From Sedimentibacter hydroxybenzoicus DSM 7310 (GTDB lineage Bacteria > Bacillota > Clostridia > Tissierellales > Sedimentibacteraceae): a stretch of DNA of 64,000 bases. The notes under the pieces are model-generated. The model was given only the letters and a program-made list of their open reading frames with translations. It was not told where the DNA came from and did no database searches. The stretch is taken from the NCBI RefSeq assembly GCF_013403245.1, contig NZ_JACBNQ010000008.1:1-64000 (forward strand). The letters are read 5' to 3'. This document shows, in pieces, positions 1 to 64,000 of this stretch. Positions within the stretch are counted from its first letter, which is position 1; the number at the start of each line of letters is the position of its first letter. Both the position numbers and the translations under genes were made by a program.

Positions 1-96
1 ACTTGAACTGGATCATATTTTTTTAAATTTAATCTTTCAATAGTTTAATTGTGAAACTCATTCATGCGTTTGTCGTGTTATTTATTGATATGATAG

Positions 97-125
97 TTGA
101 CATATGAAAGCTTATTGAATATAAT
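97..125 (+). promoter_or_regulatory. Promoter of the tyrS T-box transcript
   Basis: The -35 hexamer TTGACA (97-102) and the -10 hexamer TATAAT (120-125) both match the sigma-A consensus perfectly and are 17 bp apart. Transcription would start near 132 and give a leader of about 400 nt before tyrS. I see no gene in the first 96 bases. The match is direct; its use as a promoter is inferred. Confidence 0.8.
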
Positions 126-131
126 ACTAAT

Positions 132-470
132 TAATTAAATATTGTATAACTAAGAACTATGGTAAATATCATAGTTCGCAGTATAAGAAATAAAAGCTGC
201 GATAAGAATTAGTAGCAATCATGAATACAAACAGAAAGTTACCGGTTGATGAGAGGTGCCTTGGATATTGATTGTGAATACATCTTTGAGCTTTGCACCG
301 AACAGTTTTTTAGTAGGCTGCAACGGGAAATAACACCCGTTATAGTGTTAGAGTATCTCATTTAATAAATGACGTACTTAATAAGGTGAGCAATGTGAGT
401 TGCTTGCAAATATAAGGTGGTAACACGAAATGATATCTCGTCCTTTTGGAAACAAAAGGGCGAGTTTTTT
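132..470 (+). promoter_or_regulatory. T-box riboswitch (tRNA-Tyr sensing leader)
   Basis: This untranslated leader senses uncharged tRNA and lets transcription continue into tyrS when tyrosyl-tRNA is low. The T-box sequence AAGGTGGTAACACG lies at 414-427, directly before a terminator hairpin, which is the class hallmark. The likely specifier is the tyrosine codon UAC at 279-281 in the context GAAUACAUC, on the 3' side of Stem I. An AG-rich GATGAGAGG element lies upstream of it. The T-box and terminator are seen directly; the specifier choice is inferred from its position and from the downstream gene. Confidence 0.9.
437..470 (+). terminator. T-box regulated terminator
   Basis: The stem CTCG-T-CCTTTT pairs with AAAAGG-G-CGAG around a short loop and is followed by six T residues. 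In the induced state the T-box sequence just upstream would pair with tRNA and form the competing antiterminator. Confidence 0.85.
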
Positions 471-534
471 ATTATCGGCTTTTCTTCTTATACCTCATAA
501 ATATTGAATAAAATATTTCAAGGAGATGTTAATT

Positions 535-1746
535 ATGTTAAAACCAGAAGAACAAATGCAGATTATCTCAAAAGGTGCGCACACCATAGTAAATGAGGAA
601 GAGTTGCTTTTAAAGCTCAACAAATCTTTCGACAGAAATATACCGCTCTCAATCAAATTAGGACTTGACCCATCTGCGCCGGATATACATTTAGGCCACG
701 CGGTTGTACTCCGTAAAATTAAACAACTGCAGGATTTAGGTCATCACGTAGTAATTATTGTGGGTGATTTTACGGGAAAAATCGGTGACCCCACCGGAAA
801 GTCAAAGGGAAGAATTGCTCTCACAAATGAGCAGGTTCAGAAAAATTCGATAACTTATTGTGAACAAATTTTTAAGATATTGGATAAAGATAAGACTGAA
901 GTTCGCTTTAACAGCGAGTGGCTTTCTAAACTCAATTTTGAGGACGTAATTAGGCTTGCCTCTACTACGACCGTTGCGAGAATTATGGAACGAGACGATT
1001 TCAAAAAAAGGTATGAAAACCAAACTCCGATAGGAATTCATGAGTTTTTCTACCCATTGATGCAAGCATATGATTCTATTACGCTTAATTCAGATGTAGA
1101 ATTGGGAGGCACTGACCAGACTTTTAATATATTAATGGGCAGAACTCTGCAAAAAGCATTAAATCAAGAACCGCAGATTGCTATATTCATGCCTATTCTT
1201 GAAGGTTTAGACGGTATAGAAAAAATGAGCAAGAGCCTTGGAAATTATATAGGTATTAATGAACCCGCCGAAGTAATGTTTAAGAAAGTAATGGAGATTC
1301 CCGACACTCTTATCATCAGATATTTTGAACTTGCAACGGATGAACACCCGAGTGAAATAAAAGGGATAAAGGAAAATCTCGATCACGGAGCAAATCCAAA
1401 GGATATTAAATACCGTTTGGCCGAAATCATAACTTCACTTTACCATGCACCTGATGATGTGGAAAGGGCAATTGAATACTATGATACTGCTTTTTGTAAA
1501 AAATCCATTCCTGACAATATCCCTGAGATTTTTATAAATGAAGAAACTATCAACGATATTATTATACAACTGATAAAAATGGATTATATTAAAAGCAAAA
1601 ATGATTTTATCAGATTAGTGAAACAGGGCGGCATTCAGTTAAATGGGAGCAAGCTTTCACTACATGAAACCGATCGAATTATTAACCATGATGATGTGAT
1701 TAAAATCGGGAAAAAGCGTTTTGTAAAATTCATTAAAGATATTTAA
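535..1746 (+). CDS. tyrS: Tyrosyl-tRNA synthetase
   Basis: This cytoplasmic class I enzyme activates tyrosine with ATP and charges tRNA-Tyr. The 403-residue protein shows the HIGH-type motif HLGH near residue 50, the KMSKS motif near residue 230 ([10 protein letters not shown]) and a C-terminal S4-like RNA-binding domain (about 340-403). A longer reading from an ATG at 526 would overlap the ribosome binding site AAGGAG (520-525). The ATG at 535, with nine bases of spacing, is therefore the better start. The gene stands alone behind its T-box leader and ends at a strong hairpin. Sequence around [14 protein letters not shown] looks like the TyrZ-type subclass, which is a less certain point. Confidence 0.97.
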
Positions 1747-1764
1747 GGTATAACCTAAATATAT

Positions 1765-1792
1765 AAAAAATAGCGCCGGAGCGCTATTTTTT
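1765..1792. terminator. Terminator after tyrS, possibly bidirectional
   Basis: AAAAAATAGCGC and GCGCTATTTTTT form a perfect 12-bp stem around the loop CGGA. The A and T tracts at both ends allow use by tyrS on plus and by the folA operon on minus. Confidence 0.85.
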
Positions 1793-1880
1793 ATATATTT
1801 TCATCTAATTTTTCTTTAAAATTAATAAGATTTAAGTGATTTTCTTCGGGTATTTCGAATATATAATGCTTTAATTTCAT
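1791..1880 (-). CDS. Possible 29-residue ORF downstream of folA
   Basis: A short frame starts MKLKHYIFEIP and ends KEKLDENI just before the shared terminator. It follows folA closely and has a plausible mix of charged and hydrophobic residues. Against it, no good ribosome binding site lies next to the ATG; the nearest AGGAG is about 14 bases upstream. I do not recognise the sequence. It may be a chance frame in the 3' untranslated region. Confidence 0.2.
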   Translation of the reverse strand: MKLKHYIFEIPEENHLNLINFKEKLDENI

Positions 1881-1886
1881 ATCCCA

Positions 1887-2411
1887 TTAATGTTCTCCTG
1901 TCTGCACATCTATTTTCCTTACTTCTTTGTTTTTATATGTATTAAATGTAAATTTTAAACCATTATTTTCGTGTATTTCTGATGCGTAAGATAAATACCA
2001 ATTTTCATCAGAATCAAAGTTATGTAAAAATGTATCGGCATTTTCGATTGCATCAACCTTAGTTATTAGCGCCTCACTGCAATATGGATATAAATCATTG
2101 TAAATTTTGCCGCCTCCTATTACGAACACATCATCATCTTCGTGGTTTTTAAGCTCTTCAAACAATTCATCAAATGAATTTACAACTATGCAGTCATCTT
2201 CTTTAAAATCCTTGTCTGTTGTAAGCACTATATTTGTTCTGTTTTTTAATGGTTTGCCTCCAGGGAAAGACAGTAATGTTTTCCTGCCCATTACCACTAC
2301 CTTATTCATGGTTGTATTTTTGAAAAAAGCCATATCATCAGGTAAGCTAAACAATAAATTTCCTTGATAACCGATTGCCCAATTTTTTGCTACTGCAACT
2401 ATTAATTTCAT
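1887..2411 (-). CDS. folA: Dihydrofolate reductase
   Basis: The enzyme reduces dihydrofolate to tetrahydrofolate with NADPH and so regenerates the cofactor oxidised by thymidylate synthase. The 174-residue protein has the family start MKLIVAVAKNWAIGYQGNLL, the acidic active-site residue in LPDDMAFFK, the NADPH-binding VVMGRKT near residue 40 and FVIGGGKIYND near residue 97. A GAGGAG ribosome binding site precedes the ATG. It lies 11 bases behind thyA and is surely co-transcribed with it, a common pairing. The last 15 residues extend slightly past the usual family end. Confidence 0.96.
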   Translation of the reverse strand: MKLIVAVAKNWAIGYQGNLLFSLPDDMAFFKNTTMNKVVVMGRKTLLSFPGGKPLKNRTNIVLTTDKDFKEDDCIVVNSFDELFEELKNHEDDDVFVIGGGKIYNDLYPYCSEALITKVDAIENADTFLHNFDSDENWYLSYASEIHENNGLKFTFNTYKNKEVRKIDVQTGEH

Positions 2412-2422
2412 ATACTACTCCT

Positions 2423-3253
2423 CTACACCGCTATCGGAACTTTAACCTTAAAAGGATTAAATTCATAATTAGATAATTTAAAGCTATCCACTGCAAATTT
2501 GTAAAAATCAACAACATTTTTATCAATTATCAAAGTTGGCGCTTCATGCTCTTTTTGTTCTATAAGCTCTTCTATTATTGGAACATGTCTGTCGTATATA
2601 TGCGCATCTGCTATAACATGCACTAATTCCCCTGCTGTCAAACCACTTATCTGTGCCATCATATGTACTAAAATTGAATATTGAACTACATTCCAGTTGT
2701 TAGCGGCCAATATATCCTGTGAACGCTGATTTAATATGGCATTTAGCTTATTGCCTGATACATTAAATGTCATGCTGTAAGCGCACGGGTATAGGTGCAT
2801 TTCGTGAAGATCTTGAAAATTATATATGTTAGTCATGATTCTTCTGCTTGCCGGGTTGTTTTTTAAATCATAAATTACTCTGTCTACCTGATCAAACTCC
2901 CCTTCTTTGTATTTATGCTTAATGCTTAGCTGATACCCGTATGCCTTTCCTATAGAGCCGCCTTCATCTGCCCAAGAATTCCAAATACTGCTGTTTAAAT
3001 CATTAACGTTATTAGATTTTTTCTGCCATATCCACAGCAATTCGTCAACTGCAGCATTAAAATTTGTTTTTCTTAGAGTCAATATGGGAAAGCTTTCCTG
3101 TAAGTCATATCTGTTAACTATGCCAAATTTCTTAATCGTGTGAGCCGGAGTTCCATCCTCCCATTTAGGTCTTACATCATAATCAGTATCCCAAACACCA
3201 TTTGCAAGTATATCCTTGCACATATTTATAAATAATTTATCTGCTGTACTCAT
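2423..3253 (-). CDS. thyA: Thymidylate synthase, phi3T/ThyA-like type
   Basis: The enzyme methylates dUMP to dTMP using methylene-tetrahydrofolate and releases dihydrofolate for FolA. The catalytic cysteine is in LYPCAYSMTF, where most ThyA proteins have LPPCH. The phosphate-binding QRSQDI follows. Stretches such as YDVRPKWEDGTPAHT, ELLWIWQKKSN and NVNDLN resemble the Bacillus subtilis ThyA/phage phi3T type rather than the commoner ThyB type (from memory of those families). A reading from further upstream is possible, but the ATG used here has GCGGAGGA seven bases away. The protein is 276 residues long and is the first gene of the thyA-folA operon. Confidence 0.94.
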   Translation of the reverse strand: MSTADKLFINMCKDILANGVWDTDYDVRPKWEDGTPAHTIKKFGIVNRYDLQESFPILTLRKTNFNAAVDELLWIWQKKSNNVNDLNSSIWNSWADEGGSIGKAYGYQLSIKHKYKEGEFDQVDRVIYDLKNNPASRRIMTNIYNFQDLHEMHLYPCAYSMTFNVSGNKLNAILNQRSQDILAANNWNVVQYSILVHMMAQISGLTAGELVHVIADAHIYDRHVPIIEELIEQKEHEAPTLIIDKNVVDFYKFAVDSFKLSNYEFNPFKVKVPIAV

Positions 3254-3283
3254 TAGTCCTCCGCAACAATTATATAATATATA

Positions 3284-3312
3284 ATTATATATTATCCACC
3301 CAACCAATACAA
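3284..3312 (-). promoter_or_regulatory. thyA-folA promoter
   Basis: On the minus strand TTGTAT (3307-3312) and TATAAT (3284-3289) are separated by 17 bp. The start point would fall about 24 bases before the thyA start codon. Confidence 0.55.
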
Positions 3313-3323
3313 GCTAATAATAT

Positions 3324-3386
3324 GCAGACAACCCAAATCTTTTAATTTGCCTTTGTGTTGTCCGCTTATAATGTAAGTACAAAAAG
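3324..3386. repeat. Family 3 hairpin repeat with TGTAAGTA tail
   Basis: GCAGACAAC...GTTGTCCGC and CAAAT...ATTTG form an imperfect hairpin. It is followed by TTATAATGTAAGTACAAAAAG. The same hairpin plus tail recurs near 22.7 kb and 30.4 kb. A further inverted repeat, GTCATTC (3390-3396) with GAATGAC (3437-3443) followed by seven T residues after GA, completes the gap before the next gene. Confidence 0.6.
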
Positions 3387-3468
3387 AATGTCATTCTGAG
3401 AACAGCTAATTCGTTAAAATTATCAACAGTGTCTCCGAATGACGATTTTTTTATCTTTGTAACCATAT

Positions 3469-3663
3469 TTATTTCATAGAATTCTGGTTTATAAAATTCT
3501 TTATTTGCATTTTTTGTTCAAAGCCTTTTACTCTCATTGCTTCAGATTCTTCACTTTCAAAGTTTTTAAAGTATATGGACATTTCTCCGTCCTTAATATC
3601 ATCGTATCTTATGCACCTGAAGCCGTTATCGTACATTTCTTTTATTTTCTCAAATTCGTTCAT
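3469..3663 (-). CDS. Small hypothetical protein, 64 aa
   Basis: I do not recognise this gene. It encodes a charged, soluble 64-residue protein starting MNEFEKIKEMYDNGFRC, with no membrane segment or signal peptide. The start has a good ribosome binding site (AAGGGGAGAG) and the frame is clean, so it is probably real. It stands alone between the HAD gene terminator and a family 3 repeat. The central KDGEMSIYFKNFESEESEA is acidic. No function is proposed. Confidence 0.6.
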   Translation of the reverse strand: MNEFEKIKEMYDNGFRCIRYDDIKDGEMSIYFKNFESEESEAMRVKGFEQKMQIKNFINQNSMK

Positions 3664-3731
3664 AATACTCTCCCCTTACGTTATATATACATAATATTCC
3701 CTGTTTATACTAAATTATGACTAAATTTGAG

Positions 3732-3767
3732 AAAAAAATATCCTATGAATTACAAAAGCAATTCATA
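3732..3767 (-). terminator. Terminator of the HAD phosphatase gene
   Basis: TATGAATT and AATTCATA form an 8-bp stem with an 8-nt loop. On the minus strand it is followed within six bases by seven T residues, just after the stop codon of the HAD gene. Confidence 0.75.
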
Positions 3768-3773
3768 AGACTG

Positions 3774-4538
3774 TTAAGCTGTCCATAATTCTCTCGTTTC
3801 ATAGCTTTCTTCATCCAAAGAACATAGAACTTCATTATCAAAAAGCGAATTTACAGAAGGTATTATCACATCGCCGATATCCTTCAAATTAATTTTGCAA
3901 CTTACTCCGGATAAAACACCTACACCTATGGCACCTGAATTTTTTGCAAACATCATATCGTAATATGAATCTCCAACTATTGCAACTTCTTCAGGATTGA
4001 GTCCATACATGCTGCAAAATCTTTCACATGCATCATTATGAGGTTTTAATTTCATAACTCCGTCATTAGAGCCGATAAAATCAAAACAATCATGCAAGCT
4101 TAATTTATTGATCATATGCATTGCCGACTGATATGAATCTGCCGTTGCAAGACCCATTTTAATACCTTTAGAGCTTAAATGCTCATACAGAGCTCTTATA
4201 TCGGTTAACGGTTTAAATTCAATGTCTTCTCTTAAACCTTCTCCTCTGATGAGCTCTACTACATGCTTCTGAAATGGCGCTAACTCTATATTTTTGTATT
4301 TACTCAATACAAAATGAAGCTCTGCCGCTACATCCTCATGTGATCTGTTTGCCAATGCTCCAAATGGTTCAGCGACATTTCCTTTTATACCGATAGATTT
4401 TTTAAGCTCGTTAAAAATATTATCGTCTTCTATGCAATATTCTTTCATTAACTTTTTAATTGTATTAACTGACGCATCTATCCATAATGAGAAATCTATC
4501 AAGGTTCCATCCTTATCAAACAATATTCCTTTTATCAT
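3774..4538 (-). CDS. HAD-superfamily phosphatase, Gph-like
   Basis: This is a haloacid-dehalogenase-type hydrolase, probably a cytoplasmic phosphatase of small phosphorylated metabolites. The nucleophile motif I is FDKDGTLID near the N-terminus. The motif II threonine is in GLATADSY, the motif III lysine in LKPHNDA, and the motif IV acid pair in VGDSYYDMM. The length of about 254 residues and the alpha-helical cap after motif I fit subfamily I (phosphoglycolate phosphatase-like). An upstream in-frame ATG would run through a repeat; the start used has AAGGAGG seven bases away, and a second ATG one codon upstream is also possible. The substrate cannot be told from the sequence. Confidence 0.85.
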   Translation of the reverse strand: MIKGILFDKDGTLIDFSLWIDASVNTIKKLMKEYCIEDDNIFNELKKSIGIKGNVAEPFGALANRSHEDVAAELHFVLSKYKNIELAPFQKHVVELIRGEGLREDIEFKPLTDIRALYEHLSSKGIKMGLATADSYQSAMHMINKLSLHDCFDFIGSNDGVMKLKPHNDACERFCSMYGLNPEEVAIVGDSYYDMMFAKNSGAIGVGVLSGVSCKINLKDIGDVIIPSVNSLFDNEVLCSLDEESYETRELWTA

Positions 4539-4557
4539 CATTTCACCTCCTTTTGAC

Positions 4558-4615
4558 GGGGACATTCCTTTAAAGCTTCCTACGAAGACTTTCTCTACTT
4601 TAAAGGTGTGTCCCT
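4558..4615 (+). repeat. Family 1 hairpin repeat, copy A
   Basis: Arms GGGGACA (4558-4564) and TGTCCCT, internal loop TT/TG, and middle stem CCTTTAAAG/CTTTAAAGG around a 22-nt loop. It sits directly upstream of the HAD gene's ribosome binding site, between two divergent genes. The last arm base has changed from C to T. Confidence 0.8.
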
Positions 4616-4795
4616 CTTCCTTAAATAGTAATGTTAATTTGTAAAAATATAATAATCGTTTTGTAAAAATCATTACTTATACAGCATTTTAATTTAATTA
4701 TATTTAAGTATCCTTAAATTGTGATTAATTTAGATAAGAATAATTGCGCCATTATTGTAAATAATACCAATATCATAGAGAAAGGTTGTGTTTAT

Positions 4796-5437
4796 ATGCG
4801 GATACCAAGACATATAGGGCTTATACCTGACGGAAACAGAAGGTGGGCACAGGATAATGGTTTAAATAAACAGGATGGATATTATTATGGACTTAATCCC
4901 GGGCTTGCAGCCTTAAAATTAGCACAAGAATATGGTATTGATGAAATTACATATTACGGCTTTACCACCGATAACTGCAAAAGACCTAAAGTTCAAATCG
5001 AATCCTTTGTAAAAGCATGTGTGGATGCGATCAATATAATTGCCAAAGAAAATGTGTCACTCCTTGTTATTGGAAACACTAAATCATCTGTATTTCCAAA
5101 GGAATTATTAAAATATACCACAAGAACCAATATAGGAAACGGTGGAACAAAGGTTAACTTTCTGGTGAATTACGGCTGGGATTGGGATATATCAAAAATT
5201 AACGTAAATTCCTCCGATCGTAGAACAATTATGGATTGTCTTCACTCAAGAGATATTTCAAGAATCGACCTGATTTTAAGATGGGGCGGCAGAAAAAGAT
5301 TATCGGGATTCTTGCCGGTTCAATCTGTTTATTCAGATATTTATACAATTGATGATATGTGGCCTGATTTCACACCCGAGCAATTTCATAAAGCAATGAA
5401 ATGGTACAATGCTCAGGATGTAACATTGGGGGGATAA
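4796..5437 (+). CDS. Divergent undecaprenyl diphosphate synthase-family protein
   Basis: The protein belongs to the cis-prenyltransferase (UppS) family, which adds isopentenyl diphosphate units to an allylic primer at the membrane. It keeps the diphosphate-binding HIGLIPDGNRRWA at residues 5-17, GFTTDNCKRPK (equivalent to FSTENWKRP) and the C-terminal RWGGRKRLSGFLPVQSVYSD...WPDF block. With 213 residues it is shorter than the usual 240-260. It also has an unusual YGLNPG segment and lacks cdsA/dxr neighbours. It is therefore probably a second, divergent paralogue, not the main cell-wall enzyme. The start is an ATG with AAAGG ten bases upstream. Substrate and chain length are unknown. Confidence 0.8.
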   Translation: MRIPRHIGLIPDGNRRWAQDNGLNKQDGYYYGLNPGLAALKLAQEYGIDEITYYGFTTDNCKRPKVQIESFVKACVDAINIIAKENVSLLVIGNTKSSVFPKELLKYTTRTNIGNGGTKVNFLVNYGWDWDISKINVNSSDRRTIMDCLHSRDISRIDLILRWGGRKRLSGFLPVQSVYSDIYTIDDMWPDFTPEQFHKAMKWYNAQDVTLGG

Positions 5438-5445
5438 TCTCCCCC
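5428..5445. terminator. G/C hairpin over the uppS-like stop codon
   Basis: GGGGGA and TCCCCC can pair around the stop codon, in the 19-bp gap between two convergent genes. There is no T tract, so termination is only a possibility. Confidence 0.3.
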
Positions 5446-5456
5446 ATTCATTGCGT

Positions 5457-5744
5457 TTATGGTAACTCTATTATCTTTTCCTTTGATTGTCTGTACAGAA
5501 CAAATTTGTTGCCTATACTTTGTACATACTCAGCTCTGACTGCTTCCGCTATTTCGTTAGCAGTTTCCTTTGCCTCAAGCATACTGTTGTTTAATACGCT
5601 TATCTTAATCAATTCTCTGGCTGCTAACGCATCATCGATTTGCTTTATAACATTTTCTGTTACGCCGCCCTTGCCGATTTGCATTATAGAATCAATACCA
5701 TTAGCCATTGATTTCAAATAACTTCTTTGTTTTCCTGTTAACAT
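5457..5744 (-). CDS. yhbY: YhbY-type RNA-binding protein
   Basis: This is a small CRM-domain protein that associates with the pre-50S ribosomal subunit. The 95 residues start MLTGKQRSYLKSMANGI. They include the GxxG-like loop in QIGKGGVTENVIKQI and end in a beta strand (NKFVLYRQSK), as in the E. coli and Bacillus homologues. The start has GAGGAG seven bases upstream; longer readings would run into the repeat. It is probably co-transcribed behind obg, with two nested repeats between them. Confidence 0.92.
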   Translation of the reverse strand: MLTGKQRSYLKSMANGIDSIMQIGKGGVTENVIKQIDDALAARELIKISVLNNSMLEAKETANEIAEAVRAEYVQSIGNKFVLYRQSKEKIIELP

Positions 5745-5761
5745 TTCTATCTCCTCAATTT

Positions 5762-5875
5762 GGGGACATTCCCCTTTATCTTCAGTTCTAATCGGGGACA
5801 TTCCTTTAAAGCTTACTCCAAAGATTTTCCCAACTTTAAAGGTGTGTCCCCATACCTCTGTCGGGGTGTGTCCCC
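5762..5875 (+). repeat. Family 1 hairpin repeat, outer copy C (interrupted)
   Basis: The left half is GGGGACATTCCCC (from 5762) and the right half is GGGGTGTGTCCCC (to 5875). The halves are complementary with the usual TT/TG mismatch, and they are separated by a complete second copy. This looks like one repeat inserted into another. Confidence 0.7.
5794..5851 (+). repeat. Family 1 hairpin repeat, copy B (nested)
   Basis: The best-preserved copy: GGGGACA-TT-CCTTTAAAG, a 22-nt loop, then CTTTAAAGG-TG-TGTCCCC. All pairs outside the internal loop are canonical. It lies within copy C. Confidence 0.85.
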
Positions 5876-5882
5876 TTTCCTC

Positions 5883-7228
<1,346 letters not shown>

Positions 7229-7237
7229 TTTTACGTT

Positions 7238-7293
7238 GGGGACATTCCCTTAAGCATACTCCAAAGACTATCTATACTTAAGGGTGTGTCCCC
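7238..7293 (+). repeat. Family 1 hairpin repeat, copy E
   Basis: GGGGACA-TT-CCCTTAAG and CTTAAGGG-TG-TGTCCCC are perfectly complementary outside the TT/TG loop. It is in tandem with copy D, nine bases away, between rpmA and obg. The middle stem differs from copy B at paired positions. Confidence 0.85.
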
Positions 7294-7338
7294 TTTCCTA
7301 TTATACAAAAAACCTACCATTAAGGTAGGTACATTGCT

Positions 7339-7632
7339 TTATGCTTCTAATTCACAGGGATATACACTTACTTGCTTTCTTTGTTTGTCTTTTCTTTCGA
7401 ACTTAACTTTTCCGTCAACTTTTGCAAATAATGTATCATCACTTCCGATACCAACATTTAATCCCGGGTGAAGTTTAGTTCCTCTTTGTCTAACAAGAAT
7501 GTTTCCTGCCAATACAAACTGACCATCAGCTCTTTTAACTCCCAGCCTTTTAGAATTGCTGTCACGACCGTTTTTAGAGCTACCAACACCTTTTTTATGT
7601 GCGAATAACTGTAAATTTAATTTTAAAAACAT
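7339..7632 (-). CDS. rpmA: 50S ribosomal protein L27, with cleavable N-terminus
   Basis: L27 reaches the peptidyl-transferase centre with its N-terminal tail. The protein is 97 residues and begins [19 protein letters not shown]. The first nine or ten residues are the Firmicute extension that must be removed between F and A by the protease Prp before the tail can work. The prp gene is the next one upstream, two bases away, as expected. The rest, with [15 protein letters not shown], is typical. Confidence 0.97.
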
Positions 7633-7634
7633 GT

Positions 7635-7964
7635 TTACACCTCCTCAAATTTAAGTGTAATATATTGACTGTAATCTGCCAGTAATAATTCTATACCTAC
7701 TACGAAGCTTCTATATATTACATCAGTTTTATCATTGTTTTTTAATGTTCTGACACTCATCAGACCAATGTCCTCATCAACCTCATAACTTATATCTTCC
7801 GGTTCAATACCTGCAACTAAGTTAATTGAGTTAAGAACTGTATACGATAAAATGGAAACTGATGCACATACTATGTCTAATCCTTCTTCGGCGTATCCTG
7901 AATGTCCTTCAACTATAAAACCGCTTATTTCTTCCTTGGTTCTATATACAGAAACTGTAATCAT
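7635..7964 (-). CDS. prp: Ribosomal-processing cysteine protease Prp
   Basis: Prp cuts the N-terminal extension from L27. The 109-residue protein carries the catalytic histidine in [11 protein letters not shown] (about residue 21) and the cysteine in [10 protein letters not shown] (about residue 33), the two invariant residues of the YsxB/Prp family. It lies between rplU and rpmA with gaps of two bases, so the three genes are translated from one message. No reason to doubt the start, which gives [11 protein letters not shown]. Confidence 0.95.
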
Positions 7965-7966
7965 AA

Positions 7967-8278
7967 TTATCCAACTATTTTCTCAATTTTAATTTGAGTA
8001 TATGGTTGACGATGACCTTGTTTCTTTCTGTAGTCTTTCTTAGCTTTATACTTAAAAATTATAATTTTCTTAGCCTTTCCTTGGTTTTCAACCAAGCCTT
8101 CAACTACAGCTCCGTCAACATATGGTTTTCCAACGTTTAATTTTCCTTCTTCAGCAACAAGTAAAACTTTATCGAATTTTACCTGTTCACCATCAGCTAT
8201 GTTAAGTTTTTCAACTCTTATAACATCGCCTTCCTGTACTCTATATTGTTTTCCACCAGTTTCAATGATTGCGTACAT
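7967..8278 (-). CDS. rplU: 50S ribosomal protein L21
   Basis: L21 binds 23S rRNA domain near L20. The 103-residue protein starts [18 protein letters not shown] and ends with the basic [20 protein letters not shown] ten-residue longer reading (MARLGRGG...) is possible, but it falls in the leader RNA and its ribosome binding site; the ATG used has AGGAGG seven bases upstream. It is first in the rplU-prp-rpmA-obg unit. Confidence 0.97.
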
Positions 8279-8353
8279 AAAATTACCTCCTCTTCCCAGT
8301 CTCGCCATTGCAGGTACTTTACAGTTTTAACCTGATCCGCGCGGCTCTTGCAA
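8279..8353 (-). promoter_or_regulatory. L21 leader RNA
   Basis: The leader of rplU is GC-rich compared with its surroundings. It contains GCAAGAGCCGCGCGG, CAGGT and GCAATGGCGAGACTGGG ahead of the ribosome binding site, resembling the known Firmicute L21 leader (Rfam class), presumed to mediate autoregulation. The assignment is from memory of that class and its position; a covariance search would settle it. Confidence 0.6.
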
Positions 8354-8359
8354 ATATAG

Positions 8360-8388
8360 ATTTTAACAAATTATAATACATTTGTCAA
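8360..8388 (-). promoter_or_regulatory. rplU operon promoter
   Basis: On the minus strand TTGACA (8383-8388) and TAAAAT (8360-8365) are 17 bp apart. The -35 box begins at the base next to the stop codon of rng. Confidence 0.75.
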
Positions 8389-9885
8389 CTATTTTTGCTG
8401 TTTAACATACATACTAATATAATTTAGTTTGCCTGTTCTGTCAACAATTATTTCGCCTGCGAGGATATTTTTGTCCTTTACAAAATATATTTTCATATTA
8501 TGTTTTTGTTCCAATTTATTTATTATATCCATGCATTCATTCAGTATTTTATAATAAATTATAGAACCGGTTTTTAATACTATTGCTTCTGATGTAGTAT
8601 TATTTTTGATTCTTTTTATTAAAGCTTCAAGCCTTAGAAATATATGAACCTTTGAACTTGTCCTGCCGCTCCCGTTGCAATGCTCACACTCTTCCGTAAT
8701 TAAATTAAAGAAATTTTCCTTATCTTTTTTCCTTGTTAGTTCCATCAGGTTAAGCTTTGTCATGCCGATGACGTTGGTTTTATTTTTATCATTTTTAAAT
8801 ATCATCTTTGCCTTATTGACTATTAAATTAATATTATCCTTGTTTTTAACATCAATAAAATCGATTATGATTATTCCGCTGATATTTCTTAAATTAATCT
8901 GTCTTTTTATCTCATCCAAGGCATATAAATTAATAGCTAATGCCGTATCCTCAATGCTTTCACTTCCAACAAAGCTGCCGCTGTTAACATCTATTACTGT
9001 TAATGCTTCTGTAACATCAATAATAATCGAACCACCGTTATCAAGGTCTACCTTCCTTTCAAAAAGCATGCTTATTTGTTTTTCAACATTGTATTTATCA
9101 AAGGAATTATCAGATTCAACAATTTCAATATCATTTAATTCGGAATATCCTGTCAAAAGCTCTGATATTTTTTCTTTTGTTTCTTTATTTTCCACATATA
9201 TTTCTTTTACTGAAGCATCTATGTAGTCATAAAATAATTTTTCAATCAATGAGTTGTTTTCATATAATAGCTTAGGTGCATATGAATAATTATATTCTTG
9301 TTCTATTTTTTTTAAGACAGATGAAAGCATATTGTATTCTTGCTGTATGTTTTCCTTTGGACAATCCTTCGAAAAAGTCCTTATTATCATACCGTTTCCT
9401 TCTGACATAATTTCTCTTCCTATATCCTCCAGACGTCTTCTTTCATCAATATCTTTGATTTTCTTCGAAAGGTTTATCTCTATACTGTTTGGTATGAAGG
9501 CAATGTACTTTCCCGTAAGTGATATATCCGTGGTAACAGAAATATTCTTCTCACCCATAGGTTCTCTGACTATTTGCAAAAGAAGCTCATCACCTTTTTT
9601 TAAAACCTTATTTATATTATCAACATTTCTTTTTTTAATGTTTTTTTCCTTTAGAAATTTATCCGAAAGCAGGTCGTCTAAAAATAAATAAGCATTTTTT
9701 TCAAGTCCGACATCAATAAAAGCAGCGTTCATACCGGGAAGAATGTTCATAACTCTTCCCTTATAAATGTTTCCTATAACACTTTTATTGTTTTTTTCTT
9801 CATGGATATAGTCAATCAGCTTGCCATCCTCCAGAACCGCAGCCTGATCAAAAAATATTGAACTGTTGATTAAAACTTGCTTCAT
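8389..9885 (-). CDS. rng: Ribonuclease G/E family endoribonuclease
   Basis: This enzyme cleaves single-stranded, A/U-rich RNA and helps mature rRNA. The 498-residue protein has an S1 domain at about 36-125 (GNIYKGRVMNILPGMNAAFIDVG). The catalytic aspartates are D299 (TVIDVNSGS) and D342 (IIIIDFIDV), and the Zn-link CEHC is at 400-403. The long scaffold tail of RNase E is missing, so it is of the RNase G size. The start has CGGAGC upstream. It follows the two radical-SAM-linked genes by 13 bases and ends at the rplU promoter. The rng-rplU adjacency is common in clostridia. Confidence 0.93.
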   Translation of the reverse strand: MKQVLINSSIFFDQAAVLEDGKLIDYIHEEKNNKSVIGNIYKGRVMNILPGMNAAFIDVGLEKNAYLFLDDLLSDKFLKEKNIKKRNVDNINKVLKKGDELLLQIVREPMGEKNISVTTDISLTGKYIAFIPNSIEINLSKKIKDIDERRRLEDIGREIMSEGNGMIIRTFSKDCPKENIQQEYNMLSSVLKKIEQEYNYSYAPKLLYENNSLIEKLFYDYIDASVKEIYVENKETKEKISELLTGYSELNDIEIVESDNSFDKYNVEKQISMLFERKVDLDNGGSIIIDVTEALTVIDVNSGSFVGSESIEDTALAINLYALDEIKRQINLRNISGIIIIDFIDVKNKDNINLIVNKAKMIFKNDKNKTNVIGMTKLNLMELTRKKDKENFFNLITEECEHCNGSGRTSSKVHIFLRLEALIKRIKNNTTSEAIVLKTGSIIYYKILNECMDIINKLEQKHNMKIYFVKDKNILAGEIIVDRTGKLNYISMYVKQQK

Positions 9886-9898
9886 TCTTATTGCTCCG

Positions 9899-10573
9899 TT
9901 ATAACAATGATTTTCTGTTTTCGTCTAATGTATCTACCTTTAAAATAGTATAATAATCTATATTAAAACCGCTGTCTGATATAATTTTAATTAAATCATC
10001 TGCCTTCATACTGCCTGTTTCGGTTGTTATAAATATTGCTTCTATAACTGTTTTGCCCGTCTTCTCAAACGCATTAAGATATGTGATGAAATCCTTTGTA
10101 TTATATTCTTTAGTAATTATTTTATTTTTCTTATTTTTTTTCTGCTTGCTGAAAACAATACCTGTTTCAATTATTTCTTTTATCAACTCATTAAGCTTAT
10201 TAAAATCAAGATTAACAAATTCAACATTAAACAAATATTCTGTATATGAGCTTCTTGCCATCAATGAACGGCTGTCCTCTGAATATGCCGCTTTTAATAT
10301 CTGCATTTCTTTGGGCATCACAACATTCATTCTGTTTACGAAATCATCCGGCTTAATATCTTCATTTAACTCTATCTCAAAGTACTCACCGATGCTTTCT
10401 ATACCCAAAGACAAAGGAAACCCGAAGGATGTTTTCATATGTGGATTAAAACCTTCTGAATATTTTGCATCTATTCCTGCTCTTTTAACCGCTCGTTGAA
10501 TAAACCTCAAAACATCTAAATGCGATATATATTTTAAATTTCCTGTCTTTGTATATTTAACTATTAATGACAT
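9899..10573 (-). CDS. Radical-SAM-linked protein (DUF2344 type)
   Basis: This conserved protein of unknown function (TIGR03936/DUF2344 type) is typically encoded next to, or fused to, the radical-SAM protein just upstream. The 224 residues include VKYTKTGNLKYISHLDVLRF and NPHMKTSFGFPLSLGIESIGEY, the two best conserved blocks. The ATG start has AGGAGG eleven bases upstream. A GTG four codons earlier would overlap that site. It overlaps the previous gene by 17 bp, so translation is coupled. A role in RNA modification is often guessed but not shown here. Confidence 0.88.
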   Translation of the reverse strand: MSLIVKYTKTGNLKYISHLDVLRFIQRAVKRAGIDAKYSEGFNPHMKTSFGFPLSLGIESIGEYFEIELNEDIKPDDFVNRMNVVMPKEMQILKAAYSEDSRSLMARSSYTEYLFNVEFVNLDFNKLNELIKEIIETGIVFSKQKKNKKNKIITKEYNTKDFITYLNAFEKTGKTVIEAIFITTETGSMKADDLIKIISDSGFNIDYYTILKVDTLDENRKSLL

Positions 10574-12416
10574 GGGGACAGGCACCTCCTATTAATTTAT
10601 GGTTAACGCCGCAGTTATAGCACTGTTGTCTGCAGTCGCTTGTAGTGAGAGCTTTCATTGCATTGTTATATTCACTGATTAAGAATTTTTTAGTAATTCC
10701 CGTATCAATAAAGTCCCATGGAAGAACTTCCGTTAATTCCCTTTCTCTTTTAGCAAAAAAGTCAGGAACTGTATCTGTTTCTTCAAAAGCTTCCATCCAT
10801 TTATTAAAGTCAAAAACATCGTACCACCCGTCAAAACGGCATCCTTTTTCAAAAGCTTTTATCAAAGCATCAGAAAGCCGTCTGTCTCCTCTTGCAAAAA
10901 CAGCTTCCAAATAGCTTAGTTTTGGTTCGTGGTAGCTGAATGACACCTTTTTATCTTTTATTTCTTTCTGTAAAGATTTTGCCTTGTCATAGAATTCATC
11001 CATGCTGTCCTGTTTAACCCATTGGAACGGCGTGAATGGTTTAGGAACGAAGCATGATGCACTTACGTTAATTTTCAGGTTGCCCTTTATTTCTTCCTTC
11101 GGCCTCTGGAAGAATTTATCCTTTACCTTGTAGCTTAACTCCTTAATACCCATTACATCTTCCATTGTTTCTCCCGGAAGACCAATCATAAAATATAGTT
11201 TAACTGTAGACCATCCTAAGTTAAATGCTGTTTCCACAGGTCCCAATATTTGCTCTTCGGTGAGATTTTTGTTTATAACATCTCTCATGCGTTGAGTTCC
11301 CGCCTCAGGAGCAAATGTAAGCCCCGATTTTCTGACTTCCTGCAATCTTTCTATTATATCGAAGGTCATTGAGTCAAGGCGAAGAGATGGCAATGAAATG
11401 CTTACATTCTTATTTTCGTATTTATCTAATAATTGTAATGTTAAATCCGGCAGACATGAATAATCACCGGTACTTAATGAAGTAAGAGATATTTCGTCAT
11501 GTCCTGTAGAGTTAATTAAACTTTCAACCTGATTAACGAGTGTATCAGGACTTTTTTCTCTGACCGGTCTGTATACCATTCCTGCCTGGCAGAAACGACA
11601 TCCTCTTGTACATCCTCTGAACACCTCTAAAACAACTCTGTCATGAACAACATCAATATATGGCAAAATACTTTTTTCAGGATAAAAGCTTTTATCCAAG
11701 TCCTTGATTATTCGTTTTGTAATTACTTCCTTGGCATTGCTGTTTAATATTTTTCTTTCCTTTATAGTACCGTCATCGTTGTATGTTTCTTCATAAAACC
11801 GGGGTACGTAAACACCCTCTATATGTGCTGCTTTTTCCAAAAATGAAAGCTTGTTAAAGCCACTAATTTTCTCTTTTTCATAAAGCTCCATCAGCTCAAG
11901 TATCAGCTCTTCGGATTCTCCTATTGTAAACAAATCAACAACCTCATAAAGAGGTTCCGGATTGTATGCGCAGGGACCTCCTGCAATGACTATGGGCATA
12001 TCCTCTGTTCGATCCTTTGACCGTATAGGAATGTCAGCTAAATTTAACATATTTAATACATTTGTATAGCTCATTTCATATTGAAGAGTAAAACCGACAA
12101 AATCAAATTTCTTTAACTCATCTTTGCTTTCCAAGCCGTACAAGGGTATGTCATTTTTTCGCATTACCTTTTCCATATCTGTCCACGGCGCAAATACTCT
12201 TTCACACCATATATTATCTTTACTGTTCAGCAAATGATATAAAATATGAAGTCCCGTGTGAGACATGCCAACCTCATACACATCAGGAAATGCAAATGCA
12301 AACCTTATACTAACATCTTCCTTATTCTTAATGACAGAGTTAAGCTCACTGCCCACATATCTTGCAGGTTTTTCCACACTTAACAGCTCCCTGTCCAATT
12401 TCTTTATATTTATCAT
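10557..12416 (-). CDS. Radical SAM protein (TIGR03960-like)
   Basis: The protein has the 4Fe-4S radical-SAM motif CTRGCRFC (C269, C273, C276). It is preceded by an N-terminal region (1-250) that resembles B12-binding radical-SAM proteins (FAFPDVYEVGMSHTGL, IAGGPCAYNPEP). The C-terminus carries another cysteine group, CRQQCYNCG. At 619 residues it fits the family often written as uncharacterised radical SAM TIGR03960. It uses AAGGAG before its ATG, is the first gene of a three-gene unit with the DUF2344 protein and rng, and is divergent from folC. The substrate is unknown. Confidence 0.9.
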   Translation of the reverse strand: MINIKKLDRELLSVEKPARYVGSELNSVIKNKEDVSIRFAFAFPDVYEVGMSHTGLHILYHLLNSKDNIWCERVFAPWTDMEKVMRKNDIPLYGLESKDELKKFDFVGFTLQYEMSYTNVLNMLNLADIPIRSKDRTEDMPIVIAGGPCAYNPEPLYEVVDLFTIGESEELILELMELYEKEKISGFNKLSFLEKAAHIEGVYVPRFYEETYNDDGTIKERKILNSNAKEVITKRIIKDLDKSFYPEKSILPYIDVVHDRVVLEVFRGCTRGCRFCQAGMVYRPVREKSPDTLVNQVESLINSTGHDEISLTSLSTGDYSCLPDLTLQLLDKYENKNVSISLPSLRLDSMTFDIIERLQEVRKSGLTFAPEAGTQRMRDVINKNLTEEQILGPVETAFNLGWSTVKLYFMIGLPGETMEDVMGIKELSYKVKDKFFQRPKEEIKGNLKINVSASCFVPKPFTPFQWVKQDSMDEFYDKAKSLQKEIKDKKVSFSYHEPKLSYLEAVFARGDRRLSDALIKAFEKGCRFDGWYDVFDFNKWMEAFEETDTVPDFFAKRERELTEVLPWDFIDTGITKKFLISEYNNAMKALTTSDCRQQCYNCGVNHKLIGGACPHVINS

Positions 12417-12516
12417 TGTTACTCCTTTTATACTATCTTTTCCTATTAATTCTGCTATTACTCTGATTTGCTCTTTATTATGAAATTCTAAGATATTTTA
12501 ACACAATCATTTTAAA

Positions 12517-12544
12517 TTGACAACTTATAATTAAATTATATAAT
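12517..12544 (+). promoter_or_regulatory. folC promoter
   Basis: TTGACA (12517-12522) and TATAAT (12539-12544) both match the consensus perfectly, with a spacing of 16 bp. The folC start codon follows 31 bases later. Confidence 0.7.
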
Positions 12545-12575
12545 AGAGTGTATAGATAAAACTGCAGGAGGCATC

Positions 12576-13883
12576 ATGAACTATAAGGAGGCAATTGAAT
12601 TTATTCACTCTACATATAAATTCGGTTCAAAATTAGGCTTATCCAATATTACAAAATTGACGGAACTGTTAGGAAACCCACAAGATTCATATAAAATTAT
12701 ACATATTGCCGGCACGAACGGAAAGGGCTCAACAAGCAACATGATACACGATGTATTAATGGCTGCCGGTTACAAGACAGGATTGTTTATAAGTCCTTAC
12801 TTGGAAGAATTTACCGAAAGAATTCAAATAAACAAAATACAAATTGACAAAGAAGCGCTGGCAAGGACTACTTCATTAGTCAAAGAGAAAATAAAAATAA
12901 TGATTGAGGAAGGATATAATCATCCTACCGAATTTGAGGTTGTAACAGCCATCGGATTTAAATATTTTCAGGAGCAAAATATAGATTTCTTAGTATTGGA
13001 GGTTGGCTTAGGCGGCAGGTTCGATGCCACCAATGTTGTTGCAAACACATTTATTTCGGTAATTACATCAATCAGCTATGACCATATGGAGTACTTAGGA
13101 GATACATTAGAAAAAATTGCCTTTGAAAAGGCAGGTATCATAAAAGCAAATTCCAATGTTGTGATTTATCCTCAGGATGATAATGTGGTTAATACAATAA
13201 TAGATATAGCAAAGACGAGGAATTCTAATTACTATTTAACCGATAAAAATAATATAGAAAAAATAAATGGAAACTTAACGGGTCAATGGTTTAAATACTT
13301 AAAAAATGATGTATTTGATTTGCCTGAAGTAAAAATAAATTTCTTAGGAGAGCACCAGCTTTACAATGCCCTTACGGCACTCAGAACTCTTGAAATCGTA
13401 AAACTGTCAGGTTATAATATCACTGAGAAAAGTATATTAACAGGCTTCGAAAGTGTGAAATTTGCAGGCAGATTTGAAATATTACATGAAAACCCCGTCA
13501 TAGTTATCGACGGAGGTCACAACATAGACGGTATTGAAGCTTTTTCTAAAGCAGTGAAGGAATATTTTAAGGATAATAAAGTCATACTGTTTTTTGGCAT
13601 GCTGAAGGATAAGAATCCTGATGATGTGCTTAACTATTTAGTTCCTCTTTGTAAGGAAATATATACATTGACGCCAAACAATCCAAGAGCAATGAAAGCA
13701 TCAGATTTAGCTGAATTAATTAGAAACAATTATGATATAAACGTAACATCCTTAGATAATTACAAGGATATTTTAAGAATAGTCAAAGGTGCCGATGAAA
13801 GCGAATACATCGCCTTTGTAGGTTCATTGTATATGATTGGAGAAGTAAGAATACTTCTAAAAAAAGAATATTTGTTTAATTAA
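12576..13883 (+). CDS. folC: Folylpolyglutamate synthase / dihydrofolate synthase
   Basis: The Mur-ligase-type enzyme adds glutamate to dihydropteroate and to tetrahydrofolate, keeping folates in the cell. The 435-residue protein has the P-loop GTNGKGST (46-53), VLEVGLGGRFDATN near residue 140 and the Mur-like ISYDHMEYLGDTLEKIAFEK region (a 19-residue core there). The C-terminal domain carries VIDGGHNIDG. GCAGGAGGC lies before the ATG. It is monocistronic here, convergent with a broken serpin gene, and functionally linked to folA and thyA 9 kb away. Confidence 0.95.
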   Translation: MNYKEAIEFIHSTYKFGSKLGLSNITKLTELLGNPQDSYKIIHIAGTNGKGSTSNMIHDVLMAAGYKTGLFISPYLEEFTERIQINKIQIDKEALARTTSLVKEKIKIMIEEGYNHPTEFEVVTAIGFKYFQEQNIDFLVLEVGLGGRFDATNVVANTFISVITSISYDHMEYLGDTLEKIAFEKAGIIKANSNVVIYPQDDNVVNTIIDIAKTRNSNYYLTDKNNIEKINGNLTGQWFKYLKNDVFDLPEVKINFLGEHQLYNALTALRTLEIVKLSGYNITEKSILTGFESVKFAGRFEILHENPVIVIDGGHNIDGIEAFSKAVKEYFKDNKVILFFGMLKDKNPDDVLNYLVPLCKEIYTLTPNNPRAMKASDLAELIRNNYDINVTSLDNYKDILRIVKGADESEYIAFVGSLYMIGEVRILLKKEYLFN

Positions 13884-13896
13884 GTGATATGGACAA

Positions 13897-13930
13897 GAAA
13901 GGAACGGATGTTTTTAAACTACCGTTCCTT
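13897..13930. terminator. Terminator between folC and serpin remnant
   Basis: AAAGGAACGG and CCGTTCCTTT form a perfect 10-bp stem with a 14-nt loop. Short A and T tracts at both ends suggest use by both convergent genes. Confidence 0.7.
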
Positions 13931-13934
13931 TATA

Positions 13935-14952
13935 TTACTTAAATACCGGGTTCTCCATAATACCTATGAAAAGCGGTATTCCTGTTGTAACATCAATTAT
14001 TCCATATATAAAAGGTCGGTCAAATGATAATCGTGGAAGCTCTATAGGCATTGATTGCGGCATAACAACAGATGTAACGGCTGCTGCTTCCGTACCCTTT
14101 TCATCCACTTTAATATAGGTTTTATGCCTAACGTCACTTATAAACAAATCATCTTTACCGGATTCACTCATTTTTGAAAAATCGGCACTGCCGGGTGTAA
14201 ATGGTATATTCATACCCAAATTATACAGTTCATCCTTCAGACTGTCTTCATAACTGCTTTCAAATTTCGGAATCGAAAGCTCAATTTCTTTTTCTTTCTT
14301 ATTTTTAATTAAATTTAATAAATCGAGAGCTGACAAATTATTTATTAAATCCCTCGGAGTTGTACCTTCTTCAGGCAGCAGTCCGATAAAGGCGAATTGC
14401 TCGTCAACATAGGGAAGTAATGCTCCGGTTATACCATTCGATTGTAAATAATCCATATCCCCTCTTCTGTTCATATATTCTGTTTTCACTGTTTTGTCCG
14501 GGCTGTTGAAATCTCCTTCACGAGTATCATTGGCCGAAAATTGATATTTCCAGTCTCCGTTAAAGTAAATTGCGTTAATTAAATACATAACTACGTCATC
14601 TTCTGTTTTTTCAACAATTGTTCAAATCGTCCAATGCAATGTTTTCAGCACTTAATGCTTTCAGCATTTCTTCCTTAGTCTCTCCATCCGCTCCGTTTGC
14701 TGTCATAGCTAAAGCAAAATAAACAGATGTCGGTGAAATCATTATATTTCCTTCATTGTTGCCGGTCTCTTTAAGCATCTTCCATGTGAAATCCAAAATA
14801 GCTTGATTTAACTTGCTATCCATTTTTTCTGGTATACCTTTTTCATTACTTGAGTTGATGCCCTCCATTAAGTCAACAGAAGATGAGCATCCTGCGATAA
14901 TAATCATTGTAATGAGTAATGAACATAAAAAAAAATTCAATTTGCATCGCAT
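13935..14952 (-). pseudogene. Serpin lipoprotein gene, broken by internal deletion (copy 1)
   Basis: Serpins inhibit proteases by a trapped acyl-enzyme mechanism; bacterial ones are often secreted lipoproteins. The N-terminal piece (from 14952) has a lipoprotein signal with lipobox IIAGCSS, then the serpin start QAILDFTWKMLKETG and SPTSVYFALAMTANGA. It stops at DLNNC. The C-terminal piece continues in another frame with VVMYLINAIYFNGDW and the reactive-loop hinge VDEKGTEAAAVTS. It ends in the family signature DRPFIYGIIDVTTGIPLFIG. Between them roughly 100 residues of the serpin core are missing and the frame is shifted, so no functional inhibitor is made. A second broken copy lies 0.8 kb away. 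Confidence 0.85.
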
Positions 14953-15057
14953 AGCGACACCTCCTTTGCTACTTAGACGTTTATAATTCTAAAATGTTCC
15001 TTTTATTTAATATAATAATAATCTCTTTTCTGCTTTGCACACTATTTTTATAAATCC

Positions 15058-15086
15058 TTGAATTTTCACCTTGATTCAGCTATAAT
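15058..15086 (+). promoter_or_regulatory. Possible promoter of the GNAT gene
   Basis: TTGAAT (15058-15063) and TATAAT (15081-15086) are 17 bp apart. The leader to the acetyltransferase start would be about 115 nt. Confidence 0.5.
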
Positions 15087-15125
15087 GATAATGCATGCAA
15101 ATAAATAAGTTGGGAGTTGATCATT

Positions 15126-15179
15126 ATGACATATATAGTGTTTAAAAATTATGTTGACAACAGGGGGATAAACTTTTAA
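15126..15179 (+). CDS. Possible 17-residue leader ORF
   Basis: A tiny frame MTYIVFKNYVDNRGINF has GGGAG ten bases before its ATG. It ends inside the loop of a 7-bp stem (CAGGGGG at 15161-15167, CCCCCTG at 15185-15191) that lies just before the acetyltransferase ribosome binding site. It could be a translated leader that affects the hairpin. It could equally be chance. Confidence 0.2.
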   Translation: MTYIVFKNYVDNRGINF

Positions 15180-15191
15180 AAATTCCCCCTG
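15161..15191 (+). other. Stem-loop in the GNAT gene leader
   Basis: CAGGGGG and CCCCCTG pair around a 17-nt A/T-rich loop, ending seven bases before the ribosome binding site CGGAGG. No T tract follows, so any effect would be on translation or stability. Confidence 0.45.
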
Positions 15192-15209
15192 AATAATCGG
15201 AGGAATTAA

Positions 15210-15659
15210 ATGCAAAACAAACTATCTTTAAAAAAAGTTGATGAAAACAACTTTATTGAATGCTTTAATTTAAAGCTTGGAAGCGGGCAGGAGAAATATG
15301 TATCTCATCCCATCCGCAGTCTTGCACAGGCATATGTGTATTATAATCAATGTACGCCCTTTGCTATTTATAAGCAAGATATTATTATAGGATATGTTAT
15401 GGTTATTTATGATTATGATGAAGAAACATATAATATCTGGCATATGATGATTGACGAAAAACATCAAGGCAATGGATATGGTACTACAGCAATTGATCTA
15501 TGTATAGACTATATAAAATCAAAGCCTTTTGGTGAGTCAAATATTATCATACTAACCTGCAGCATCGGTAACAATGCAGCAATCCATGTCTATGAAAAAT
15601 TTGGCTTTACAGATATAGGTCGGGATGATGAAGAGATAACCATGAAATTAGAAATTTAA
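15210..15659 (+). CDS. GNAT acetyltransferase, spermidine/diamine N-acetyltransferase-like
   Basis: This is a GCN5-related acetyl-CoA-dependent N-acetyltransferase. The acetyl-CoA binding motif A is DEKHQGNGYGTTAIDL (about 88-103). The C-terminal NNAAIHVYEKFGFTDIGR is motif B. The N-terminal VDENNFIECFNLKL and FAIYKQDIIIGYVM resemble polyamine acetyltransferases such as BltD/PaiA, so a polyamine substrate is plausible but not proven. Length 149 residues, normal for the family. CGGAGG precedes the ATG. It lies alone between the two broken serpin genes. Confidence 0.88.
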   Translation: MQNKLSLKKVDENNFIECFNLKLGSGQEKYVSHPIRSLAQAYVYYNQCTPFAIYKQDIIIGYVMVIYDYDEETYNIWHMMIDEKHQGNGYGTTAIDLCIDYIKSKPFGESNIIILTCSIGNNAAIHVYEKFGFTDIGRDDEEITMKLEI

Positions 15660-15669
15660 CAAACAAATA

Positions 15670-15704
15670 TAAACCTATGCGATAAATACTATGCATAGGT
15701 TTTT
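15670..15704 (+). terminator. Terminator after the GNAT gene
   Basis: AAACCTATGC and GCATAGGTTT form a perfect 10-bp stem with a 12-nt loop, followed by a T tract. Confidence 0.85.
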
Positions 15705-15737
15705 TACACTTTAAAACTTTAATCTTTACATTCAATG

Positions 15738-16293
15738 TTACTTGATTGTAGGATCTTCCATAATACCCATGAAAAGCGGTATTCCTGTTGTAACATCAAT
15801 TATTCCGTATATAAAAGGTCTGTCAAAAGTTAATTTGGGTATCTCCATAAGCATTCGTATGTAAAAAATCCTCATTTGCCTTGAAGTCATCCCTGTACCA
15901 GATTGAGTTTGCTATCGACAGCTTAACAGTTTCATCTCCTGTTATTGCATTCATCCATCCGTAAAGACCCTTATTCAAGTCGTCCAATGTAATATTCTCA
16001 GCACTTAATGCCCTCAGCATCTCTTCTTTCGTTTCTCCCTCCGCACCATTTGCCGTCATAGCTAAAGCAAAATAAACTGATGTCGGTGAAATCATCATAT
16101 TTCCTTTATTCTTACTACTCTCTTTAAACATCTTCCATGTAAAGTCCAAAATAGCTTGATTTAACTTGCTGTCCATTGGTTGTGATATCTCGTTTTCATT
16201 ATTTGGGTTAATACCTTCCATTAAATCAGCGGAAGATGTGCATCCTGTAAAAATCATTGTTGCAATAAGTAACAAGCATAGGATAAAAGTTCC
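15738..16293 (-). pseudogene. Serpin gene remnant (copy 2), deleted core and lost start
   Basis: The remnant keeps part of a lipoprotein signal with TMIFTGCTSS, then QAILDFTWKMFKES, SPTSVYFALAMTANGA and SIANSIWYRDDF. At HTNAYGDTQINF the frame ends. In the next frame the sequence continues as MEIPKLTFDRPFIYGIID to the normal serpin end. About 200 residues of the core, including the reactive loop, are missing. No ATG remains in frame at the start; a stop codon lies seven codons before a possible TTG. It is closely similar to copy 1, but the deletion end points differ. Confidence 0.82.
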
Positions 16294-16333
16294 TTAAAAA
16301 TTAAAATGACAATTCAAAATAACATGCATGACA

Positions 16334-16363
16334 AAAGGATTTGTGCTTTTGCACAAATCCTTT
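16334..16363 (-). terminator. Terminator of mazEF
   Basis: AAAGGATTTGTGC and GCACAAATCCTTT form a perfect 13-bp stem with a TTTT loop, a few bases after the mazF stop codon. Confidence 0.8.
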
Positions 16364-16376
16364 GTAATATGTAAAT

Positions 16377-16736
16377 TTAAAAATCTATGAGCCCTAAGCT
16401 TATTTTCAGACAATCATTAACCTCACCCATCAGGTTTGTATCAAACCTACCTATTTTTTCTTTTAGACGCTTTTTATCAATAGTGCGGATTTGTTCCAGC
16501 AATACGACTGAGTCCTTAGGTAAGCTAAAATCCTCAGAGCTTATTTCTATATGAGTAGGTAATTTTGCCTTGTTAATCTGAGATGTAATCGCAGATACTA
16601 TAACTGTAGGGCTATATCTGTTACCAATGTCGTTTTGTACTACTAAAACCGGTCTTACGCCTCCCTGCTCTGAACCAATCACCGGGCTTAAGTCGGCATA
16701 GTAAACATCTCCCCGTTTTACTATCAAGCTATTCAC
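16377..16736 (-). CDS. mazF: MazF/NdoA-type endoribonuclease toxin
   Basis: MazF cuts single-stranded mRNA at specific short sites and slows growth when free of its antitoxin. The 119-residue protein begins [19 protein letters not shown], followed by [16 protein letters not shown]. It keeps the [20 protein letters not shown] block and ends [12 protein letters not shown], very like Bacillus NdoA. It overlaps mazE by eight bases. The chromosomal position next to acpS and a lipoprotein gene is typical of Firmicutes, though alr, usually just upstream, is absent. Confidence 0.96.
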
Positions 16737-17004
16737 TTCCCAATAATTTTGTTTCGTAACTTAAAAAATCTTCATAATCCCCTTCTGAGTATTCTTCTGT
16801 AATGCTTTTATTGATATTGCTCATTTCCAGATATCCGGCTTTCATCTTATTTCTGATTTCTAATTTTCTTTTCTCAATTAAATAATATCTTATAGATTTT
16901 CTTATGAAATCACTTCTGTTAGTTCCCTCTGCTTTAACTGCATTATCCAGTTCCCTCAACAAGTTTTCAGGGATCGAAATCAATATTTTTTTATTATCAG
17001 CCAA
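16729..17004 (-). CDS. mazE: MazE/NdoAI-type antitoxin, ribbon-helix-helix
   Basis: This is the antitoxin and DNA-binding autorepressor of the mazEF pair. The N-terminal ribbon-helix-helix is [20 protein letters not shown], followed by [14 protein letters not shown]. The C-terminal tail, rich in acidic residues ([15 protein letters not shown]), would wrap around MazF. I place the start at a TTG with GAGG eight bases upstream. A GTG three codons earlier would leave only one base between it and that site. Length about 91 residues. Confidence 0.92.
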
Positions 17005-17110
17005 ATCACACACCTCGATTACTCAAACTCAGTTCATTAAACATAGCTTATGTAATTTTACCACAATAATTATAATAGTAGTATGGTAAGTTTTGTATTA
17101 ACTGAGAAAA

Positions 17111-17620
17111 TTATAGTTCTTCCATATTTATTTTTTCATATAAAATAGTTTTTACTAAATTATCATTTTTATAAATAAAAATTGAATTTGGAAGCAGGTT
17201 TTCTTTATTAAAGTTTAAAACATGCTTATAAGTACCGTCAAAATAAACCAATTCTTCCGGTAAAACATCGAAGTGGCTGTCAAATTTCTTCAGATCAAAA
17301 TCATAAATCAATGAATCGGTTATATTAAATTTTTCAATTACTACACTACTTTCAGGAAATTTATCATTGTTTAAAACGCATCTGTTGCCTGATAGAAATG
17401 CTGAATTCCACGATTCCTTTCCTGAATCAACTTTAATGCTGTAATTTGAATCCCTGCAAATAATATTAACCTTATAAGCGTTTTCGCTGTTTTCCGTATA
17501 CACCTTCATTACAGCTTCTCCTGTATAATTAACAGGAATCATAAAGGGGTTGTCGCTGACTTTAGAACACCCGCAAAAAGTTATCACAAATAAAATCAAG
17601 CATACTATTTTTAACTTCAT
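17111..17620 (-). CDS. GerS-like/LolA-fold lipoprotein
   Basis: The protein is a predicted lipoprotein: basic start MKLKIVCLILFVITF followed by the lipobox FCGC, with the cysteine at about residue 18. The mature part is rich in beta strands. It lies between acpS and mazEF. In clostridia the germination lipoprotein GerS or its relatives sit in this region, next to alr. The pattern fits, but the sequence identity is not obvious by eye and alr itself is missing, so GerS-like is an inference. Length 169 residues. An alternative is a general outer-surface LolA-like protein. Confidence 0.6.
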   Translation of the reverse strand: MKLKIVCLILFVITFCGCSKVSDNPFMIPVNYTGEAVMKVYTENSENAYKVNIICRDSNYSIKVDSGKESWNSAFLSGNRCVLNNDKFPESSVVIEKFNITDSLIYDFDLKKFDSHFDVLPEELVYFDGTYKHVLNFNKENLLPNSIFIYKNDNLVKTILYEKINMEEL

Positions 17621-17705
17621 ACATCAAACCTGCTCCCATAGTTATATAATAGATTATGATGAGATATAAATAAATATGCTTAAAAAAGGGAAACACATGA
17701 TTTAT

Positions 17706-18077
17706 TCAGTTACTTTCAGCTACACAAAAAGCAATCGCCAAATCAACAGTGTGAGAAATTGACACCTGAATGTTGGTTATACCCAGATTATTAGCTAAAA
17801 TCAACGCATTATTCAATAAATTTACACATGGCTTATCTGATTCATCCTTCAATATTTCTATGTCACATGGACCAAAGTTTGAAAATCCGGTGCCCAAGCT
17901 TTTAGATACTGCTTCCTTTGCAGCAAACATGCCTGCTGCCGTTTGATAATTAAACTTCCTTTTATTTAAATAATCAACTTCGTTTTCCGAATAAATTTTT
18001 TTAATGAATCTATCATTCTGTAAATTATTCTTAATCCTTTCAACTTCCGTTATATCAGTTCCTACACCTTTTATCAT
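17706..18077 (-). CDS. acpS: Holo-[acyl-carrier-protein] synthase
   Basis: AcpS moves the 4'-phosphopantetheine group from CoA to acyl carrier protein. The start is MIKGVGTDITEVERI, with the Mg-binding D8. The second conserved site is FAAKEAVSKSLGTG, with E55, and the end has VSISHTVDLAIAFCV. Length 123 residues, normal. A reading ten codons longer exists, but the ATG used has AAGGAG six bases upstream. It is first in a minus-strand set with the lipoprotein and possibly mazEF, divergent from upp. Confidence 0.95.
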   Translation of the reverse strand: MIKGVGTDITEVERIKNNLQNDRFIKKIYSENEVDYLNKRKFNYQTAAGMFAAKEAVSKSLGTGFSNFGPCDIEILKDESDKPCVNLLNNALILANNLGITNIQVSISHTVDLAIAFCVAESN

Positions 18078-18100
18078 ATAATCTCCTTCAGAAAAATAAA

Positions 18101-18129
18101 TTGACAAAGAGCTTTCATTATATAATAAT
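18101..18129 (+). promoter_or_regulatory. Possible upp promoter
   Basis: TTGACA (18101-18106) and AATAAT (18124-18129) are 17 bp apart. It overlaps the acpS promoter on the other strand. Confidence 0.4.
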
Positions 18130-18156
18130 TATATTATATTAACAAAAGTAATACAA
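18128..18156 (-). promoter_or_regulatory. acpS promoter
   Basis: On the minus strand TTGTAT (18151-18156) and TATAAT (18128-18133) are 17 bp apart, with the start point about 40 bases before the acpS ATG. Confidence 0.5.
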
Positions 18157-18180
18157 TTCTTATTTGACAAAGGAGAATAT

Positions 18181-18810
18181 ATGAGTAATATTACAGTGGT
18201 CTCTCATCCATTGATTCAACATAAATTGACAATGCTGAGAGATAAGAATACATCCTCTAAAGACTTTAGAGAGCTGGTAAGAGAAATTGCCATGCTTATG
18301 GCATATGAAGTCACAAGAAATCTACCGGTTAAAGATATTGAAGTAGAAACACCTATAGCAAAAACAACCGGCAAAGCATTATCCGGAGAAGACATTGCAA
18401 TAGTTCCCGTATTAAGAGCAGGTCTCGGAATGGTAGACGGCATGCTTGATTTAATACCAAATGCTAAAATAGGTCATATCGGTTTGTACAGAAATGAAGA
18501 AACATTGCAGCCGGTAGAATACTACTGCAAGCTTCCAAGTGACATAGGAAACAGAATAGTGATAATTACAGAACCTATGCTTTCTACCGGCGGATCAATG
18601 ATTGGAGCATTAACATTACTTAAACAATACGGTGCTAAAAAAATTAAATCGATACATTTGGTATGCGCTCCCGAAGGACTCAAAAAAGTAACCGAAGCTC
18701 ATCCTGATGTAGAAATCTATACTGCAGCAATCGATGAAAAATTTAACGATATCGGGTATATAGTACCCGGATTAGGGGATGCGGGAGACAGATTATTCGG
18801 AACAAAGTGA
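18181..18810 (+). CDS. upp: Uracil phosphoribosyltransferase
   Basis: The enzyme salvages uracil by joining it to PRPP to give UMP. The 209-residue protein has the family blocks [35 protein letters not shown] and the PRPP loop [15 protein letters not shown]. The loop has E-P-M where many homologues have D-P-M, a mild change. The uracil-binding end [18 protein letters not shown] is intact. AAAGGAG lies before the ATG. It is monocistronic and followed by two family 3 hairpins. Confidence 0.97.
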
Positions 18811-18906
18811 GCAGACAACCCAAATTTTTAATTTGGTGTTGGTCGCTCATCCTGAGCGAAAGCGAAGGATCTTCCAGACAACCCAAATTTTTTTTGGTGA
18901 TGAGAC
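18811..18906. repeat. Two family 3 hairpins after upp
   Basis: GCAGACAACCCAAATT...AATTTGGTGTTGGTCGC (18811-18846) forms a hairpin. A second copy starts at CAGACAACCCAAATTTTTTT (about 18875). Between them lies CATCCTGAGCGAAAGCGAAGG, a short repeat type seen widely in bacteria; only part is written here. The array follows the upp stop codon directly and may end its transcript. Neither copy has the TGTAAGTA tail. Confidence 0.55.
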
Positions 18907-18910
18907 AATA

Positions 18911-18939
18911 TTGACAGTCACATGATAAGTATATATTAA
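18911..18939 (+). promoter_or_regulatory. Promoter before the MATE remnant
   Basis: TTGACA (18911-18916) and TATTAA (18934-18939) are 17 bp apart. A hairpin AAGGACGTGA...TCACGTTCCTT followed by TTTG (about 18938-18966) comes next. It could be an attenuator for the former transporter gene. Confidence 0.4.
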
Positions 18940-18978
18940 GGACGTGAGTAATTCACGTTCCTTTTGTTTGAGGTAATT

Positions 18979-19215
18979 ATGGACAATTTAACAAGGAAAA
19001 ACAATGCATTTTTGTCAATACTTTTAGTAATAGCTATACCTGTCGTTATTCAGAACACCCTTAGTATAGGTCTTAATATGATTGATACTATCATGGTAAG
19101 CAAATTAGGCGAAAATGCCATTTCTGCTGTAGGTCTTGGAAACAGAATTTATTTTATTTTTACTACTATTTGTTTTGGAATATATAAAAGCAATTGTTGT
19201 AATAAACAGATATAG
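18979..19215 (+). pseudogene. Truncated MATE-family efflux gene
   Basis: Only the first 70 residues of a MATE (NorM-like) multidrug/sodium antiporter remain. The frame holds the first membrane segment FLSILLVIAIPVVIQ and the family-typical TLSIGLNMIDTIMVSKLGE, AISAVGLGNRIYFI. After TTICFGIY it runs into SNCCNKQI and a stop, where homologues continue for ten more membrane segments. The rest of the gene is absent. GAGG precedes the ATG. It cannot make a working transporter. Confidence 0.8.
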
Positions 19216-19263
19216 AAGTAAAAAATGGCTTAATAATTTAATTATGAATTAAAAGGGAGGCTT

Positions 19264-20208
19264 ATGAAACATATATTTATCATCAATCCTATTGCAGGCA
19301 AAGGGAAACTGCAAGAAAATATAGAAAAATCAATACACCATGAATTAAAGACAAAAAAAGTCGATTATGAGGTATATTTCAGTAAATCTAAAGACGATAT
19401 AAAAACCTATATAACAAATAAATGTGGAGATAATATGCAAAGCGTTTTTTATGCATGCGGCGGAGACGGAACTCTCCATGAGGTTGTAAATGCATGTATA
19501 GGATTCGAAAATGCTTATATCGGAGTGATACCCTGCGGCTCAGGTAACGATTTTGTTAAGAACTTTGATAATCGTGATTATTTTCACTATATAGATTCAC
19601 AAGTTAATGGAAAAGCGATAAATTTAGATTTAATCAAAGTAAAAGATAAATATACAGTTTCTGTCTGTAATATCGGTTTTGATGCTGATGCCGCTTTCAG
19701 TATGCATAAGTTTAAAAAGATTCCCTTCATAACCGGCTCAGGATGTTATATTATGTCTGTTATTTATAACTTATCTAAGAAATTAGGAAAAGAATTAGAA
19801 GTAATAATTGATAAAGATGAAGTTTTAAAAGGATCATTTCTGCTAGGAGTCGTTGCCAACGGTCATTCATACGGAGGCGGCTACAAATGCGCTCCCTTAG
19901 CCGAAATTAATGACGGTATAATGGATTTATGCTTTGTAAGCAATATATCCCGTGTTAAAATCCTCAGCGTATTAGGTAGCTATAAGGAAGGTACACATCT
20001 TACAAACGAAAAGCTTAAAGACATCATTACATATAAAAAATGCAAACACGTTAAAATCAAAAGTAAAGAACCTATAAATATATGTATAGACGGTGAAAAC
20101 TTTATACATGATGAAATTGAACTCGAAGCGGTAAAAGATATACTTAAATTTTGGATTCCGGAAGGTGTACGAGTACAGGCAGAGAAAAGTGTTTATACAA
20201 CTCAATAA
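19264..20208 (+). CDS. Diacylglycerol/sphingosine kinase-family lipid kinase
   Basis: The protein belongs to the DagK/YegS/LCB5 lipid kinase family and probably phosphorylates diacylglycerol on the inner membrane face for lipid recycling. The N-terminal FIINPIAGKGK and the nucleotide loop CGGDGTLHEVVN near residue 70 are diagnostic, followed by IPCGSGNDFVKNF. The C-terminal domain has GVVANGHSYGGGYKCAP, typical of the YegS fold. Length 314 residues. GGGAGG lies before the ATG. The substrate is an inference from the family. Confidence 0.9.
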   Translation: MKHIFIINPIAGKGKLQENIEKSIHHELKTKKVDYEVYFSKSKDDIKTYITNKCGDNMQSVFYACGGDGTLHEVVNACIGFENAYIGVIPCGSGNDFVKNFDNRDYFHYIDSQVNGKAINLDLIKVKDKYTVSVCNIGFDADAAFSMHKFKKIPFITGSGCYIMSVIYNLSKKLGKELEVIIDKDEVLKGSFLLGVVANGHSYGGGYKCAPLAEINDGIMDLCFVSNISRVKILSVLGSYKEGTHLTNEKLKDIITYKKCKHVKIKSKEPINICIDGENFIHDEIELEAVKDILKFWIPEGVRVQAEKSVYTTQ

Positions 20209-20219
20209 TAAAATATTAG

Positions 20220-20248
20220 TTGATATAATTATTACTTTTGTATATAAT
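20220..20248 (+). promoter_or_regulatory. Promoter of the AbrB-type antitoxin gene
   Basis: TTGATA (20220-20225) and TATAAT (20243-20248) are 17 bp apart, in the gap after the lipid kinase gene. Confidence 0.5.
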
Positions 20249-20298
20249 ATCTGTAAGAAAGTAAGAAATTCGCACTCACAGAATGGAGATGATAAAAT

Positions 20299-20559
20299 AT
20301 GATATCCGAGTTAAGAGCAAAATCTCAAATTACGATACCTAAAGACCTTGTAGACAAATTGGGACTTTCCGAAGGAGATAAATTAGAAATATACGAAAAG
20401 GATGGTATAATTTGTATTATGCCTGTTGTAGTATATCCAAAAAAATACTTAGATGAACTCCGTGAGGAAATTGAAATAACAAGACTTAAAGTTGCATCCG
20501 GAGAGCTCCACATGTTTGACAATATTGATGCTGTATTTGAGAAATTGGAGGAAAATTAA
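20299..20559 (+). CDS. AbrB/MazE-type antitoxin
   Basis: The 86-residue protein has a swapped-hairpin AbrB DNA-binding domain, ELRAKSQITIPKDLVDKLGL, followed by SEGDKLEIYEKDGIICIMPV. The rest is a helical, charged tail as found in antitoxins. The next frame starts inside its stop codon (TAATG), the typical coupled toxin arrangement, but that toxin is broken. It probably binds its own promoter. Whether it still has a partner elsewhere cannot be told. Confidence 0.85.
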   Translation: MISELRAKSQITIPKDLVDKLGLSEGDKLEIYEKDGIICIMPVVVYPKKYLDELREEIEITRLKVASGELHMFDNIDAVFEKLEEN

Positions 20560-20612
20560 TGTCCTACCAGCTTATCCTTACACAACGGTTTGAAAAGCAT
20601 TATACTTGTTGA
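20559..20612 (+). pseudogene. Remnant of a RelE/ParE-type toxin gene
   Basis: The 17-residue frame MSYQLILTQRFEKHYTC starts at the antitoxin stop (TAATG) and resembles the first strand and helix of RelE/YafQ toxins. It then stops, and no further toxin sequence is seen in any frame in the next 300 bases. ATGTCCTAC at its start is repeated inverted as GTAGGACAT at 20614-20622. Confidence 0.6.
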
Positions 20613-20630
20613 TGTAGGACATCATGATAT

Positions 20631-20664
20631 TTTAAAACAGTTTTAGAATGAAAGCTGTTTTAAA
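20631..20664 (+). other. Hairpin after the toxin remnant
   Basis: TTTAAAACAG and CTGTTTTAAA form a 10-bp stem with a 14-nt loop. It may end the antitoxin transcript, though only a short T-rich stretch follows. Confidence 0.45.
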
Positions 20665-20710
20665 TTTTAGAACTTAATGTTATTTATTTTATTCCCACTC
20701 TAAACACAAA

Positions 20711-20745
20711 AAAGTTGAAAGATTTTCTATTAATCTTTCAACTTT
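20711..20745. terminator. Terminator between the antitoxin gene and queT
   Basis: AAAGTTGAAAGATT and AATCTTTCAACTTT form a perfect 14-bp stem with a 7-nt loop. A and T tracts at the ends suit both strands. In the gap from here to the queT stop (20746-20884) I see no gene. Confidence 0.75.
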
Positions 20746-20884
20746 ATATGTTTGAACAACTTTTTTAAATATCTTCCACATTAAAGGTTACATTTTTCAG
20801 GTGTCGATAATAGTTAGCCCGTTCAGTCGTAAAGCACAATACGGTATAGTCCGGGTCATCTGCCTAAGGGATAATAAAACTCAG

Positions 20885-21391
20885 TTAATCTATGGATAAT
20901 CTTTCGATTAAAATGTTATTTTTCATGATAGAATTTACCACAACAGTACCTACAAGAGTAACTACCACAAACTCTCCTACAGCTACATAAAATGCATTCA
21001 ATAAAAACGGGGTGCTAAACAGATAGGTTAACTCTAAGCCAACCAACAAAGCATTTGATACTACGGGTCCCAAGCTTGCAATTATAAGCGCTTTTATATT
21101 GTAACCTAAAAGCTTTCTGACCATTACTATGAACATAATCGCCAGCAATGTTGCAAATGATCCAACGACTATGTCAATTACTCCTAAGGGACTTGCCAGG
21201 TTTGCCAATACACATCCTAATATTAAGCCAAGACCATATTTCGGCTCTATAAATGCAAACAATACTAATATTTCCGATACTCTGAATTGTAACTGCTCAT
21301 AGCTCATCCACGCAAATGCATAGGTTAGGGCTGCGTATGACGCAGCTATAAGAGCTGTACGTGTTATGAATTGTATATTATTTTTTCTCAT
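20885..21391 (-). CDS. queT: QueT-type transporter, queuosine precursor
   Basis: QueT is the substrate-binding membrane (S) component of an ECF transporter that imports a queuosine precursor (preQ0/preQ1). The 168-residue protein is very hydrophobic, with about five membrane segments. The family blocks ALIAASYAALTYAFAWMS and LQFRVSEILVLFAFIEPKYG are clear, as is LGCVLANLASPLGVIDIVVG. It would share the EcfA1/A2/T energy module encoded 4-6 kb away in this window. A long leader with a possible riboswitch precedes it. The start has AAAGGAG upstream. Confidence 0.92.
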   Translation of the reverse strand: MRKNNIQFITRTALIAASYAALTYAFAWMSYEQLQFRVSEILVLFAFIEPKYGLGLILGCVLANLASPLGVIDIVVGSFATLLAIMFIVMVRKLLGYNIKALIIASLGPVVSNALLVGLELTYLFSTPFLLNAFYVAVGEFVVVTLVGTVVVNSIMKNNILIERLSID

Positions 21392-21503
21392 TAAAAAAAC
21401 TCCTTTCGAATAACGAATTCTTAGGGAGCCACAAAAAAACTTGATTTTTTAAGTGGGTGCCAAGAAAACACTGTGTTATATTTATTATGCAATTCAATAA
21501 TAC
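21392..21503 (-). promoter_or_regulatory. queT leader, candidate preQ1 riboswitch
   Basis: About 110 nt of leader separate the promoter from queT. It contains CTTGGCACCCAC, an A/T-rich hairpin (CCACTTAAAAAA with TTTTTTTGTGG), GGCTCCCTAAG, and a small GAAT/ATTC stem touching the AAAGGAG ribosome binding site. queT genes are commonly under preQ1 riboswitch control (classes II or III), and the CTTGG start and AAAGGAG end recall class II. I cannot build the full consensus fold by eye, so the class is open. Confidence 0.4.
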
Positions 21504-21509
21504 TGACCA

Positions 21510-21538
21510 ATTATATTATATAATCATTTATTTTTCAA
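21510..21538 (-). promoter_or_regulatory. queT promoter
   Basis: On the minus strand TTGAAA (21533-21538) and TATAAT (21510-21515) are 17 bp apart. Confidence 0.6.
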
Positions 21539-21591
21539 GTATTATTTTAAGTTTCATGTCCTGCTTTCGAAAATAAGAAAATAGCGGTAAA

Positions 21592-22035
21592 TTATAAATC
21601 TATATTCTCTATAATTATTACCTGAATTCCTTCTTCTCTACATACTTTTTCCAGTCTACTATCATTTGTTATAAAGCAATCAGCTTTCATAGTTATACCT
21701 GTAGCTATAATTAGTGCATCAGGAGTTTTAATATTGTAGTAGGCCCTTAATCTTGAAGCTATATCTGCAATTTTATAATCTACATTTACTATTGAAAGGT
21801 TAGGAAAATTAGATAACATCAATTTATACCTATTTTCTATGAAAATATTCTTATCTCTCTTTGGTTTAACTAATACTTCCATAAAAGATACTACAGACAT
21901 TAATGCAGGAGTTTTGCCATCTTGAATGTCAATAAAAACTTTCTCTAACTTGCCGGAATAATCAGGGTTGTCTTCAAAAAAATAGATAAAACAATTAGTA
22001 TCTAATAATACTGATCTCCCGACATCTATTCCCAT
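21592..22035 (-). CDS. PIN-domain ribonuclease, VapC-like toxin
   Basis: This is a PIN-fold endoribonuclease, most likely a VapC-type toxin. The acidic metal-binding residues are visible: D in LLDTNCFIYFF (about 12), E in SVVSFMEVLVKP (about 53), D in IKTPDALIIAT (about 103) and D in FITNDSRLEKV (about 120). Length 147 residues. The gene overlaps the AbrB-type antitoxin gene by ten bases and ends a three-gene operon. The target RNA is unknown. Confidence 0.9.
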   Translation of the reverse strand: MGIDVGRSVLLDTNCFIYFFEDNPDYSGKLEKVFIDIQDGKTPALMSVVSFMEVLVKPKRDKNIFIENRYKLMLSNFPNLSIVNVDYKIADIASRLRAYYNIKTPDALIIATGITMKADCFITNDSRLEKVCREEGIQVIIIENIDL

Positions 22036-22268
22036 GATTCTCTTTCCTCTTTTATATATTCATTAACATTTATATTGTCCCACACTTCTTTGCCTAAACC
22101 TCTCATAGTTTTTACAAAATCGTCTGGTTTTTTCATTAATACTATTTGACCAGTCTCATCATCATATAACCATATGAATTCTGTACCTGGTTTTAACCCT
22201 GCTTTTTTAAGAATCTGTTCTGGTATATTTATACTTAAATCTTGATTAAGTTTAGAAATAAGACTCAT
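22026..22268 (-). CDS. AbrB/SpoVT-type antitoxin (VapB-like)
   Basis: The 80-residue protein carries an AbrB-like fold, MSLISKLNQDLSINIPEQIL followed by KKAGLKPGTEFIWLYDD. Its charged C-terminal tail (YIKEERESWE) would block the PIN toxin encoded next. The start has AAGGAG nine bases upstream. An in-frame ATG 16 codons earlier overlaps the previous gene but has no ribosome binding site. Confidence 0.85.
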   Translation of the reverse strand: MSLISKLNQDLSINIPEQILKKAGLKPGTEFIWLYDDETGQIVLMKKPDDFVKTMRGLGKEVWDNINVNEYIKEERESWE

Positions 22269-22302
22269 ACCGAAGCTCCTTCCGGTTAAATTATCGTTAT
22301 AT

Positions 22303-22569
22303 TTACTTTCCTGCATTTATTCTTGCCCTCACTTTTGAAAAAACTTCATCATGAGTATATCTGGTATCAGTTGATGTTGCTTCTTTATCTGCTTCATCCA
22401 GCTTAAATTCTATTCCATCTGTTAATTCTGCATACTTTTCTATACTTAATACAACCATGGAACCATATCCATTCTTTGTAAGATACACCGGCTGTCCTTC
22501 TCTTATAACCATATCTTCAATTTCCGGAAACTTATTTCTTAAATCTGATACAGGTCTAATACGAATCAT
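22303..22569 (-). CDS. Phd/YefM-type antitoxin
   Basis: The 88-residue protein starts MIRIRPVSDLRNKFPEIEDM. It then has VIREGQPVYLTKNGYGSMVV, the Phd/YefM fold that binds promoter DNA as a dimer. The C-terminal half is acidic and probably unstructured without a partner. It is first in the operon; AGGTG lies before the ATG. No Doc- or YoeB-type toxin follows. It is instead followed by an AbrB antitoxin and a PIN toxin, an unusual combination. Confidence 0.88.
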   Translation of the reverse strand: MIRIRPVSDLRNKFPEIEDMVIREGQPVYLTKNGYGSMVVLSIEKYAELTDGIEFKLDEADKEATSTDTRYTHDEVFSKVRARINAGK

Positions 22570-22590
22570 ACTTTCACCTCATTGCATTAT

Positions 22591-22630
22591 AATTTATCGT
22601 TATTTTATCATTATTTTATCATAAAGTCAA
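22591..22630 (-). promoter_or_regulatory. Toxin-antitoxin operon promoter with direct repeats
   Basis: On the minus strand TTGACT (22625-22630) and TAAAAT (22602-22607) are 17 bp apart. GATAAAATAA occurs twice with an 11-bp period (22600-22609 and 22611-22620), and a partial third copy GATAAATT follows (22591-22598). The copies cover the -10 region, a likely operator for the Phd or AbrB protein. Confidence 0.6.
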
Positions 22631-22673
22631 TGTTTTGCTCTATTCATTTATACTAAATTCTTAAACAAAATAA

Positions 22674-22697
22674 AAGAGCCGCATTTCTGCGACTCTT
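22674..22697 (-). terminator. Terminator of rplM-rpsI
   Basis: AAGAG-C-CGCA pairs with TGCG-A-CTCTT around a TTTC loop. On the minus strand a TTTTATTTTG tract follows. Confidence 0.75.
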
Positions 22698-22716
22698 CCA
22701 TATATGGTTTTGTACC

Positions 22717-22769
22717 AATTATACTTACAGTATAAACGACCAACACCAAATATAAAATTTGGGTTGTCT
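22717..22769 (-). repeat. Family 3 hairpin repeat with TATACTGTAAGTATA tail
   Basis: Read on the minus strand, GACAACCCAAAT...ATTTGGTGTTGGTC forms a hairpin. It is followed by TATACTGTAAGTATA, itself an inverted repeat. It begins three bases after the rpsI stop codon and lies before the terminator. Confidence 0.65.
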
Positions 22770-22771
22770 GT

Positions 22772-23161
22772 TTATCTCTTGCTGAACTGTGAAGCTCTTC
22801 TTGCTTTTTTCAAACCGTATTTCTTTCTTTCCTTCATTCTTGAATCTCTTGTCAAGAATCCGGCTTTTTTAAGAATTGGTCTCAGTTCTCCGTCTACCTG
22901 CAAAAGTGCTCTTGATATACCGTGTCTGATTGCTCCTGCCTGACCTGTATATCCTCCACCCTTTACATTTACTAACACATCGTATTGACCCATCGTATCA
23001 GTAATCATTAGCGGTTCTCTTACTAAAACTCTTAAAGTTTCATATTTGATATAATCATCTAATTCTCTTTTATTTATAACAATTTTACCTGTTCCCGGTA
23101 CCATTCTTACTCTTGCTATTGCTTTTTTTCTTCTGCCTGTTCCTCTGTATTGTGCATCCAT
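22772..23161 (-). CDS. rpsI: 30S ribosomal protein S9
   Basis: S9 binds the 3' major domain of 16S rRNA, and its C-terminal tail reaches the P-site tRNA. The 129-residue protein has [20 protein letters not shown] at the start, [20 protein letters not shown] in the middle and the basic tail ending [12 protein letters not shown], whose last arginine contacts the tRNA. It is 18 bases behind rplM. A good ribosome binding site is present (GAGGAGG). Confidence 0.98.
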
Positions 23162-23179
23162 TTAATCGTCCTCCTCTCA

Positions 23180-23608
23180 CTAAAACTCGTATACTTGTGG
23201 TTTTTGAGCTTGGTTATTGTGCTCAGGACCAGCGTATACTTTAAGTTTCTTTAACATTTTTCTTCCAAGTGAATTCTTAGGAAGCATTCCCTTTACTGCA
23301 AGATACACCGGTTGTGTCGGTTTAGCCTTGAATAAATCTCTGTAAGGAGTTTCCTTCAATCCACCCGGATAAAGTGAGTGGTGTCTGTATAGTTTTTGAT
23401 CTAATTTTTTACCTGTCAATACCACTTTTTCAGCGTTAACTATTATAACAAAGTCTCCTGTATCAACGTGTGGTGTATATGTTGCTTTATGTTTACCTCT
23501 TAATATCTTAGCAACTTCAGTTGCAAGTCTACCTAAAGTTTTTCCTTCGGCATCGATTACGTACCATGCCCTTTCAACTTCATTAGGTTTAGCCAAGAAG
23601 CTTTTCAT
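23180..23608 (-). CDS. rplM: 50S ribosomal protein L13
   Basis: L13 is an early assembly protein of the 50S subunit. The 142-residue protein has [20 protein letters not shown], then [15 protein letters not shown] and [20 protein letters not shown]. Two ATG codons stand side by side; the second, seven bases after AGGAGG, is preferred. It has its own promoter and a leader with a large hairpin, so rplM-rpsI is expressed apart from the truA unit upstream. Confidence 0.97.
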
Positions 23609-23611
23609 CAT

Positions 23612-23714
23612 GTTTCCTCCTGTATTTCTACTATTATACTATTTAAAATTATAATATATCGAAAAAACCTAACTCCGGGGCATTGGAACGGTTTTTCTCT
23701 AATCTTATCATACC
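23612..23714 (-). promoter_or_regulatory. rplM leader, probable L13 leader RNA
   Basis: On the minus strand AAAAACC pairs with GGTTTTT around the loop GTTCCAATGCCCCGGAGTTA (hairpin 23661-23697). The loop and the closing stem resemble the Firmicute L13 leader class as I remember it. The hairpin plus its T tract could also act as an attenuator. A covariance search would decide. Confidence 0.55.
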
Positions 23715-23720
23715 TATGGT

Positions 23721-23749
23721 ATTCTATATTAAATTTCAACATCTGTCAA
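23721..23749 (-). promoter_or_regulatory. rplM-rpsI promoter
   Basis: On the minus strand TTGACA (23744-23749) and TAGAAT (23721-23726) are 17 bp apart, placing the start about 105 bases before rplM. Confidence 0.7.
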
Positions 23750-23812
23750 GTGATTTTTGCTTTTTTACTAACCAATTACCTATCTGTAACCAACCTAATG
23801 CCTATCCATCGC

Positions 23813-24559
23813 TCATCTATCGTTATAATTTACGTTCATTAAGAACAATCCTTGTGCAGGTGCCGTCTGACCTAAAAGTGTTCTGTCCTTATTAATTATT
23901 GCCTCTTCTATACAATTTATACTTTTAGTTCCCTTGCCTATATCTATTAAGGTTCCTGCTATAATTCTGACCATGTTATACAGAAATCCGTTCCCGTTTA
24001 TATAAAATTTGATTAATTGGTTTTCTTTAATAAGCTTAGTTTCATAAACAGTCCTGATGCTCGTTTTAACATCTGAACCGGCAGCCATAAAGCCTTTAAA
24101 ATCATGTGTTCCAACCAAATGCTTTGCAGCTTCGACCATTTTATCAATTTCCAACCCGACAGGAACAAAGTAAGAATATCTGCTGTAAAAAGGACTCCAG
24201 ACATTGTCGTTATATATCTGATACATATATGTTTTATCATGAGCATCAAATCTTGAATTAAATTCTATGGGAATATCCACCGAATCAATTACTCTTATAT
24301 CATTGGGCAAAATCGAATTTAACGCAATTTTTATTTTCTCTTCAGGAATATTGGTATCCGCAGTAAAATTTGCAACCTGTCCTAATGCATGCACTCCGCT
24401 GTCAGTCCTTCCAGAACCTGTTAAGTTAACTTTTTGCTTCATTACGACGCATATTGCCTGCTCAATGGTTTCTTGGACTGTAGCCCTGTTTAATTGGGTC
24501 TGCCATCCGTGATATTGTGTTCCGTCGTAGCTTATTTTAAGCTTTATATTCCTTACCAT
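23813..24559 (-). CDS. truA: tRNA pseudouridine synthase A
   Basis: TruA converts uridines 38-40 of the tRNA anticodon arm into pseudouridine. The 248-residue protein has the start IKLKISYDGTQYHGWQTQ, the catalytic aspartate in GSGRTDSGVHALGQ near residue 52, and ending blocks FYINGNGFLYNMVRIIAGT and APAQGLFL. Its ATG overlaps the ecfT stop codon region by seven bases, so it is translated with the ecf genes, the usual Firmicute order. Confidence 0.97.
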   Translation of the reverse strand: MVRNIKLKISYDGTQYHGWQTQLNRATVQETIEQAICVVMKQKVNLTGSGRTDSGVHALGQVANFTADTNIPEEKIKIALNSILPNDIRVIDSVDIPIEFNSRFDAHDKTYMYQIYNDNVWSPFYSRYSYFVPVGLEIDKMVEAAKHLVGTHDFKGFMAAGSDVKTSIRTVYETKLIKENQLIKFYINGNGFLYNMVRIIAGTLIDIGKGTKSINCIEEAIINKDRTLLGQTAPAQGLFLMNVNYNDR

Positions 24560-25350
24560 ATCTTAATCATAATTATTGCTGCAAAGTATACTATAAAAAT
24601 ACCTGATGCAACAAAATCACCCTTTGATATTTTTAGCTGTCTCATGCGCGTCCTGTTTTCTCCGCCTCTGTAGCATCTTGCTTCCATTGCCATAGCAAGC
24701 TCATCCGCACGTCTGAAAGCACTTATGAAAAGCGGAACCAGCAACGGAACTAAGTTTTTGGCCCTACTCATAATATTTCCACTTTCAAAATCAGCACCTC
24801 TTGATTTTTGTGCCTTCATTATTTTTTCTGTTTCTTCCATCAATGTTGGTATGAAACGGAGGGCTATCGTCATCATCATGGCAAGCTCATGTGCCGGAAG
24901 ACCAAACCTTTTAAACGGATTCAGCAAGCTTTCTATGCCGTCCGTCAATATAATCGGAGATGTTGTCAAGGTCAGCAATGATGTGCCCATAATAAGAAGG
25001 GTAAGGCGTATAGCCATAAATCCTGCCTGTCTTATTCCTTCCTCGGTTATTTTTATAAAACCAATCTGAAAAATTATCTTACCCGGGGTCATCAATAAAT
25101 TAATGATAAATGTTATTACTATTATCATTAAAATCGGCTTTAAGCCCTTTATAACAAACTTAATCGGAACCTTGGACACCTTTATCGCCAGAGCTAAAAA
25201 TAAGCCTACTACCAAGTAAGTTATGAAGCTTTCAATAAGAAATAAGGATATTATAAAAACAAATGTCATTATTATCTTAACCCTCGGATCAAGCTCATGA
25301 ACGGGTGATTCAACCGGGTAATGCTGTCCTATAGTTAAATTTTTAAACAT
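24553..25350 (-). CDS. ecfT: ECF transporter transmembrane protein EcfT
   Basis: EcfT is the shared membrane scaffold that joins the two ATPases to different vitamin-binding S components, such as QueT in this window. The 265-residue protein has several membrane segments and the two coupling-helix motifs, KSRGADF and EARCYRGG, that contact the ATPases. It overlaps ecfA2 by eight bases and truA by seven. The last 20 residues form one more membrane segment. Confidence 0.96.
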   Translation of the reverse strand: MFKNLTIGQHYPVESPVHELDPRVKIIMTFVFIISLFLIESFITYLVVGLFLALAIKVSKVPIKFVIKGLKPILMIIVITFIINLLMTPGKIIFQIGFIKITEEGIRQAGFMAIRLTLLIMGTSLLTLTTSPIILTDGIESLLNPFKRFGLPAHELAMMMTIALRFIPTLMEETEKIMKAQKSRGADFESGNIMSRAKNLVPLLVPLFISAFRRADELAMAMEARCYRGGENRTRMRQLKISKGDFVASGIFIVYFAAIIMIKIW

Positions 25351-26203
25351 TTCTCTTCCTCACTTCTTTCAAAATCTCTTCCTTCGCCTCTTCGACAGTG
25401 AGTATATCCGTCCTGATGTTAAAACCTCTGCTTCTAAGTTCATTGACTATTTCTGCGACCTGAGGCACACCAAGACCGATTTCTCTTAATTCTTCAGCCT
25501 GAGAATAAATTTCCTTAGGTGTTCCTTCCATATGAATTTTACCTTTATACAAAACTATTACCCTGTTTACCAGCTTAGCTATATCCTCCATGCTGTGAGA
25601 AACTAAAATAACAGTTACATTAGCTTTCTTATGAAGAGTTTTTATTTTTTCAAATAAATCATTTCTGCCTGCAGGATCTAATCCGGCTGTTGGCTCATCC
25701 AATACTAAATAGTTTGGTTTCATTGCCAGTACGCCTGCAATGGCAACCCTTCGTTTTTGACCTCCCGATAAATCAAAAGGCGAAGCGTCCTTTATTTTAT
25801 TAAAATTAAAACCCACTAACTCCAAAGATTCCCTTACTCTTTTATCTATTTCATCCTGTGGTAATTTTAAGTTCATGGGACCAAAAGCAACATCCTTGGC
25901 AACAGTTTCTTCAAACAACTGATACTCTGGATATTGAAAAACAAGACCTACGGTTTGACGCACCTTACTGAGAAGCTTTTTGTCCTCTCCCACGGTTATT
26001 TCATCGACAATTATTTTACCCTCTGTTGGCTTTTCCAATCCGTTAAAAAGTTGAATCAAGGTAGATTTACCCGACCCGGTATGCCCTATTATACCAAGAA
26101 AGTCACCTTCTTTAACCTCTATGCTGATATTATCTAAAGCCACTGTCCTGAAAGGTGTCCCTTCGCTGTAAATATATTTTATATTTTCTGCTTTTATTGA
26201 CAT
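25343..26203 (-). CDS. ecfA2: ECF transporter ATPase EcfA2
   Basis: This is one of two ATP-binding subunits powering energy-coupling-factor vitamin uptake. In the 286-residue protein the Walker A is GHTGSGKST, the Q loop [19 protein letters not shown], the signature [10 protein letters not shown] and the Walker [14 protein letters not shown], followed by the switch histidine in VSHSMED. The FPEY/LFEETV-type Q loop and the signature spacing fit the A2 subunit. It overlaps ecfA1 by ten bases. Confidence 0.96.
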
Positions 26204-27021
26204 AACAAATCCACCAATTCCTTTACGTCTATTATATCGGTCGGAATATTAATACCTTCCTTTACAAGCTCCTGAGCAAGCTCGGTAACCTGAGGAACAT
26301 CCAATCCGAATTTTTTGATTTCGTCAATATTCCTGAAAACTTCTTTCGGAGTACCGTCTAACTTTATGCCGCCCTTGTCTATTATTACAACTCTGTCCGC
26401 CTGTACTGCTTCATCCATGTAATGAGTAATCAATAAAATTGTTTTTCCGGCTTTGTTTAGTTTTTTCAGAGTATCCATTACTTCTCTTCTGCCTGAAGGA
26501 TCGAGCATTGCAGTCGGTTCATCCAGCACGATACAATCAGAATTTAAAGCAAGTATGCCTGCAATTGCTATTCTTTGTTTTTGACCGCCTGAAAGCATAT
26601 GCGGAGGTCTTTTTCTATATTCATACATACCAACCGTATTTAAGGCATCATCAACTCTTTTCCTGATTTCAGAAGGTTCTACACCTTGATTTTCCGGTCC
26701 GAAGGCGATATCTTCTTCCACAATGGTTGCAACAAGCTGATTGTCCGGGTTTTGAAATACCATTCCCGCTGCTTGCCTGATGTCCCATAGCTTTGAATCA
26801 TCAGAAGTATCCATGCCTTTTACATATATTTTTCCTTCTGTAGGCAATAAAATAGAGTTTATAAGCTTAGCAAGTGTAGATTTTCCGGAACCGTTATGAC
26901 CTATAATCGCAGTAAATTCTCCCTGCTTTATTTCAAGACTAATGCCATTCAGCGCATAATCATTGCTTTCTTTTTCATATTTATATTTAACATTTTCAAT
27001 TTTAATTATATTTTCAATCAT
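26194..27021 (-). CDS. ecfA1: ECF transporter ATPase EcfA1
   Basis: This is the second ATPase of the ECF module, pairing with EcfA2. Walker A is GHNGSGKST, the Q loop [19 protein letters not shown], the signature MLSGGQKQR and Walker [14 protein letters not shown]. The 275-residue reading starts [16 protein letters not shown], with a weak GGGTG site. A start 23 codons upstream is open but has no ribosome binding site. In related genomes this gene follows rplQ directly; here the agr locus lies between, and a new promoter serves it. Confidence 0.94.
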
Positions 27022-27065
27022 ATAAGCACCCATATATTTATTTTCATACACCGTTCTTATTGAAT

Positions 27066-27144
27066 ACGGACAAATCTTTGTCCGTAACATAAGAAAACAG
27101 TATTACTAATTCGCTTCAAGGGAACTAATTTAATGCGAATTAGT
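27066..27144. repeat. Two inverted repeats upstream of ecfA1
   Basis: TACGGACAAA-TC-TTTGTCCGTA (27066-27087) is a perfect 22-bp palindrome. ACTAATTCGC (27105-27114) is repeated inverted as GCGAATTAGT (27135-27144). Both lie in the ecf leader, between its promoter and ecfA1. They may be leader hairpins or operators. Confidence 0.6.
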
Positions 27145-27157
27145 TTTACTGCAATAA

Positions 27158-27186
27158 ATAATAACATTATTCCAACAAATTTACAA
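27158..27186 (-). promoter_or_regulatory. Promoter of the ecfA1-ecfA2-ecfT-truA unit
   Basis: On the minus strand TTGTAA (27181-27186) and TATTAT (27158-27163) are 17 bp apart, just after the agrB terminator. Confidence 0.5.
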
Positions 27187-27190
27187 CATA

Positions 27191-27222
27191 AAAATTGACA
27201 GTTACACCCAACTGTCAATTTA
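27191..27222 (-). terminator. Terminator of the agr locus
   Basis: AATTGACAGTT and AACTGTCAATT form an 11-bp perfect stem with the loop ACACCC. On the minus strand a T tract follows. It lies 20 bases after the agrB stop codon. Confidence 0.85.
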
Positions 27223-27242
27223 ACCCAATACTTAATAACGCT

Positions 27243-27803
27243 TCACTTTTTTAACAAACTTACCGATTCAATTACCATTGCCACGACTGCCGTGATATAA
27301 ATATAACCGGTACTAACCCGTACAAAATACAGAGCAACAGCAGCTAAACTCAACGCTATGACTATTATTCTGCTTATTAACTTGTACTTCTTTACTTCCT
27401 TTTTACTCAAAGGCTTGTTTTCTGTTTCCGCCGGTGCAAGTAAGAAAACCATGATTATTGAAAATAGGATTCCAATTACTAAAATTATTTCCCCATATGC
27501 TATTAAATACGTATTGCTTAGAGCTGAAATTAGAAATGCTATCAGTGTTACGGAAAAGCATTCTAAATGCGTTTTTGAATGGTAGCCACCAGCATAAACC
27601 TTAAGACCCGACAGGAAAATGATAAAAATTAAAAGCTCAAATTTTTTGTTTAAAATATATGCCGCCGTAGAAAGGATTAATAAGTTTAACAGCAAGGATA
27701 GCAGTACCTCGATGCTGTATGCATACACTTCCTTTTCATTATCAGAGGAATTGAGCTTCAGCCCAATTCCTTCAGATAAGAAAACAGAAATCTTATTTAT
27801 CAT
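27243..27803 (-). CDS. agrB: AgrB-type peptide-processing protease
   Basis: AgrB is a membrane cysteine protease that cuts the AgrD tail and forms the cyclic thiolactone. The 186-residue protein has about five membrane segments. The catalytic pair is H75 and C82 in AGGYHSKTHLECF, with the family spacing of seven. The APAETENKPLSKKEVKKYK block is also typical. It overlaps the last 11 bases of agrD, so translation is coupled. It is the last gene of a four-gene locus. Confidence 0.94.
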   Translation of the reverse strand: MINKISVFLSEGIGLKLNSSDNEKEVYAYSIEVLLSLLLNLLILSTAAYILNKKFELLIFIIFLSGLKVYAGGYHSKTHLECFSVTLIAFLISALSNTYLIAYGEIILVIGILFSIIMVFLLAPAETENKPLSKKEVKKYKLISRIIVIALSLAAVALYFVRVSTGYIYITAVVAMVIESVSLLKK

Positions 27804-27930
27804 CTTTCAGCAAGCATTGCGGAACCTTTGGTTGATTATACAGAAATAAGCATGTCGTCCCCACGGTTGTTTGAGCAGTCATAACCAAAAATGCAGCAAT
27901 ACATGACATAAAGGATAAAGTTTTTTTCAC
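27793..27930 (-). CDS. agrD: AgrD-type cyclic autoinducer pre-peptide
   Basis: The 45-residue frame starts at GTG with AAAGGAGGG seven bases upstream. It has a basic, hydrophobic leader (MKKTLSFMSCIAAFLVMTAQ), then TTVGTTCLFLYNQPKVPQ. The ring would form between C27 and Y31 (CLFLY), followed by the QPKVP tail that AgrB recognises in clostridial AgrD proteins. A second cysteine (C39) in the tail is unusual. Its position just before agrB, the overlap and the length all fit. The exact mature peptide is inferred. Confidence 0.88.
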   Translation of the reverse strand: MKKTLSFMSCIAAFLVMTAQTTVGTTCLFLYNQPKVPQCLLKDDK

Positions 27931-27960
27931 TTTACATCCCTCCTTTCAAACGTTAACAAC

Positions 27961-28009
27961 ATAATATCCTATTTTTATACAATGTTCAACATTTTTCACG
28001 CTAAAATGT
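27961..28009 (-). promoter_or_regulatory. agrD-agrB promoter with upstream dyad
   Basis: On the minus strand TTGAAC (27984-27989) and TATTAT (27961-27966) are 17 bp apart. ACATTTT (27989-27995) and AAAATGT (28003-28009) form a dyad touching the -35 box, a candidate operator. Autoregulation by the LytTR-type response regulator is expected from known agr systems; its direct-repeat site is not obvious to me here. Confidence 0.6.
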
Positions 28010-28112
28010 CTATTTGGTTGTTTTCACTGCTTGTACGGTAATTAAAGGGGTTAAAATAAACCTGTAATCAATATTTACAAGTATTTCCGTGTCATCATTT
28101 TAAAATTGTATA

Positions 28113-29438
28113 TTAAATCTTAGTCAGCATATGTACTTCTATAACAAATACCCTGTCATCATAGCTTAGCTTCATAAAACCTCCGTATTTTTCGGCAATG
28201 CCTTTAATGCTCTTCAATCCATAGCCGTGTCTTGTTTTATCCTTTTTAATAGTGAGTATTTTGTTTCCTTCTTTATTTAACTCACCCGAATAGGGGTTTT
28301 CAGATTTTATTATAATACTTCTTCCAATCATATCTATATCAAGCTTTATATATTTTTCAATGCATTCTTCACATTCATTGCATGCCTCAATAGCATTGTT
28401 GATAATATTGTTTAACACCCTACATATATCTTCTTTGTCTATATGTATTTCGTTTTCTTCGGTAAGCTTGCTTTCTATGACCACATCTATACCCTTACAC
28501 TTCGCTTCCTTCAGCTTGAAGTTTAAAAAGGATGTAATTATATTATCCTTATCTATTTGAGGCATGAGTTGTATGTCTATTTCACGAAGCTTTTTTTCGA
28601 TGTGGATTCTGATGTTGTCTCTTTGGTCCAATTCATTATACGCATGGATTATTGCAAGCTCTCCTCTCATATCGTGCCTTAAAATTCTGATTTCTTCCAA
28701 GACGGAATTAACATCTGTAAAATATGCATGCTCCATTTTCATTTGTTGGAGCTCCAAATCATTTTTATGTTTTTCGTTCATATCCTTAATTATTTTATTC
28801 GTTAATGCTATTGTAATTATGGATATAATAGACACACATAATGTAAAAACAACCAAGCTATTGTTTATACTCTCATCTTGAATTTCGATATTCCCATACA
28901 TCCAAATAACCATCACAATTAAGGTAATAGTTAAAAATAAAATTGATCCAACAAGAAAATAATACCTGTTATCAAATAAATTTAACCTTTCCTTTTTGGT
29001 AGTTTTCTTCAAAAACATATAGGTATATATAAGTAAGGTTTGAGAAATTACCATCCCTTCAAATCTTATAAAGTTTTGCTCCTGATGTAATTTAAAGTCC
29101 AACCCGGTTATCGAAAAAATAAAAACAGCAGCCAACAATTCACATGCTCCTATAAATGCCATAATTAAAAAAATTGTAATAGCCTTTGAAAATATATTTC
29201 CTTTAAAAATAAGAACTGTCGTAAGATAAATAAGAAAATAGAAGAAAATATACATATAAGGATATAATTCTATTGATAGATTATAGTTTAAAATACTTAA
29301 CATCGCAGTCATAACAATCATGAGAATCTCAACAGAATATTTAAAATAAAATCTACGTACATAATATAATTCTAATGTTTTATAGATCACAAACATTTGG
29401 AGAAAGTTTACTGATAATTCTATTAAATCCCACTTCAT
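28113..29438 (-). CDS. agrC: AgrC-type sensor histidine kinase
   Basis: The kinase would sense the cyclic peptide outside the cell. The first 220 residues of 441 are about six membrane segments. They are followed by a helical linker and an H box, RILRHDMRGELAIIHAYNE, of the AgrC/HPK10 type. The ATP-binding domain has the N box NNIINNAIEAC and a G box HGYGLKSIKGIAEKYGG. It overlaps the regulator gene by four bases. About 120 bases separate it from the agrDB promoter. Confidence 0.93.
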   Translation of the reverse strand: MKWDLIELSVNFLQMFVIYKTLELYYVRRFYFKYSVEILMIVMTAMLSILNYNLSIELYPYMYIFFYFLIYLTTVLIFKGNIFSKAITIFLIMAFIGACELLAAVFIFSITGLDFKLHQEQNFIRFEGMVISQTLLIYTYMFLKKTTKKERLNLFDNRYYFLVGSILFLTITLIVMVIWMYGNIEIQDESINNSLVVFTLCVSIISIITIALTNKIIKDMNEKHKNDLELQQMKMEHAYFTDVNSVLEEIRILRHDMRGELAIIHAYNELDQRDNIRIHIEKKLREIDIQLMPQIDKDNIITSFLNFKLKEAKCKGIDVVIESKLTEENEIHIDKEDICRVLNNIINNAIEACNECEECIEKYIKLDIDMIGRSIIIKSENPYSGELNKEGNKILTIKKDKTRHGYGLKSIKGIAEKYGGFMKLSYDDRVFVIEVHMLTKI

Positions 29439-30157
29439 ATTTTCACCACCAGTTTTTTTAGTTTAAATTTATTAACCAAATCTGATAAGCATCTACGACT
29501 TGCTTCTTCTCTTGATTCATTGCTGAAATAAATTACATTTTTTCTGATTTCCCTTACATTTTCCATATTTACTAAGCAAGATTTACTTGACCTTATAATA
29601 TTTTCATTGTTTGAAAACCTTTTTCCAATACTATCAAGTGTTTGTGATGCAATAATCTCCTTATTGTCCAAACAATAGATATGTAGCTTACGGTCTTCCT
29701 TCTTCCTTAATATGTGTGTAATGTCATCAATAGGTATACGGTGAATGATTCCCTTTATGTCCTTTACATCTAAATAATTTAAGCTCCCTTCTAATTCCAG
29801 CAGACATTCATTCAATACTTTTTCTATTATAGAAAGGCTTACAGGCTTTAACAGATAATCTCTGGCCTTGACTCTATAGGATTCATAGGCATATTCTTTA
29901 TGTGATGTCAGATAGAATATAATGGCTTTATTGCTCATCTCCCTTATTTTTAATCCTGTTTCTATGCCATTTATTTCGGGCATTTCCATATCTAAAAATA
30001 TGATGTCAAATTTGTTTTCCTTAAAGGCTTGTACAAGATCATGTCCTGAATTAAATGTATTAACATTCGTTCTATTATTAACAATTCTTTTTATAATTTC
30101 TGTAACAATTTCGCTGTATTCCTTTGAATCATCGCAAACGGCAATACTTATTCCCAT
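29435..30157 (-). CDS. agrA: AgrA-type response regulator (LytTR)
   Basis: The 240-residue protein has a receiver domain with acidic pocket D9/D10 and the phosphorylated D56 in IIFLDMEMPEINGIETG. The KPVS loop ends that domain. The C-terminal half is a LytTR DNA-binding domain (residues about 135-236; RSSKSCLVNMENVREIRKN). It is the first gene of the agr locus here. The order regulator, kinase, pre-peptide, protease differs from the staphylococcal order. It probably activates the agrD promoter and others. Confidence 0.93.
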   Translation of the reverse strand: MGISIAVCDDSKEYSEIVTEIIKRIVNNRTNVNTFNSGHDLVQAFKENKFDIIFLDMEMPEINGIETGLKIREMSNKAIIFYLTSHKEYAYESYRVKARDYLLKPVSLSIIEKVLNECLLELEGSLNYLDVKDIKGIIHRIPIDDITHILRKKEDRKLHIYCLDNKEIIASQTLDSIGKRFSNNENIIRSSKSCLVNMENVREIRKNVIYFSNESREEASRRCLSDLVNKFKLKKLVVKI

Positions 30158-30197
30158 ATTTTCACATCCTACATTAGTATATATAAGTATATATAAT

Positions 30198-30234
30198 ATT
30201 TTATCACAAATCGTAAAATATTCAATGAATATTT
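30198..30234 (-). promoter_or_regulatory. agrA-agrC promoter with overlapping palindrome
   Basis: On the minus strand TTGAAT (30220-30225) and TAAAAT (30198-30203) are 16 bp apart. The -35 box lies inside AAATATTCA-T-TGAATATTT (30216-30234), a perfect 19-bp palindrome that looks like an operator. Confidence 0.6.
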
Positions 30235-30341
30235 AATCATAATGTAATCGATTTTTGGTGGATAAAAATTCACTGATTGATTTTCTATCAGTTGTTTGTG
30301 CTGTGTGCGTAATTTGCCACTTACAGCTTATGTAGTATGCA

Positions 30342-30420
30342 ATAAGCAGATGACCCAAATTTATTTGCTCGCTTCACGCTAATAAATTTAGGTCATCTGC
30401 TTATACTGTAAGTATAAAAA
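30342..30420 (+). repeat. Family 3 hairpin repeat, long copy with tail
   Basis: ATAAGCAGATGACC and GGTCATCTGCTTAT (14 bp) plus AAATTTATT/AATAAATTT (9 bp) give a 24-bp stem with one mismatch. It is followed by TATACTGTAAGTATA. It lies between agrA and rplQ, after the rplQ terminator. In the gap 30158-30460 this, the agr promoter and the terminator are all I see. Confidence 0.7.
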
Positions 30421-30452
30421 GAGCAATTTAAATTTTGTAAATTTAAATTGCT
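30416..30452 (-). terminator. Terminator of the alpha operon (after rplQ)
   Basis: AGCAATTTAAATTT and AAATTTAAATTGCT form a perfect 14-bp stem with loop TGT. On the minus strand CTTTTT follows. It ends the ribosomal operon before the agr locus. Confidence 0.85.
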
Positions 30453-30460
30453 TTTCATGT

Positions 30461-30802
30461 TTATACTAATTCAATTATCGCCATTTCTGCTCCATCGCCT
30501 CTGCGTGGTCCCAATTTAAGAATTCTGGTGTATCCACCATTTCTTTCCTTGTATTTAGGAGCAACTTCTTCAAACAACTTACTTACAGCATTTTTATCGT
30601 ATAAATAAGCTGCTGCTTGACGTCTTGCATGTAGGTCTCCTCTTTTGCCAAGAGTGATAGTTCTTTCAGCTACTCTTCTTAATTCTTTGGCTCTTGTTAC
30701 AGTTGTAACAATTCTGCCGTGATTAATTAAGTCAGCTGTCATATTACGAAGCATCGCTACTCTGTGGTCAGACTTGAAACCAAGCTTTCTGTGACTACCC
30801 AT
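30461..30802 (-). CDS. rplQ: 50S ribosomal protein L17
   Basis: L17 lies near the peptide exit tunnel. The 113-residue protein starts [20 protein letters not shown] and has the family blocks [19 protein letters not shown] and [20 protein letters not shown]. It is 20 bases behind rpoA and last in the alpha operon. A strong terminator follows, whereas in many related genomes the ecf genes come next. Confidence 0.98.
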
Positions 30803-30822
30803 GCTTAGTCCTCCTTTTACAG

Positions 30823-31770
30823 CTAATTATCATTTTTTCTGAGAGATAAACCTAATTCCTCAAGTTTCTTAGCCACTTCGTCCAAAGATTTCTTTCCAAG
30901 GTTTCTTACTTTCATCATGTCATCTTCTGACTTGTATGTAAGCTCCTCAACAGTATTTATTCCTGCTCTCTTCAGACAGTTGTAAGATCTAACTGACAAA
31001 TCCAGCTCCTCTATTGTCATTTCTAATACTTTCTCTTTTTCATCTTCTTCTTTTTCTACCATTATTTCAACGTCATTAACGTGATCTGTCAATGATATAA
31101 ATAAATTCAGATGTTCATTTAATATTTTAGCACCTAAAGAAACTGCTTCTTCAGGTTCAATTGTACCATTAGTCCATATCTCGATTGTCAATTTGTCAAA
31201 ATCTGTTCTGTTACCAACTCTGGTATCTTCAACAGTAAAGTTAACCTTCTTAACAGGTGTGTAGATAGAATCTATAGGTATTACGCCAATTGCCTGACTG
31301 TCCTTCTTGTTTCTTTCTGCTACGACGTAACCTCTGCCCTGCTCCATTTCCATTTCGATAATGAGCTCAGAGCCTTCTTCCAAGGTTGCAATATGCAAAT
31401 CCTCGTTGATTATTTCTACATCTGTTCCTGTTATAATATCTGCCGCTGTAACCACCTTAGGGCCTTTAGCATCTATCAGAAGCTGTGCCGGTCCTTGTAC
31501 GTTCATTTTTGCAGCAAGGTTCTTTATATTAAGAATTATTTCTGTAACATCTTCTCTTACTCCCGGTATTGTAGAGAATTCATGCAATACACCTTGAATA
31601 TTAATCGATGTTACAGCTGCTCCAGGTAACGATGAAAGAAGTATTCTTCTGAGTGAATTTCCAAGTGTTGTCCCGTAACCTCTTTCAAGTGGTTCAACTA
31701 CTATTTTCCCATACGAGTTATCATCATTTTTTTCAATTAACGTAATATTAGGTTTTTCTATTTCTATCAT
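30823..31770 (-). CDS. rpoA: RNA polymerase alpha subunit
   Basis: Alpha starts polymerase assembly as a dimer and contacts promoter DNA and activators. The 315-residue protein has the N-terminal domain with [20 protein letters not shown] (about 27-46), a flexible linker rich in E and K near 235, and the C-terminal domain. That domain carries [20 protein letters not shown] and [12 protein letters not shown], the DNA-binding part. Normal length, 20 bases before rplQ. Confidence 0.98.
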
Positions 31771-31824
31771 CCCAACCCTCCTTAGATGTGATGTTTGCCG
31801 AGGGTAATAATTCTTAATTACTTA

Positions 31825-32448
31825 TTACTTAGAATACAACTCGACAATCAGATGCTCTTCTATTGGTATTTCTATATCCTCTTTAGCAGGTTCTGCAATT
31901 ATTCTACCTGTAAAGCTGTCCGGTTCTACCTGCAGCCATTGTGGTGCAGTCTTTTTATGGTTTTCAACTAAAGCCTTGAATTTATCTGAGCTTTGGCTTT
32001 TTTCTTTAACTTGTATAACATCGCCAGCTTGTAAAATCATTGATGGGATATCTGCCTTTTTACCGTTTACGGTAAAGTGGCCGTGAACTACCAATTGTCT
32101 TGCTTCAGGTCTTGAGCTTGCAAAACCTAATCTATAAATGACATTGTCAAATCTAAGCTCTAATAACTTCAATAAGTTAGTACCTGTTTTTCCTGTCATT
32201 TTATCAGCAATTCTGAAATATTCTACAAATTGACCTTCTAAAACTCCATAATATTTTCTAACTTTTTGTTTTTCTCTTAACTGCATACCATAGTTAGATA
32301 ATTTTTTATTGTTTTGACCGTGTTGTCCCGGAGCATAATTTCTTCTGCCTATTGAACACTTGTCAGTATAACATCTGTCACCTTTAAAATATAACTTTAA
32401 TCCTTCTCTTCTGCAAATTCTGCAGACAGGTCCAGTATATCTTGCCAT
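31825..32448 (-). CDS. rpsD: 30S ribosomal protein S4, zinc-binding form
   Basis: S4 starts 16S rRNA 5' domain assembly and often represses its own operon. The 207-residue protein begins [16 protein letters not shown] and keeps four cysteines (CxxC at 9-12, then C in GDRCYTDKC twice), the zinc-binding C+ form. The S4 domain lies at about 98-160. It is between rpsK and rpoA, in the standard order, with an 18-base gap after rpsK. Confidence 0.98.
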
Positions 32449-32466
32449 CTTTTCACCTCGTTTCCA

Positions 32467-32868
32467 TTATACTCTTCTACGTTTTGGTGGTCTGCAACCA
32501 TTGTGTGGTATCGGAGTAACGTCTTTTATTAAATTAACTTCTAAACCTGCTGCCTGCAAAGATCTGATTGCAGCTTCTCTGCCTGAGCCCGGTCCTTTAA
32601 CGTATACTTCTACTGTTTTCAAGCCATGTTCCATAGCTTTTTTTGCAGCTTCTTCAGCAACCATGCTCGCTGCATAAGGAGTAGATTTTCTTGAACCCTT
32701 GAAACCTAATTGGCCTGAACTTGCCCAAGAAATTGCATTTCCTTGCAAGTCTGTAAGAGTTACAAGCGTATTGTTAAAAGTTGACTTAATATGTGCCTGG
32801 CCTTTTTCAATATTTTTACGTTCTCTTTTTCTTACTCTTGTTGTTTTTTGTTGTTTCTTAGCTGCCAC
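32467..32868 (-). CDS. rpsK: 30S ribosomal protein S11
   Basis: S11 sits on the 30S platform near the mRNA exit. The 133-residue protein has a basic N-terminal tail, then [18 protein letters not shown] and [20 protein letters not shown]. It ends with the conserved [18 protein letters not shown]. Fourteen bases separate it from rpsM. Confidence 0.98.
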
Positions 32869-32882
32869 TTAAGTCCCTCCTT

Positions 32883-33251
32883 TTACTTCTTAGATTTTTT
32901 TCCTGAAACTCTCTTCGGACCTTTTCGAGTTCTCGAATTATTTTTAGTGTTCTGTCCTCTGACAGGCAGTCCTCTTTTATGTCTTATTCCTCTGTAGCAG
33001 TTGATTTCTTTTAATCTCTTAATATTCAACGCTACTTCTCTTCTTAAGTCACCTTCTACAGGACGCTTATCTATTTCAGTTCTTAATTGTTGTACTTCAT
33101 CTTCTGTCAGGTCTTTAACTCTTGTATCAGGGTTAATACCTGTTGCATTTAAAATTTTCTTTGAAGTTGCTCTGCCAATACCAAATATATAAGTTAAACC
33201 TATTTCAACTCTTTTTTCTCTTGGCAAGTCAACACCGGCGATTCTGGCCAT
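32883..33251 (-). CDS. rpsM: 30S ribosomal protein S13
   Basis: S13 lies in the 30S head and contacts the P-site tRNA and the 50S bridge. The 122-residue protein starts [20 protein letters not shown] and has [20 protein letters not shown] and the basic [20 protein letters not shown] reading three codons longer exists, but the ATG used has AGGAGG eight bases upstream. The C-terminal tail is rich in K and R. Confidence 0.98.
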
Positions 33252-33298
33252 TAAGTACACCTCCTATCGACCTAGTTACTTAATATTTTATCAGCTTA

Positions 33299-33424
<126 letters not shown>

Positions 33425-33643
33425 TTACTTTTTCCTCCAGGTTATTCTTCCTCTTGTTAAATCATACGGTGATAATTCAACATTAACAGTATCTCCTGGT
33501 AGAATCCTGATATAGTTCATCCTCAGTTTTCCAGAAATATGCGCTAAAATCTGGTGCCCATTTTGAAGCTCAACTTTGAACATAGCATTAGGAAGTGCTT
33601 CCAGGACTTTCCCTTCGACTTCTATTACATCTTTCTTGGACAT
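33425..33643 (-). CDS. infA: Translation initiation factor IF-1
   Basis: IF-1 covers the A site of the 30S subunit during initiation. The 72-residue protein is a single S1/OB fold starting [20 protein letters not shown]. It has [19 protein letters not shown] and the end [13 protein letters not shown]. Three bases separate it from the KOW-protein gene. Confidence 0.98.
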
Positions 33644-33646
33644 TGA

Positions 33647-33949
33647 TCACTCAACCTCCATTTCTTTAGATACACTCTGGTTAAAGGGACTTAGTACCCT
33701 TCTAACATATGCATCATCTAAATTTTCATTACCTTGTAACTTATCTGCAAATTCTGTCAACACTGTATTATAAATCATTAAATGTTTCACTTTCTTCTTC
33801 TTGGGAGAATTTAATTTTCTTAAATCTCCGTCACATACAAATACGAATTGTTCATCCAAAATACCGCATATAATAAAGACCCTGTCTTTATCTCTGCCTG
33901 CTTTTGATTTAACTATCTGACCAATTTTTAAATCTGTTGTTATTTCCAA
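33647..33949 (-). CDS. KOW-domain RNA-binding protein
   Basis: The 100-residue protein has a KOW motif near its start (KIGQIVKSKAGRDKDRVFII) and resembles the small L14e-like proteins often encoded between infA and map in clostridia. KKKKVKHLMIYNTVL is a basic patch that could bind rRNA. The exact role is unknown, perhaps ribosome assembly. It is ten bases after map. Confidence 0.88.
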   Translation of the reverse strand: MEITTDLKIGQIVKSKAGRDKDRVFIICGILDEQFVFVCDGDLRKLNSPKKKKVKHLMIYNTVLTEFADKLQGNENLDDAYVRRVLSPFNQSVSKEMEVE

Positions 33950-33959
33950 AATATCACCC

Positions 33960-34706
33960 CTATAGCACGGTTAATAGCATCGGTTCTCCATCGGTAATTG
34001 CAACCGTGTGTTCATAGTGAGCTGACGGTTTACCGTCAACAGTCACTACTGTCCAGTCGTTGTCAAGTATCTTAACATTATATACTCCTGCGTTAATCAT
34101 CGGTTCGATAGCAAGGACCATACCTTCCTGCAGCCGCGGTCCCTTACCCGGTTTTCCGAAGTTAGGTATTTGCGGTGATTCATGCATCTTTTTACCAACT
34201 CCGTGACCTACGAAATCTCTTACTACAGAGAATCCCTTTGATTCGGCATAACTTTGTATTGCGTGGGAAATGTCTGACAGCCTGTAGTCAGTTTTTGCAA
34301 ACTTTATACCTTCATAGAAGCTTTGTCTCGTTGCTTCAACTAAACATCTTTTTTCGTCGTTTATTTCGCCTACGGAAAAAGTCTTTGCACTGTCTCCTAC
34401 ATATCCCTCAAATGTTGCACCGATATCCACACTGACAATATCGCCTTCTACCAGCTTTCTGTCACTTGGAAATCCGTGCACCACCTCTTCATTTACAGAA
34501 GCACATATCGAAAATGGAAATCCGTTATAACCTTTAAATGTAGGTATTGCATTTTGCGATTTTAAAAATTCTTCAACTAATCGGTCAAGTTCTTTTGTAG
34601 TAACACCGGGTTTAATGTTGTTTCTCACCAATTCGTGAGCTTTGGCTACTAAACGTCCGGCTTTTCTCATTATTTCTATTTCTCTTTTTGTCTTGAGGAT
34701 AATCAT
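33960..34706 (-). CDS. map: Methionine aminopeptidase, type I
   Basis: The enzyme removes the first methionine from new proteins. The 248-residue protein has the metal ligands in the order D ([17 protein letters not shown] gives two), H ([11 protein letters not shown]), E ([10 protein letters not shown]) and E ([10 protein letters not shown]). The first 40 residues are the short type Ia form. It is between adk (one base) and the KOW gene (ten bases). Confidence 0.97.
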
Positions 34707-34707
34707 A

Positions 34708-35355
34708 TTACTTATTCCTCATTTTTGCAACAATCTCTTTGCCAACCTCAGCTATGGGTTTTTCTCCGTCTATGTTAACTATTATACCTTTTTTGGTGTA
34801 ATAATCAATAAGGGGTTCTGTCTGCTCCTGGTAAACATTGATTCTTTTCGTAACTGTTTCTTCAGCATCATCTTTTCTTTGAAGAAGCTCGCCGCCGCAA
34901 TTGTCGCATATTCCTTCTTTTGAAGGCTTATTGAATGATATGTGAAATGTTTGACCGCAGTCTTTGCATATTCTTCTTCCAACAGCTCTTTCAACAAGAA
35001 GCTCTTTTTTTACTATTATATTAATAACATAATCAAGCTTTTGGTTCATGCTTTCTAATGCACTTTCAAGCGCATCTGCCTGAAAAATTGTTCTCGGGAA
35101 ACCGTCTAACAAAAATCCATTTTCACAATCATCCTTAAGCAATCTGTCTTTTACCAATTCAACTGTCAATTCATCGGGAACAAGCAATCCTTGATCCATA
35201 TATTCTTTTGCTTTTTTCCCAAGAACTGTTCCTTCTTTAATATTCTGACGGAATATATCTCCCGTAGAAATATGTGGTATTGAAAATTCTTTTACAATTG
35301 TTTCTGCTTGAGTTCCCTTTCCGGCTCCCGGAGGTCCCAATAAAATTGCTCTCAT
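34708..35355 (-). CDS. adk: Adenylate kinase, zinc-lid form
   Basis: The enzyme interconverts ATP + AMP and 2 ADP. The 215-residue protein has the P-loop [12 protein letters not shown] (7-18), the AMP site [10 protein letters not shown], and DGFPRT near residue 84. The lid carries four cysteines (CKDCGQTF and CDNCGG), the zinc-binding Gram-positive form. It is between secY and map in the spc operon. Confidence 0.98.
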
Positions 35356-35370
35356 TTTCCTTACCTCTCC

Positions 35371-36639
35371 TTATTTTAAAAATCCCTTGTAGTGTCTCAT
35401 CAGCATTTGTGCTTCTATTTGCTTCATCGTTTCAAGCGCAACACCTGTTACGATTAACAGTGATGTTCCACCAAAGTTTATATTTAAACTAGTGAACGAG
35501 AATACTAAAGTAGGTATTGTCGCAATTATTGCAAGTGCAATAGCTCCTGCTATTGTAACTCTGTTTAACACTTTATTTAAATATTCTGCTGTTGGTCTTC
35601 CCGGTCTGATTCCCGGGATAAAGCCACCATTTTCTTTAAGCGTGTTTGAATATTCAAATGGATTGAACTGTACCGCTGTATAGAAATATGTGAAGAATAT
35701 AATCAGTACTATATTTAATATTGTATAGATATATACTCCCGGACTTTGAGCCACTGAGAAATATTTTTGTACACCGTCTAACATATTCGGGAAGAAAAAT
35801 CCTAAAGTTTGTGGTATTGCTAAAAGTGTTGAAGCGAATATTACCGGCATAACTCCTGCCATTAACACTTTCATAGGAATATGTGTGCTTTGTCCGCCGT
35901 ACATTTTTCTTCCTACTACTCTCTTAGCATATTGAACAGGGATTTTTCTTTCGCCTTGTTGAATTGCTATAACTCCAACTACTATTATTAATGCAAATAT
36001 CAAGAATAATATAATTTCAATTATATTAACTGCTCCGTTTTGCATCTGGAATATCATTGTTCCAACATCAGAAGGGTATCTTGATATGATACCAATCATG
36101 ATTATTAATGATATACCGTTACCTATACCTTTTTCTGTTATTAACTCACCCAGCCACATCAAGAATGCTGTACCTGCTGTCAATACTATTACTACCGACA
36201 GGATTGATAAAAAGCTCTGGTCTATTATTGCTGAATTGAAAAATCCAACAGCGTATGCAGTAGCTTGAATCAATGCAAGTACAACAGTAATGTATCTGGT
36301 CCATTGAGCCATTTTTTTCTTTCCGTCTTCACGCTTAAATATTTCTTCAAGCTTTGGAATTGCAATTGCCAGTAGCTGAAGAATAATTGAAGATGTAATG
36401 TATGGATAAATATTTAATGCAAATATTGTAAAGTCCTTAAAAGCACCACCGGACATCATATCGAAGAAATCTAATAAGCCGCCTGCCGTTCCTGCAAACA
36501 TGTTACCTACAATCGCTCTGTCTATACCGGGAACAGGTATCACTGCGCCAAGTCGATATATTACAAGCATTAAAAAGGTAAATGTCATTTTTTTTCTTAA
36601 ATCAGGTATTTTCCATGCATTTCTTAAAGTTTCAAACAA
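35371..36639 (-). CDS. secY: Preprotein translocase subunit SecY
   Basis: SecY is the protein-conducting channel of the inner membrane. The 422-residue protein has ten predicted membrane segments. Family blocks are RLGAVIPVPGIDRAIVGN near the start, LGELITEKGIGNGISLII in the middle, and FIPGIRPGRPTAEYLNKVLN near residue 340. It is one base after rplO. Confidence 0.98.
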   Translation of the reverse strand: MFETLRNAWKIPDLRKKMTFTFLMLVIYRLGAVIPVPGIDRAIVGNMFAGTAGGLLDFFDMMSGGAFKDFTIFALNIYPYITSSIILQLLAIAIPKLEEIFKREDGKKKMAQWTRYITVVLALIQATAYAVGFFNSAIIDQSFLSILSVVIVLTAGTAFLMWLGELITEKGIGNGISLIIMIGIISRYPSDVGTMIFQMQNGAVNIIEIILFLIFALIIVVGVIAIQQGERKIPVQYAKRVVGRKMYGGQSTHIPMKVLMAGVMPVIFASTLLAIPQTLGFFFPNMLDGVQKYFSVAQSPGVYIYTILNIVLIIFFTYFYTAVQFNPFEYSNTLKENGGFIPGIRPGRPTAEYLNKVLNRVTIAGAIALAIIATIPTLVFSFTSLNINFGGTSLLIVTGVALETMKQIEAQMLMRHYKGFLK

Positions 36640-36640
36640 C

Positions 36641-37081
36641 TTAAATCACCTCAGCTTTTCCGCCGGCAGCTTCGATTTTTTCTACCGCTGATTTGCTGAA
36701 TTTATGAGCTTTAACTGTAAGCTTCTTAGCAAGTTCACCGTTTCCGAGTATCTTCACACCATCAAGTTGTTTTTTTAATATACCTTCTGATTTAAGAAGT
36801 TCCGGAGTAATCTCTGCTCCATCTTCGAATTTGTTTAATACTTCAACATTTATTTCAGCAAATTGAGTACCAAAAATGTTCGTGAATCCTCTCTTTGGTA
36901 ATCTTCTGTAAAGAGGCATCTGCCCTCCTTCGAATCCTGGTCTAACTCCACCGCCGGAACGTGATTTTTGTCCGTTCATACCTCTTCCGGCTGTCTTTCC
37001 CTGTCCTGTTGCAGTACCTCTACCTAACCTTTTTCTGTTCTTTGTACTACCAGGATTAGGTTTTAATTCATGAAGTTTCAT
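36641..37081 (-). CDS. rplO: 50S ribosomal protein L15
   Basis: L15 is a late-binding protein of the 50S core. The 146-residue protein starts [20 protein letters not shown]. It has the long glycine- and arginine-rich tail [20 protein letters not shown] and [20 protein letters not shown]. Another ATG stands one codon earlier; the one used is eight bases from AAGGAGG. Confidence 0.97.
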
Positions 37082-37102
37082 CATTAACACCTCCTTATAG
37101 TA

Positions 37103-37279
37103 TTATTCTATAACCTCTACCATGTGTTCTACTTTTCTGATCATTCCTCTTATGTGAGGACTGTCTTCTTTTTCAACCACATGGCCAATTTTTCTCAAAC
37201 CGAGAGCTTCTATGTTCTTAACCTGATTAGGAGTTCTTCCACTTAATCCCTTAGTTTGTTTTATTTTTATTTTTGCCAT
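37103..37279 (-). CDS. rpmD: 50S ribosomal protein L30
   Basis: L30 is a small protein of the 50S subunit. The 58-residue protein starts MAKIKIKQTKGLSGRTPNQV and has EALGLRKIGHVVEKED. A reading with three more codons exists, but the ATG used has GAGGTG six bases upstream. It lies between rpsE and rplO. Confidence 0.97.
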   Translation of the reverse strand: MAKIKIKQTKGLSGRTPNQVKNIEALGLRKIGHVVEKEDSPHIRGMIRKVEHMVEVIE

Positions 37280-37291
37280 ATCTTTCACCTC

Positions 37292-37801
37292 TTAGCCGTA
37301 AATTTCTTCTACAGATTTACCTCTGATTCTCGCTACATCTTCAGGCTTCTTAAGAAGTTTTAAAGCTTCAATTGTTGCGTTAACTACATTTCTTGGATTG
37401 TTTGATCCCAATGATTTTGTTCTTATATCTCTTACTCCGGCTAATTCAAGCACCGCACGAACAGGACCTCCTGCTATGATACCTGTACCTTCTTTAGCTG
37501 GTTTTATAAGAACTCTGCCTGCGCCATATCTGCCTATTATTTCATGTGGCACTGTTGTGTTAATCAGTGGCACTTCAATCATATTTTTCTTAGCATCCTG
37601 GATTGCTTTTCTGATGGCATCCGGAATTTCTATTGCTTTAGCCATTCCTATGCCAACATGACCATTTTCGTCACCAACAACAACCAATACACTAAATCTA
37701 AAGTTTCTACCACCTTTAACAACTTTAGTAACACGGTTGATGCTTATAACTTTCTCTTTAACATCCAGTTGGCTTGCATCTATACGTCCACGTTGTTCCA
37801 T
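37292..37801 (-). CDS. rpsE: 30S ribosomal protein S5
   Basis: S5 shapes the mRNA entry and helps reading accuracy. The 169-residue protein has the double-stranded RNA-binding part [20 protein letters not shown]. The second domain has [20 protein letters not shown] and [27 protein letters not shown] lies before the ATG. It is 14 bases behind rplR. Confidence 0.98.
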
Positions 37802-37815
37802 GACTAACCTCCTTA

Positions 37816-38184
37816 TTAAAATTCAAGTCCGCTTTCTCTTGCTCCATCTGCAAGTAATTTCACTCTGCCGTGATATAAATATCCGCCTCTGTCGAAAACT
37901 ACCGCATTTATACCTTTATCTTTCGCTCTTTCTCCCACTGTTTTACCTACTAATTTTGCTGCATCTGTCTTAGTAAGTTCAGCTACTTGGCCAACTAACT
38001 CTTTATCTAATGTTGAAGCTGATGCAAGAGTTACTCCTGTAGCATCGTCAATTACTTGAGCGTATATGTGCTTAGAGCTTTTAAAAATATTCAATCTTGG
38101 TCTCTCAGGAGTTCCTACGACTTTGTTTCTTATACTATAGTGTCTTTCTTTTCTCTTTTGATTTTTATCAATTTTTTTAAGCAC
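37816..38184 (-). CDS. rplR: 50S ribosomal protein L18
   Basis: L18 binds 5S rRNA with L5. The 122-residue protein starts with a basic tail, [20 protein letters not shown]. It has [20 protein letters not shown] and ends [20 protein letters not shown]. It lies between rplF and rpsE. Confidence 0.98.
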
Positions 38185-38213
38185 TAATACTCACTCCTTT
38201 CATATATTACTTA

Positions 38214-38753
38214 TTATTTACCAGTCTTACCTGCTTTACGTCTAACAACTTCATTAGAGTATTTAATTCCTTTACCCTTATATGGTTCAGGTCTTCTCCA
38301 GTCTCTGATTACAGCCGCGTAGTTTCCAACTTGCTGTTTATCTGTACCTTTAACTATTATTTTATTTGTGCCCTCAACTGCTGTTTCAATTCCTTGCGGA
38401 TCTTCCATTTCAACAGGATGAGAGAAACCTAAGTTTAAAACTAATTTATTTCCTTGTTTTTGTGCTCTATATCCAACACCTACGATTTCAAGCGTCTTAG
38501 AAAAACCGTCAGAAACTCCGACTACCATGTTGTTAATAAGAGTTCTTGTAAGTCCGTGTAATGATCTGTGTTCTTTTTGATCATCAGGTCTTGAAACATT
38601 GATTTCTGCGCCTTCTATTTCAATTTTCATTGACTTCGGCAACTGCTGTTCAAGCTGTCCTTTTGGACCTTTAACAACTGCATAATTGTGAGCATCGATT
38701 TTCACTTCAACATTTGCAGGTATATTTACAGGTTTAATGCCTATTCTTGACAT
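38214..38753 (-). CDS. rplF: 50S ribosomal protein L6
   Basis: L6 lies near the factor-binding site of the 50S subunit. The 179-residue protein has two similar folds, starting [20 protein letters not shown]. The second domain has [20 protein letters not shown] and ends [20 protein letters not shown]. It is 23 bases after rpsH. Confidence 0.98.
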
Positions 38754-38776
38754 CTTAGCACCTCCTATTCGTTATT

Positions 38777-39175
38777 TTACCATACGTAGCAGATTACTTC
38801 TCCGCCAACACCCTGTGTTCTTGCTTTTTTATCCGTAACTATTCCTTTAGAAGTAGAAAGTATAGCTATACCTAAACCGCCTAATACCTTTGGAGTTTCT
38901 TCTTTTCCTACGTAAACTCTAAGACCTGGTTTAGAAATTCTCTTAATGCCAGTTATAACTCTCTCTTTATTTTGTTGGTATTTAAGTTCAACTCTTATAA
39001 TACCTTGTTTACCGTCATCTATAACATCAAAGCCCTTAATGTATCCTTCTTCTTGTAATATATTAGCTATTTCTCTTTTTATCTTAGAAGCCGGAACATC
39101 AACAAATTCATGTTTTGAATGATTAGCATTTCTTATTCTCGTTAACATATCTGCGATAGGATCTGTCATTACCAT
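38777..39175 (-). CDS. rpsH: 30S ribosomal protein S8
   Basis: S8 binds the central domain of 16S rRNA and in some bacteria represses the spc operon. The 132-residue protein starts [20 protein letters not shown]. It ends with [20 protein letters not shown] and VICYVW. The first ATG is chosen because it lies eight bases after AAGGAGG; the one two codons later is too far. Confidence 0.98.
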
Positions 39176-39205
39176 GTAAGTAACCTCCTTCCATTTTATA
39201 AAATT

Positions 39206-39391
39206 TTACCAGCTGGCTTTTTTAACGCCTGGGATCTGACCTTTATAAGCCAGTTCTCTAAAGCATATACGGCATATGCCGAATTTCCTTAAATAAGCAT
39301 GAGGTCTTCCACAAATTTTGCATCTTGTATATTCTCTTGTTGAGAATTTTTGTTTTCTCTGTTGTTTAACTTTTAGAGATGTCTTTGCCAT
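39206..39391 (-). CDS. rpsZ: 30S ribosomal protein S14, type Z (zinc-binding)
   Basis: The short S14 form lies in the 30S head. The 61-residue protein starts [20 protein letters not shown] and carries two CxxC pairs (CKICGRP and CRICFRE), the zinc-binding type. It ends [13 protein letters not shown]. It is 15 bases behind rplE. Confidence 0.98.
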
Positions 39392-39406
39392 TATCGTTTC
39401 CCTCCC

Positions 39407-39946
39407 TTACTTAGTAAAAGGCATACCCATTAATCTCAACAGCTCACGTGCTTCTTCGTCAGTGTTTGCTGTAGTTGTTATAATTATGTCCATACCTCTT
39501 ATTTTATCGATTTTATCATAATTTATTTCCGGAAATATCAATTGCTCCTTAATTCCTAAAGCGTAATTTCCTCTGCCGTCAAATGATGTTTTTGAAACAC
39601 CCCTGAAGTCTCTAACTCTCGGTAAGGCAATGTTTACTAATTTATCGAAGAATTCATACATGTGATCTCCTCTTAATGTAACCTTGCAACCTACTGCCAT
39701 TCCTTCTCTTAATTTAAAGTTAGATATAGATTTTTTGGCTTTAGTTACTACAGGCTTCTGACCTGCGATTATAGACATTTCTTCAACTGCGTTTTCTAAA
39801 AACTTTGCATTTTCTTTAGCTTCGCCAACGCCCATATTGATTATTATCTTCTCTATTTTAGGTGCCTGCATAACGCTTGTGTACTGAAACTTTTCCATCA
39901 GTGCAGGCAATACTTGTTCCTTATATGTGGCTTTTAATCTTGCCAT
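39407..39946 (-). CDS. rplE: 50S ribosomal protein L5
   Basis: L5 binds 5S rRNA and contacts the P-site tRNA. The 179-residue protein has [40 protein letters not shown] and the end [20 protein letters not shown]. It is 24 bases after rplX, in the standard spc order. Confidence 0.98.
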
Positions 39947-39970
39947 ATGGTTCGTACCTCCCTTCGAGCA

Positions 39971-40279
39971 TTATTCAAAAACATGACCGCACTTTTTACA
40001 TGCTCTTACTTTTTTACCATTTTCTATTTTCTTTTCGGTTCTTACACCTGATTTGCATTTATCGCAATATAGCATGACATTTGAAATGTTAACAGGGCCT
40101 TCGCGGTGTACTATACCGGCTTGCTGCATCTGATTTGTCTGCTTTTGATGTTTCGTAAGCATATTTACATTTTCAACAACAACTCTGTTATCCTTAGGAA
40201 AACTTGTTAAAATTTTGCCTGTTTTGCCCTTGTCGCTGCCTGCTATAACTACAACTTTATCGCCTTTTTTAACGTGCAT
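39971..40279 (-). CDS. rplX: 50S ribosomal protein L24
   Basis: L24 is an assembly initiator of the 50S subunit. The 102-residue protein starts MHVKKGDKVVVIAGSDKGKT, a KOW motif. It ends with two CxxC pairs (YCDKCKSG and ACKKCGHVFE). It lies 16 bases after rplN. Confidence 0.98.
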   Translation of the reverse strand: MHVKKGDKVVVIAGSDKGKTGKILTSFPKDNRVVVENVNMLTKHQKQTNQMQQAGIVHREGPVNISNVMLYCDKCKSGVRTEKKIENGKKVRACKKCGHVFE

Positions 40280-40295
40280 CTTTATACACCTCCTA

Positions 40296-40664
40296 TTAAA
40301 GTACTTCCGGTGCTAATGAGATTATTTTCATAAACTTTCCATCTCTTAATTCTCTTGTTACAGGTCCAAATATACGAGTACCAACCGGTGTTTTATCTTC
40401 TTTAATAATTACGGCTGCATTGTCGTCAAATTTTATATAAGTTCCGTCTTTTCTTCTTATTTCTTTTTTAGTTCTGACGATAACTGCCTTAACAACATCA
40501 CCCTTCTTAACAACTCCACCAGGTGTTGCAGATTTAACCGTGCATACTACTATATCACCAACGCTTCCATATTTAACGACTGATCCGCCCATAACTCTTA
40601 TAACAAGAACTTCTTTAGCTCCTGAATTATCTGCGACTCTTAACCTCGATTCAGTTTGTATCAT
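40296..40664 (-). CDS. rplN: 50S ribosomal protein L14
   Basis: L14 lies at the intersubunit bridge. The 122-residue protein starts [20 protein letters not shown], has [17 protein letters not shown] and ends [12 protein letters not shown]. It is 31 bases behind rpsQ. Confidence 0.98.
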
Positions 40665-40695
40665 GACTTAACCTCCCTTCAATTGTCTTGGGGTC

Positions 40696-40950
40696 TTATT
40701 TAGCTTCCTCTAATATTTCAACTAATCTCCAGCATTTTTCTTTTGATAATGGTCTGGTTTCCATTATTTTAACTGTATCGCCTATGTTGCACTTGTTTTC
40801 TTCGTCATGTGCTTTATATTTTTTAGTCATTTTAATTTGTTTCTTATAAAGAGGATGTGCTACAAGCTTCTCAGTAGCAACTACTATTGTCTTATCCATT
40901 TTATTACTAACTACTTTTCCAATTCTTACTTTTCTGTTGCCTCTTTCCAA
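40696..40950 (-). CDS. rpsQ: 30S ribosomal protein S17
   Basis: S17 is an early binder of the 16S rRNA 5' domain. The 84-residue OB-fold protein starts [20 protein letters not shown]. It has [20 protein letters not shown] and [20 protein letters not shown]. It is 21 bases behind rpmC. Confidence 0.98.
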
Positions 40951-40971
40951 AGTAAAGATCCTCCTTTCTTA

Positions 40972-41175
40972 TTACTGCGCATTAATGCTTAATTCACGTT
41001 CTCTGAGAACTGTTTTAACACGTGCAATATCTTTCTTGACCTTTTTTATTCTCATCGGATTGTCAAGCTCTCCGGTCGCAAGTTGAAATCTTAAATTGAA
41101 CAGTTCTGTTTTTAAATCAGAAACTGATTTATTTAACTCTTCAACTGATTTATTTCTTAGTTCATTAGCTTTCAT
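40972..41175 (-). CDS. rpmC: 50S ribosomal protein L29
   Basis: L29 lies at the exit tunnel and helps dock nascent-chain factors. The 67-residue helical hairpin protein starts [20 protein letters not shown]. It has [24 protein letters not shown] start four codons upstream is too close to the AAGGA site, so the ATG is used. It overlaps the end of rplP by 11 bases. Confidence 0.96.
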
Positions 41176-41608
41176 TTGCTTCACCATCCTTCTCTGATGC
41201 CTGATCCTTCACGATAAATTTGCATTTGATAGGCAATTTATGCATGGCAAGTCTCATTGCTTCTCTGGCTACTTCTTCAGATACCCCTGACATTTCGAAC
41301 ATTACTCTGCCCGGTTTAACTACAGCTACCCAATACTCAGGAGAGCCCTTTCCTTTACCCATACGTGTTTCGGCCGGTTTCTTTGTTACAGGTTTATCCG
41401 GGAATATTTTAATCCAAATTTGACCGCCTCTCTTAACAGATCTTGTCATTGCTCTTCTGGCAGCTTCTATTTGGTTAGATGTTATCCAAGCTGGTTCAAG
41501 TGCTTGAAGCCCATATTCGCCATAAGTTACTTTGTTGCCTCTTGTTGCAACTCCTGTCATTCTACCTCTTTGTTGTTTACGGCGTTTTACTCTTTTAGGC
41601 ATTAACAT
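41165..41608 (-). CDS. rplP: 50S ribosomal protein L16
   Basis: L16 shapes the A-site tRNA elbow region of the 50S subunit. The 147-residue protein starts [20 protein letters not shown]. It has [20 protein letters not shown] and [25 protein letters not shown] lies seven bases before the ATG. Confidence 0.98.
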
Positions 41609-41635
41609 AATTGTTCCTCCTTCCTTCAGGACTTA

Positions 41636-42376
41636 TTACTTTTTATCTCTTTTAAAATTATTGTTTGGTCTTCTTCTCTTCTTGTTATCTCTGTTGTCAT
41701 TAAGTGCTTTTGTCGGCTCTTGATTGTCTGATAACAATGAACCCGGTTTTCTCAGAACTTCTCCTCTGCATATCCAAACCTTAACACCGATTTTTCCGAA
41801 TGTTGTGTTTGCTTCCGCAAAACCGTAGCTTATATCAGCCCTTAAAGTCTGAAGAGGAATTTTACCATCTGAATATCCTTCGGTTCTTGCCATATCGGCA
41901 CCGTTTAATCTTCCGGATACACTTGTTTTAATACCCTTTGCACCCATTTTCATTGTTCTTTGCATTGACTGCTTCATAGCTCTTCTGAAAGATATACGCT
42001 TTTCAATCTGACTAGCGATATTTTCAGCAACTAATTGTGCATTTAATTCTGGAACCTTTATTTCTTCTACATTAATTATAACAGTTTTACCGGTAATTTT
42101 TTCGATACTGTTCTTTAACATATCAACACCAGTACCGCCTTTTCCGATTATCATACCCGGTTTAGCTGTGAACACACTCACCTTTACTCTGCTGGCAAAT
42201 CTTTCGATATCAACTTTAGCAATACCTGCTTGATTCAAGTTTACTTTTATAAATTCACGAATCTTATAGTCTTCGGTTAAATTTTCACCAAAATTCTTTT
42301 TGTCAGCATACCATTTTGAGTCCCAATCATTGATTATACCAACTCTCAGTCCATGAGGATTTACCTTCTGACCCAT
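41636..42376 (-). CDS. rpsC: 30S ribosomal protein S3
   Basis: S3 lies at the mRNA entry tunnel and has helicase-like action. The 246-residue protein starts [20 protein letters not shown] and has a KH domain with [20 protein letters not shown]. The second domain has [20 protein letters not shown]. The C-terminal tail of about 30 residues is rich in N, R and K ([20 protein letters not shown]), longer than in some relatives. Confidence 0.98.
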
Positions 42377-42397
42377 TTTTTACCTCCTTTACAGTTG

Positions 42398-42733
42398 TTA
42401 TTCTCTTTCTTTTACTACAGCACCTATGTGGCTGCTTCTTTTTAGTATCTTATATGCGCTTCCCTTTGCTCTCGGTCTCCATCTCTTAAGAGTTGGTCCC
42501 TGATTGGCATAAACTTCAGAAACATATAATTTATCTCTATCTAAATCAAAGTTGTTTTCAGCATTAGCTGTAGCTGATTGAACTACCTTTTCTAAAATTT
42601 TAGCTCCCTTGCTTGGGTAAAATTTCAAAATCGCTAAAGCTTCATCAACATTTTTACCTCTTACCATATCACATACGAACTTCATTTTTCTTGGTGATAT
42701 TCTTATATATTTAGCAACTGCTCTTGCTTCCAT
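42398..42733 (-). CDS. rplV: 50S ribosomal protein L22
   Basis: L22 lines the exit tunnel with its long beta hairpin. The 111-residue protein starts [20 protein letters not shown]. It has the hairpin segment [20 protein letters not shown], in which the tunnel loop is of normal length. It is 17 bases behind rpsS. Confidence 0.98.
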
Positions 42734-42750
42734 TTAGGCTGCCTCCCTTC

Positions 42751-43032
42751 TTATTTAACTTTTGAAGATTTATCGTTCTTATCATGTCCTCTATAAGTTC
42801 TTGTTGGAGCAAATTCACCGAGTTTGTGTCCAACCATATCTTCAGTTATATATACAGGAACGTGCTTTCTGCCATCATGTATAGCTAATGTATGGCCTAC
42901 CATTTCGGGGAATATTGTTGATCTTCTTGACCAAGTTTTTAATACTTTCTTATTGTTGGCTTCATTCATTTCCACAATCTTTTTCATAAGACTTGGTTCG
43001 CAATAAGGCCCTTTTTTTAATGATCTACCCAT
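42751..43032 (-). CDS. rpsS: 30S ribosomal protein S19
   Basis: S19 lies in the 30S head beside S13. The 93-residue protein starts [20 protein letters not shown]. It has [20 protein letters not shown] and [20 protein letters not shown]. It is 31 bases behind rplB. Confidence 0.98.
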
Positions 43033-43063
43033 TCACCATTTCCTCCTTTCACAAAACCTAGTA

Positions 43064-43897
43064 CTATTTAACGTTTCTTCTCTTAACAATCATCTTGTCA
43101 GATTTTTTATTCTTCTTACGAGTTTTATAACCAAGTGCAGGTTTACCCCAAGGCGTTACAGGTCCTGTTCTGCCTATAGGAGATCTACCTTCACCACCAC
43201 CGTGAGGGTGATCGTTAGGGTTCATTACGGAACCTCTCACTGTAGGTCTTATACCCATATGTCTTTTTCTGCCTGCTTTACCGATTGTTATATTCTCATG
43301 ATCCAAATTTCCTACTTGACCGATTGTAGCTCTACAATCCATCAATATCATTCTAACTTCTCCGCTTGGAAGTCTTACTTGAGCATACTTGCCTTCCTTA
43401 GCCATAAGCTGAGCCGCATTTCCTGCTGAACGTACCATTTGGCCGCCTTTGCCGGGTTTAAGCTCAATATTGTGAATCATTGTACCTACAGGAATGTTTC
43501 TTACAGGCAATGTATTACCGATTTTAATATCTGCATCCGGTCCTGAAACGATAGTATCACCAACTACTAATTTGTGAGGAGCGATGATATATCTTTTTTC
43601 TCCATCTACGTAATTAATAAGTGCTATATTTGCGCTTCTGTTAGGATCATACTCGATTGTTGCAACTTTGCCCGGTACTCCGTCTTTATTTCTTTTGAAA
43701 TCTATGATTCTATATTTTCTCTTTTCTCCACCGCCTTGATGACGTACAGTTATTCTTCCGTGCGCGTTTCTTCCGGCTTTACTTTTTAATGGAGCTAAAA
43801 GAGATTTCTCAGGTTCATTAGTTGTAATTTCTTCAAATGTTGAAACAGTCATTTGTCTCAACGCCGGAGAGGTTGGTCTGTATTTTCTAATACCCAT
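43064..43897 (-). CDS. rplB: 50S ribosomal protein L2
   Basis: L2 is needed for subunit joining and peptidyl-transferase activity. The 277-residue protein has [20 protein letters not shown] and [20 protein letters not shown]. The catalytic-centre loop is [20 protein letters not shown], whose conserved histidine is present. It is 33 bases behind rplW. Confidence 0.98.
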
Positions 43898-43930
43898 GAG
43901 ATTTTCCTCCTTTTTTCAATTTATTAACGT

Positions 43931-44221
43931 TTAGATTCCTTCGAAGAATTCTATTGTTTTGCTTTCTTGTGTTAAAGTAACTATAGCTTTTTTCCAGTCA
44001 GCTCTTTTACCCACATGTATGCCTTGTCTTTTTGTTTTGCCAAGCATATTCATTGTGTTTACACTTTCTACTTTAACTCCGAATATTTTTTCCACTGCAT
44101 TTTTAATTTCTGTCTTATTAGCCTTTTTATCTACAACAAAAGTGTATTTTTTTTCTGCCATTGCATCCATACTTGCTTCTGTTACTATAGGTTTTTTTAT
44201 GATATCGTGTGGATCGCGCAT
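43931..44221 (-). CDS. rplW: 50S ribosomal protein L23
   Basis: L23 is the docking site of trigger factor and SRP at the exit tunnel. The 96-residue protein starts [20 protein letters not shown]. It has [20 protein letters not shown] and [20 protein letters not shown]. Its ATG shares one base with the rplD stop codon (TAATG). Confidence 0.98.
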
Positions 44222-44844
44222 TATGCGTACACCTCCTCCACTTTATTAACTGCTTCTTTTGTAATTAAGAAAGAATCACAGTTTAAAATGTCGTAAACAT
44301 TGATTGTGTTAACATATGCTGTCTTTACTCCCGGAATGTTTGCTGCTGCTCTAACTACAGTTTCATCTCTTTCAGGAATAACTATTAATGTCTTTTTGTT
44401 TGCTTTAAGATTTTGTAAAACCTTAACCATTTCTTTTGTTTTTGCTTGTTCAAGCGCTAAGCTGTCTATAACGATTATTTCTTGATCTTGAACTTTTGAA
44501 CTTAATGCTGATTTAAGTGCCAATCTTTTAACTTTTTTAGGAATTGAATAGCTGTAATCTCTCGGTTTTGGAGCAAATACAACTCCGCCGCCTTTCCATT
44601 GCGGTGATCTCGTACTACCTTGTCTCGCTCTGCCCGTTCCTTTTTGTCTCCAAGGTTTTCTTCCGCCGCCTCTTACATCAGCTCTTGTCTTTGCTGATTG
44701 AGTTCCTTGTCTTTGATTAGCCAAATAATTTTTTACAGCTTCATACATTACATGCGTATTTATTTCTACACCAAATACAGAATCATTTAATTCAACTTCT
44801 CCGACTTGGCTGCCTTTTATATCATAAAGAGCTACTTTTGGCAT
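44221..44844 (-). CDS. rplD: 50S ribosomal protein L4
   Basis: L4 narrows the exit tunnel and in some bacteria represses the S10 operon. The 207-residue protein starts [20 protein letters not shown]. Its extended loop has [20 protein letters not shown] and [20 protein letters not shown]. It is 23 bases behind rplC. Confidence 0.98.
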
Positions 44845-44867
44845 CTTTAATCCTCCTTTCCGTGCAA

Positions 44868-45503
44868 TTATTTACTATAGTTTCTAACTGCTTCTCTTAT
44901 TTTTACTAAACCTTTTTTAGGTCCCGGTATCGCACCTTTTAAAAGTATTGCATTCTTGTCAGCGTCAACTCTTATTACTTCAAGGTTTAATACTGTTACT
45001 TTTTCATGACCCATATGTCCATGAGCTTTTGTACCTTTTACTACTCTTCCAACACCTGCGGAAGCTCCTAAAGAACCTCTTAATCTGTGGAATTTCGAAC
45101 CGTGGCTCATATCTCCGGTGTGGTGTCCATGTCTTTTAATTGATCCCTGGAATCCCTTACCTTTAGAAATTCCTACAACGTCTACTTTTTCACCAACTTG
45201 GAAAATATCAACGCCGATTTTTTGACCTACTTCATAGTCATCAATGTTTGTTACTTGGAATTCCCTCAAGAATCTTTTTGGTTCCACTTTTGATTTATCA
45301 AAATGACCTTTTTTAGGTTTATTAACATTCTTTAATTTGATGTCACCAAAACCAACCTGAATAGCATTATAGCCATCTTTTTCAATTGTCTTTTTTTGAA
45401 CCACAACCATATTGCCCGATTCAACAACTGTTACAGGAACAACATCTCCTTGTTCTGTAAACACCTGAGTCATTCCGACTTTTTTACCAAGAATTGCTTT
45501 CAT
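44868..45503 (-). CDS. rplC: 50S ribosomal protein L3
   Basis: L3 reaches the peptidyl-transferase centre with its loop. The 211-residue protein starts [20 protein letters not shown]. It has [20 protein letters not shown] and [20 protein letters not shown]. Eighty-seven bases separate it from rpsJ, with nothing clear in that gap beyond a ribosome binding site. Confidence 0.98.
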
Positions 45504-45590
45504 CTTACACCTCCTATTTTCTTACAGCGGATTACCTTACGGCAATCATTCTAAGCAGAGTGTACTTAATATATTTCTCTCTACTTTTTC

Positions 45591-45902
45591 TTATAATTTG
45601 ATTTCAATATCTACGCCAGCAGGCAAATTCAATTTCATCAATGAATCTACAGTTTTTGGAGTAGGGTTTGTTATGTCTATCAATCTTTTATGAGTTCTTT
45701 GTTCAAACTGCTCTCTGGAATCTTTGTACTTGTGAACTGCTCTAAGTATTGTTATGATTTGTTTTTCTGTCGGCAGCGGGATAGGACCTGCTACGGTAGC
45801 ACCTGTACTTTTAGCTGTTTCCACGATTTTTTGTGCAGATTGATCAATTAATTGATGATCATAAGCTTTTAACCTAATTCTTATTTTCTGTGTGTTTGCC
45901 AT
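45591..45902 (-). CDS. rpsJ: 30S ribosomal protein S10
   Basis: S10 lies in the 30S head and also joins the NusB antitermination complex. The 103-residue protein starts [20 protein letters not shown]. It has [20 protein letters not shown] and the end [16 protein letters not shown]. Nine more codons are open upstream, but the ATG used has AAGGAGG seven bases away. It heads the S10-spc-alpha superoperon of this window and has its own promoter and leader. Confidence 0.98.
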
Positions 45903-46097
45903 TTTTTTACCTCCTTCTTCGTATGTCATCCATACAACTCGGGATTGCGTCGATAAACCCTGCCGGGTGTATCCTGATTTTTTTTAAATCGCAATACCGG
46001 TCGCCCTGTTTTATAACAGGACATACTCTGCAAAAATTACCTGATTTCATTGTAAAATCAGCAACCTTTCACGTCATCGCATGTGGCAAGCTTTATA
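45903..46097 (-). promoter_or_regulatory. S10 operon leader with hairpins
   Basis: About 190 nt separate the promoter from rpsJ. On this strand three hairpins are visible: CTGATTT/AAATCAG (46041-46061), CCTGTT/AACAGG (46005-46020) and an A/T-rich GATTT/AAATC (45976-45990). Autoregulation by a ribosomal protein (such as L4) is plausible from other bacteria but is not shown. I do not recognise the fold. Confidence 0.45.
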
Positions 46098-46126
46098 ATG
46101 ATATAACAATTAACCGCATAAATCAA
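46098..46126 (-). promoter_or_regulatory. S10 operon promoter
   Basis: On the minus strand TTGATT (46121-46126) and TATCAT (46098-46103) are 17 bp apart. Confidence 0.55.
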
Positions 46127-46194
46127 GCACTATTTTTATTTTTTTTGATTTGTTACGAAAAATTAACATTTATCTTAATTCTGGTAACTGCAAG

Positions 46195-46244
46195 GGGGAC
46201 AGTCAGCACTGTCGTTGAAAGAATACGACAGTGTGACAGTCCCC
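46195..46244 (+). repeat. Family 2 hairpin repeat, copy J
   Basis: GGGGACAGTCA...TGACAGTCCCC with an A/A mismatch at the seventh pair, then CACTGTCG/CGACAGTG and an 11-nt loop, with one bulged base. It lies just after the stop codon of the PAS/AAA/Fis gene. Confidence 0.75.
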
Positions 46245-46275
46245 ATCGAGGTACATAAAACTCTTATAAAATTGT

Positions 46276-47679
46276 TTATTCAAGTCTCTTATCAACCTTT
46301 ATTCCAAGCTTTTTCATCTTATAATATAATGTCTGCCTTGGAATATCCAACCTTTCTGATGTTTTCGATACATTGTAGTCATTTTGTCTTAATGATTTGC
46401 TTATTATTTTACGTTCATATTCATTCATTATTTCATTAAGAGGTTCATTAATAATTATTGTGTTTTTCTCTTCTACTATGTTTTTCTGAATATCATCTGC
46501 GGCTTTATAATTTATATCAACATATTTCGGCAAATCTTCTATTGCTATAACGTCCTTCTCAATCATATTTACGGCATGTTCAATGGAATGCCTCAACTCT
46601 CTTATATTTCCGGGCCAATTATAGCTGTGGAAAAATTCAATGACTTCTTTAGTAAAGCCCTTTACATTTTTATTTAACTCCCTGTTGAATTCATTTAAGA
46701 AATAATATGCAAGCACTTCCAAATCCTCACTTCTCTCTTTGAGAGGCAAAAGTCTGAAATTTATGACATTTAGCCTATAAAATAAATCACTTCTCAGCTT
46801 GCCTTCTTCTATAGCTTTGTAGGGATTCTGATTCAGTGCGGTTATGATTCTCACATCCACAAATCGTGTTTTATTTTCACCTACTCTTCTTATCTGCCCT
46901 TCCTGAAGCACTCTCAAAAGCTTTGCCTGAAGCATTATATCCATTGAATTTATTTCGTCCAGAAACAGAGTTCCTCCGTCCGCCGCCTCTATAAGTCCCT
47001 TGGAATCTTTAGCACCAGTAAAGCTTCCCAATGCGGTACCAAACAGCATGCTTTCCAGCAGGGTTCCGGGAATAGCCGCGCAGTTTTGCGCTATAAACGG
47101 ATTGTCGCATCTTTGGCTTGAATTATGAATGCTTTGTACGATTAACTCTTTTCCTGTACCTGTTTCTCCGTAAACCAACACGGGTGATCTGCTATCTGCT
47201 ATTTTTTTTATCTTTAGCTTGATATCCTTTACAAACTGGCCTACTCCCACAATATCGTCGATTGTATAGTGAGCTTTGTCTATTATATTACCTTTCTGTT
47301 TTTTATATTTATTTTGATTAATATTTTTATATTGGTCAACATCTGAAAATATTTCAATTGCTCCTACAATTTCTCCGTTTTCATAAATTGGCACCGTATT
47401 TGATAAAATAGTTACAAGTTTTCTCTGATAGTTATAATAATTCTGAACATAGTTCTTTATGACTTCACCGGTGGTTAATGCTCTTATTATTGTACTTGTC
47501 TCCTCCGTAAGCTTTGGGAATATCTCAAGCATATGCTTTCCTATGGCGTTCTCCACATTGAGCCCCGCTAAATCATTTGCCGACTGATTATAAAAAATGA
47601 CAATACCTTCCTTATTTACAATAAATAATCCGCTGGAAATATTTTCAGATATTAGCTTTAAAATATTTTTGTAGTCCAT
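46276..47679 (-). CDS. PAS-AAA-Fis sigma-54-type transcription activator
   Basis: This is an enhancer-binding protein. In the 467-residue product, residues about 1-120 form a PAS domain. The AAA+ domain has Walker A GETGTGKE (171-178), the sigma-54 loop GSFTGA (218-223; most have GAFTGA) and Walker B GGTLFLDE. The C-terminal Fis-type helix-turn-helix is NVSKTSERLDIPRQTLYYKM. It lies 3' of the symporter gene on the same strand and probably controls it or amino-acid use. No sigma-54 promoter could be found before the symporter. It is flanked by two family 2 repeats. Confidence 0.93.
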   Translation of the reverse strand: MDYKNILKLISENISSGLFIVNKEGIVIFYNQSANDLAGLNVENAIGKHMLEIFPKLTEETSTIIRALTTGEVIKNYVQNYYNYQRKLVTILSNTVPIYENGEIVGAIEIFSDVDQYKNINQNKYKKQKGNIIDKAHYTIDDIVGVGQFVKDIKLKIKKIADSRSPVLVYGETGTGKELIVQSIHNSSQRCDNPFIAQNCAAIPGTLLESMLFGTALGSFTGAKDSKGLIEAADGGTLFLDEINSMDIMLQAKLLRVLQEGQIRRVGENKTRFVDVRIITALNQNPYKAIEEGKLRSDLFYRLNVINFRLLPLKERSEDLEVLAYYFLNEFNRELNKNVKGFTKEVIEFFHSYNWPGNIRELRHSIEHAVNMIEKDVIAIEDLPKYVDINYKAADDIQKNIVEEKNTIIINEPLNEIMNEYERKIISKSLRQNDYNVSKTSERLDIPRQTLYYKMKKLGIKVDKRLE

Positions 47680-47775
47680 TTAATCACCTGCTGTTAATTT
47701 TTTTTACACATGTATATATTATATCACACATATATAAATTAATGTAATTTTTTATAAGCAAACGACCACAAAATT

Positions 47776-47825
47776 GGGGACAGTCCGCAGTGTCGCTAAA
47801 AACGTGCGACACCGGGACAGTCCCC
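47776..47825 (+). repeat. Family 2 hairpin repeat, copy K
   Basis: GGGGACAGTCC pairs with GGACAGTCCCC, again with A/A at the seventh pair. The inner stem TGTCGC/GCGACA closes the loop TAAAAACGT. It lies between the activator gene and the symporter gene. Paired bases differ from copy J (TCA/TGA versus TCC/GGA), which suggests kept structure. Confidence 0.75.
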
Positions 47826-47838
47826 GTGTATAAGTTAA

Positions 47839-49314
47839 TTATTTAGCCTCTATTCTTTTAGCATTGATTTCTTTCCAAAGTTCCACATCAACACCTTTCC
47901 AAGAAAGTTTATCAGGATCATAGTAAGGATCTCTACCGGCTTTCATCTGCTCAACATAGTCTTTGTACAAAGCAATACATTTTGGAAATAATAAGATAAC
48001 GATTAGCATATTGACCCATGTAGTTGTACCCAGAGCAAGGTCTGAAAGATTCCAAGCTGTACCGGATTCAATAATACCCCAGCAGAATACCAGAACAGGC
48101 ATTCCAAATTGCATAGTCCTTGTTATAGCTTTACGAATTTTTTGTTGTTCAGGTTTTTGGAATAAGTACAAAGCTGCTGTTTCTGCCTCATAGTAGTAGC
48201 TGATTAAGCATGTAAAAGAGAATAATAACAGCATAACTGCAACGAATATGTTTCCAAATCCACCTAAGACTGTACTAACTGCAGCCTGTACATATACAAC
48301 ACCACCTGTAACATCTGCAGCTATTCCGCTACCATGATATCCACCGGCTGTATTGAATGTGTCAGTTAAAAGAATTAAAAGACCTGAAGCTGTACACACG
48401 ATAACTGTATCTAGCCATACACCCGCAGCATTTGATAACCCTTGTTTAACAGGATGGCTGGTTTCAGCGGCAGCAGCTGTCGGTGTAGACTCACCCATAC
48501 CTGACGCGGATGAGAACGTACCTCTCTTAACCCCTTGCTGAATAGCTGTGCCGATAGCAGCACCAAATACAGCGTTTAATCCAAATGCTGAAGTAACAAC
48601 GTCAGCAATCAATGCAGGGATCTTTGTGATATTTACAGCTACAACTATAAAAGTAACCACCATGTAAACAACTGTCATAAACGGAACAACCATGGAAGCT
48701 ACGGAGCTGATACGTTTGATACCGCCAAATACTGTTACAAACAGTAATATTGCAATAACAGCAGAAGTAACTGCCATCGGAACACCTGTAGCTTCACGGA
48801 ATGCATCAGAAATTGTATACGTAGCAGCCGCCGGCATAAATACAGCACAAGCCACACCCAAAACTATAGCCATAAATGTGCCGTATGCTTTCCATCCCAA
48901 ACCGCGCTCTGCACAATAAGCACCGCCACCACGATATGCACCGTCAACACGGACTTTGTAGAGCTGACCTAGTGTACACTCAGCAAAGCAAACTGCGGAG
49001 TTAGTCATACCTATAAGTATCATCCAAAACATTGCACCCGGCCCCCCCATATAAATAGCAACGGCAACGCCTGCTATATTACCTGTACCTACACGCATAG
49101 CCATTGTAGTACAGAAGGACGCGAAGGAAGAAATACCTGATTCAGAATCACCTTTTTCTATAATACGGCTCCACATATCCCTGAAACGGACAAATTGGAA
49201 AAAGCCTAGCCTTACTGTAAAGTAAATACCGGCACCACCGATAAGTACAAGCATACCGACACCCCAGATATAACCATTTGCCCAATCAACAAAATTATTT
49301 AAAAAATCCGCCAT
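47839..49314 (-). CDS. Sodium:alanine/glycine symporter, AGCS family
   Basis: This is an inner-membrane sodium-coupled amino-acid carrier. The 491-residue protein has about eleven membrane segments. Family blocks are IYFTVRLGFFQFVRFRDMW, MRVGTGNIAGVAVAIYMGGP and SSASGMGESTPTAAAAETSH, followed by HPVKQGLSNAAGVWLDT. The substrate is probably alanine or glycine by family. AAGGAG lies before the ATG. It lies between tuf and rpsJ, not a usual place. Confidence 0.93.
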   Translation of the reverse strand: MADFLNNFVDWANGYIWGVGMLVLIGGAGIYFTVRLGFFQFVRFRDMWSRIIEKGDSESGISSFASFCTTMAMRVGTGNIAGVAVAIYMGGPGAMFWMILIGMTNSAVCFAECTLGQLYKVRVDGAYRGGGAYCAERGLGWKAYGTFMAIVLGVACAVFMPAAATYTISDAFREATGVPMAVTSAVIAILLFVTVFGGIKRISSVASMVVPFMTVVYMVVTFIVVAVNITKIPALIADVVTSAFGLNAVFGAAIGTAIQQGVKRGTFSSASGMGESTPTAAAAETSHPVKQGLSNAAGVWLDTVIVCTASGLLILLTDTFNTAGGYHGSGIAADVTGGVVYVQAAVSTVLGGFGNIFVAVMLLLFSFTCLISYYYEAETAALYLFQKPEQQKIRKAITRTMQFGMPVLVFCWGIIESGTAWNLSDLALGTTTWVNMLIVILLFPKCIALYKDYVEQMKAGRDPYYDPDKLSWKGVDVELWKEINAKRIEAK

Positions 49315-49463
49315 AATTTTTCTCCTTAATTGATATTATAATTTCTTATTGCAATACATGATTTTATTTTGTATTACCACCCCCCTTTCTTTTCAACCAT
49401 AAGTTTCCTCATAAAAAGCAGTTGATAATGTTTTCACAAGTAATATACATCCATACTACCTTA

Positions 49464-49494
49464 CCTATAATGCCTGTCATTAAAAGGTTGTCAA
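49464..49494 (-). promoter_or_regulatory. Possible promoter of the symporter gene
   Basis: On the minus strand TTGACA (49489-49494) is perfect; the -10 is unclear, with TATAGG (49464-49469) at 19 bp or CATTAT at 16 bp. No sigma-54 GG-N10-GC box is seen downstream of it. Confidence 0.3.
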
Positions 49495-49500
49495 TTAATA

Positions 49501-49566
49501 TTCTTATATAAAATTTATGTTCTTATATAAAATTCATGTGTATCAAATTAACAAATCTGATACACA
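49501..49566. repeat. Tandem repeat and dyad upstream of the symporter gene
   Basis: TTCTTATATAAAATTTATG is repeated in tandem with one change (49501-49538, 19-bp period). It runs into TGTGTATCA (49537-49545), repeated inverted as TGATACACA (49558-49566). These may be binding sites of the neighbouring activator, as they lie about 190-250 bases from the symporter start. Confidence 0.5.
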
Positions 49567-49635
49567 CAGTTAAATTAATAATTTAAAATATAACCATTGC
49601 AACTACTATGCCAACTCTTTTTTCTTTCAAATAAA

Positions 49636-49714
49636 AAAGGATAGTCCCCTGACGCACCGAATCAGGTGCTGTTCCGGTGCAAATTCCTTTTGAGGCAATG
49701 TGGACTGTCCCTTT
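49636..49714. repeat. Family 2-like hairpin repeat, copy L (degenerate)
   Basis: Outer arms AAAGGATAGTCC and GGACTGTCCCTTT pair with one bulge and one mismatch. Inside, GCACCG (49654-49659) and CGGTGC (49675-49680) pair, and CCTGA/TCAGG offers an alternative. It lies between tuf and the symporter gene. The gap 49315-49824 holds this, the tandem repeat, a possible promoter and the tuf terminator. Confidence 0.55.
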
Positions 49715-49778
49715 AATGTACAAAAAATCATAATATATTGCGTATAATTATCTTTCATGTGTACAAAAATCTATACAT

Positions 49779-49810
49779 AAAAAATAGCCTTCTTACGAAA
49801 ACTATTTTTT
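49779..49810 (-). terminator. Terminator after tuf
   Basis: AAAAAATAG and CTATTTTTT form a 9-bp stem with a 14-nt loop 14 bases after the tuf stop codon. On the minus strand the 3' arm itself ends in T residues. Confidence 0.6.
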
Positions 49811-49824
49811 TATATCAAACTAAA

Positions 49825-51018
49825 TTATTTGATTATGCTAGTAACAACGCCTGATCCAACTGTTCTTCCGCCTTCTCTGATAGCGAATCTTAATCCTTCT
49901 TCGATAGCGATTGGGTGGATTAACTCAACTATAAATCTTGAGTTGTCTCCAGGCATACACATTTCTATTCCTTCTTCTAAGTCTATTTGTCCTGTGATAT
50001 CTGTTGTTCTGAAATAAAATTGTGGTCTGTATCCGTTAAAGAATGGTGTATGTCTTCCACCTTCTTCTTTTGTTAATACGTATACTTCTGCATTGAATTT
50101 TGTATGTGGTGTTATTGATCCCGGTTTTGCCAGTACTTGACCTCTTTGGATGTCTGTTCTTTGTACTCCTCTAAGAAGTGCTCCTATGTTGTCTCCTGCT
50201 TGTGCCTGATCAAGTAATTTCTTGAACATTTCTACACCTGTACACACTGTTTCTGTCGGTTCGTCGTTTAATCCTACTATTTGAACTTTATCCTGAACCT
50301 TCAATATTCCTCTTTCTACTCTGCCTGTTGCTACTGTTCCTCTTCCTGTGATTGAGAACACGTCTTCTACCGGCATTAAGAATGGTTTGTCAACGTCTCT
50401 TTCCGGTGTTGGCACCCATGCGTCAACTTCTTCCATTAACTTAACTATTTTATCTCCCCATGGTCCGTCCGGATCTTCTAATGCTTTTAATGCTGATCCC
50501 ACTATGATTGGTGTGTTGTCTCCGTCAAATTCATATTCTGATAACAGCTCTCTTACTTCCATTTCAACTAATTCTATTAGCTCAGGATCGTCTACCATAT
50601 CTTCTTTGTTTAAGAATACTACCAGTTTAGGAACTCCTACCTGTCTTGATAACAGTATATGCTCTCTTGTTTGTGGCATCGGACCATCTGCTGCTGATAC
50701 AACAAGGATTCCTCCGTCCATCTGTGCTGCTCCTGTTATCATGTTCTTTACATAGTCAGCATGACCCGGGCAGTCAACGTGCGCGTAGTGTCTGTTTGCT
50801 GTTTCATACTCTACGTGTGATGTTGATATTGTGATTCCTCTTTCTCTTTCTTCCGGAGCTTTATCTATATTGTCATAGCTTACAAATTCTCCGGTTCCGA
50901 ATCTCTTATTCAATGTCATTGTGATTGCTGCTGTTAATGTTGTCTTTCCATGGTCTACGTGGCCTATGGTTCCAATATTTACGTGTGGCTTATTTCTTTC
51001 AAATTTTGCTTTTGCCAT
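49825..51018 (-). CDS. tuf: Elongation factor Tu
   Basis: EF-Tu brings aminoacyl-tRNA to the ribosome with GTP. The 397-residue protein has G1 GHVDHGKT, switch RGITI, G3 DCPGHADY and G4 NKED, where NKCD is more usual. The tRNA-binding H84-type histidine is in the [10 protein letters not shown] region. The start has AAAGGAGG-like sequence. It is 20 bases behind fusA and ends the str operon. Confidence 0.98.
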
Positions 51019-51038
51019 TTCTTTATCCTCCTATAGGT

Positions 51039-53102
51039 TTATTTATTTATTATTTTTTCAGCGACGCTGTTCGGAACTCTCTCATAGTGGTGGAATTCCA
51101 TTGAGTAACTTGCTCTACCCTGAGTCATAGATCTTAAAGTAGTTGCATAACCAAACATTTCTGACAACGGAACAAAGGCATCTACTACCTTAAGTCCACT
51201 TCTGTCTGAGAATCCTTCGATTCTGCCTCTTCTTGAATTAGCATCTCCCATAACGTCCCCTAAGTATTCTTCAGGAGTAGTCATTTCAACTTTCATGTAT
51301 GGTTCTAACAATACCGGAGTTGCTTTTTTCATTGCCTCCTTAAACGCCATAGAGCCGGCAATCTTAAATGCCATTTCACTGGAGTCTACTTCGTGATATG
51401 AACCATCATACAATGTTACTTTAAAATCAATAACAGGGAATCCTGCAAGTACACCATTTTCAGATGCGCCCTTAACTCCGGCTTCAACTGCCGGTATATA
51501 TTCTCTCGGAATAACTCCGCCTGTAATTGCATTGACAAAAGTAAAGCCTTCACCAGGTTCTTGAGGTTCCATGGTAATTTTAACGTGACCATATTGACCT
51601 TTACCGCCTGATTGTCTTGCATACTTCATATCAACATCTGCGTTACCTGTAACTGTTTCTTTGTAAGAAACCTGTGGCTTACCTACATTTGCTTCAACCT
51701 TGAATTCTCTTAATAATCTGTCTACGATTATTTCCAAATGAAGCTCGCCCATACCTGCAATAATTGTCTGTCCCGTATCAGGATTTGTATATGTCTTGAA
51801 TGTTGGATCTTCTTCAGCAAGTTTCTGAAGACCGATACCCATTTTTTCTTGACCTGCTTTAGTTTTAGGTTCGATTGCTACTTCTATAACCGGTTCAGGG
51901 AAATCCATTGATTCCAATACTATCGGATGATCCGGATCACACAAAGTGTCCCCTGTTGTAGTCAATTTCAAACCTACTGCTGCTTCTATGTCTCCTGAAT
52001 AAGATGTCTTAATTTCTTCTCTTTTGTTTGCATGCATCTGAAGAATACGACCGATTCTTTCTCTCTTGTTTTTAGTAGAATTTAATACATAGCTTCCCGA
52101 TTCAAGCGTTCCGCCATAAATTCTGAAGAAAGTAAGTTTTCCGACAAATGGGTCAGTAGCTATTTTGAATGCTAAAGCTGCTAAAGGATCTTCATCCTTA
52201 ATTCCTACAGGTATTTCCTCTTTTGTATCAGGGTCAAAACCTTTCATTTGTGGTACATCACTCGGACTTGGCAGGTAGTCAACTACTGCATCCAACATCA
52301 ATCTAACACCTTTATGTTTATATGAAGTACCGCAAATTACAGGAATTATCTTAACATTAGTAGTTGCGATTCTGATAGCTTTTTTGATTTCTTCAACGGT
52401 AATTTCTTCACCGTTCAAGTATTTTTCCATCAATGTTTCATCAGTATCTGCAATAGCTTCAATTAATTTTTCTCTGTATTCATTTGCTTGATCTAAATAT
52501 TCTTCTGGTATCTCAGTAATAGTAATGTCTGTTCCTTCATCGTTTCCATAGTTTATAGTTTTCATTTCAACTAAATCTATTATTGCTCTGAAGTTTTCTT
52601 CAACACCAATCGGCAACTGAATTGCAACAGCATTAGCTTTTAATCTGTCAATAATTGTGCCTAATGAGTAGAAGAAATTTGCACCTAATTTATCCATTTT
52701 GTTTATAAAACAAATTCTTGGTACATGATATTTGTCTGCCTGTCTCCAAACAGTTTCTGACTGAGGCTCAACCCCCATTTTAGCATCAAATACTGTTACT
52801 GCTCCATCAAGTACTCTCAACGATCTTTCAACTTCAACTGTAAAGTCTACGTGACCCGGTGTATCTATAATGTTAATTCTTACATCTTTCCAATGACAAG
52901 TAGTAGCAGCTGAAGTTATTGTAATTCCTCTTTCCTGCTCTTGCTCCATCCAGTCCATCTGAGCTGCACCTTCATGAGTTTCGCCTACTTTATGAATTTT
53001 CCCGGTATAGAACAGGATTCTTTCGGTAGTTGTTGTTTTTCCCGCATCAATATGCGCCATAATACCGATATTTCTTGTATTCTCTAAAGAATATTCTCTC
53101 AT
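51039..53102 (-). CDS. fusA: Elongation factor G
   Basis: EF-G moves tRNA and mRNA through the ribosome using GTP. The 687-residue protein has G1 [15 protein letters not shown], switch [13 protein letters not shown]3 DTPGHVDFT and G4 [10 protein letters not shown]. Domain IV has [13 protein letters not shown] and [13 protein letters not shown]. The end carries the EF-G C-terminal fold ([20 protein letters not shown]). It is 40 bases behind rpsG. Confidence 0.98.
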
Positions 53103-53142
53103 TATTTCCCTCCTTCACGCTGCGAATAAACTACTTAGATTA

Positions 53143-53613
53143 TTACCATCTAAAGTGTGCAAATGCTTTATTAGCCTCTGCCATTTTATGTGTATCTTCT
53201 CTTTTCTTAACGCTTGCTCCTACGTTGTTGGCTGCATCCATTAACTCTTTTGCAAGCCTTTCACGCATAGTTTTTTCTCCTCTTTTACGAGAATAACTTA
53301 CAAGCCATCGTAGTCCCAAAGTCTGTCTTCTCTCTGGTCTGACTTCGATAGGAACCTGATAGGTTGCACCACCGACTCTTCTTGCTTTAACTTCAAGTAC
53401 CGGCATGATATTGTTCATTGCTTTAGTGAATACCTCAATCGGTTCTTCACCTGTTTTATCTCTTATGATGTCAAATGCTTCATAAACAATTTTTTGAGCA
53501 ACACCTTTTTTACCGTCATACATAAGTTGATTAATCAATTTGGAAACTACCTTATCTTTGTAGATAGGATCTTCCATTACTTGTCTTTTAGGTATGTGAC
53601 CTTTTCTTGGCAC
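53143..53613 (-). CDS. rpsG: 30S ribosomal protein S7
   Basis: S7 starts assembly of the 30S head and lies at the E site. The protein of 156 residues starts [20 protein letters not shown] (GTG start) with AAGGAGGG seven bases upstream. A longer open reading exists but is not used by any homologue. [20 protein letters not shown] and [20 protein letters not shown] are the family core. The 139-base gap to rpsL holds AACATGCATGTT, a perfect palindrome, and little else. Confidence 0.98.
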
Positions 53614-53752
53614 TTTACTTCCCTCCTTAATATAATTTAATTCACAGGTACTCGACAATAATTTAATGCCGTCGTGCACAACATGCATGTTATATATATT
53701 ATGGCGCATTGTATGCATCATAACCTAAGCATAGTGTGCCGGAATCATCTTA

Positions 53753-54172
53753 TTATTTCTTTGCTTTTTCCCTTTTAGCTCCATATTTGGACCTTGCTTG
53801 TTTTCTTTTAGCAACACCAGCTGTATCAAGGGTACCTCTTACAATGTGGTATCTAACCCCTGGTAAGTCTTTAACTCTTCCGCCTCTTATAAGAACAACA
53901 CTGTGTTCTTGTAAGTTGTGGCCTACACCCGGAATGTATGCAGTTACTTCAACACCTGTTGTTAATTTAACTCTGGCAATTTTTCTAAGAGCTGAGTTTG
54001 GTTTCTTTGGTGTTACAGTCTTAACTGAAGTACATACACCTCTTTTTTGCGGTGAATTAGATTCATTCATCTTTTTTTGAAGAGTATTATAACTTACATT
54101 TAGCGCTGGAGAATTGGATTTATAAGTGACTTGTTGTCTTCCTTTTCTCACTAACTGGTTAATTGATGGCAT
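53753..54172 (-). CDS. rpsL: 30S ribosomal protein S12
   Basis: S12 controls decoding accuracy. The 139-residue protein has [20 protein letters not shown] at the start, [20 protein letters not shown], with the streptomycin-site lysine K56 in wild-type form, and [20 protein letters not shown]. It is 28 bases behind the L7Ae-like gene. Confidence 0.98.
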
Positions 54173-54200
54173 TCGTGCACCTCCTTTTGTTTAATATTAG

Positions 54201-54434
54201 TTATTTTAAAACGGCAGCCGCCGCTGCGTTTACATTGATACCTACAGAAGCTCCAAGATCTTTCATACTGTCAAAATATATTATTTCCACATTTTTTTCC
54301 TTGCAAACATCTGTAATAGGTTTAGTAACATGCAAATCAGCATCCTTTGATATATAAATCCTTTGAGCTTCGTTTCTTTGTAAAGCTCTCAAAGTCTGCT
54401 TCTTTCCAATTACTATTTTTTTATCTGCATCCAT
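54201..54434 (-). CDS. rplGB: L7Ae-like K-turn-binding protein
   Basis: The 77-residue protein belongs to the L7Ae/L30e family, like Bacillus YbxF, and binds kink-turn RNA. It has KKIVIGKKQTLRALQRNEAQ and IYISKDADLHVTKPITDVCK. The start has CGGAGG upstream. It lies between rpoC and rpsL, the standard place in Firmicutes. Its part in ribosome function is not clear. The gene symbol is used for the Bacillus homologue and is tentative. Confidence 0.9.
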   Translation of the reverse strand: MDADKKIVIGKKQTLRALQRNEAQRIYISKDADLHVTKPITDVCKEKNVEIIYFDSMKDLGASVGINVNAAAAAVLK

Positions 54435-54494
54435 TTCAATCCTCCGGTACTCATACCCTCGAATTATCAGGAACAAGGTGTGTCCCTTTCAAAC

Positions 54495-54554
54495 GGGGAC
54501 ATTTCTCCAAAGTTCAAACCTCAGCGGCTTTCTCTGCTTTGGAGATGTGTCCCC
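54495..54554 (+). repeat. Family 1 hairpin repeat, copy F
   Basis: GGGGACA-TT-TCTCCAAAG pairs with CTTTGGAGA-TG-TGTCCCC. All nine middle pairs differ in sequence from copy B at several paired places, yet remain complementary. Upstream lies GGTGTGTCCC (54477-54486), the orphan right end of another copy. Confidence 0.85.
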
Positions 54555-54619
54555 CTTCCTATTTGCACTCAAACATTCTATCATCTATAAAATTAGATGT
54601 CAATTAATTTTTTCAATTT

Positions 54620-54676
54620 GGGGACATTCCTCTAAGCATATCTTCATAGACTATCCCTCCTTAGAGGTGTGTCCCC
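54620..54676 (+). repeat. Family 1 hairpin repeat, copy G
   Basis: GGGGACA-TT-CCTCTAAG pairs with CTTAGAGG-TG-TGTCCCC; the loop has GACTATCCC. It ends nine bases before the rpoC stop codon side, so it forms the 3' untranslated region of rpoC. Confidence 0.85.
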
Positions 54677-54684
54677 TTTCATCT

Positions 54685-57600
54685 TTATTCGCTTACCGCA
54701 ATTTCGTCTCTTTCTACTTCAACATCATTAGTTGTTATTCCAATGTTTCTGTATTTCTTCATACCTGTTCCTGCAGGAATTAGTTTTCCTATAATTACAT
54801 TTTCCTTAAGACCAATCAGGTTATCAACCTTACCTTTAGTAGCTGCATCTGTAAGTACTCTTGTTGTTTCCTGGAATGATGCCGATGCAAGGAATGAATC
54901 CGTAGCCAAAGATGATTTGGTTATACCTAATAATGCAACTTCACCTGCTGCGGGCTCCAAGCCTGCAGCTATTGCTTTTTCATTTTGTTCTTTGTACTCA
55001 AATGTCGATACCAAACTTCCCGGAAGAAGAGATGTATCTCCTGATTCTTCAATACGAACCTTATTAACCATCTGTCTTATGATTACTTCAACGTGTTTGT
55101 CACTTATATCAACACCCTGCATTCTGTAAACTCTTTGAACTTCCATAAGGATGTATGATTCCAGTGCCGTCATGCCCCTAATGTTTAATATATCATGTGG
55201 ATTTATTGAGCCATCGGTAATCTTATCACCAGCTTCAATGTAATCACCGTCATTAACCAATATTTTAGAACCATAAGGTATCAGATACGTCTTGCTTTCC
55301 ACTGCTTCATTATTAGTAACCGTAACTTCTCTCTTATGAACTTTTTCCATTAATGTAACTTTACCCGGTATTTCGGAAATAATCGCCTGACCTTTTGGTT
55401 TTCTTGCCTCGAAAAGCTCTTCTATACGCGGCAAACCTTGAGTAATATCACTTGCTGCTGCTATACCTCCCGTATGGAATGTACGCATCGTAAGCTGTGT
55501 ACCCGGTTCCCCAATCGACTGAGCAGCTATAATACCTACAGCTCCTCCCACGTTAACCAGCTTTCCTGTCGCAAGGTTAGTACCGTAGCATTTTGAACAC
55601 ACGCCGTGCGGTGTTTTACAAGTAAGAACCGATCTTACCTTAACTACTTTAATACCGGAATTTTGAATTTTATGCGCTGTTTCTTCTGATATAAACTCCC
55701 CTGATTTAACCATAACTTCTTTAGTTTCAGGATGTATAACATCATCAGAAGCATACCTGTCCGCGCATCTTTCGCTTAATTCTTCTATTACTTCCTTGCC
55801 GTCAACAAAGGCTTCGACTTCTATACCGTCGGTTGTTCCGCAGTCAACTTCTCTTACTATAACGTCCTGACTTACGTCAACCAATCTTCTTGTCAAGTAA
55901 CCTGAATCGGCTGTTCTTAGAGCAGTATCGGTTAATCCCTTACGGGCACCTGTTGCTGATAAGAAGAACTCAAGAACTGAAAGTCCCTCACGGAAGTTTG
56001 ACTTAACCGGTACCTCAACCGTCTTACCTACGGCACTTGCCATAAGACCACGCATACCTGCAAGCTGCTTTATCTGGTTACGTCCTCCACGGGCTCCGGA
56101 TACCGACATGATGTAAATAGAATTCAACGGATCCAGATTCTCCATAAGTGCATTTGTAACATCCTCTGTTGTCTGGTTCCAGATTTTAATTACATTTTCA
56201 TATCTTTCTTCATCAGTCATCAAACCTCTACGGTATTTTTTCTCGTATTCGATAACCTGTTTTTCAGCTTTTTCAATGAACTCTTTCTTTTCTTCGGGAA
56301 CTGTTATATCGCTTACACTTATAGTAATAGCTCCCCTTGTTGAATATTTATATCCTGTAGATTTGATACCGTCCAATACGTCGGCTGTTTTAGAGTTGCC
56401 GTGTTTTCTGAAGCATCTGTATACTATTTCTTCTAATGATTTTTTAGTAACCGTCTTATCTACTTCAAGAGAGAATTTATCTTTTTCTCTGTCCACAAAA
56501 CCGAGGTCCTGAGGTATATTTTCATTGAAAATAAATCTTCCTGCTGTGCTTTCAACGTATTTTGTTTCTCCGTCAACTGTCTTTCTTATTTTAACTCTGG
56601 CATGTAAATCAATATTTTTATTGAAATATGCCATCATCATTTCATCATAATCCTTAAATACCATCCCATGACCTTTTGAATTTTCTATTTCAAGAGTCAT
56701 GTAGTAGCTTCCTAGAACCATATCCTGTGTAGGAGTTGTAATAGGTCTTCCATCCTTTGGAGCTAAAATGTTATTTGTAGACATCATCAAGAATCTTGAC
56801 TCTGCCTGCGCTTCAACCGACAATGGTACGTGAACAGCCATCTGGTCACCGTCGAAGTCGGCATTGTAAGCAGTACATACCAGCGGATGAAGCTTAATTG
56901 CCTTGCCTTCAACAAGTACAGGTTCGAATGATTGTATACCAAGTCTGTGAAGTGTAGGGGCACGGTTTAACATAACAGTGTGATCTTTAATTATTTCATC
57001 TAATACATCCCATACCGCAGTGTCAACCTTTTCAACCTTTTTCTTCGCACTCTTGATATTGTGAGCTGTTCCGTTTTCAACCAATTTTTTCATTACGAAT
57101 GGCTTAAATAATTCAAGGGCCATTTTTTTAGGTAAACCGCATTGATTAAATCTAAGCTCAGGACCAACAACTATAACCGAACGTCCTGAATAGTCAACTC
57201 TCTTACCTAGTAAGTTTTGTCTGAATCGACCTTGTTTTCCTTTAAGCATATCCGAAAGAGATTTTAAAGGTCTGTTTCCCGGACCTGTAACAGGTCTGCC
57301 GCGTCTTCCGTTATCTATTAAGGCATCAACCGCTTCCTGAAGCATTCTTTTTTCATTTCTTACGATTATGTCAGGAGCACCTAAGTCAAGCAGTCTTTTT
57401 AATCTGTTGTTTCTGTTTATAACCCTTCTGTAAAGGTCATTTAAATCAGATGTAGCAAACCTTCCGCCGTCAAGCTGCACCATAGGTCGGAGTTCCGGCG
57501 GAATAACAGGAATCACATCAAGTACCATCCATTCCGGTCTGTTTCCGGAAACTCTGAACGCCTCAATAACTTCCAATCTTCTTGTTATTCTGATTTTCTT

Positions 57601-58203
57601 CTGACCCTTGCTGTCTTTGAGCTGTGATTTTAATTCCTCTGATTCTTTTTCAAGGTCTATTTTTTCGAGAAGTTTTTTAATTGCTTCCGCACCCATTTCA
57701 GCCTTAAAAGCATTCTTATAGTGGTCTTTATACTCTCTGTATTCCATTTCTGACAAAAGCTGTTTTTCTGACAAAGATGTATCTCCTGCTTCTGTAACAA
57801 CATACTGTGCAAAATACAGTATTTTTTCCAAAGCTCTCGGAGACATGTCAAGTATCAATCCTAATCTGGATGGGATACCTTTAAAGTACCATATGTGGGA
57901 AACAGGAGCAGCGAGCTCTATGTGTCCCATTCTTTCTCTTCTTACCTTTGCTTTTGTAACCTCTACTCCGCAGCGATCACAAACCACACCTTTATATCTG
58001 ACTCTTTTATACTTTCCGCAGTGACATTCCCAGTCCTTAGTAGGTCCGAATATCTTTTCACAAAATAAACCATCCTTTTCGGGCTTCAATGTACGGTAAT
58101 TAATTGTTTCAGGTTTTTTAACTTCTCCTCTTGACCACTGTCTGATCTTATCAGGGGATGCTAAGCCAATTCTTATTGATTCAAAATTATTGTAATCTAT
58201 CAA
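54685..58203 (-). CDS. rpoC: RNA polymerase beta' subunit
   Basis: Beta' holds the active-site magnesium and the DNA clamp. The 1172-residue protein has the zinc site [20 protein letters not shown] at about 54-73, the catalytic [17 protein letters not shown], the trigger loop [20 protein letters not shown] and the second zinc group [13 protein letters not shown]. The start is a TTG ([17 protein letters not shown]), eight bases after AAGGGAG. An upstream ATG would put the ribosome binding site inside the gene. Family 1 copies lie on both sides. Confidence 0.98.
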
Positions 58204-58254
58204 GAAGTTCGCTCCCTTCATTTAAAATTTTATTTAAATCGGTACTTTGTATTT

Positions 58255-58312
58255 GAGACATTCCTTTAATGCTTACTCACAACGACTATACTTTCATTAA
58301 AGGTGTGTCCAA
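58255..58312 (+). repeat. Family 1 hairpin repeat, copy H (decayed arms)
   Basis: The middle stem CCTTTAATG/CATTAAAGG and the TT/TG loop are perfect and the loop has GACTATAC, but the outer arms have decayed to GAGACA and TGTCCA. It lies between rpoB and rpoC. Confidence 0.75.
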
Positions 58313-58317
58313 CATCC

Positions 58318-61300
58318 TTAGAATTCGTCGCTTTCATAATCGTCTTCGTTATCTAGCTCAATGTCTTCGTCATAGATATCTATATCGTCAATATCTTCCA
58401 CATCTTCCACATTGTCCGAAGTTTCGGCATCTACCAACTCATCTTCAACAATATTCATTCCATCTTCGTCAACATATCTGACATCGCTTAAATTTTCACC
58501 ATCAACCGGTAAATCTTCCTCAATATCAAGAGTGTCAACTATTTCAACTTCATCCTGTTCGCTGGTAATTATCTTAATATCCAGAGACAAGCTTTGTAAT
58601 TCTTTTACAAGTACCTTAAATGATTCAGGGATACCCGGTTCCGGAATATTTTCACCTTTGACAATAGCTTCATATGTTTTAACTCTACCGTTAACATCGT
58701 CTGATTTAACGGTCAGAATTTCCTGCAACGTATGAGCTGCGCCATATGCTTCCAATGCCCAAACTTCCATTTCACCGAATCTTTGTCCTCCGAATTGTGC
58801 TTTACCGCCCAATGGCTGTTGAGTAACCAAGGAGTAAGGTCCTGTTGAACGGGCATGTATCTTATCATCAACCAAGTGATGAAGCTTAAGCATATACATG
58901 TAGCCAACAGTAACCGGACCATCAAAATATTCTCCCGAACGTCCGTCTCTTAATTCAATTTTACCACTTCTTGGGTAACCTGCCATCTCAAGAGCATCCC
59001 ATATATCATCCTCAACTGCTCCGTCAAATACAGGTGTAGCAACCTGCCATCCTAATTTTTTAGCAGCTAAGCCGAGATGTACTTCCAACACCTGACCGAT
59101 GTTCATACGTGAAGGAACTCCAAGAGGATTAAGTACTACCTGAAGCGGTGTGCCATCAGGTAAGAACGGCATATCTTCCTCCGGCATAATATGTGATATA
59201 ACACCCTTGTTACCATGTCGACCACACATTTTATCTCCTACATTTATTTTACGTTTTGTAGCGATGTACACTCTGACCATCTTGCTTACTCCGGGGCTTA
59301 ATTCATCGCCGTTTTCCCTCGTAAACACTTTTACGTCAACAATTATACCTGATTCGCCGTGAGGAACCTTCAACGAAGTATCTCTAACTTCTCTTGCCTT
59401 TTCACCGAAAATCGCTCTTAATAATCTTTCTTCGGCAGTAAGCTCTGTTTCTCCCTTAGGTGTTACTTTACCTACAAGAATATCGCCTGATTTAACCTCA
59501 GCCCCTATTCTTATAATTCCTCTTTCGTCTAAGTCCTTCAAAGAGTCGTCTCCAACGTTAGGGATATCTCTTGTTATTTCTTCAGGACCTAATTTTGTAT
59601 CTCTTGCTTCTGATTCATATTCTTCTATATGGACGGATGTTAAAACATCTTCCATAACCAATTTTTCATTCATCAACACGGCATCTTCATAATTGTAACC
59701 TTCCCAAGTCATGAAGCCAATCAGAAGGTTTTTACCTATTGCCATATCACCGTTGTCCGTAGAAGGACCATCAGCAATTATCTGACCTCTCTTGATTTCA
59801 TCACCCTGATATATAATAGGTCTTTGATTAACACATGTACCGCTGTTTGAACGTTTAAATTTAAGCAGCGGATATCTGTCAATCATGCCGTTGTCATTTC
59901 TTCTTATTAAAATTTCAGCAGCGGTTACAGAAATACAGACTCCGTCATTTTCAGCTACTATAACAGCACCTGAATCCTTTGCTGCTTTATATTCCAAGCC
60001 GGTTCCTATGAATGGTGCTTCCGTAATCAATAAAGGAACTGCCTGTCTTTGCATGTTGGCACCCATTAATGCACGGTTAGCATCGTCATTTTCAAGGAAT
60101 GGAATCATACCTGTTCCGATAGATATAACTTGTTTTGGAGAAACCTCCATGTAATCAACCATGTCTCTTGAAACTATTTCATTGATACCGTCAATTCCTC
60201 TTACAACAACACGAGTGTGTTCAAACGTACCATCTTCATTTAATGGCTCATTCGACTGAGCAATAATTTTTGTATCTTCTATATCAGCTGTAATATAATC
60301 TATAATCTCTGTTACCTGACCGGTTTCCTTATTAACTCTTCTGTATGGAGCCTCAAGGAATCCATAGTCATTTATTCTGGCGTATGTTGCAAGAGATGTT
60401 ATCAGACCAATGTTTGGACCTTCCGGAGTTTCTATAGGACACATTCTGCCGTAATGAGAATGATGAACGTCTCTGACCTCGAAGCTCGCTCTGTCTCTTG
60501 ACAATCCTCCCGGTCCCAAAGCAGACATTCTTCTTTTGTGAGTTAATTCTGCCAATGGGTTGGTTTGATCCATGAACTGTGATAACTGGCTGGAACCAAA
60601 AAATTCTTTGATTGCAGCTGATACGGGTCTGATATTAATCAATACCTGCGGGGTTACAACGTCAACGTCCTGAATTGTCATTCTTTCTCTTACAACTCTC
60701 TCCATTCTTGACAAACCAACTCTAACCTGATTTTGAAGAAGTTCCCCCACCGAGCGCAATCTTCTGTTACCAAGATGGTCTATATCATCTGTCTGACCTG
60801 AACCTTTAAATAAGCCTAATTGATAATTTGTAGAAGCAACCATATCTTCAATAATTATGTGTCTTGGAGATAAAAGCTTCATATTATCTATTATTGCTTT
60901 TTCTATATCTTCGCTTGAGCTGTTTTCTTCAAGTATCTTTTTCATAACCGGATAGAAAATTCGCTCCTTTAAGCCAAGTTTTTCAAAATCTATATCTAAA
61001 TTGAATGTTTTTGGATTTACAAATTTATTTGTCACTATTTTAGTTATCTTATCTTCTGAGTTTAATACATTAATAGAAAAAATGCCGGCAGATTCCAATT
61101 TAAATATTGCCTTGCTATCAATTGCCTCATTTTTATGTATTAAAATTTCACCTGTTTCTGTATCAATTATATCTTCAGCAGCTTTTTTCCCGATAGCTCT
61201 GTTTTCAAAGCTTAGTTTCTTATTAAATTTATATCTTCCGACCTTCGCAAGATCATATCTCTTCGGATCAAAAAATAAAGAATTTATTAATGAGGTCGCA

Positions 61301-62046
61301 CTGTCCAATGTAGGTGGCTCGCCCGGTCTTAATCTTTTATAAATTTCAATCAAAGCTTCATCTGAGTTAGTAGTGTTGTCCTTTTCAAGCGTTTTCAAAA
61401 GCTGTTCTGTTTCTCCTAAAGTTTCAATAATCATAGAATTAGAAGAAAGCCCCATAGCTCTGACAAGCACTGTGGCTGGTAATTTTCTCGTTCTGTCAAC
61501 CCTTACATAAATAATATCGTTAGAGTCCGTTTCAAATTCAAGCCATGCACCTCTGTTTGGTATAAGTGTAGCCTCATATAATTCCTTTCCTACCTTATCC
61601 CTTGTCATGTTGAAATAAACACCCGGTGATCTGACTAACTGACTAACAATAACACGTTCCGCTCCATTGATTATAAATGTACCTTTTTCAGTCATCAGAG
61701 GAAACTCGCCCATAAAAGCTTCTTGTTCTTTGATTTCTCCCGTTTCCTTATTAATTAATCTCACTTTTAATTTTAACGGTACAGAATATGTTGCATCTCT
61801 TTCCTTACATTCAACCTGATTGAACTTCGGTTCACCGTATAAAGAATGGTCAACAAATTCCAAAATCAAATTTCCGGTATAATCCTCAATTGGCGAAATA
61901 TCATCAAAAACCTCTCTAAGTCCTTCATTTAAGAACCATTCATAAGATCTTTTCTGAACTTCAATTAAATCCGGTAAATCTAAAACCTCATCAATTTTAG
62001 AGTAAGACATCCTCACTCTGTTACCTATTTTCACAGGATGCGGCAT
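58318..62046 (-). CDS. rpoB: RNA polymerase beta subunit
   Basis: Beta forms the other half of the active centre and the rifampicin pocket. The 1242-residue protein starts [20 protein letters not shown], with GAGGGG seven bases away. The rifampicin region [20 protein letters not shown] and [17 protein letters not shown] is of sensitive type. The C-terminus has an added tail of about 77 residues with 37 Asp/Glu. A further 30 codons are open upstream but lie in the leader. It has its own promoter. Confidence 0.98.
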
Positions 62047-62120
62047 TCTTTCACCCCTCAGTTTAATTTTTTTTAGCATACAAATTCTATGCCAACATTT
62101 TATGCTCATGGCAATATATA

Positions 62121-62149
62121 ATAATATCACCAACAATTTTTTTTGTCAA
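62121..62149 (-). promoter_or_regulatory. rpoB-rpoC promoter
   Basis: On the minus strand TTGACA (62144-62149) and TATTAT (62121-62126) are 17 bp apart. The start would be about 68 bases before rpoB. The A/T-rich stretch upstream could be an UP element. In the gap 62047-62418 this, repeat I and the terminator are all I see. Confidence 0.7.
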
Positions 62150-62292
62150 TATTTTTTTGCGTATACCATCGATATTTTTTAGAAAACACCTTAGGTATTA
62201 TTGCCTGTTTTAGAAAATATATACATATAAAAATATGAAATGGGACACTATATAGAAAAACATCTATTATAGAAACATCCTTTACAATGAAA

Positions 62293-62351
62293 GGGGACAC
62301 ACCCTCTACAGATAGTCAACCTCCGAGGATAGTCCGTAGAGGAATGTCCCC
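62293..62351 (-). repeat. Family 1 hairpin repeat, copy I (inverted)
   Basis: This is the only copy in reverse orientation. Read on the minus strand: GGGGACA-TT-CCTCTAC, loop, GTAGAGG-GTG-TGTCCCC, with one extra base beside the internal loop. The loop contains GACTATC twice (GGACTATCC and TTGACTATCT). It lies between rplL and rpoB. Confidence 0.8.
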
Positions 62352-62370
62352 ATGTCCACATAAGAATTAC

Positions 62371-62403
62371 AAAAAGGACTTTATTGTTTTTATAAAGTCC
62401 TTT
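62371..62403 (-). terminator. Terminator/attenuator between rplL and rpoB
   Basis: AAAGGACTTTAT and ATAAAGTCCTTT form a perfect 12-bp stem with a 7-nt loop. On the minus strand the T tract continues (CCTTTTTG). It may be leaky, so that some rplJL transcripts reach rpoB. Confidence 0.8.
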
Positions 62404-62418
62404 CTTCTGTCGTTTAAA

Positions 62419-62802
62419 TTATTTTATTTCTACTGATGCGCCTTCAGCTTCTAAAGCTTCTTTCATTTTGTCAGCTTCTTCTTTAGAAACGCCTGTCTTT
62501 AATGTAGTAGGTGCTCCGTCAACAGCATCCTTAGCTTCTTTTAATCCAAGACCTGTTAATTCTCTTACTACTTTTATAACTTTAATTTTTCCTGCACCTG
62601 CACTTGAAAGTACTACGTCAAATTCAGTTTTTTCTTCTTCAGCCGGAGCTGCCGCACCGCCAGCTACTGCACCTGCAACTGCTACAGGAGCTGCTGCTGA
62701 TACTCCGAATTCTTCTTCGATTGCTTTTACTAATTCATTTAATTCTAATACTGTTAATTGTTTTATTTCATCAATAAATTTTGTGATTTTTTCACTTGCC
62801 AT
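62419..62802 (-). CDS. rplL: 50S ribosomal protein L7/L12
   Basis: L7/L12 forms the flexible stalk that recruits translation GTPases. The 127-residue protein has an N-terminal dimer domain ([20 protein letters not shown]), an alanine-rich hinge ([20 protein letters not shown]) and the C-terminal domain with [26 protein letters not shown] lies before the ATG. It follows rplJ by 128 bases. Confidence 0.98.
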
Positions 62803-62877
62803 TTTTAATATCCTCCTATTAATTTCATTAATTAATTTTTATTTTTCACTGTTATTTATAGGTTGTTGAAAATATTC

Positions 62878-62931
62878 GTCCCGCAAGACGCCGCTGAACA
62901 GCAAGGTCGCAGGCGGTCATTTTCAGTGACC
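62878..62931 (-). other. GC-rich hairpin element between rplJ and rplL
   Basis: Right after the rplJ stop codon, GGTCA and TGACC (62915-62931) can pair. The following stretch, GC-rich against an A/T-rich background, can form nested short stems (GCTG/CAGC inside GAC/GTC, closed by CCGC-type pairs to 62880). No T tract follows. It may change the L10:L12 ratio by processing or stability; this is inference. Confidence 0.45.
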
Positions 62932-63434
62932 TATGCAACTTCTTCGTTTTTCTTTGATATCTGATCAAGCATATAAGCAAGATTTCTGATATTTCCTTGT
63001 AACACTCCGGCCAATTGTCCAAGCAGGATTTCTCTTGGCGGAACGCTGGCTAATGCTTTTACCTCATCAGCATTCATTACTTTGCCGTCAGCTATACCTG
63101 CTTTTATTACAATTGTATCATTGCTTGTTTTAGCAAAGTCATTAGTAACTTTAGCAGCAGATATTTCATCGGTTTGAGATATAGCAATCGCATTCGGCCC
63201 TTCCAGATTAGCTGTAATATCTTTATATCCTAACTCTTCAAACGCAAAACGCATTAAAGTGTTTTTATAAACTTTATATTCTACACCTGCTTCTCTGTAT
63301 TTATTTCTTAACTGAGTTGCTTTTTCAACAGATAAACCTTTATATTCGACTAACACAACTGATTTAGCATTTCTTAGCTTCTCAGTTATTTCGTTTACAA
63401 CTTGTTTTTTCTGTTCTAAAACTGATTGATTCAT
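62931..63434 (-). CDS. rplJ: 50S ribosomal protein L10
   Basis: L10 anchors the L7/L12 dimers to the ribosome. The 167-residue protein has LRNAKSVVLVEYKGLSVEKA, RNKYREAGVEYKVYKNTLMR and ends with the helix NIRNLAYMLDQISKKNEEVA that binds L12. GAGGAGG lies before the ATG. A conserved leader RNA precedes it. Confidence 0.98.
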   Translation of the reverse strand: MNQSVLEQKKQVVNEITEKLRNAKSVVLVEYKGLSVEKATQLRNKYREAGVEYKVYKNTLMRFAFEELGYKDITANLEGPNAIAISQTDEISAAKVTNDFAKTSNDTIVIKAGIADGKVMNADEVKALASVPPREILLGQLAGVLQGNIRNLAYMLDQISKKNEEVA

Positions 63435-63460
63435 ACTTTACACCTCCTCAAAAAGAAAAT

Positions 63461-63557
63461 CTCTCCGCAGACGAAGAGAAACTTTTAATATATATAATAT
63501 CTATATTCTCACCTCGGTTGGATAATTAAACTCAATGAGTACCAACTGTCTGCGGTC
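63461..63557 (-). promoter_or_regulatory. L10 leader RNA
   Basis: On the minus strand the leader starts with ACCGCAGACAGTTGG and later has CCAACCGAGGTGAGAA. It closes with TCGTCTGCGGAGAG, whose GTCTGCGG pairs with the first CCGCAGAC. This is the typical form of the L10 leader, to which the L10-L12 complex binds for autoregulation. Long-range pairing and the GAGGTGAG element are seen directly. Confidence 0.85.
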
Positions 63558-63600
63558 ATTTATTCAATTTTTATATTAATTCATAGTCCTTGTCAATACA

Positions 63601-64000
63601 TTAATCCATTAGTTTTGTTGTATTAAGCTTGATTCCAGGTCCCATTGTGCTTGCTATTGTAACACTTTTTAAGTATTTACCCTTTGCAGCAGCCGGTTTT
63701 GCCTTTACTATAGCATCCATGATTGCTTTAATATTGTCAACTAATTTTTGTGTACCGAAAGATTTTTTTCCTACAGGAACGTGAATAATATTAGTTTTAT
63801 CTAATCTGTATTCAACCTTACCTGCTTTAATCTCCTGAATTGCCTTAGCTACATCAAATGTTACCGTACCTGATTTCGGATTTGGCATTAATCCCTTAGG
63901 ACCTAATACTCTACCTAATCTACCAACAACACCCATCATATCCGGAGTTGCTATAACTACGTCAAACTCAAACCAGTTTTCTTTTTGAATTTTATCAGCC
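63601..64000 (-). CDS. rplA: 50S ribosomal protein L1, partial (start outside window)
   Basis: L1 forms the mobile stalk at the E site. The visible 132 C-terminal residues read in from the window edge ([20 protein letters not shown]). They continue through [20 protein letters not shown] and [20 protein letters not shown] and end [16 protein letters not shown]. The first third lies beyond 64000. It is followed by the L10 leader. Confidence 0.97.

Follow-up and report, generated by a model that had tools for sequence, protein, structure and literature searches.

A short agrD gene in a probable agr quorum-sensing locus of Sedimentibacter hydroxybenzoicus, with a conserved repeat upstream as predicted AgrA site

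In C. perfringens, VirSR is encoded away from agrBD. The agrBD genes of that species are a clostridial AgrB-AgrD pair that works via a secreted factor and are described as sharing a transcript with two genes that encode hypothetical proteins (PMC2706048), and VirS has been proposed as the receptor (PMC7492741). A second clostridial AgrD, Clo1313_2818 of C. thermocellum, is reported to give a cyclic pentapeptide, which shares the five-residue ring format but is a lactone closed through Ser and is encoded outside an apparent agr operon (PMC5322536). The agrBDCA system of S. aureus combines four components with a five-residue Cys ring and a precursor tail that is removed by AgrB, as outlined in PMC10196373, and with a tandem direct repeat centred ~60 bp before the start, as given in PMC4227749.

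We analysed the first 64,000 nucleotides of contig NZ_JACBNQ010000008.1 of S. hydroxybenzoicus DSM 7310 (the window). A literature search combining Sedimentibacter and AgrD found no paper in the collection searched. The window contains the same four components as S. aureus, and the five-residue Cys ring and AgrB-removed tail are predicted here as well. It differs in gene order (A-C-D-B), in where the AgrA site is predicted (within the locus, ahead of agrDB), in having a Cys in the AgrD tail, and in that no known RNA family was recognised beside the locus in an Rfam scan of positions 26900-31000. The single sub-threshold match of that scan, to a microRNA at 30331-30416 (31.4 bits against a gathering threshold of 82), is almost surely due to chance. 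The genes and their immediate signals are as follows.

27192 to 27221, minus strand: terminator-like hairpin after agrB, 13-bp stem (pattern match only)
27243 to 27803, minus strand: agrB, peptide-processing membrane endopeptidase (PF04647, 114.8 bits, cut-off 23)
27793 to 27930, minus strand: agrD, AIP precursor of 45 aa with a GTG start and a TIGR04223 match, sequence MKKTLSFMSCIAAFLVMTAQTTVGTTCLFLYNQPKVPQCLLKDDK
27938 to 27945, minus strand: Shine-Dalgarno sequence of agrD, AAGGAGGG, 7 nt upstream of the GTG
28113 to 29438, minus strand: agrC, GHKL membrane sensor histidine kinase (PF14501, 81.6 bits)
29435 to 30157, minus strand: agrA, response regulator with a LytTR DNA-binding domain (PF00072, 70.9 bits; PF04397, 48.8 bits)

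Read along the minus strand, agrA (30157-29435) is followed by agrC (29438-28113), agrD (27930-27793), and agrB (27803-27243), with overlaps of 4 nt between agrA and agrC and 11 nt between agrD and agrB. The set is flanked by rplQ on one side and by the ECF-transporter genes ecfA1, ecfA2, and ecfT on the other; we take these names, and those of truA, rplM, rpoA, and rpsD in the flanks, from the sequences themselves rather than from profiles. Transcription likely ends before ecfA1, as the hairpin would suggest, though the terminator scan that detected it was at chance level for the region (2 found versus 1.4 expected from shuffles).

The initial annotation had pointed to a short, GTG-started frame of 45 codons with a strong ribosome binding site, overlapping agrB, and had called it agrD-like. 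Frame, binding site, and overlap are all present, and the identity is borne out by the TIGR04223 profile, which matches residues 7-42 with 34.2 bits (E = 1.9e-8; cut-off 19); a Pfam search with the 45-aa peptide gave no match at E 0.001. Searching 100 related genomes (own genome included) with the AgrD protein returned 15 matches with E < 1e-13, spread over 14 genomes that all belong to one genus, and 61 of the 100 genomes when weaker matches (E up to 1) were included. Across the resulting alignment of 15 copies (14 distinct, the window copy counted), the agrD frame is unbroken in every one. The start codon column of 13 aligned upstream regions holds GTG in six, the window among them, ATG in six, and another codon in one (G010b), and this conservation in other species supports the assigned start. 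At each of the 15 aligned loci the TAA stop of agrD overlaps the agrB ATG; the overlap measures 11 nt in 12 of them and 8 nt in 3. By sequence, then, positions 27793-27930 read as an agrD gene encoding an ordinary signal precursor of the known agr type.

Matches to agrC and agrA lie beside agrD/agrB at all 15 loci, one agrC being cut by a contig end. A scan with the AgrB alignment over named genome contigs gave 19 loci, of which six have 24-29% identity and 13 have 55-77%; the latter are assigned to Sedimentibacter sp., Sedimentibacter acidaminivorans, or Firmicutes, Clostridiales, Tissierellia, and Bacillota bins. Both the rplQ and the ecf flank were found by tblastn on the retrieved stretches at 9 of 15 loci, including the window, and one flank at five more that reach contig ends (L040, L042, L043, L044, and L049); the remaining locus, L046, a 59% copy in G024, is sited elsewhere in its genome. 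At L042 and L044 agrA follows agrB (order C-D-B-A), and the two AgrDs are identical, so the change of order was perhaps one event. Eleven of 25 genomes of the genus have no orthologue-grade AgrD match. Among these and the family outgroups G025 and G026, ecfA1 comes immediately after rplQ in G013, G015, G016, G023, and both outgroups; agrA follows rplQ at a contig end in G011; other sequence follows rplQ, within the stretch covered, in G002, G003, G008, and G018, as it does in G024, the genome with the L046 copy; and rplQ was looked for in G020 and G022 and not found. The distribution could reflect either acquisition at a single site inside the genus or an ancient presence followed by losses. 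A mobile origin was considered and set aside: phage and plasmid collections contained no AgrD relative at E 1, and none of 11 candidate stretches from viral contigs yielded a confirmed AgrB relative.

The 3.81-Mb genome itself carries four AgrB genes, at the window locus and on contigs C67, C16, and C8. The C67 locus (L053, 5975-6713, minus strand) is a divergent AgrB-AgrD pair whose AgrD candidate, SSSKCPDFIWEQTKVPKCLL, scores 16 bits against the cut-off of 19 and has six residues from the Cys to the tail; 69% relatives (G014 and G021) differ in the residues right after the Cys and retain VPKCLL. Its neighbours are presumably a convergent LytTR-like regulator and kinase, followed by a subtilisin-like protease gene, to judge from their sequences. 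Further agr sets lie at L054 (C16) and L052 (C8); one of the two has a Ser ring within SHWGIYQPKEP and is a predicted lactone, and the other reads CLFAAHQPKLP.

The AgrD precursor can be divided into three parts.

27853 to 27930, minus strand: leader, residues 1-26, with a hydrophobic segment at about residues 7-17
27838 to 27852, minus strand: predicted ring CLFLY, C27-Y31, placed by its position relative to the NQPKVP tail and by the variable residues 28-31 (closure presumed)
27796 to 27837, minus strand: C-terminal tail, residues 32-45, NQPKVPQCLLKDDK, predicted to be removed by AgrB (pN/pS 0.10)

We take the AgrD pattern to be a Cys or Ser ring residue, four further residues, and then a tail of the form (N/H/Y)-(Q/E)-P-x-x-P. 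The window sequence CLFLY-NQPKVP fits this pattern, which also appears in the AgrD-like ORFs compared, and the earlier placement of a five-residue ring at C27-Y31 stands as a prediction. Invariant residues in the alignment are S6, L15, T18, A19, G24, T26, N32, Q33, P34, P37, C39, L40, and D44. Pooled pN/pS, from pairs that are not independent, is 0.43 for the leader, 0.86 for residue 25, 0.67 for residues 28-31, and 0.10 for the tail; as it is below 1 in every region, the ring values indicate relaxed constraint rather than proven diversifying selection. A conserved tail beside variable ring residues is the pattern expected of a signal precursor. In S. aureus AgrD, residues D33 and E34 are reported as essential (PMC10196373), whereas the window AgrD has N32 and Q33 at that place. 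One relative, G017, has the ring SIFIY, in which Ser replaces the ring Cys, and is predicted to make a lactone variant in an otherwise thiolactone series. CLFLY had also been described as apparently distinct from familiar signals, such as the CLWFT type of C. perfringens. It is indeed absent among the other AgrD-like ORFs listed, and a literature search for CLFLY found nothing on the subject, but an unfamiliar ring carries little weight, since sister species differ in their ring residues.

The leader had been described as amphipathic, which the sequence does not bear out. It is hydrophobic with a KK start, and its hydrophobic moment is at most 0.28 for 11-residue spans starting at residues 3-20, reaching 0.41 and 0.39 only in the two spans that include both lysines. 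An amphipathic leader helix is described for S. aureus AgrD (PMC10196373); it is a trait of that protein, and we did not treat it as a requirement of TIGR04223.

The variable residue 25 beside the invariant G24 tentatively favours TTCLFLY as the mature form. Calculated [M+H]+ values of the cyclic forms are 640.316 for CLFLY, 741.364 for TCLFLY, 842.412 for TTCLFLY, and 899.433 for GTTCLFLY. The extent of this exotail bears on the chemistry of the final product, which could instead be a homodetic cyclopeptide formed by an S-to-N acyl shift after full removal of the leader. Exotail-free Listeria AIPs rearrange from thiolactones in this way, with no change in mass, according to PMC11297923, whose reference list includes a report of such cyclopeptides in clostridia, and C. 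thermocellum is described as making an exotail-free five-residue lactone (PMC5322536). In the window AgrD, however, the invariant T26 and G24 around a variable residue 25 suggest that an exotail is kept, which would block the shift. We consider rearrangement unlikely here, at perhaps one chance in several, and prefer the thiolactone; because the masses are equal, mass alone cannot tell the two apart.

The second cysteine of the initial annotation, C39 (codon 27814-27816, minus strand), was said to be unusual for AgrD and to offer an alternative ring or a disulfide. We surveyed the retrieved loci with a fixed-spacing pattern, which gave 82 distinct ORFs, comprising the 14 orthologues and 68 others, at least two of which (from L055 and L077) resemble chance ORFs; three match places (G086:C29, G043:C54, and G080:C7) were left out. 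Among the 68 other AgrD-like ORFs, 7 have Cys at the C39 place; of these, four carry a Ser ring and three a Cys ring. Ser, Gly, and Asn are found there most often. (The script printed 16/66, having grouped two non-orthologues with Glu at this place with the orthologues.) Cys is in this sense a minority residue, as claimed, but none of the 14 distinct copies lacks it, and it recurs elsewhere: a separate AgrD-like family in the same genus (G000, G014, and G021) likewise has VPKCLL.

A second chemistry at C39, whether an alternative ring or a precursor disulfide with C27 or with C10, would gain from this invariance, which exceeds that of most of the leader. C10, a third cysteine absent from the first reading, is replaced by Lys, Arg, or Leu in 3 of 14 copies. 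Yet C39 lies C-terminal to the expected AgrB cut and would therefore not be in the AIP, it is kept where C27 is Ser (G017) and where C10 is Lys, Arg, or Leu, and four of the seven other ORFs with a Cys at this place have a Ser ring. We regard such a chemistry as highly improbable and conclude from the comparison that Cys is probably tolerated in the tail recognised by AgrB and became fixed in this line, with C39 forming part of the conserved segment by which AgrB would recognise its substrate.

The partner proteins carry the residues expected of their families. In AgrB, G73, H75, and C82 are invariant in 15 of 15 copies, with H75 and C82 as the catalytic His and Cys, and their spacing equals that of S. 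aureus G75/H77/C84, from which the residue roles are taken (PMC10196373). Residue 68, which lies where S. aureus AgrB has R70, is Lys in the window and Arg in the other 14 aligned copies; the R70G substitution is reported to abolish peptidase activity in S. aureus AgrB (PMC10196373). AgrC has H255, N344, and N348 invariant in 14 aligned sequences. Profile searches against solved structures gave no match for AgrB, a weak kinase match for AgrC, and, among the best 60 of 149 matches for AgrA, mostly receiver domains, with 4cbv (ComE) extending into the C-terminal half; the C-terminal part of AgrA alone gave no LytTR match.

AgrA cysteines C8, C194, and C223 show no variation in the 13 copies aligned, and C223 lies 29 residues after C194, the same distance as in the C199-C228 redox pair given for S. 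aureus AgrA (PMC4227749). This likeness remains a coincidence of spacing because the structure searches gave no LytTR alignment. The catalytic Cys is the only invariant cysteine of AgrB among the 15 aligned. C39 could conceivably act as a redox gate that, when oxidised, locks AgrD, for example onto this catalytic Cys, while C194/C223 of AgrA tune the output; an anaerobe with such a gate would signal solely under reducing conditions. We give this idea almost no weight.

The gap between agrC and agrD contains a conserved block (28039-27961) in which a tandem repeat is followed by -35 and -10 elements and then by the agrD start.

28007 to 28039, minus strand: tandem repeat with a 21-bp period, predicted AgrA site, ACCGTACAAGCA / ACCAAATAGACA
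27984 to 27989, minus strand: -35 element TTGAAC, conserved in the alignment
27961 to 27966, minus strand: -10 element TATTAT, conserved in the alignment, 17-bp spacer from the -35

The consensus half-site, ACC(G/A)-N5-RCA, occurs twice with a 21-bp period (starting at 28039 and 28018 in the window) and is followed by TTGAA, 17 bp, and TATTAT. The proximal half-site is centred, by calculation, at about -58 from the expected start; the value given for S. aureus P2/P3 is about -60 (PMC4227749). A promoter scan of the region alone was at chance level (20 versus 22.3 expected). When repeat and promoter were scored together in 14 upstream regions, the real sequence was not equalled by any of 200 letter shuffles in any region; the template was built from 12 of the 14, and in G007 and G024 the best shuffle fell one point short. 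As measured by single-letter shuffles with a mostly self-derived template, the arrangement goes beyond composition, and AgrA binding stays a prediction.

We also looked for the repeat elsewhere. The strict pattern occurs exactly at agrD and at one other place in the own genome (G000:C11, GC-rich in the matched letters), with no backwards matches. Within the window, up to 2 mismatches gave 5 places versus 1.9 expected, and only the agrD site was exact. In seven relatives, the strict pattern gave 6 places in 5 genomes, exactly at agrD in G009, G012, G017, and G021 and at two non-agrD places in G019; since the backwards control matched equally often (6 in 5 genomes), the loose repeat pattern alone proves nothing. 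The extended site with up to 3 mismatches, a pattern made from these same sequences, was found at 14 places in 13 of 19 genus genomes, with none for the backwards control. Twelve of these lie upstream of agrD, one upstream of agrC in G007 (order C-D-B-A), where the site upstream of agrD is degenerate, and one is an extra site in G009. The non-syntenic copy L046, which was not used for the patterns, contains two ATAGAC motifs with a 21-bp period; the second of them lies 24 nt before TTGAAT, which is followed by 17 bp and TATAAT. The window ATAGAC likewise lies 24 nt before its -35, with the same 17-bp spacer; the scoring script chose another, poorer register in L046. A promoter sequence profile (R1) run on 18 genomes gave, among the matches listed, 14 agrD promoters, the extra G009 site, and many weak matches. 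In five genomes without a syntenic locus, the best R1 matches among those listed had E of 0.05 to 0.2, which we take as background, and the three weak matches that were inspected (L200, L201, and L207) all lie inside coding frames. In the own genome, neither the repeat patterns nor, among the matches listed, R1 revealed a second AgrA target of similar quality. The geometry of the repeat suggests an AgrA (LytTR) target and points to autoinduction of agrDB.

Modelled on known agr systems, from which each biochemical step is borrowed, a complete quorum-sensing scheme of AgrB processing, AgrC/AgrA sensing, and an AgrA-driven agrDB boost is very probable. What the sequences themselves show is the identity of the genes, their set, their conservation, and the repeat shared upstream. 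Points that weigh against the scheme are the Lys at AgrB residue 68, N32 and Q33 in AgrD, the poor specificity of the loose repeat pattern, the chance-level promoter and terminator scans, and the lack of a second AgrA target of similar quality among the matches listed for the own genome. AgrB would cut the precursor after Y31 and transfer the acyl group to the C27 thiol, yielding the CLFLY thiolactone and freeing the 14-residue tail; removal of the leader would then leave CLFLY with from none to a few extra N-terminal residues. The exported peptide would bind AgrC outside the cell, AgrC would phosphorylate AgrA, and AgrA would bind the 21-bp tandem repeat and raise agrDB transcription, with agrAC transcribed separately. 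Given the position of the predicted site between agrC and agrD, such a loop would boost signal making and not the receptor genes.

Could the peptide instead serve chiefly for growth inhibition or competition between related species? Ring residues do differ among sister species, and an added AgrD-type cyclic pentapeptide is reported to have slowed the growth rate of C. thermocellum (PMC5322536), but agrC and agrA accompany agrD/agrB at 15 of 15 loci together with a predicted AgrA-driven promoter, and we judge a principal role other than density signalling to be very doubtful. With density signalling as the preferred reading, the locus gives an environmental genus of anaerobes a complete agr system, for which both the signal and an autoinduction promoter are predicted. 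Its relatives, with differing rings, one Ser-for-Cys switch, and a near-constant tail, offer a natural set in which to study changes in signal specificity against a constant AgrB recognition. The general picture of agr systems is unchanged, and the addition, the upstream repeat, is modest and regulatory.

Both C-D-B-A loci have a weak R1 match just after agrA, on the ecfA1 side (L042, 21-90, E 0.03; L044, 2240-2309, E 0.31; G007 and G010); the two are not independent and possibly due to chance. The extra G009 site (G009:C59, ~34713-34795; L179/L199) is a second tandem repeat with -35 and -10 elements and a profile E of 1.5e-8. By eye, ~350 nt downstream of it end in a hairpin, which is followed by a lipoprotein-like gene, and the site is possibly an AgrA target or a small RNA.
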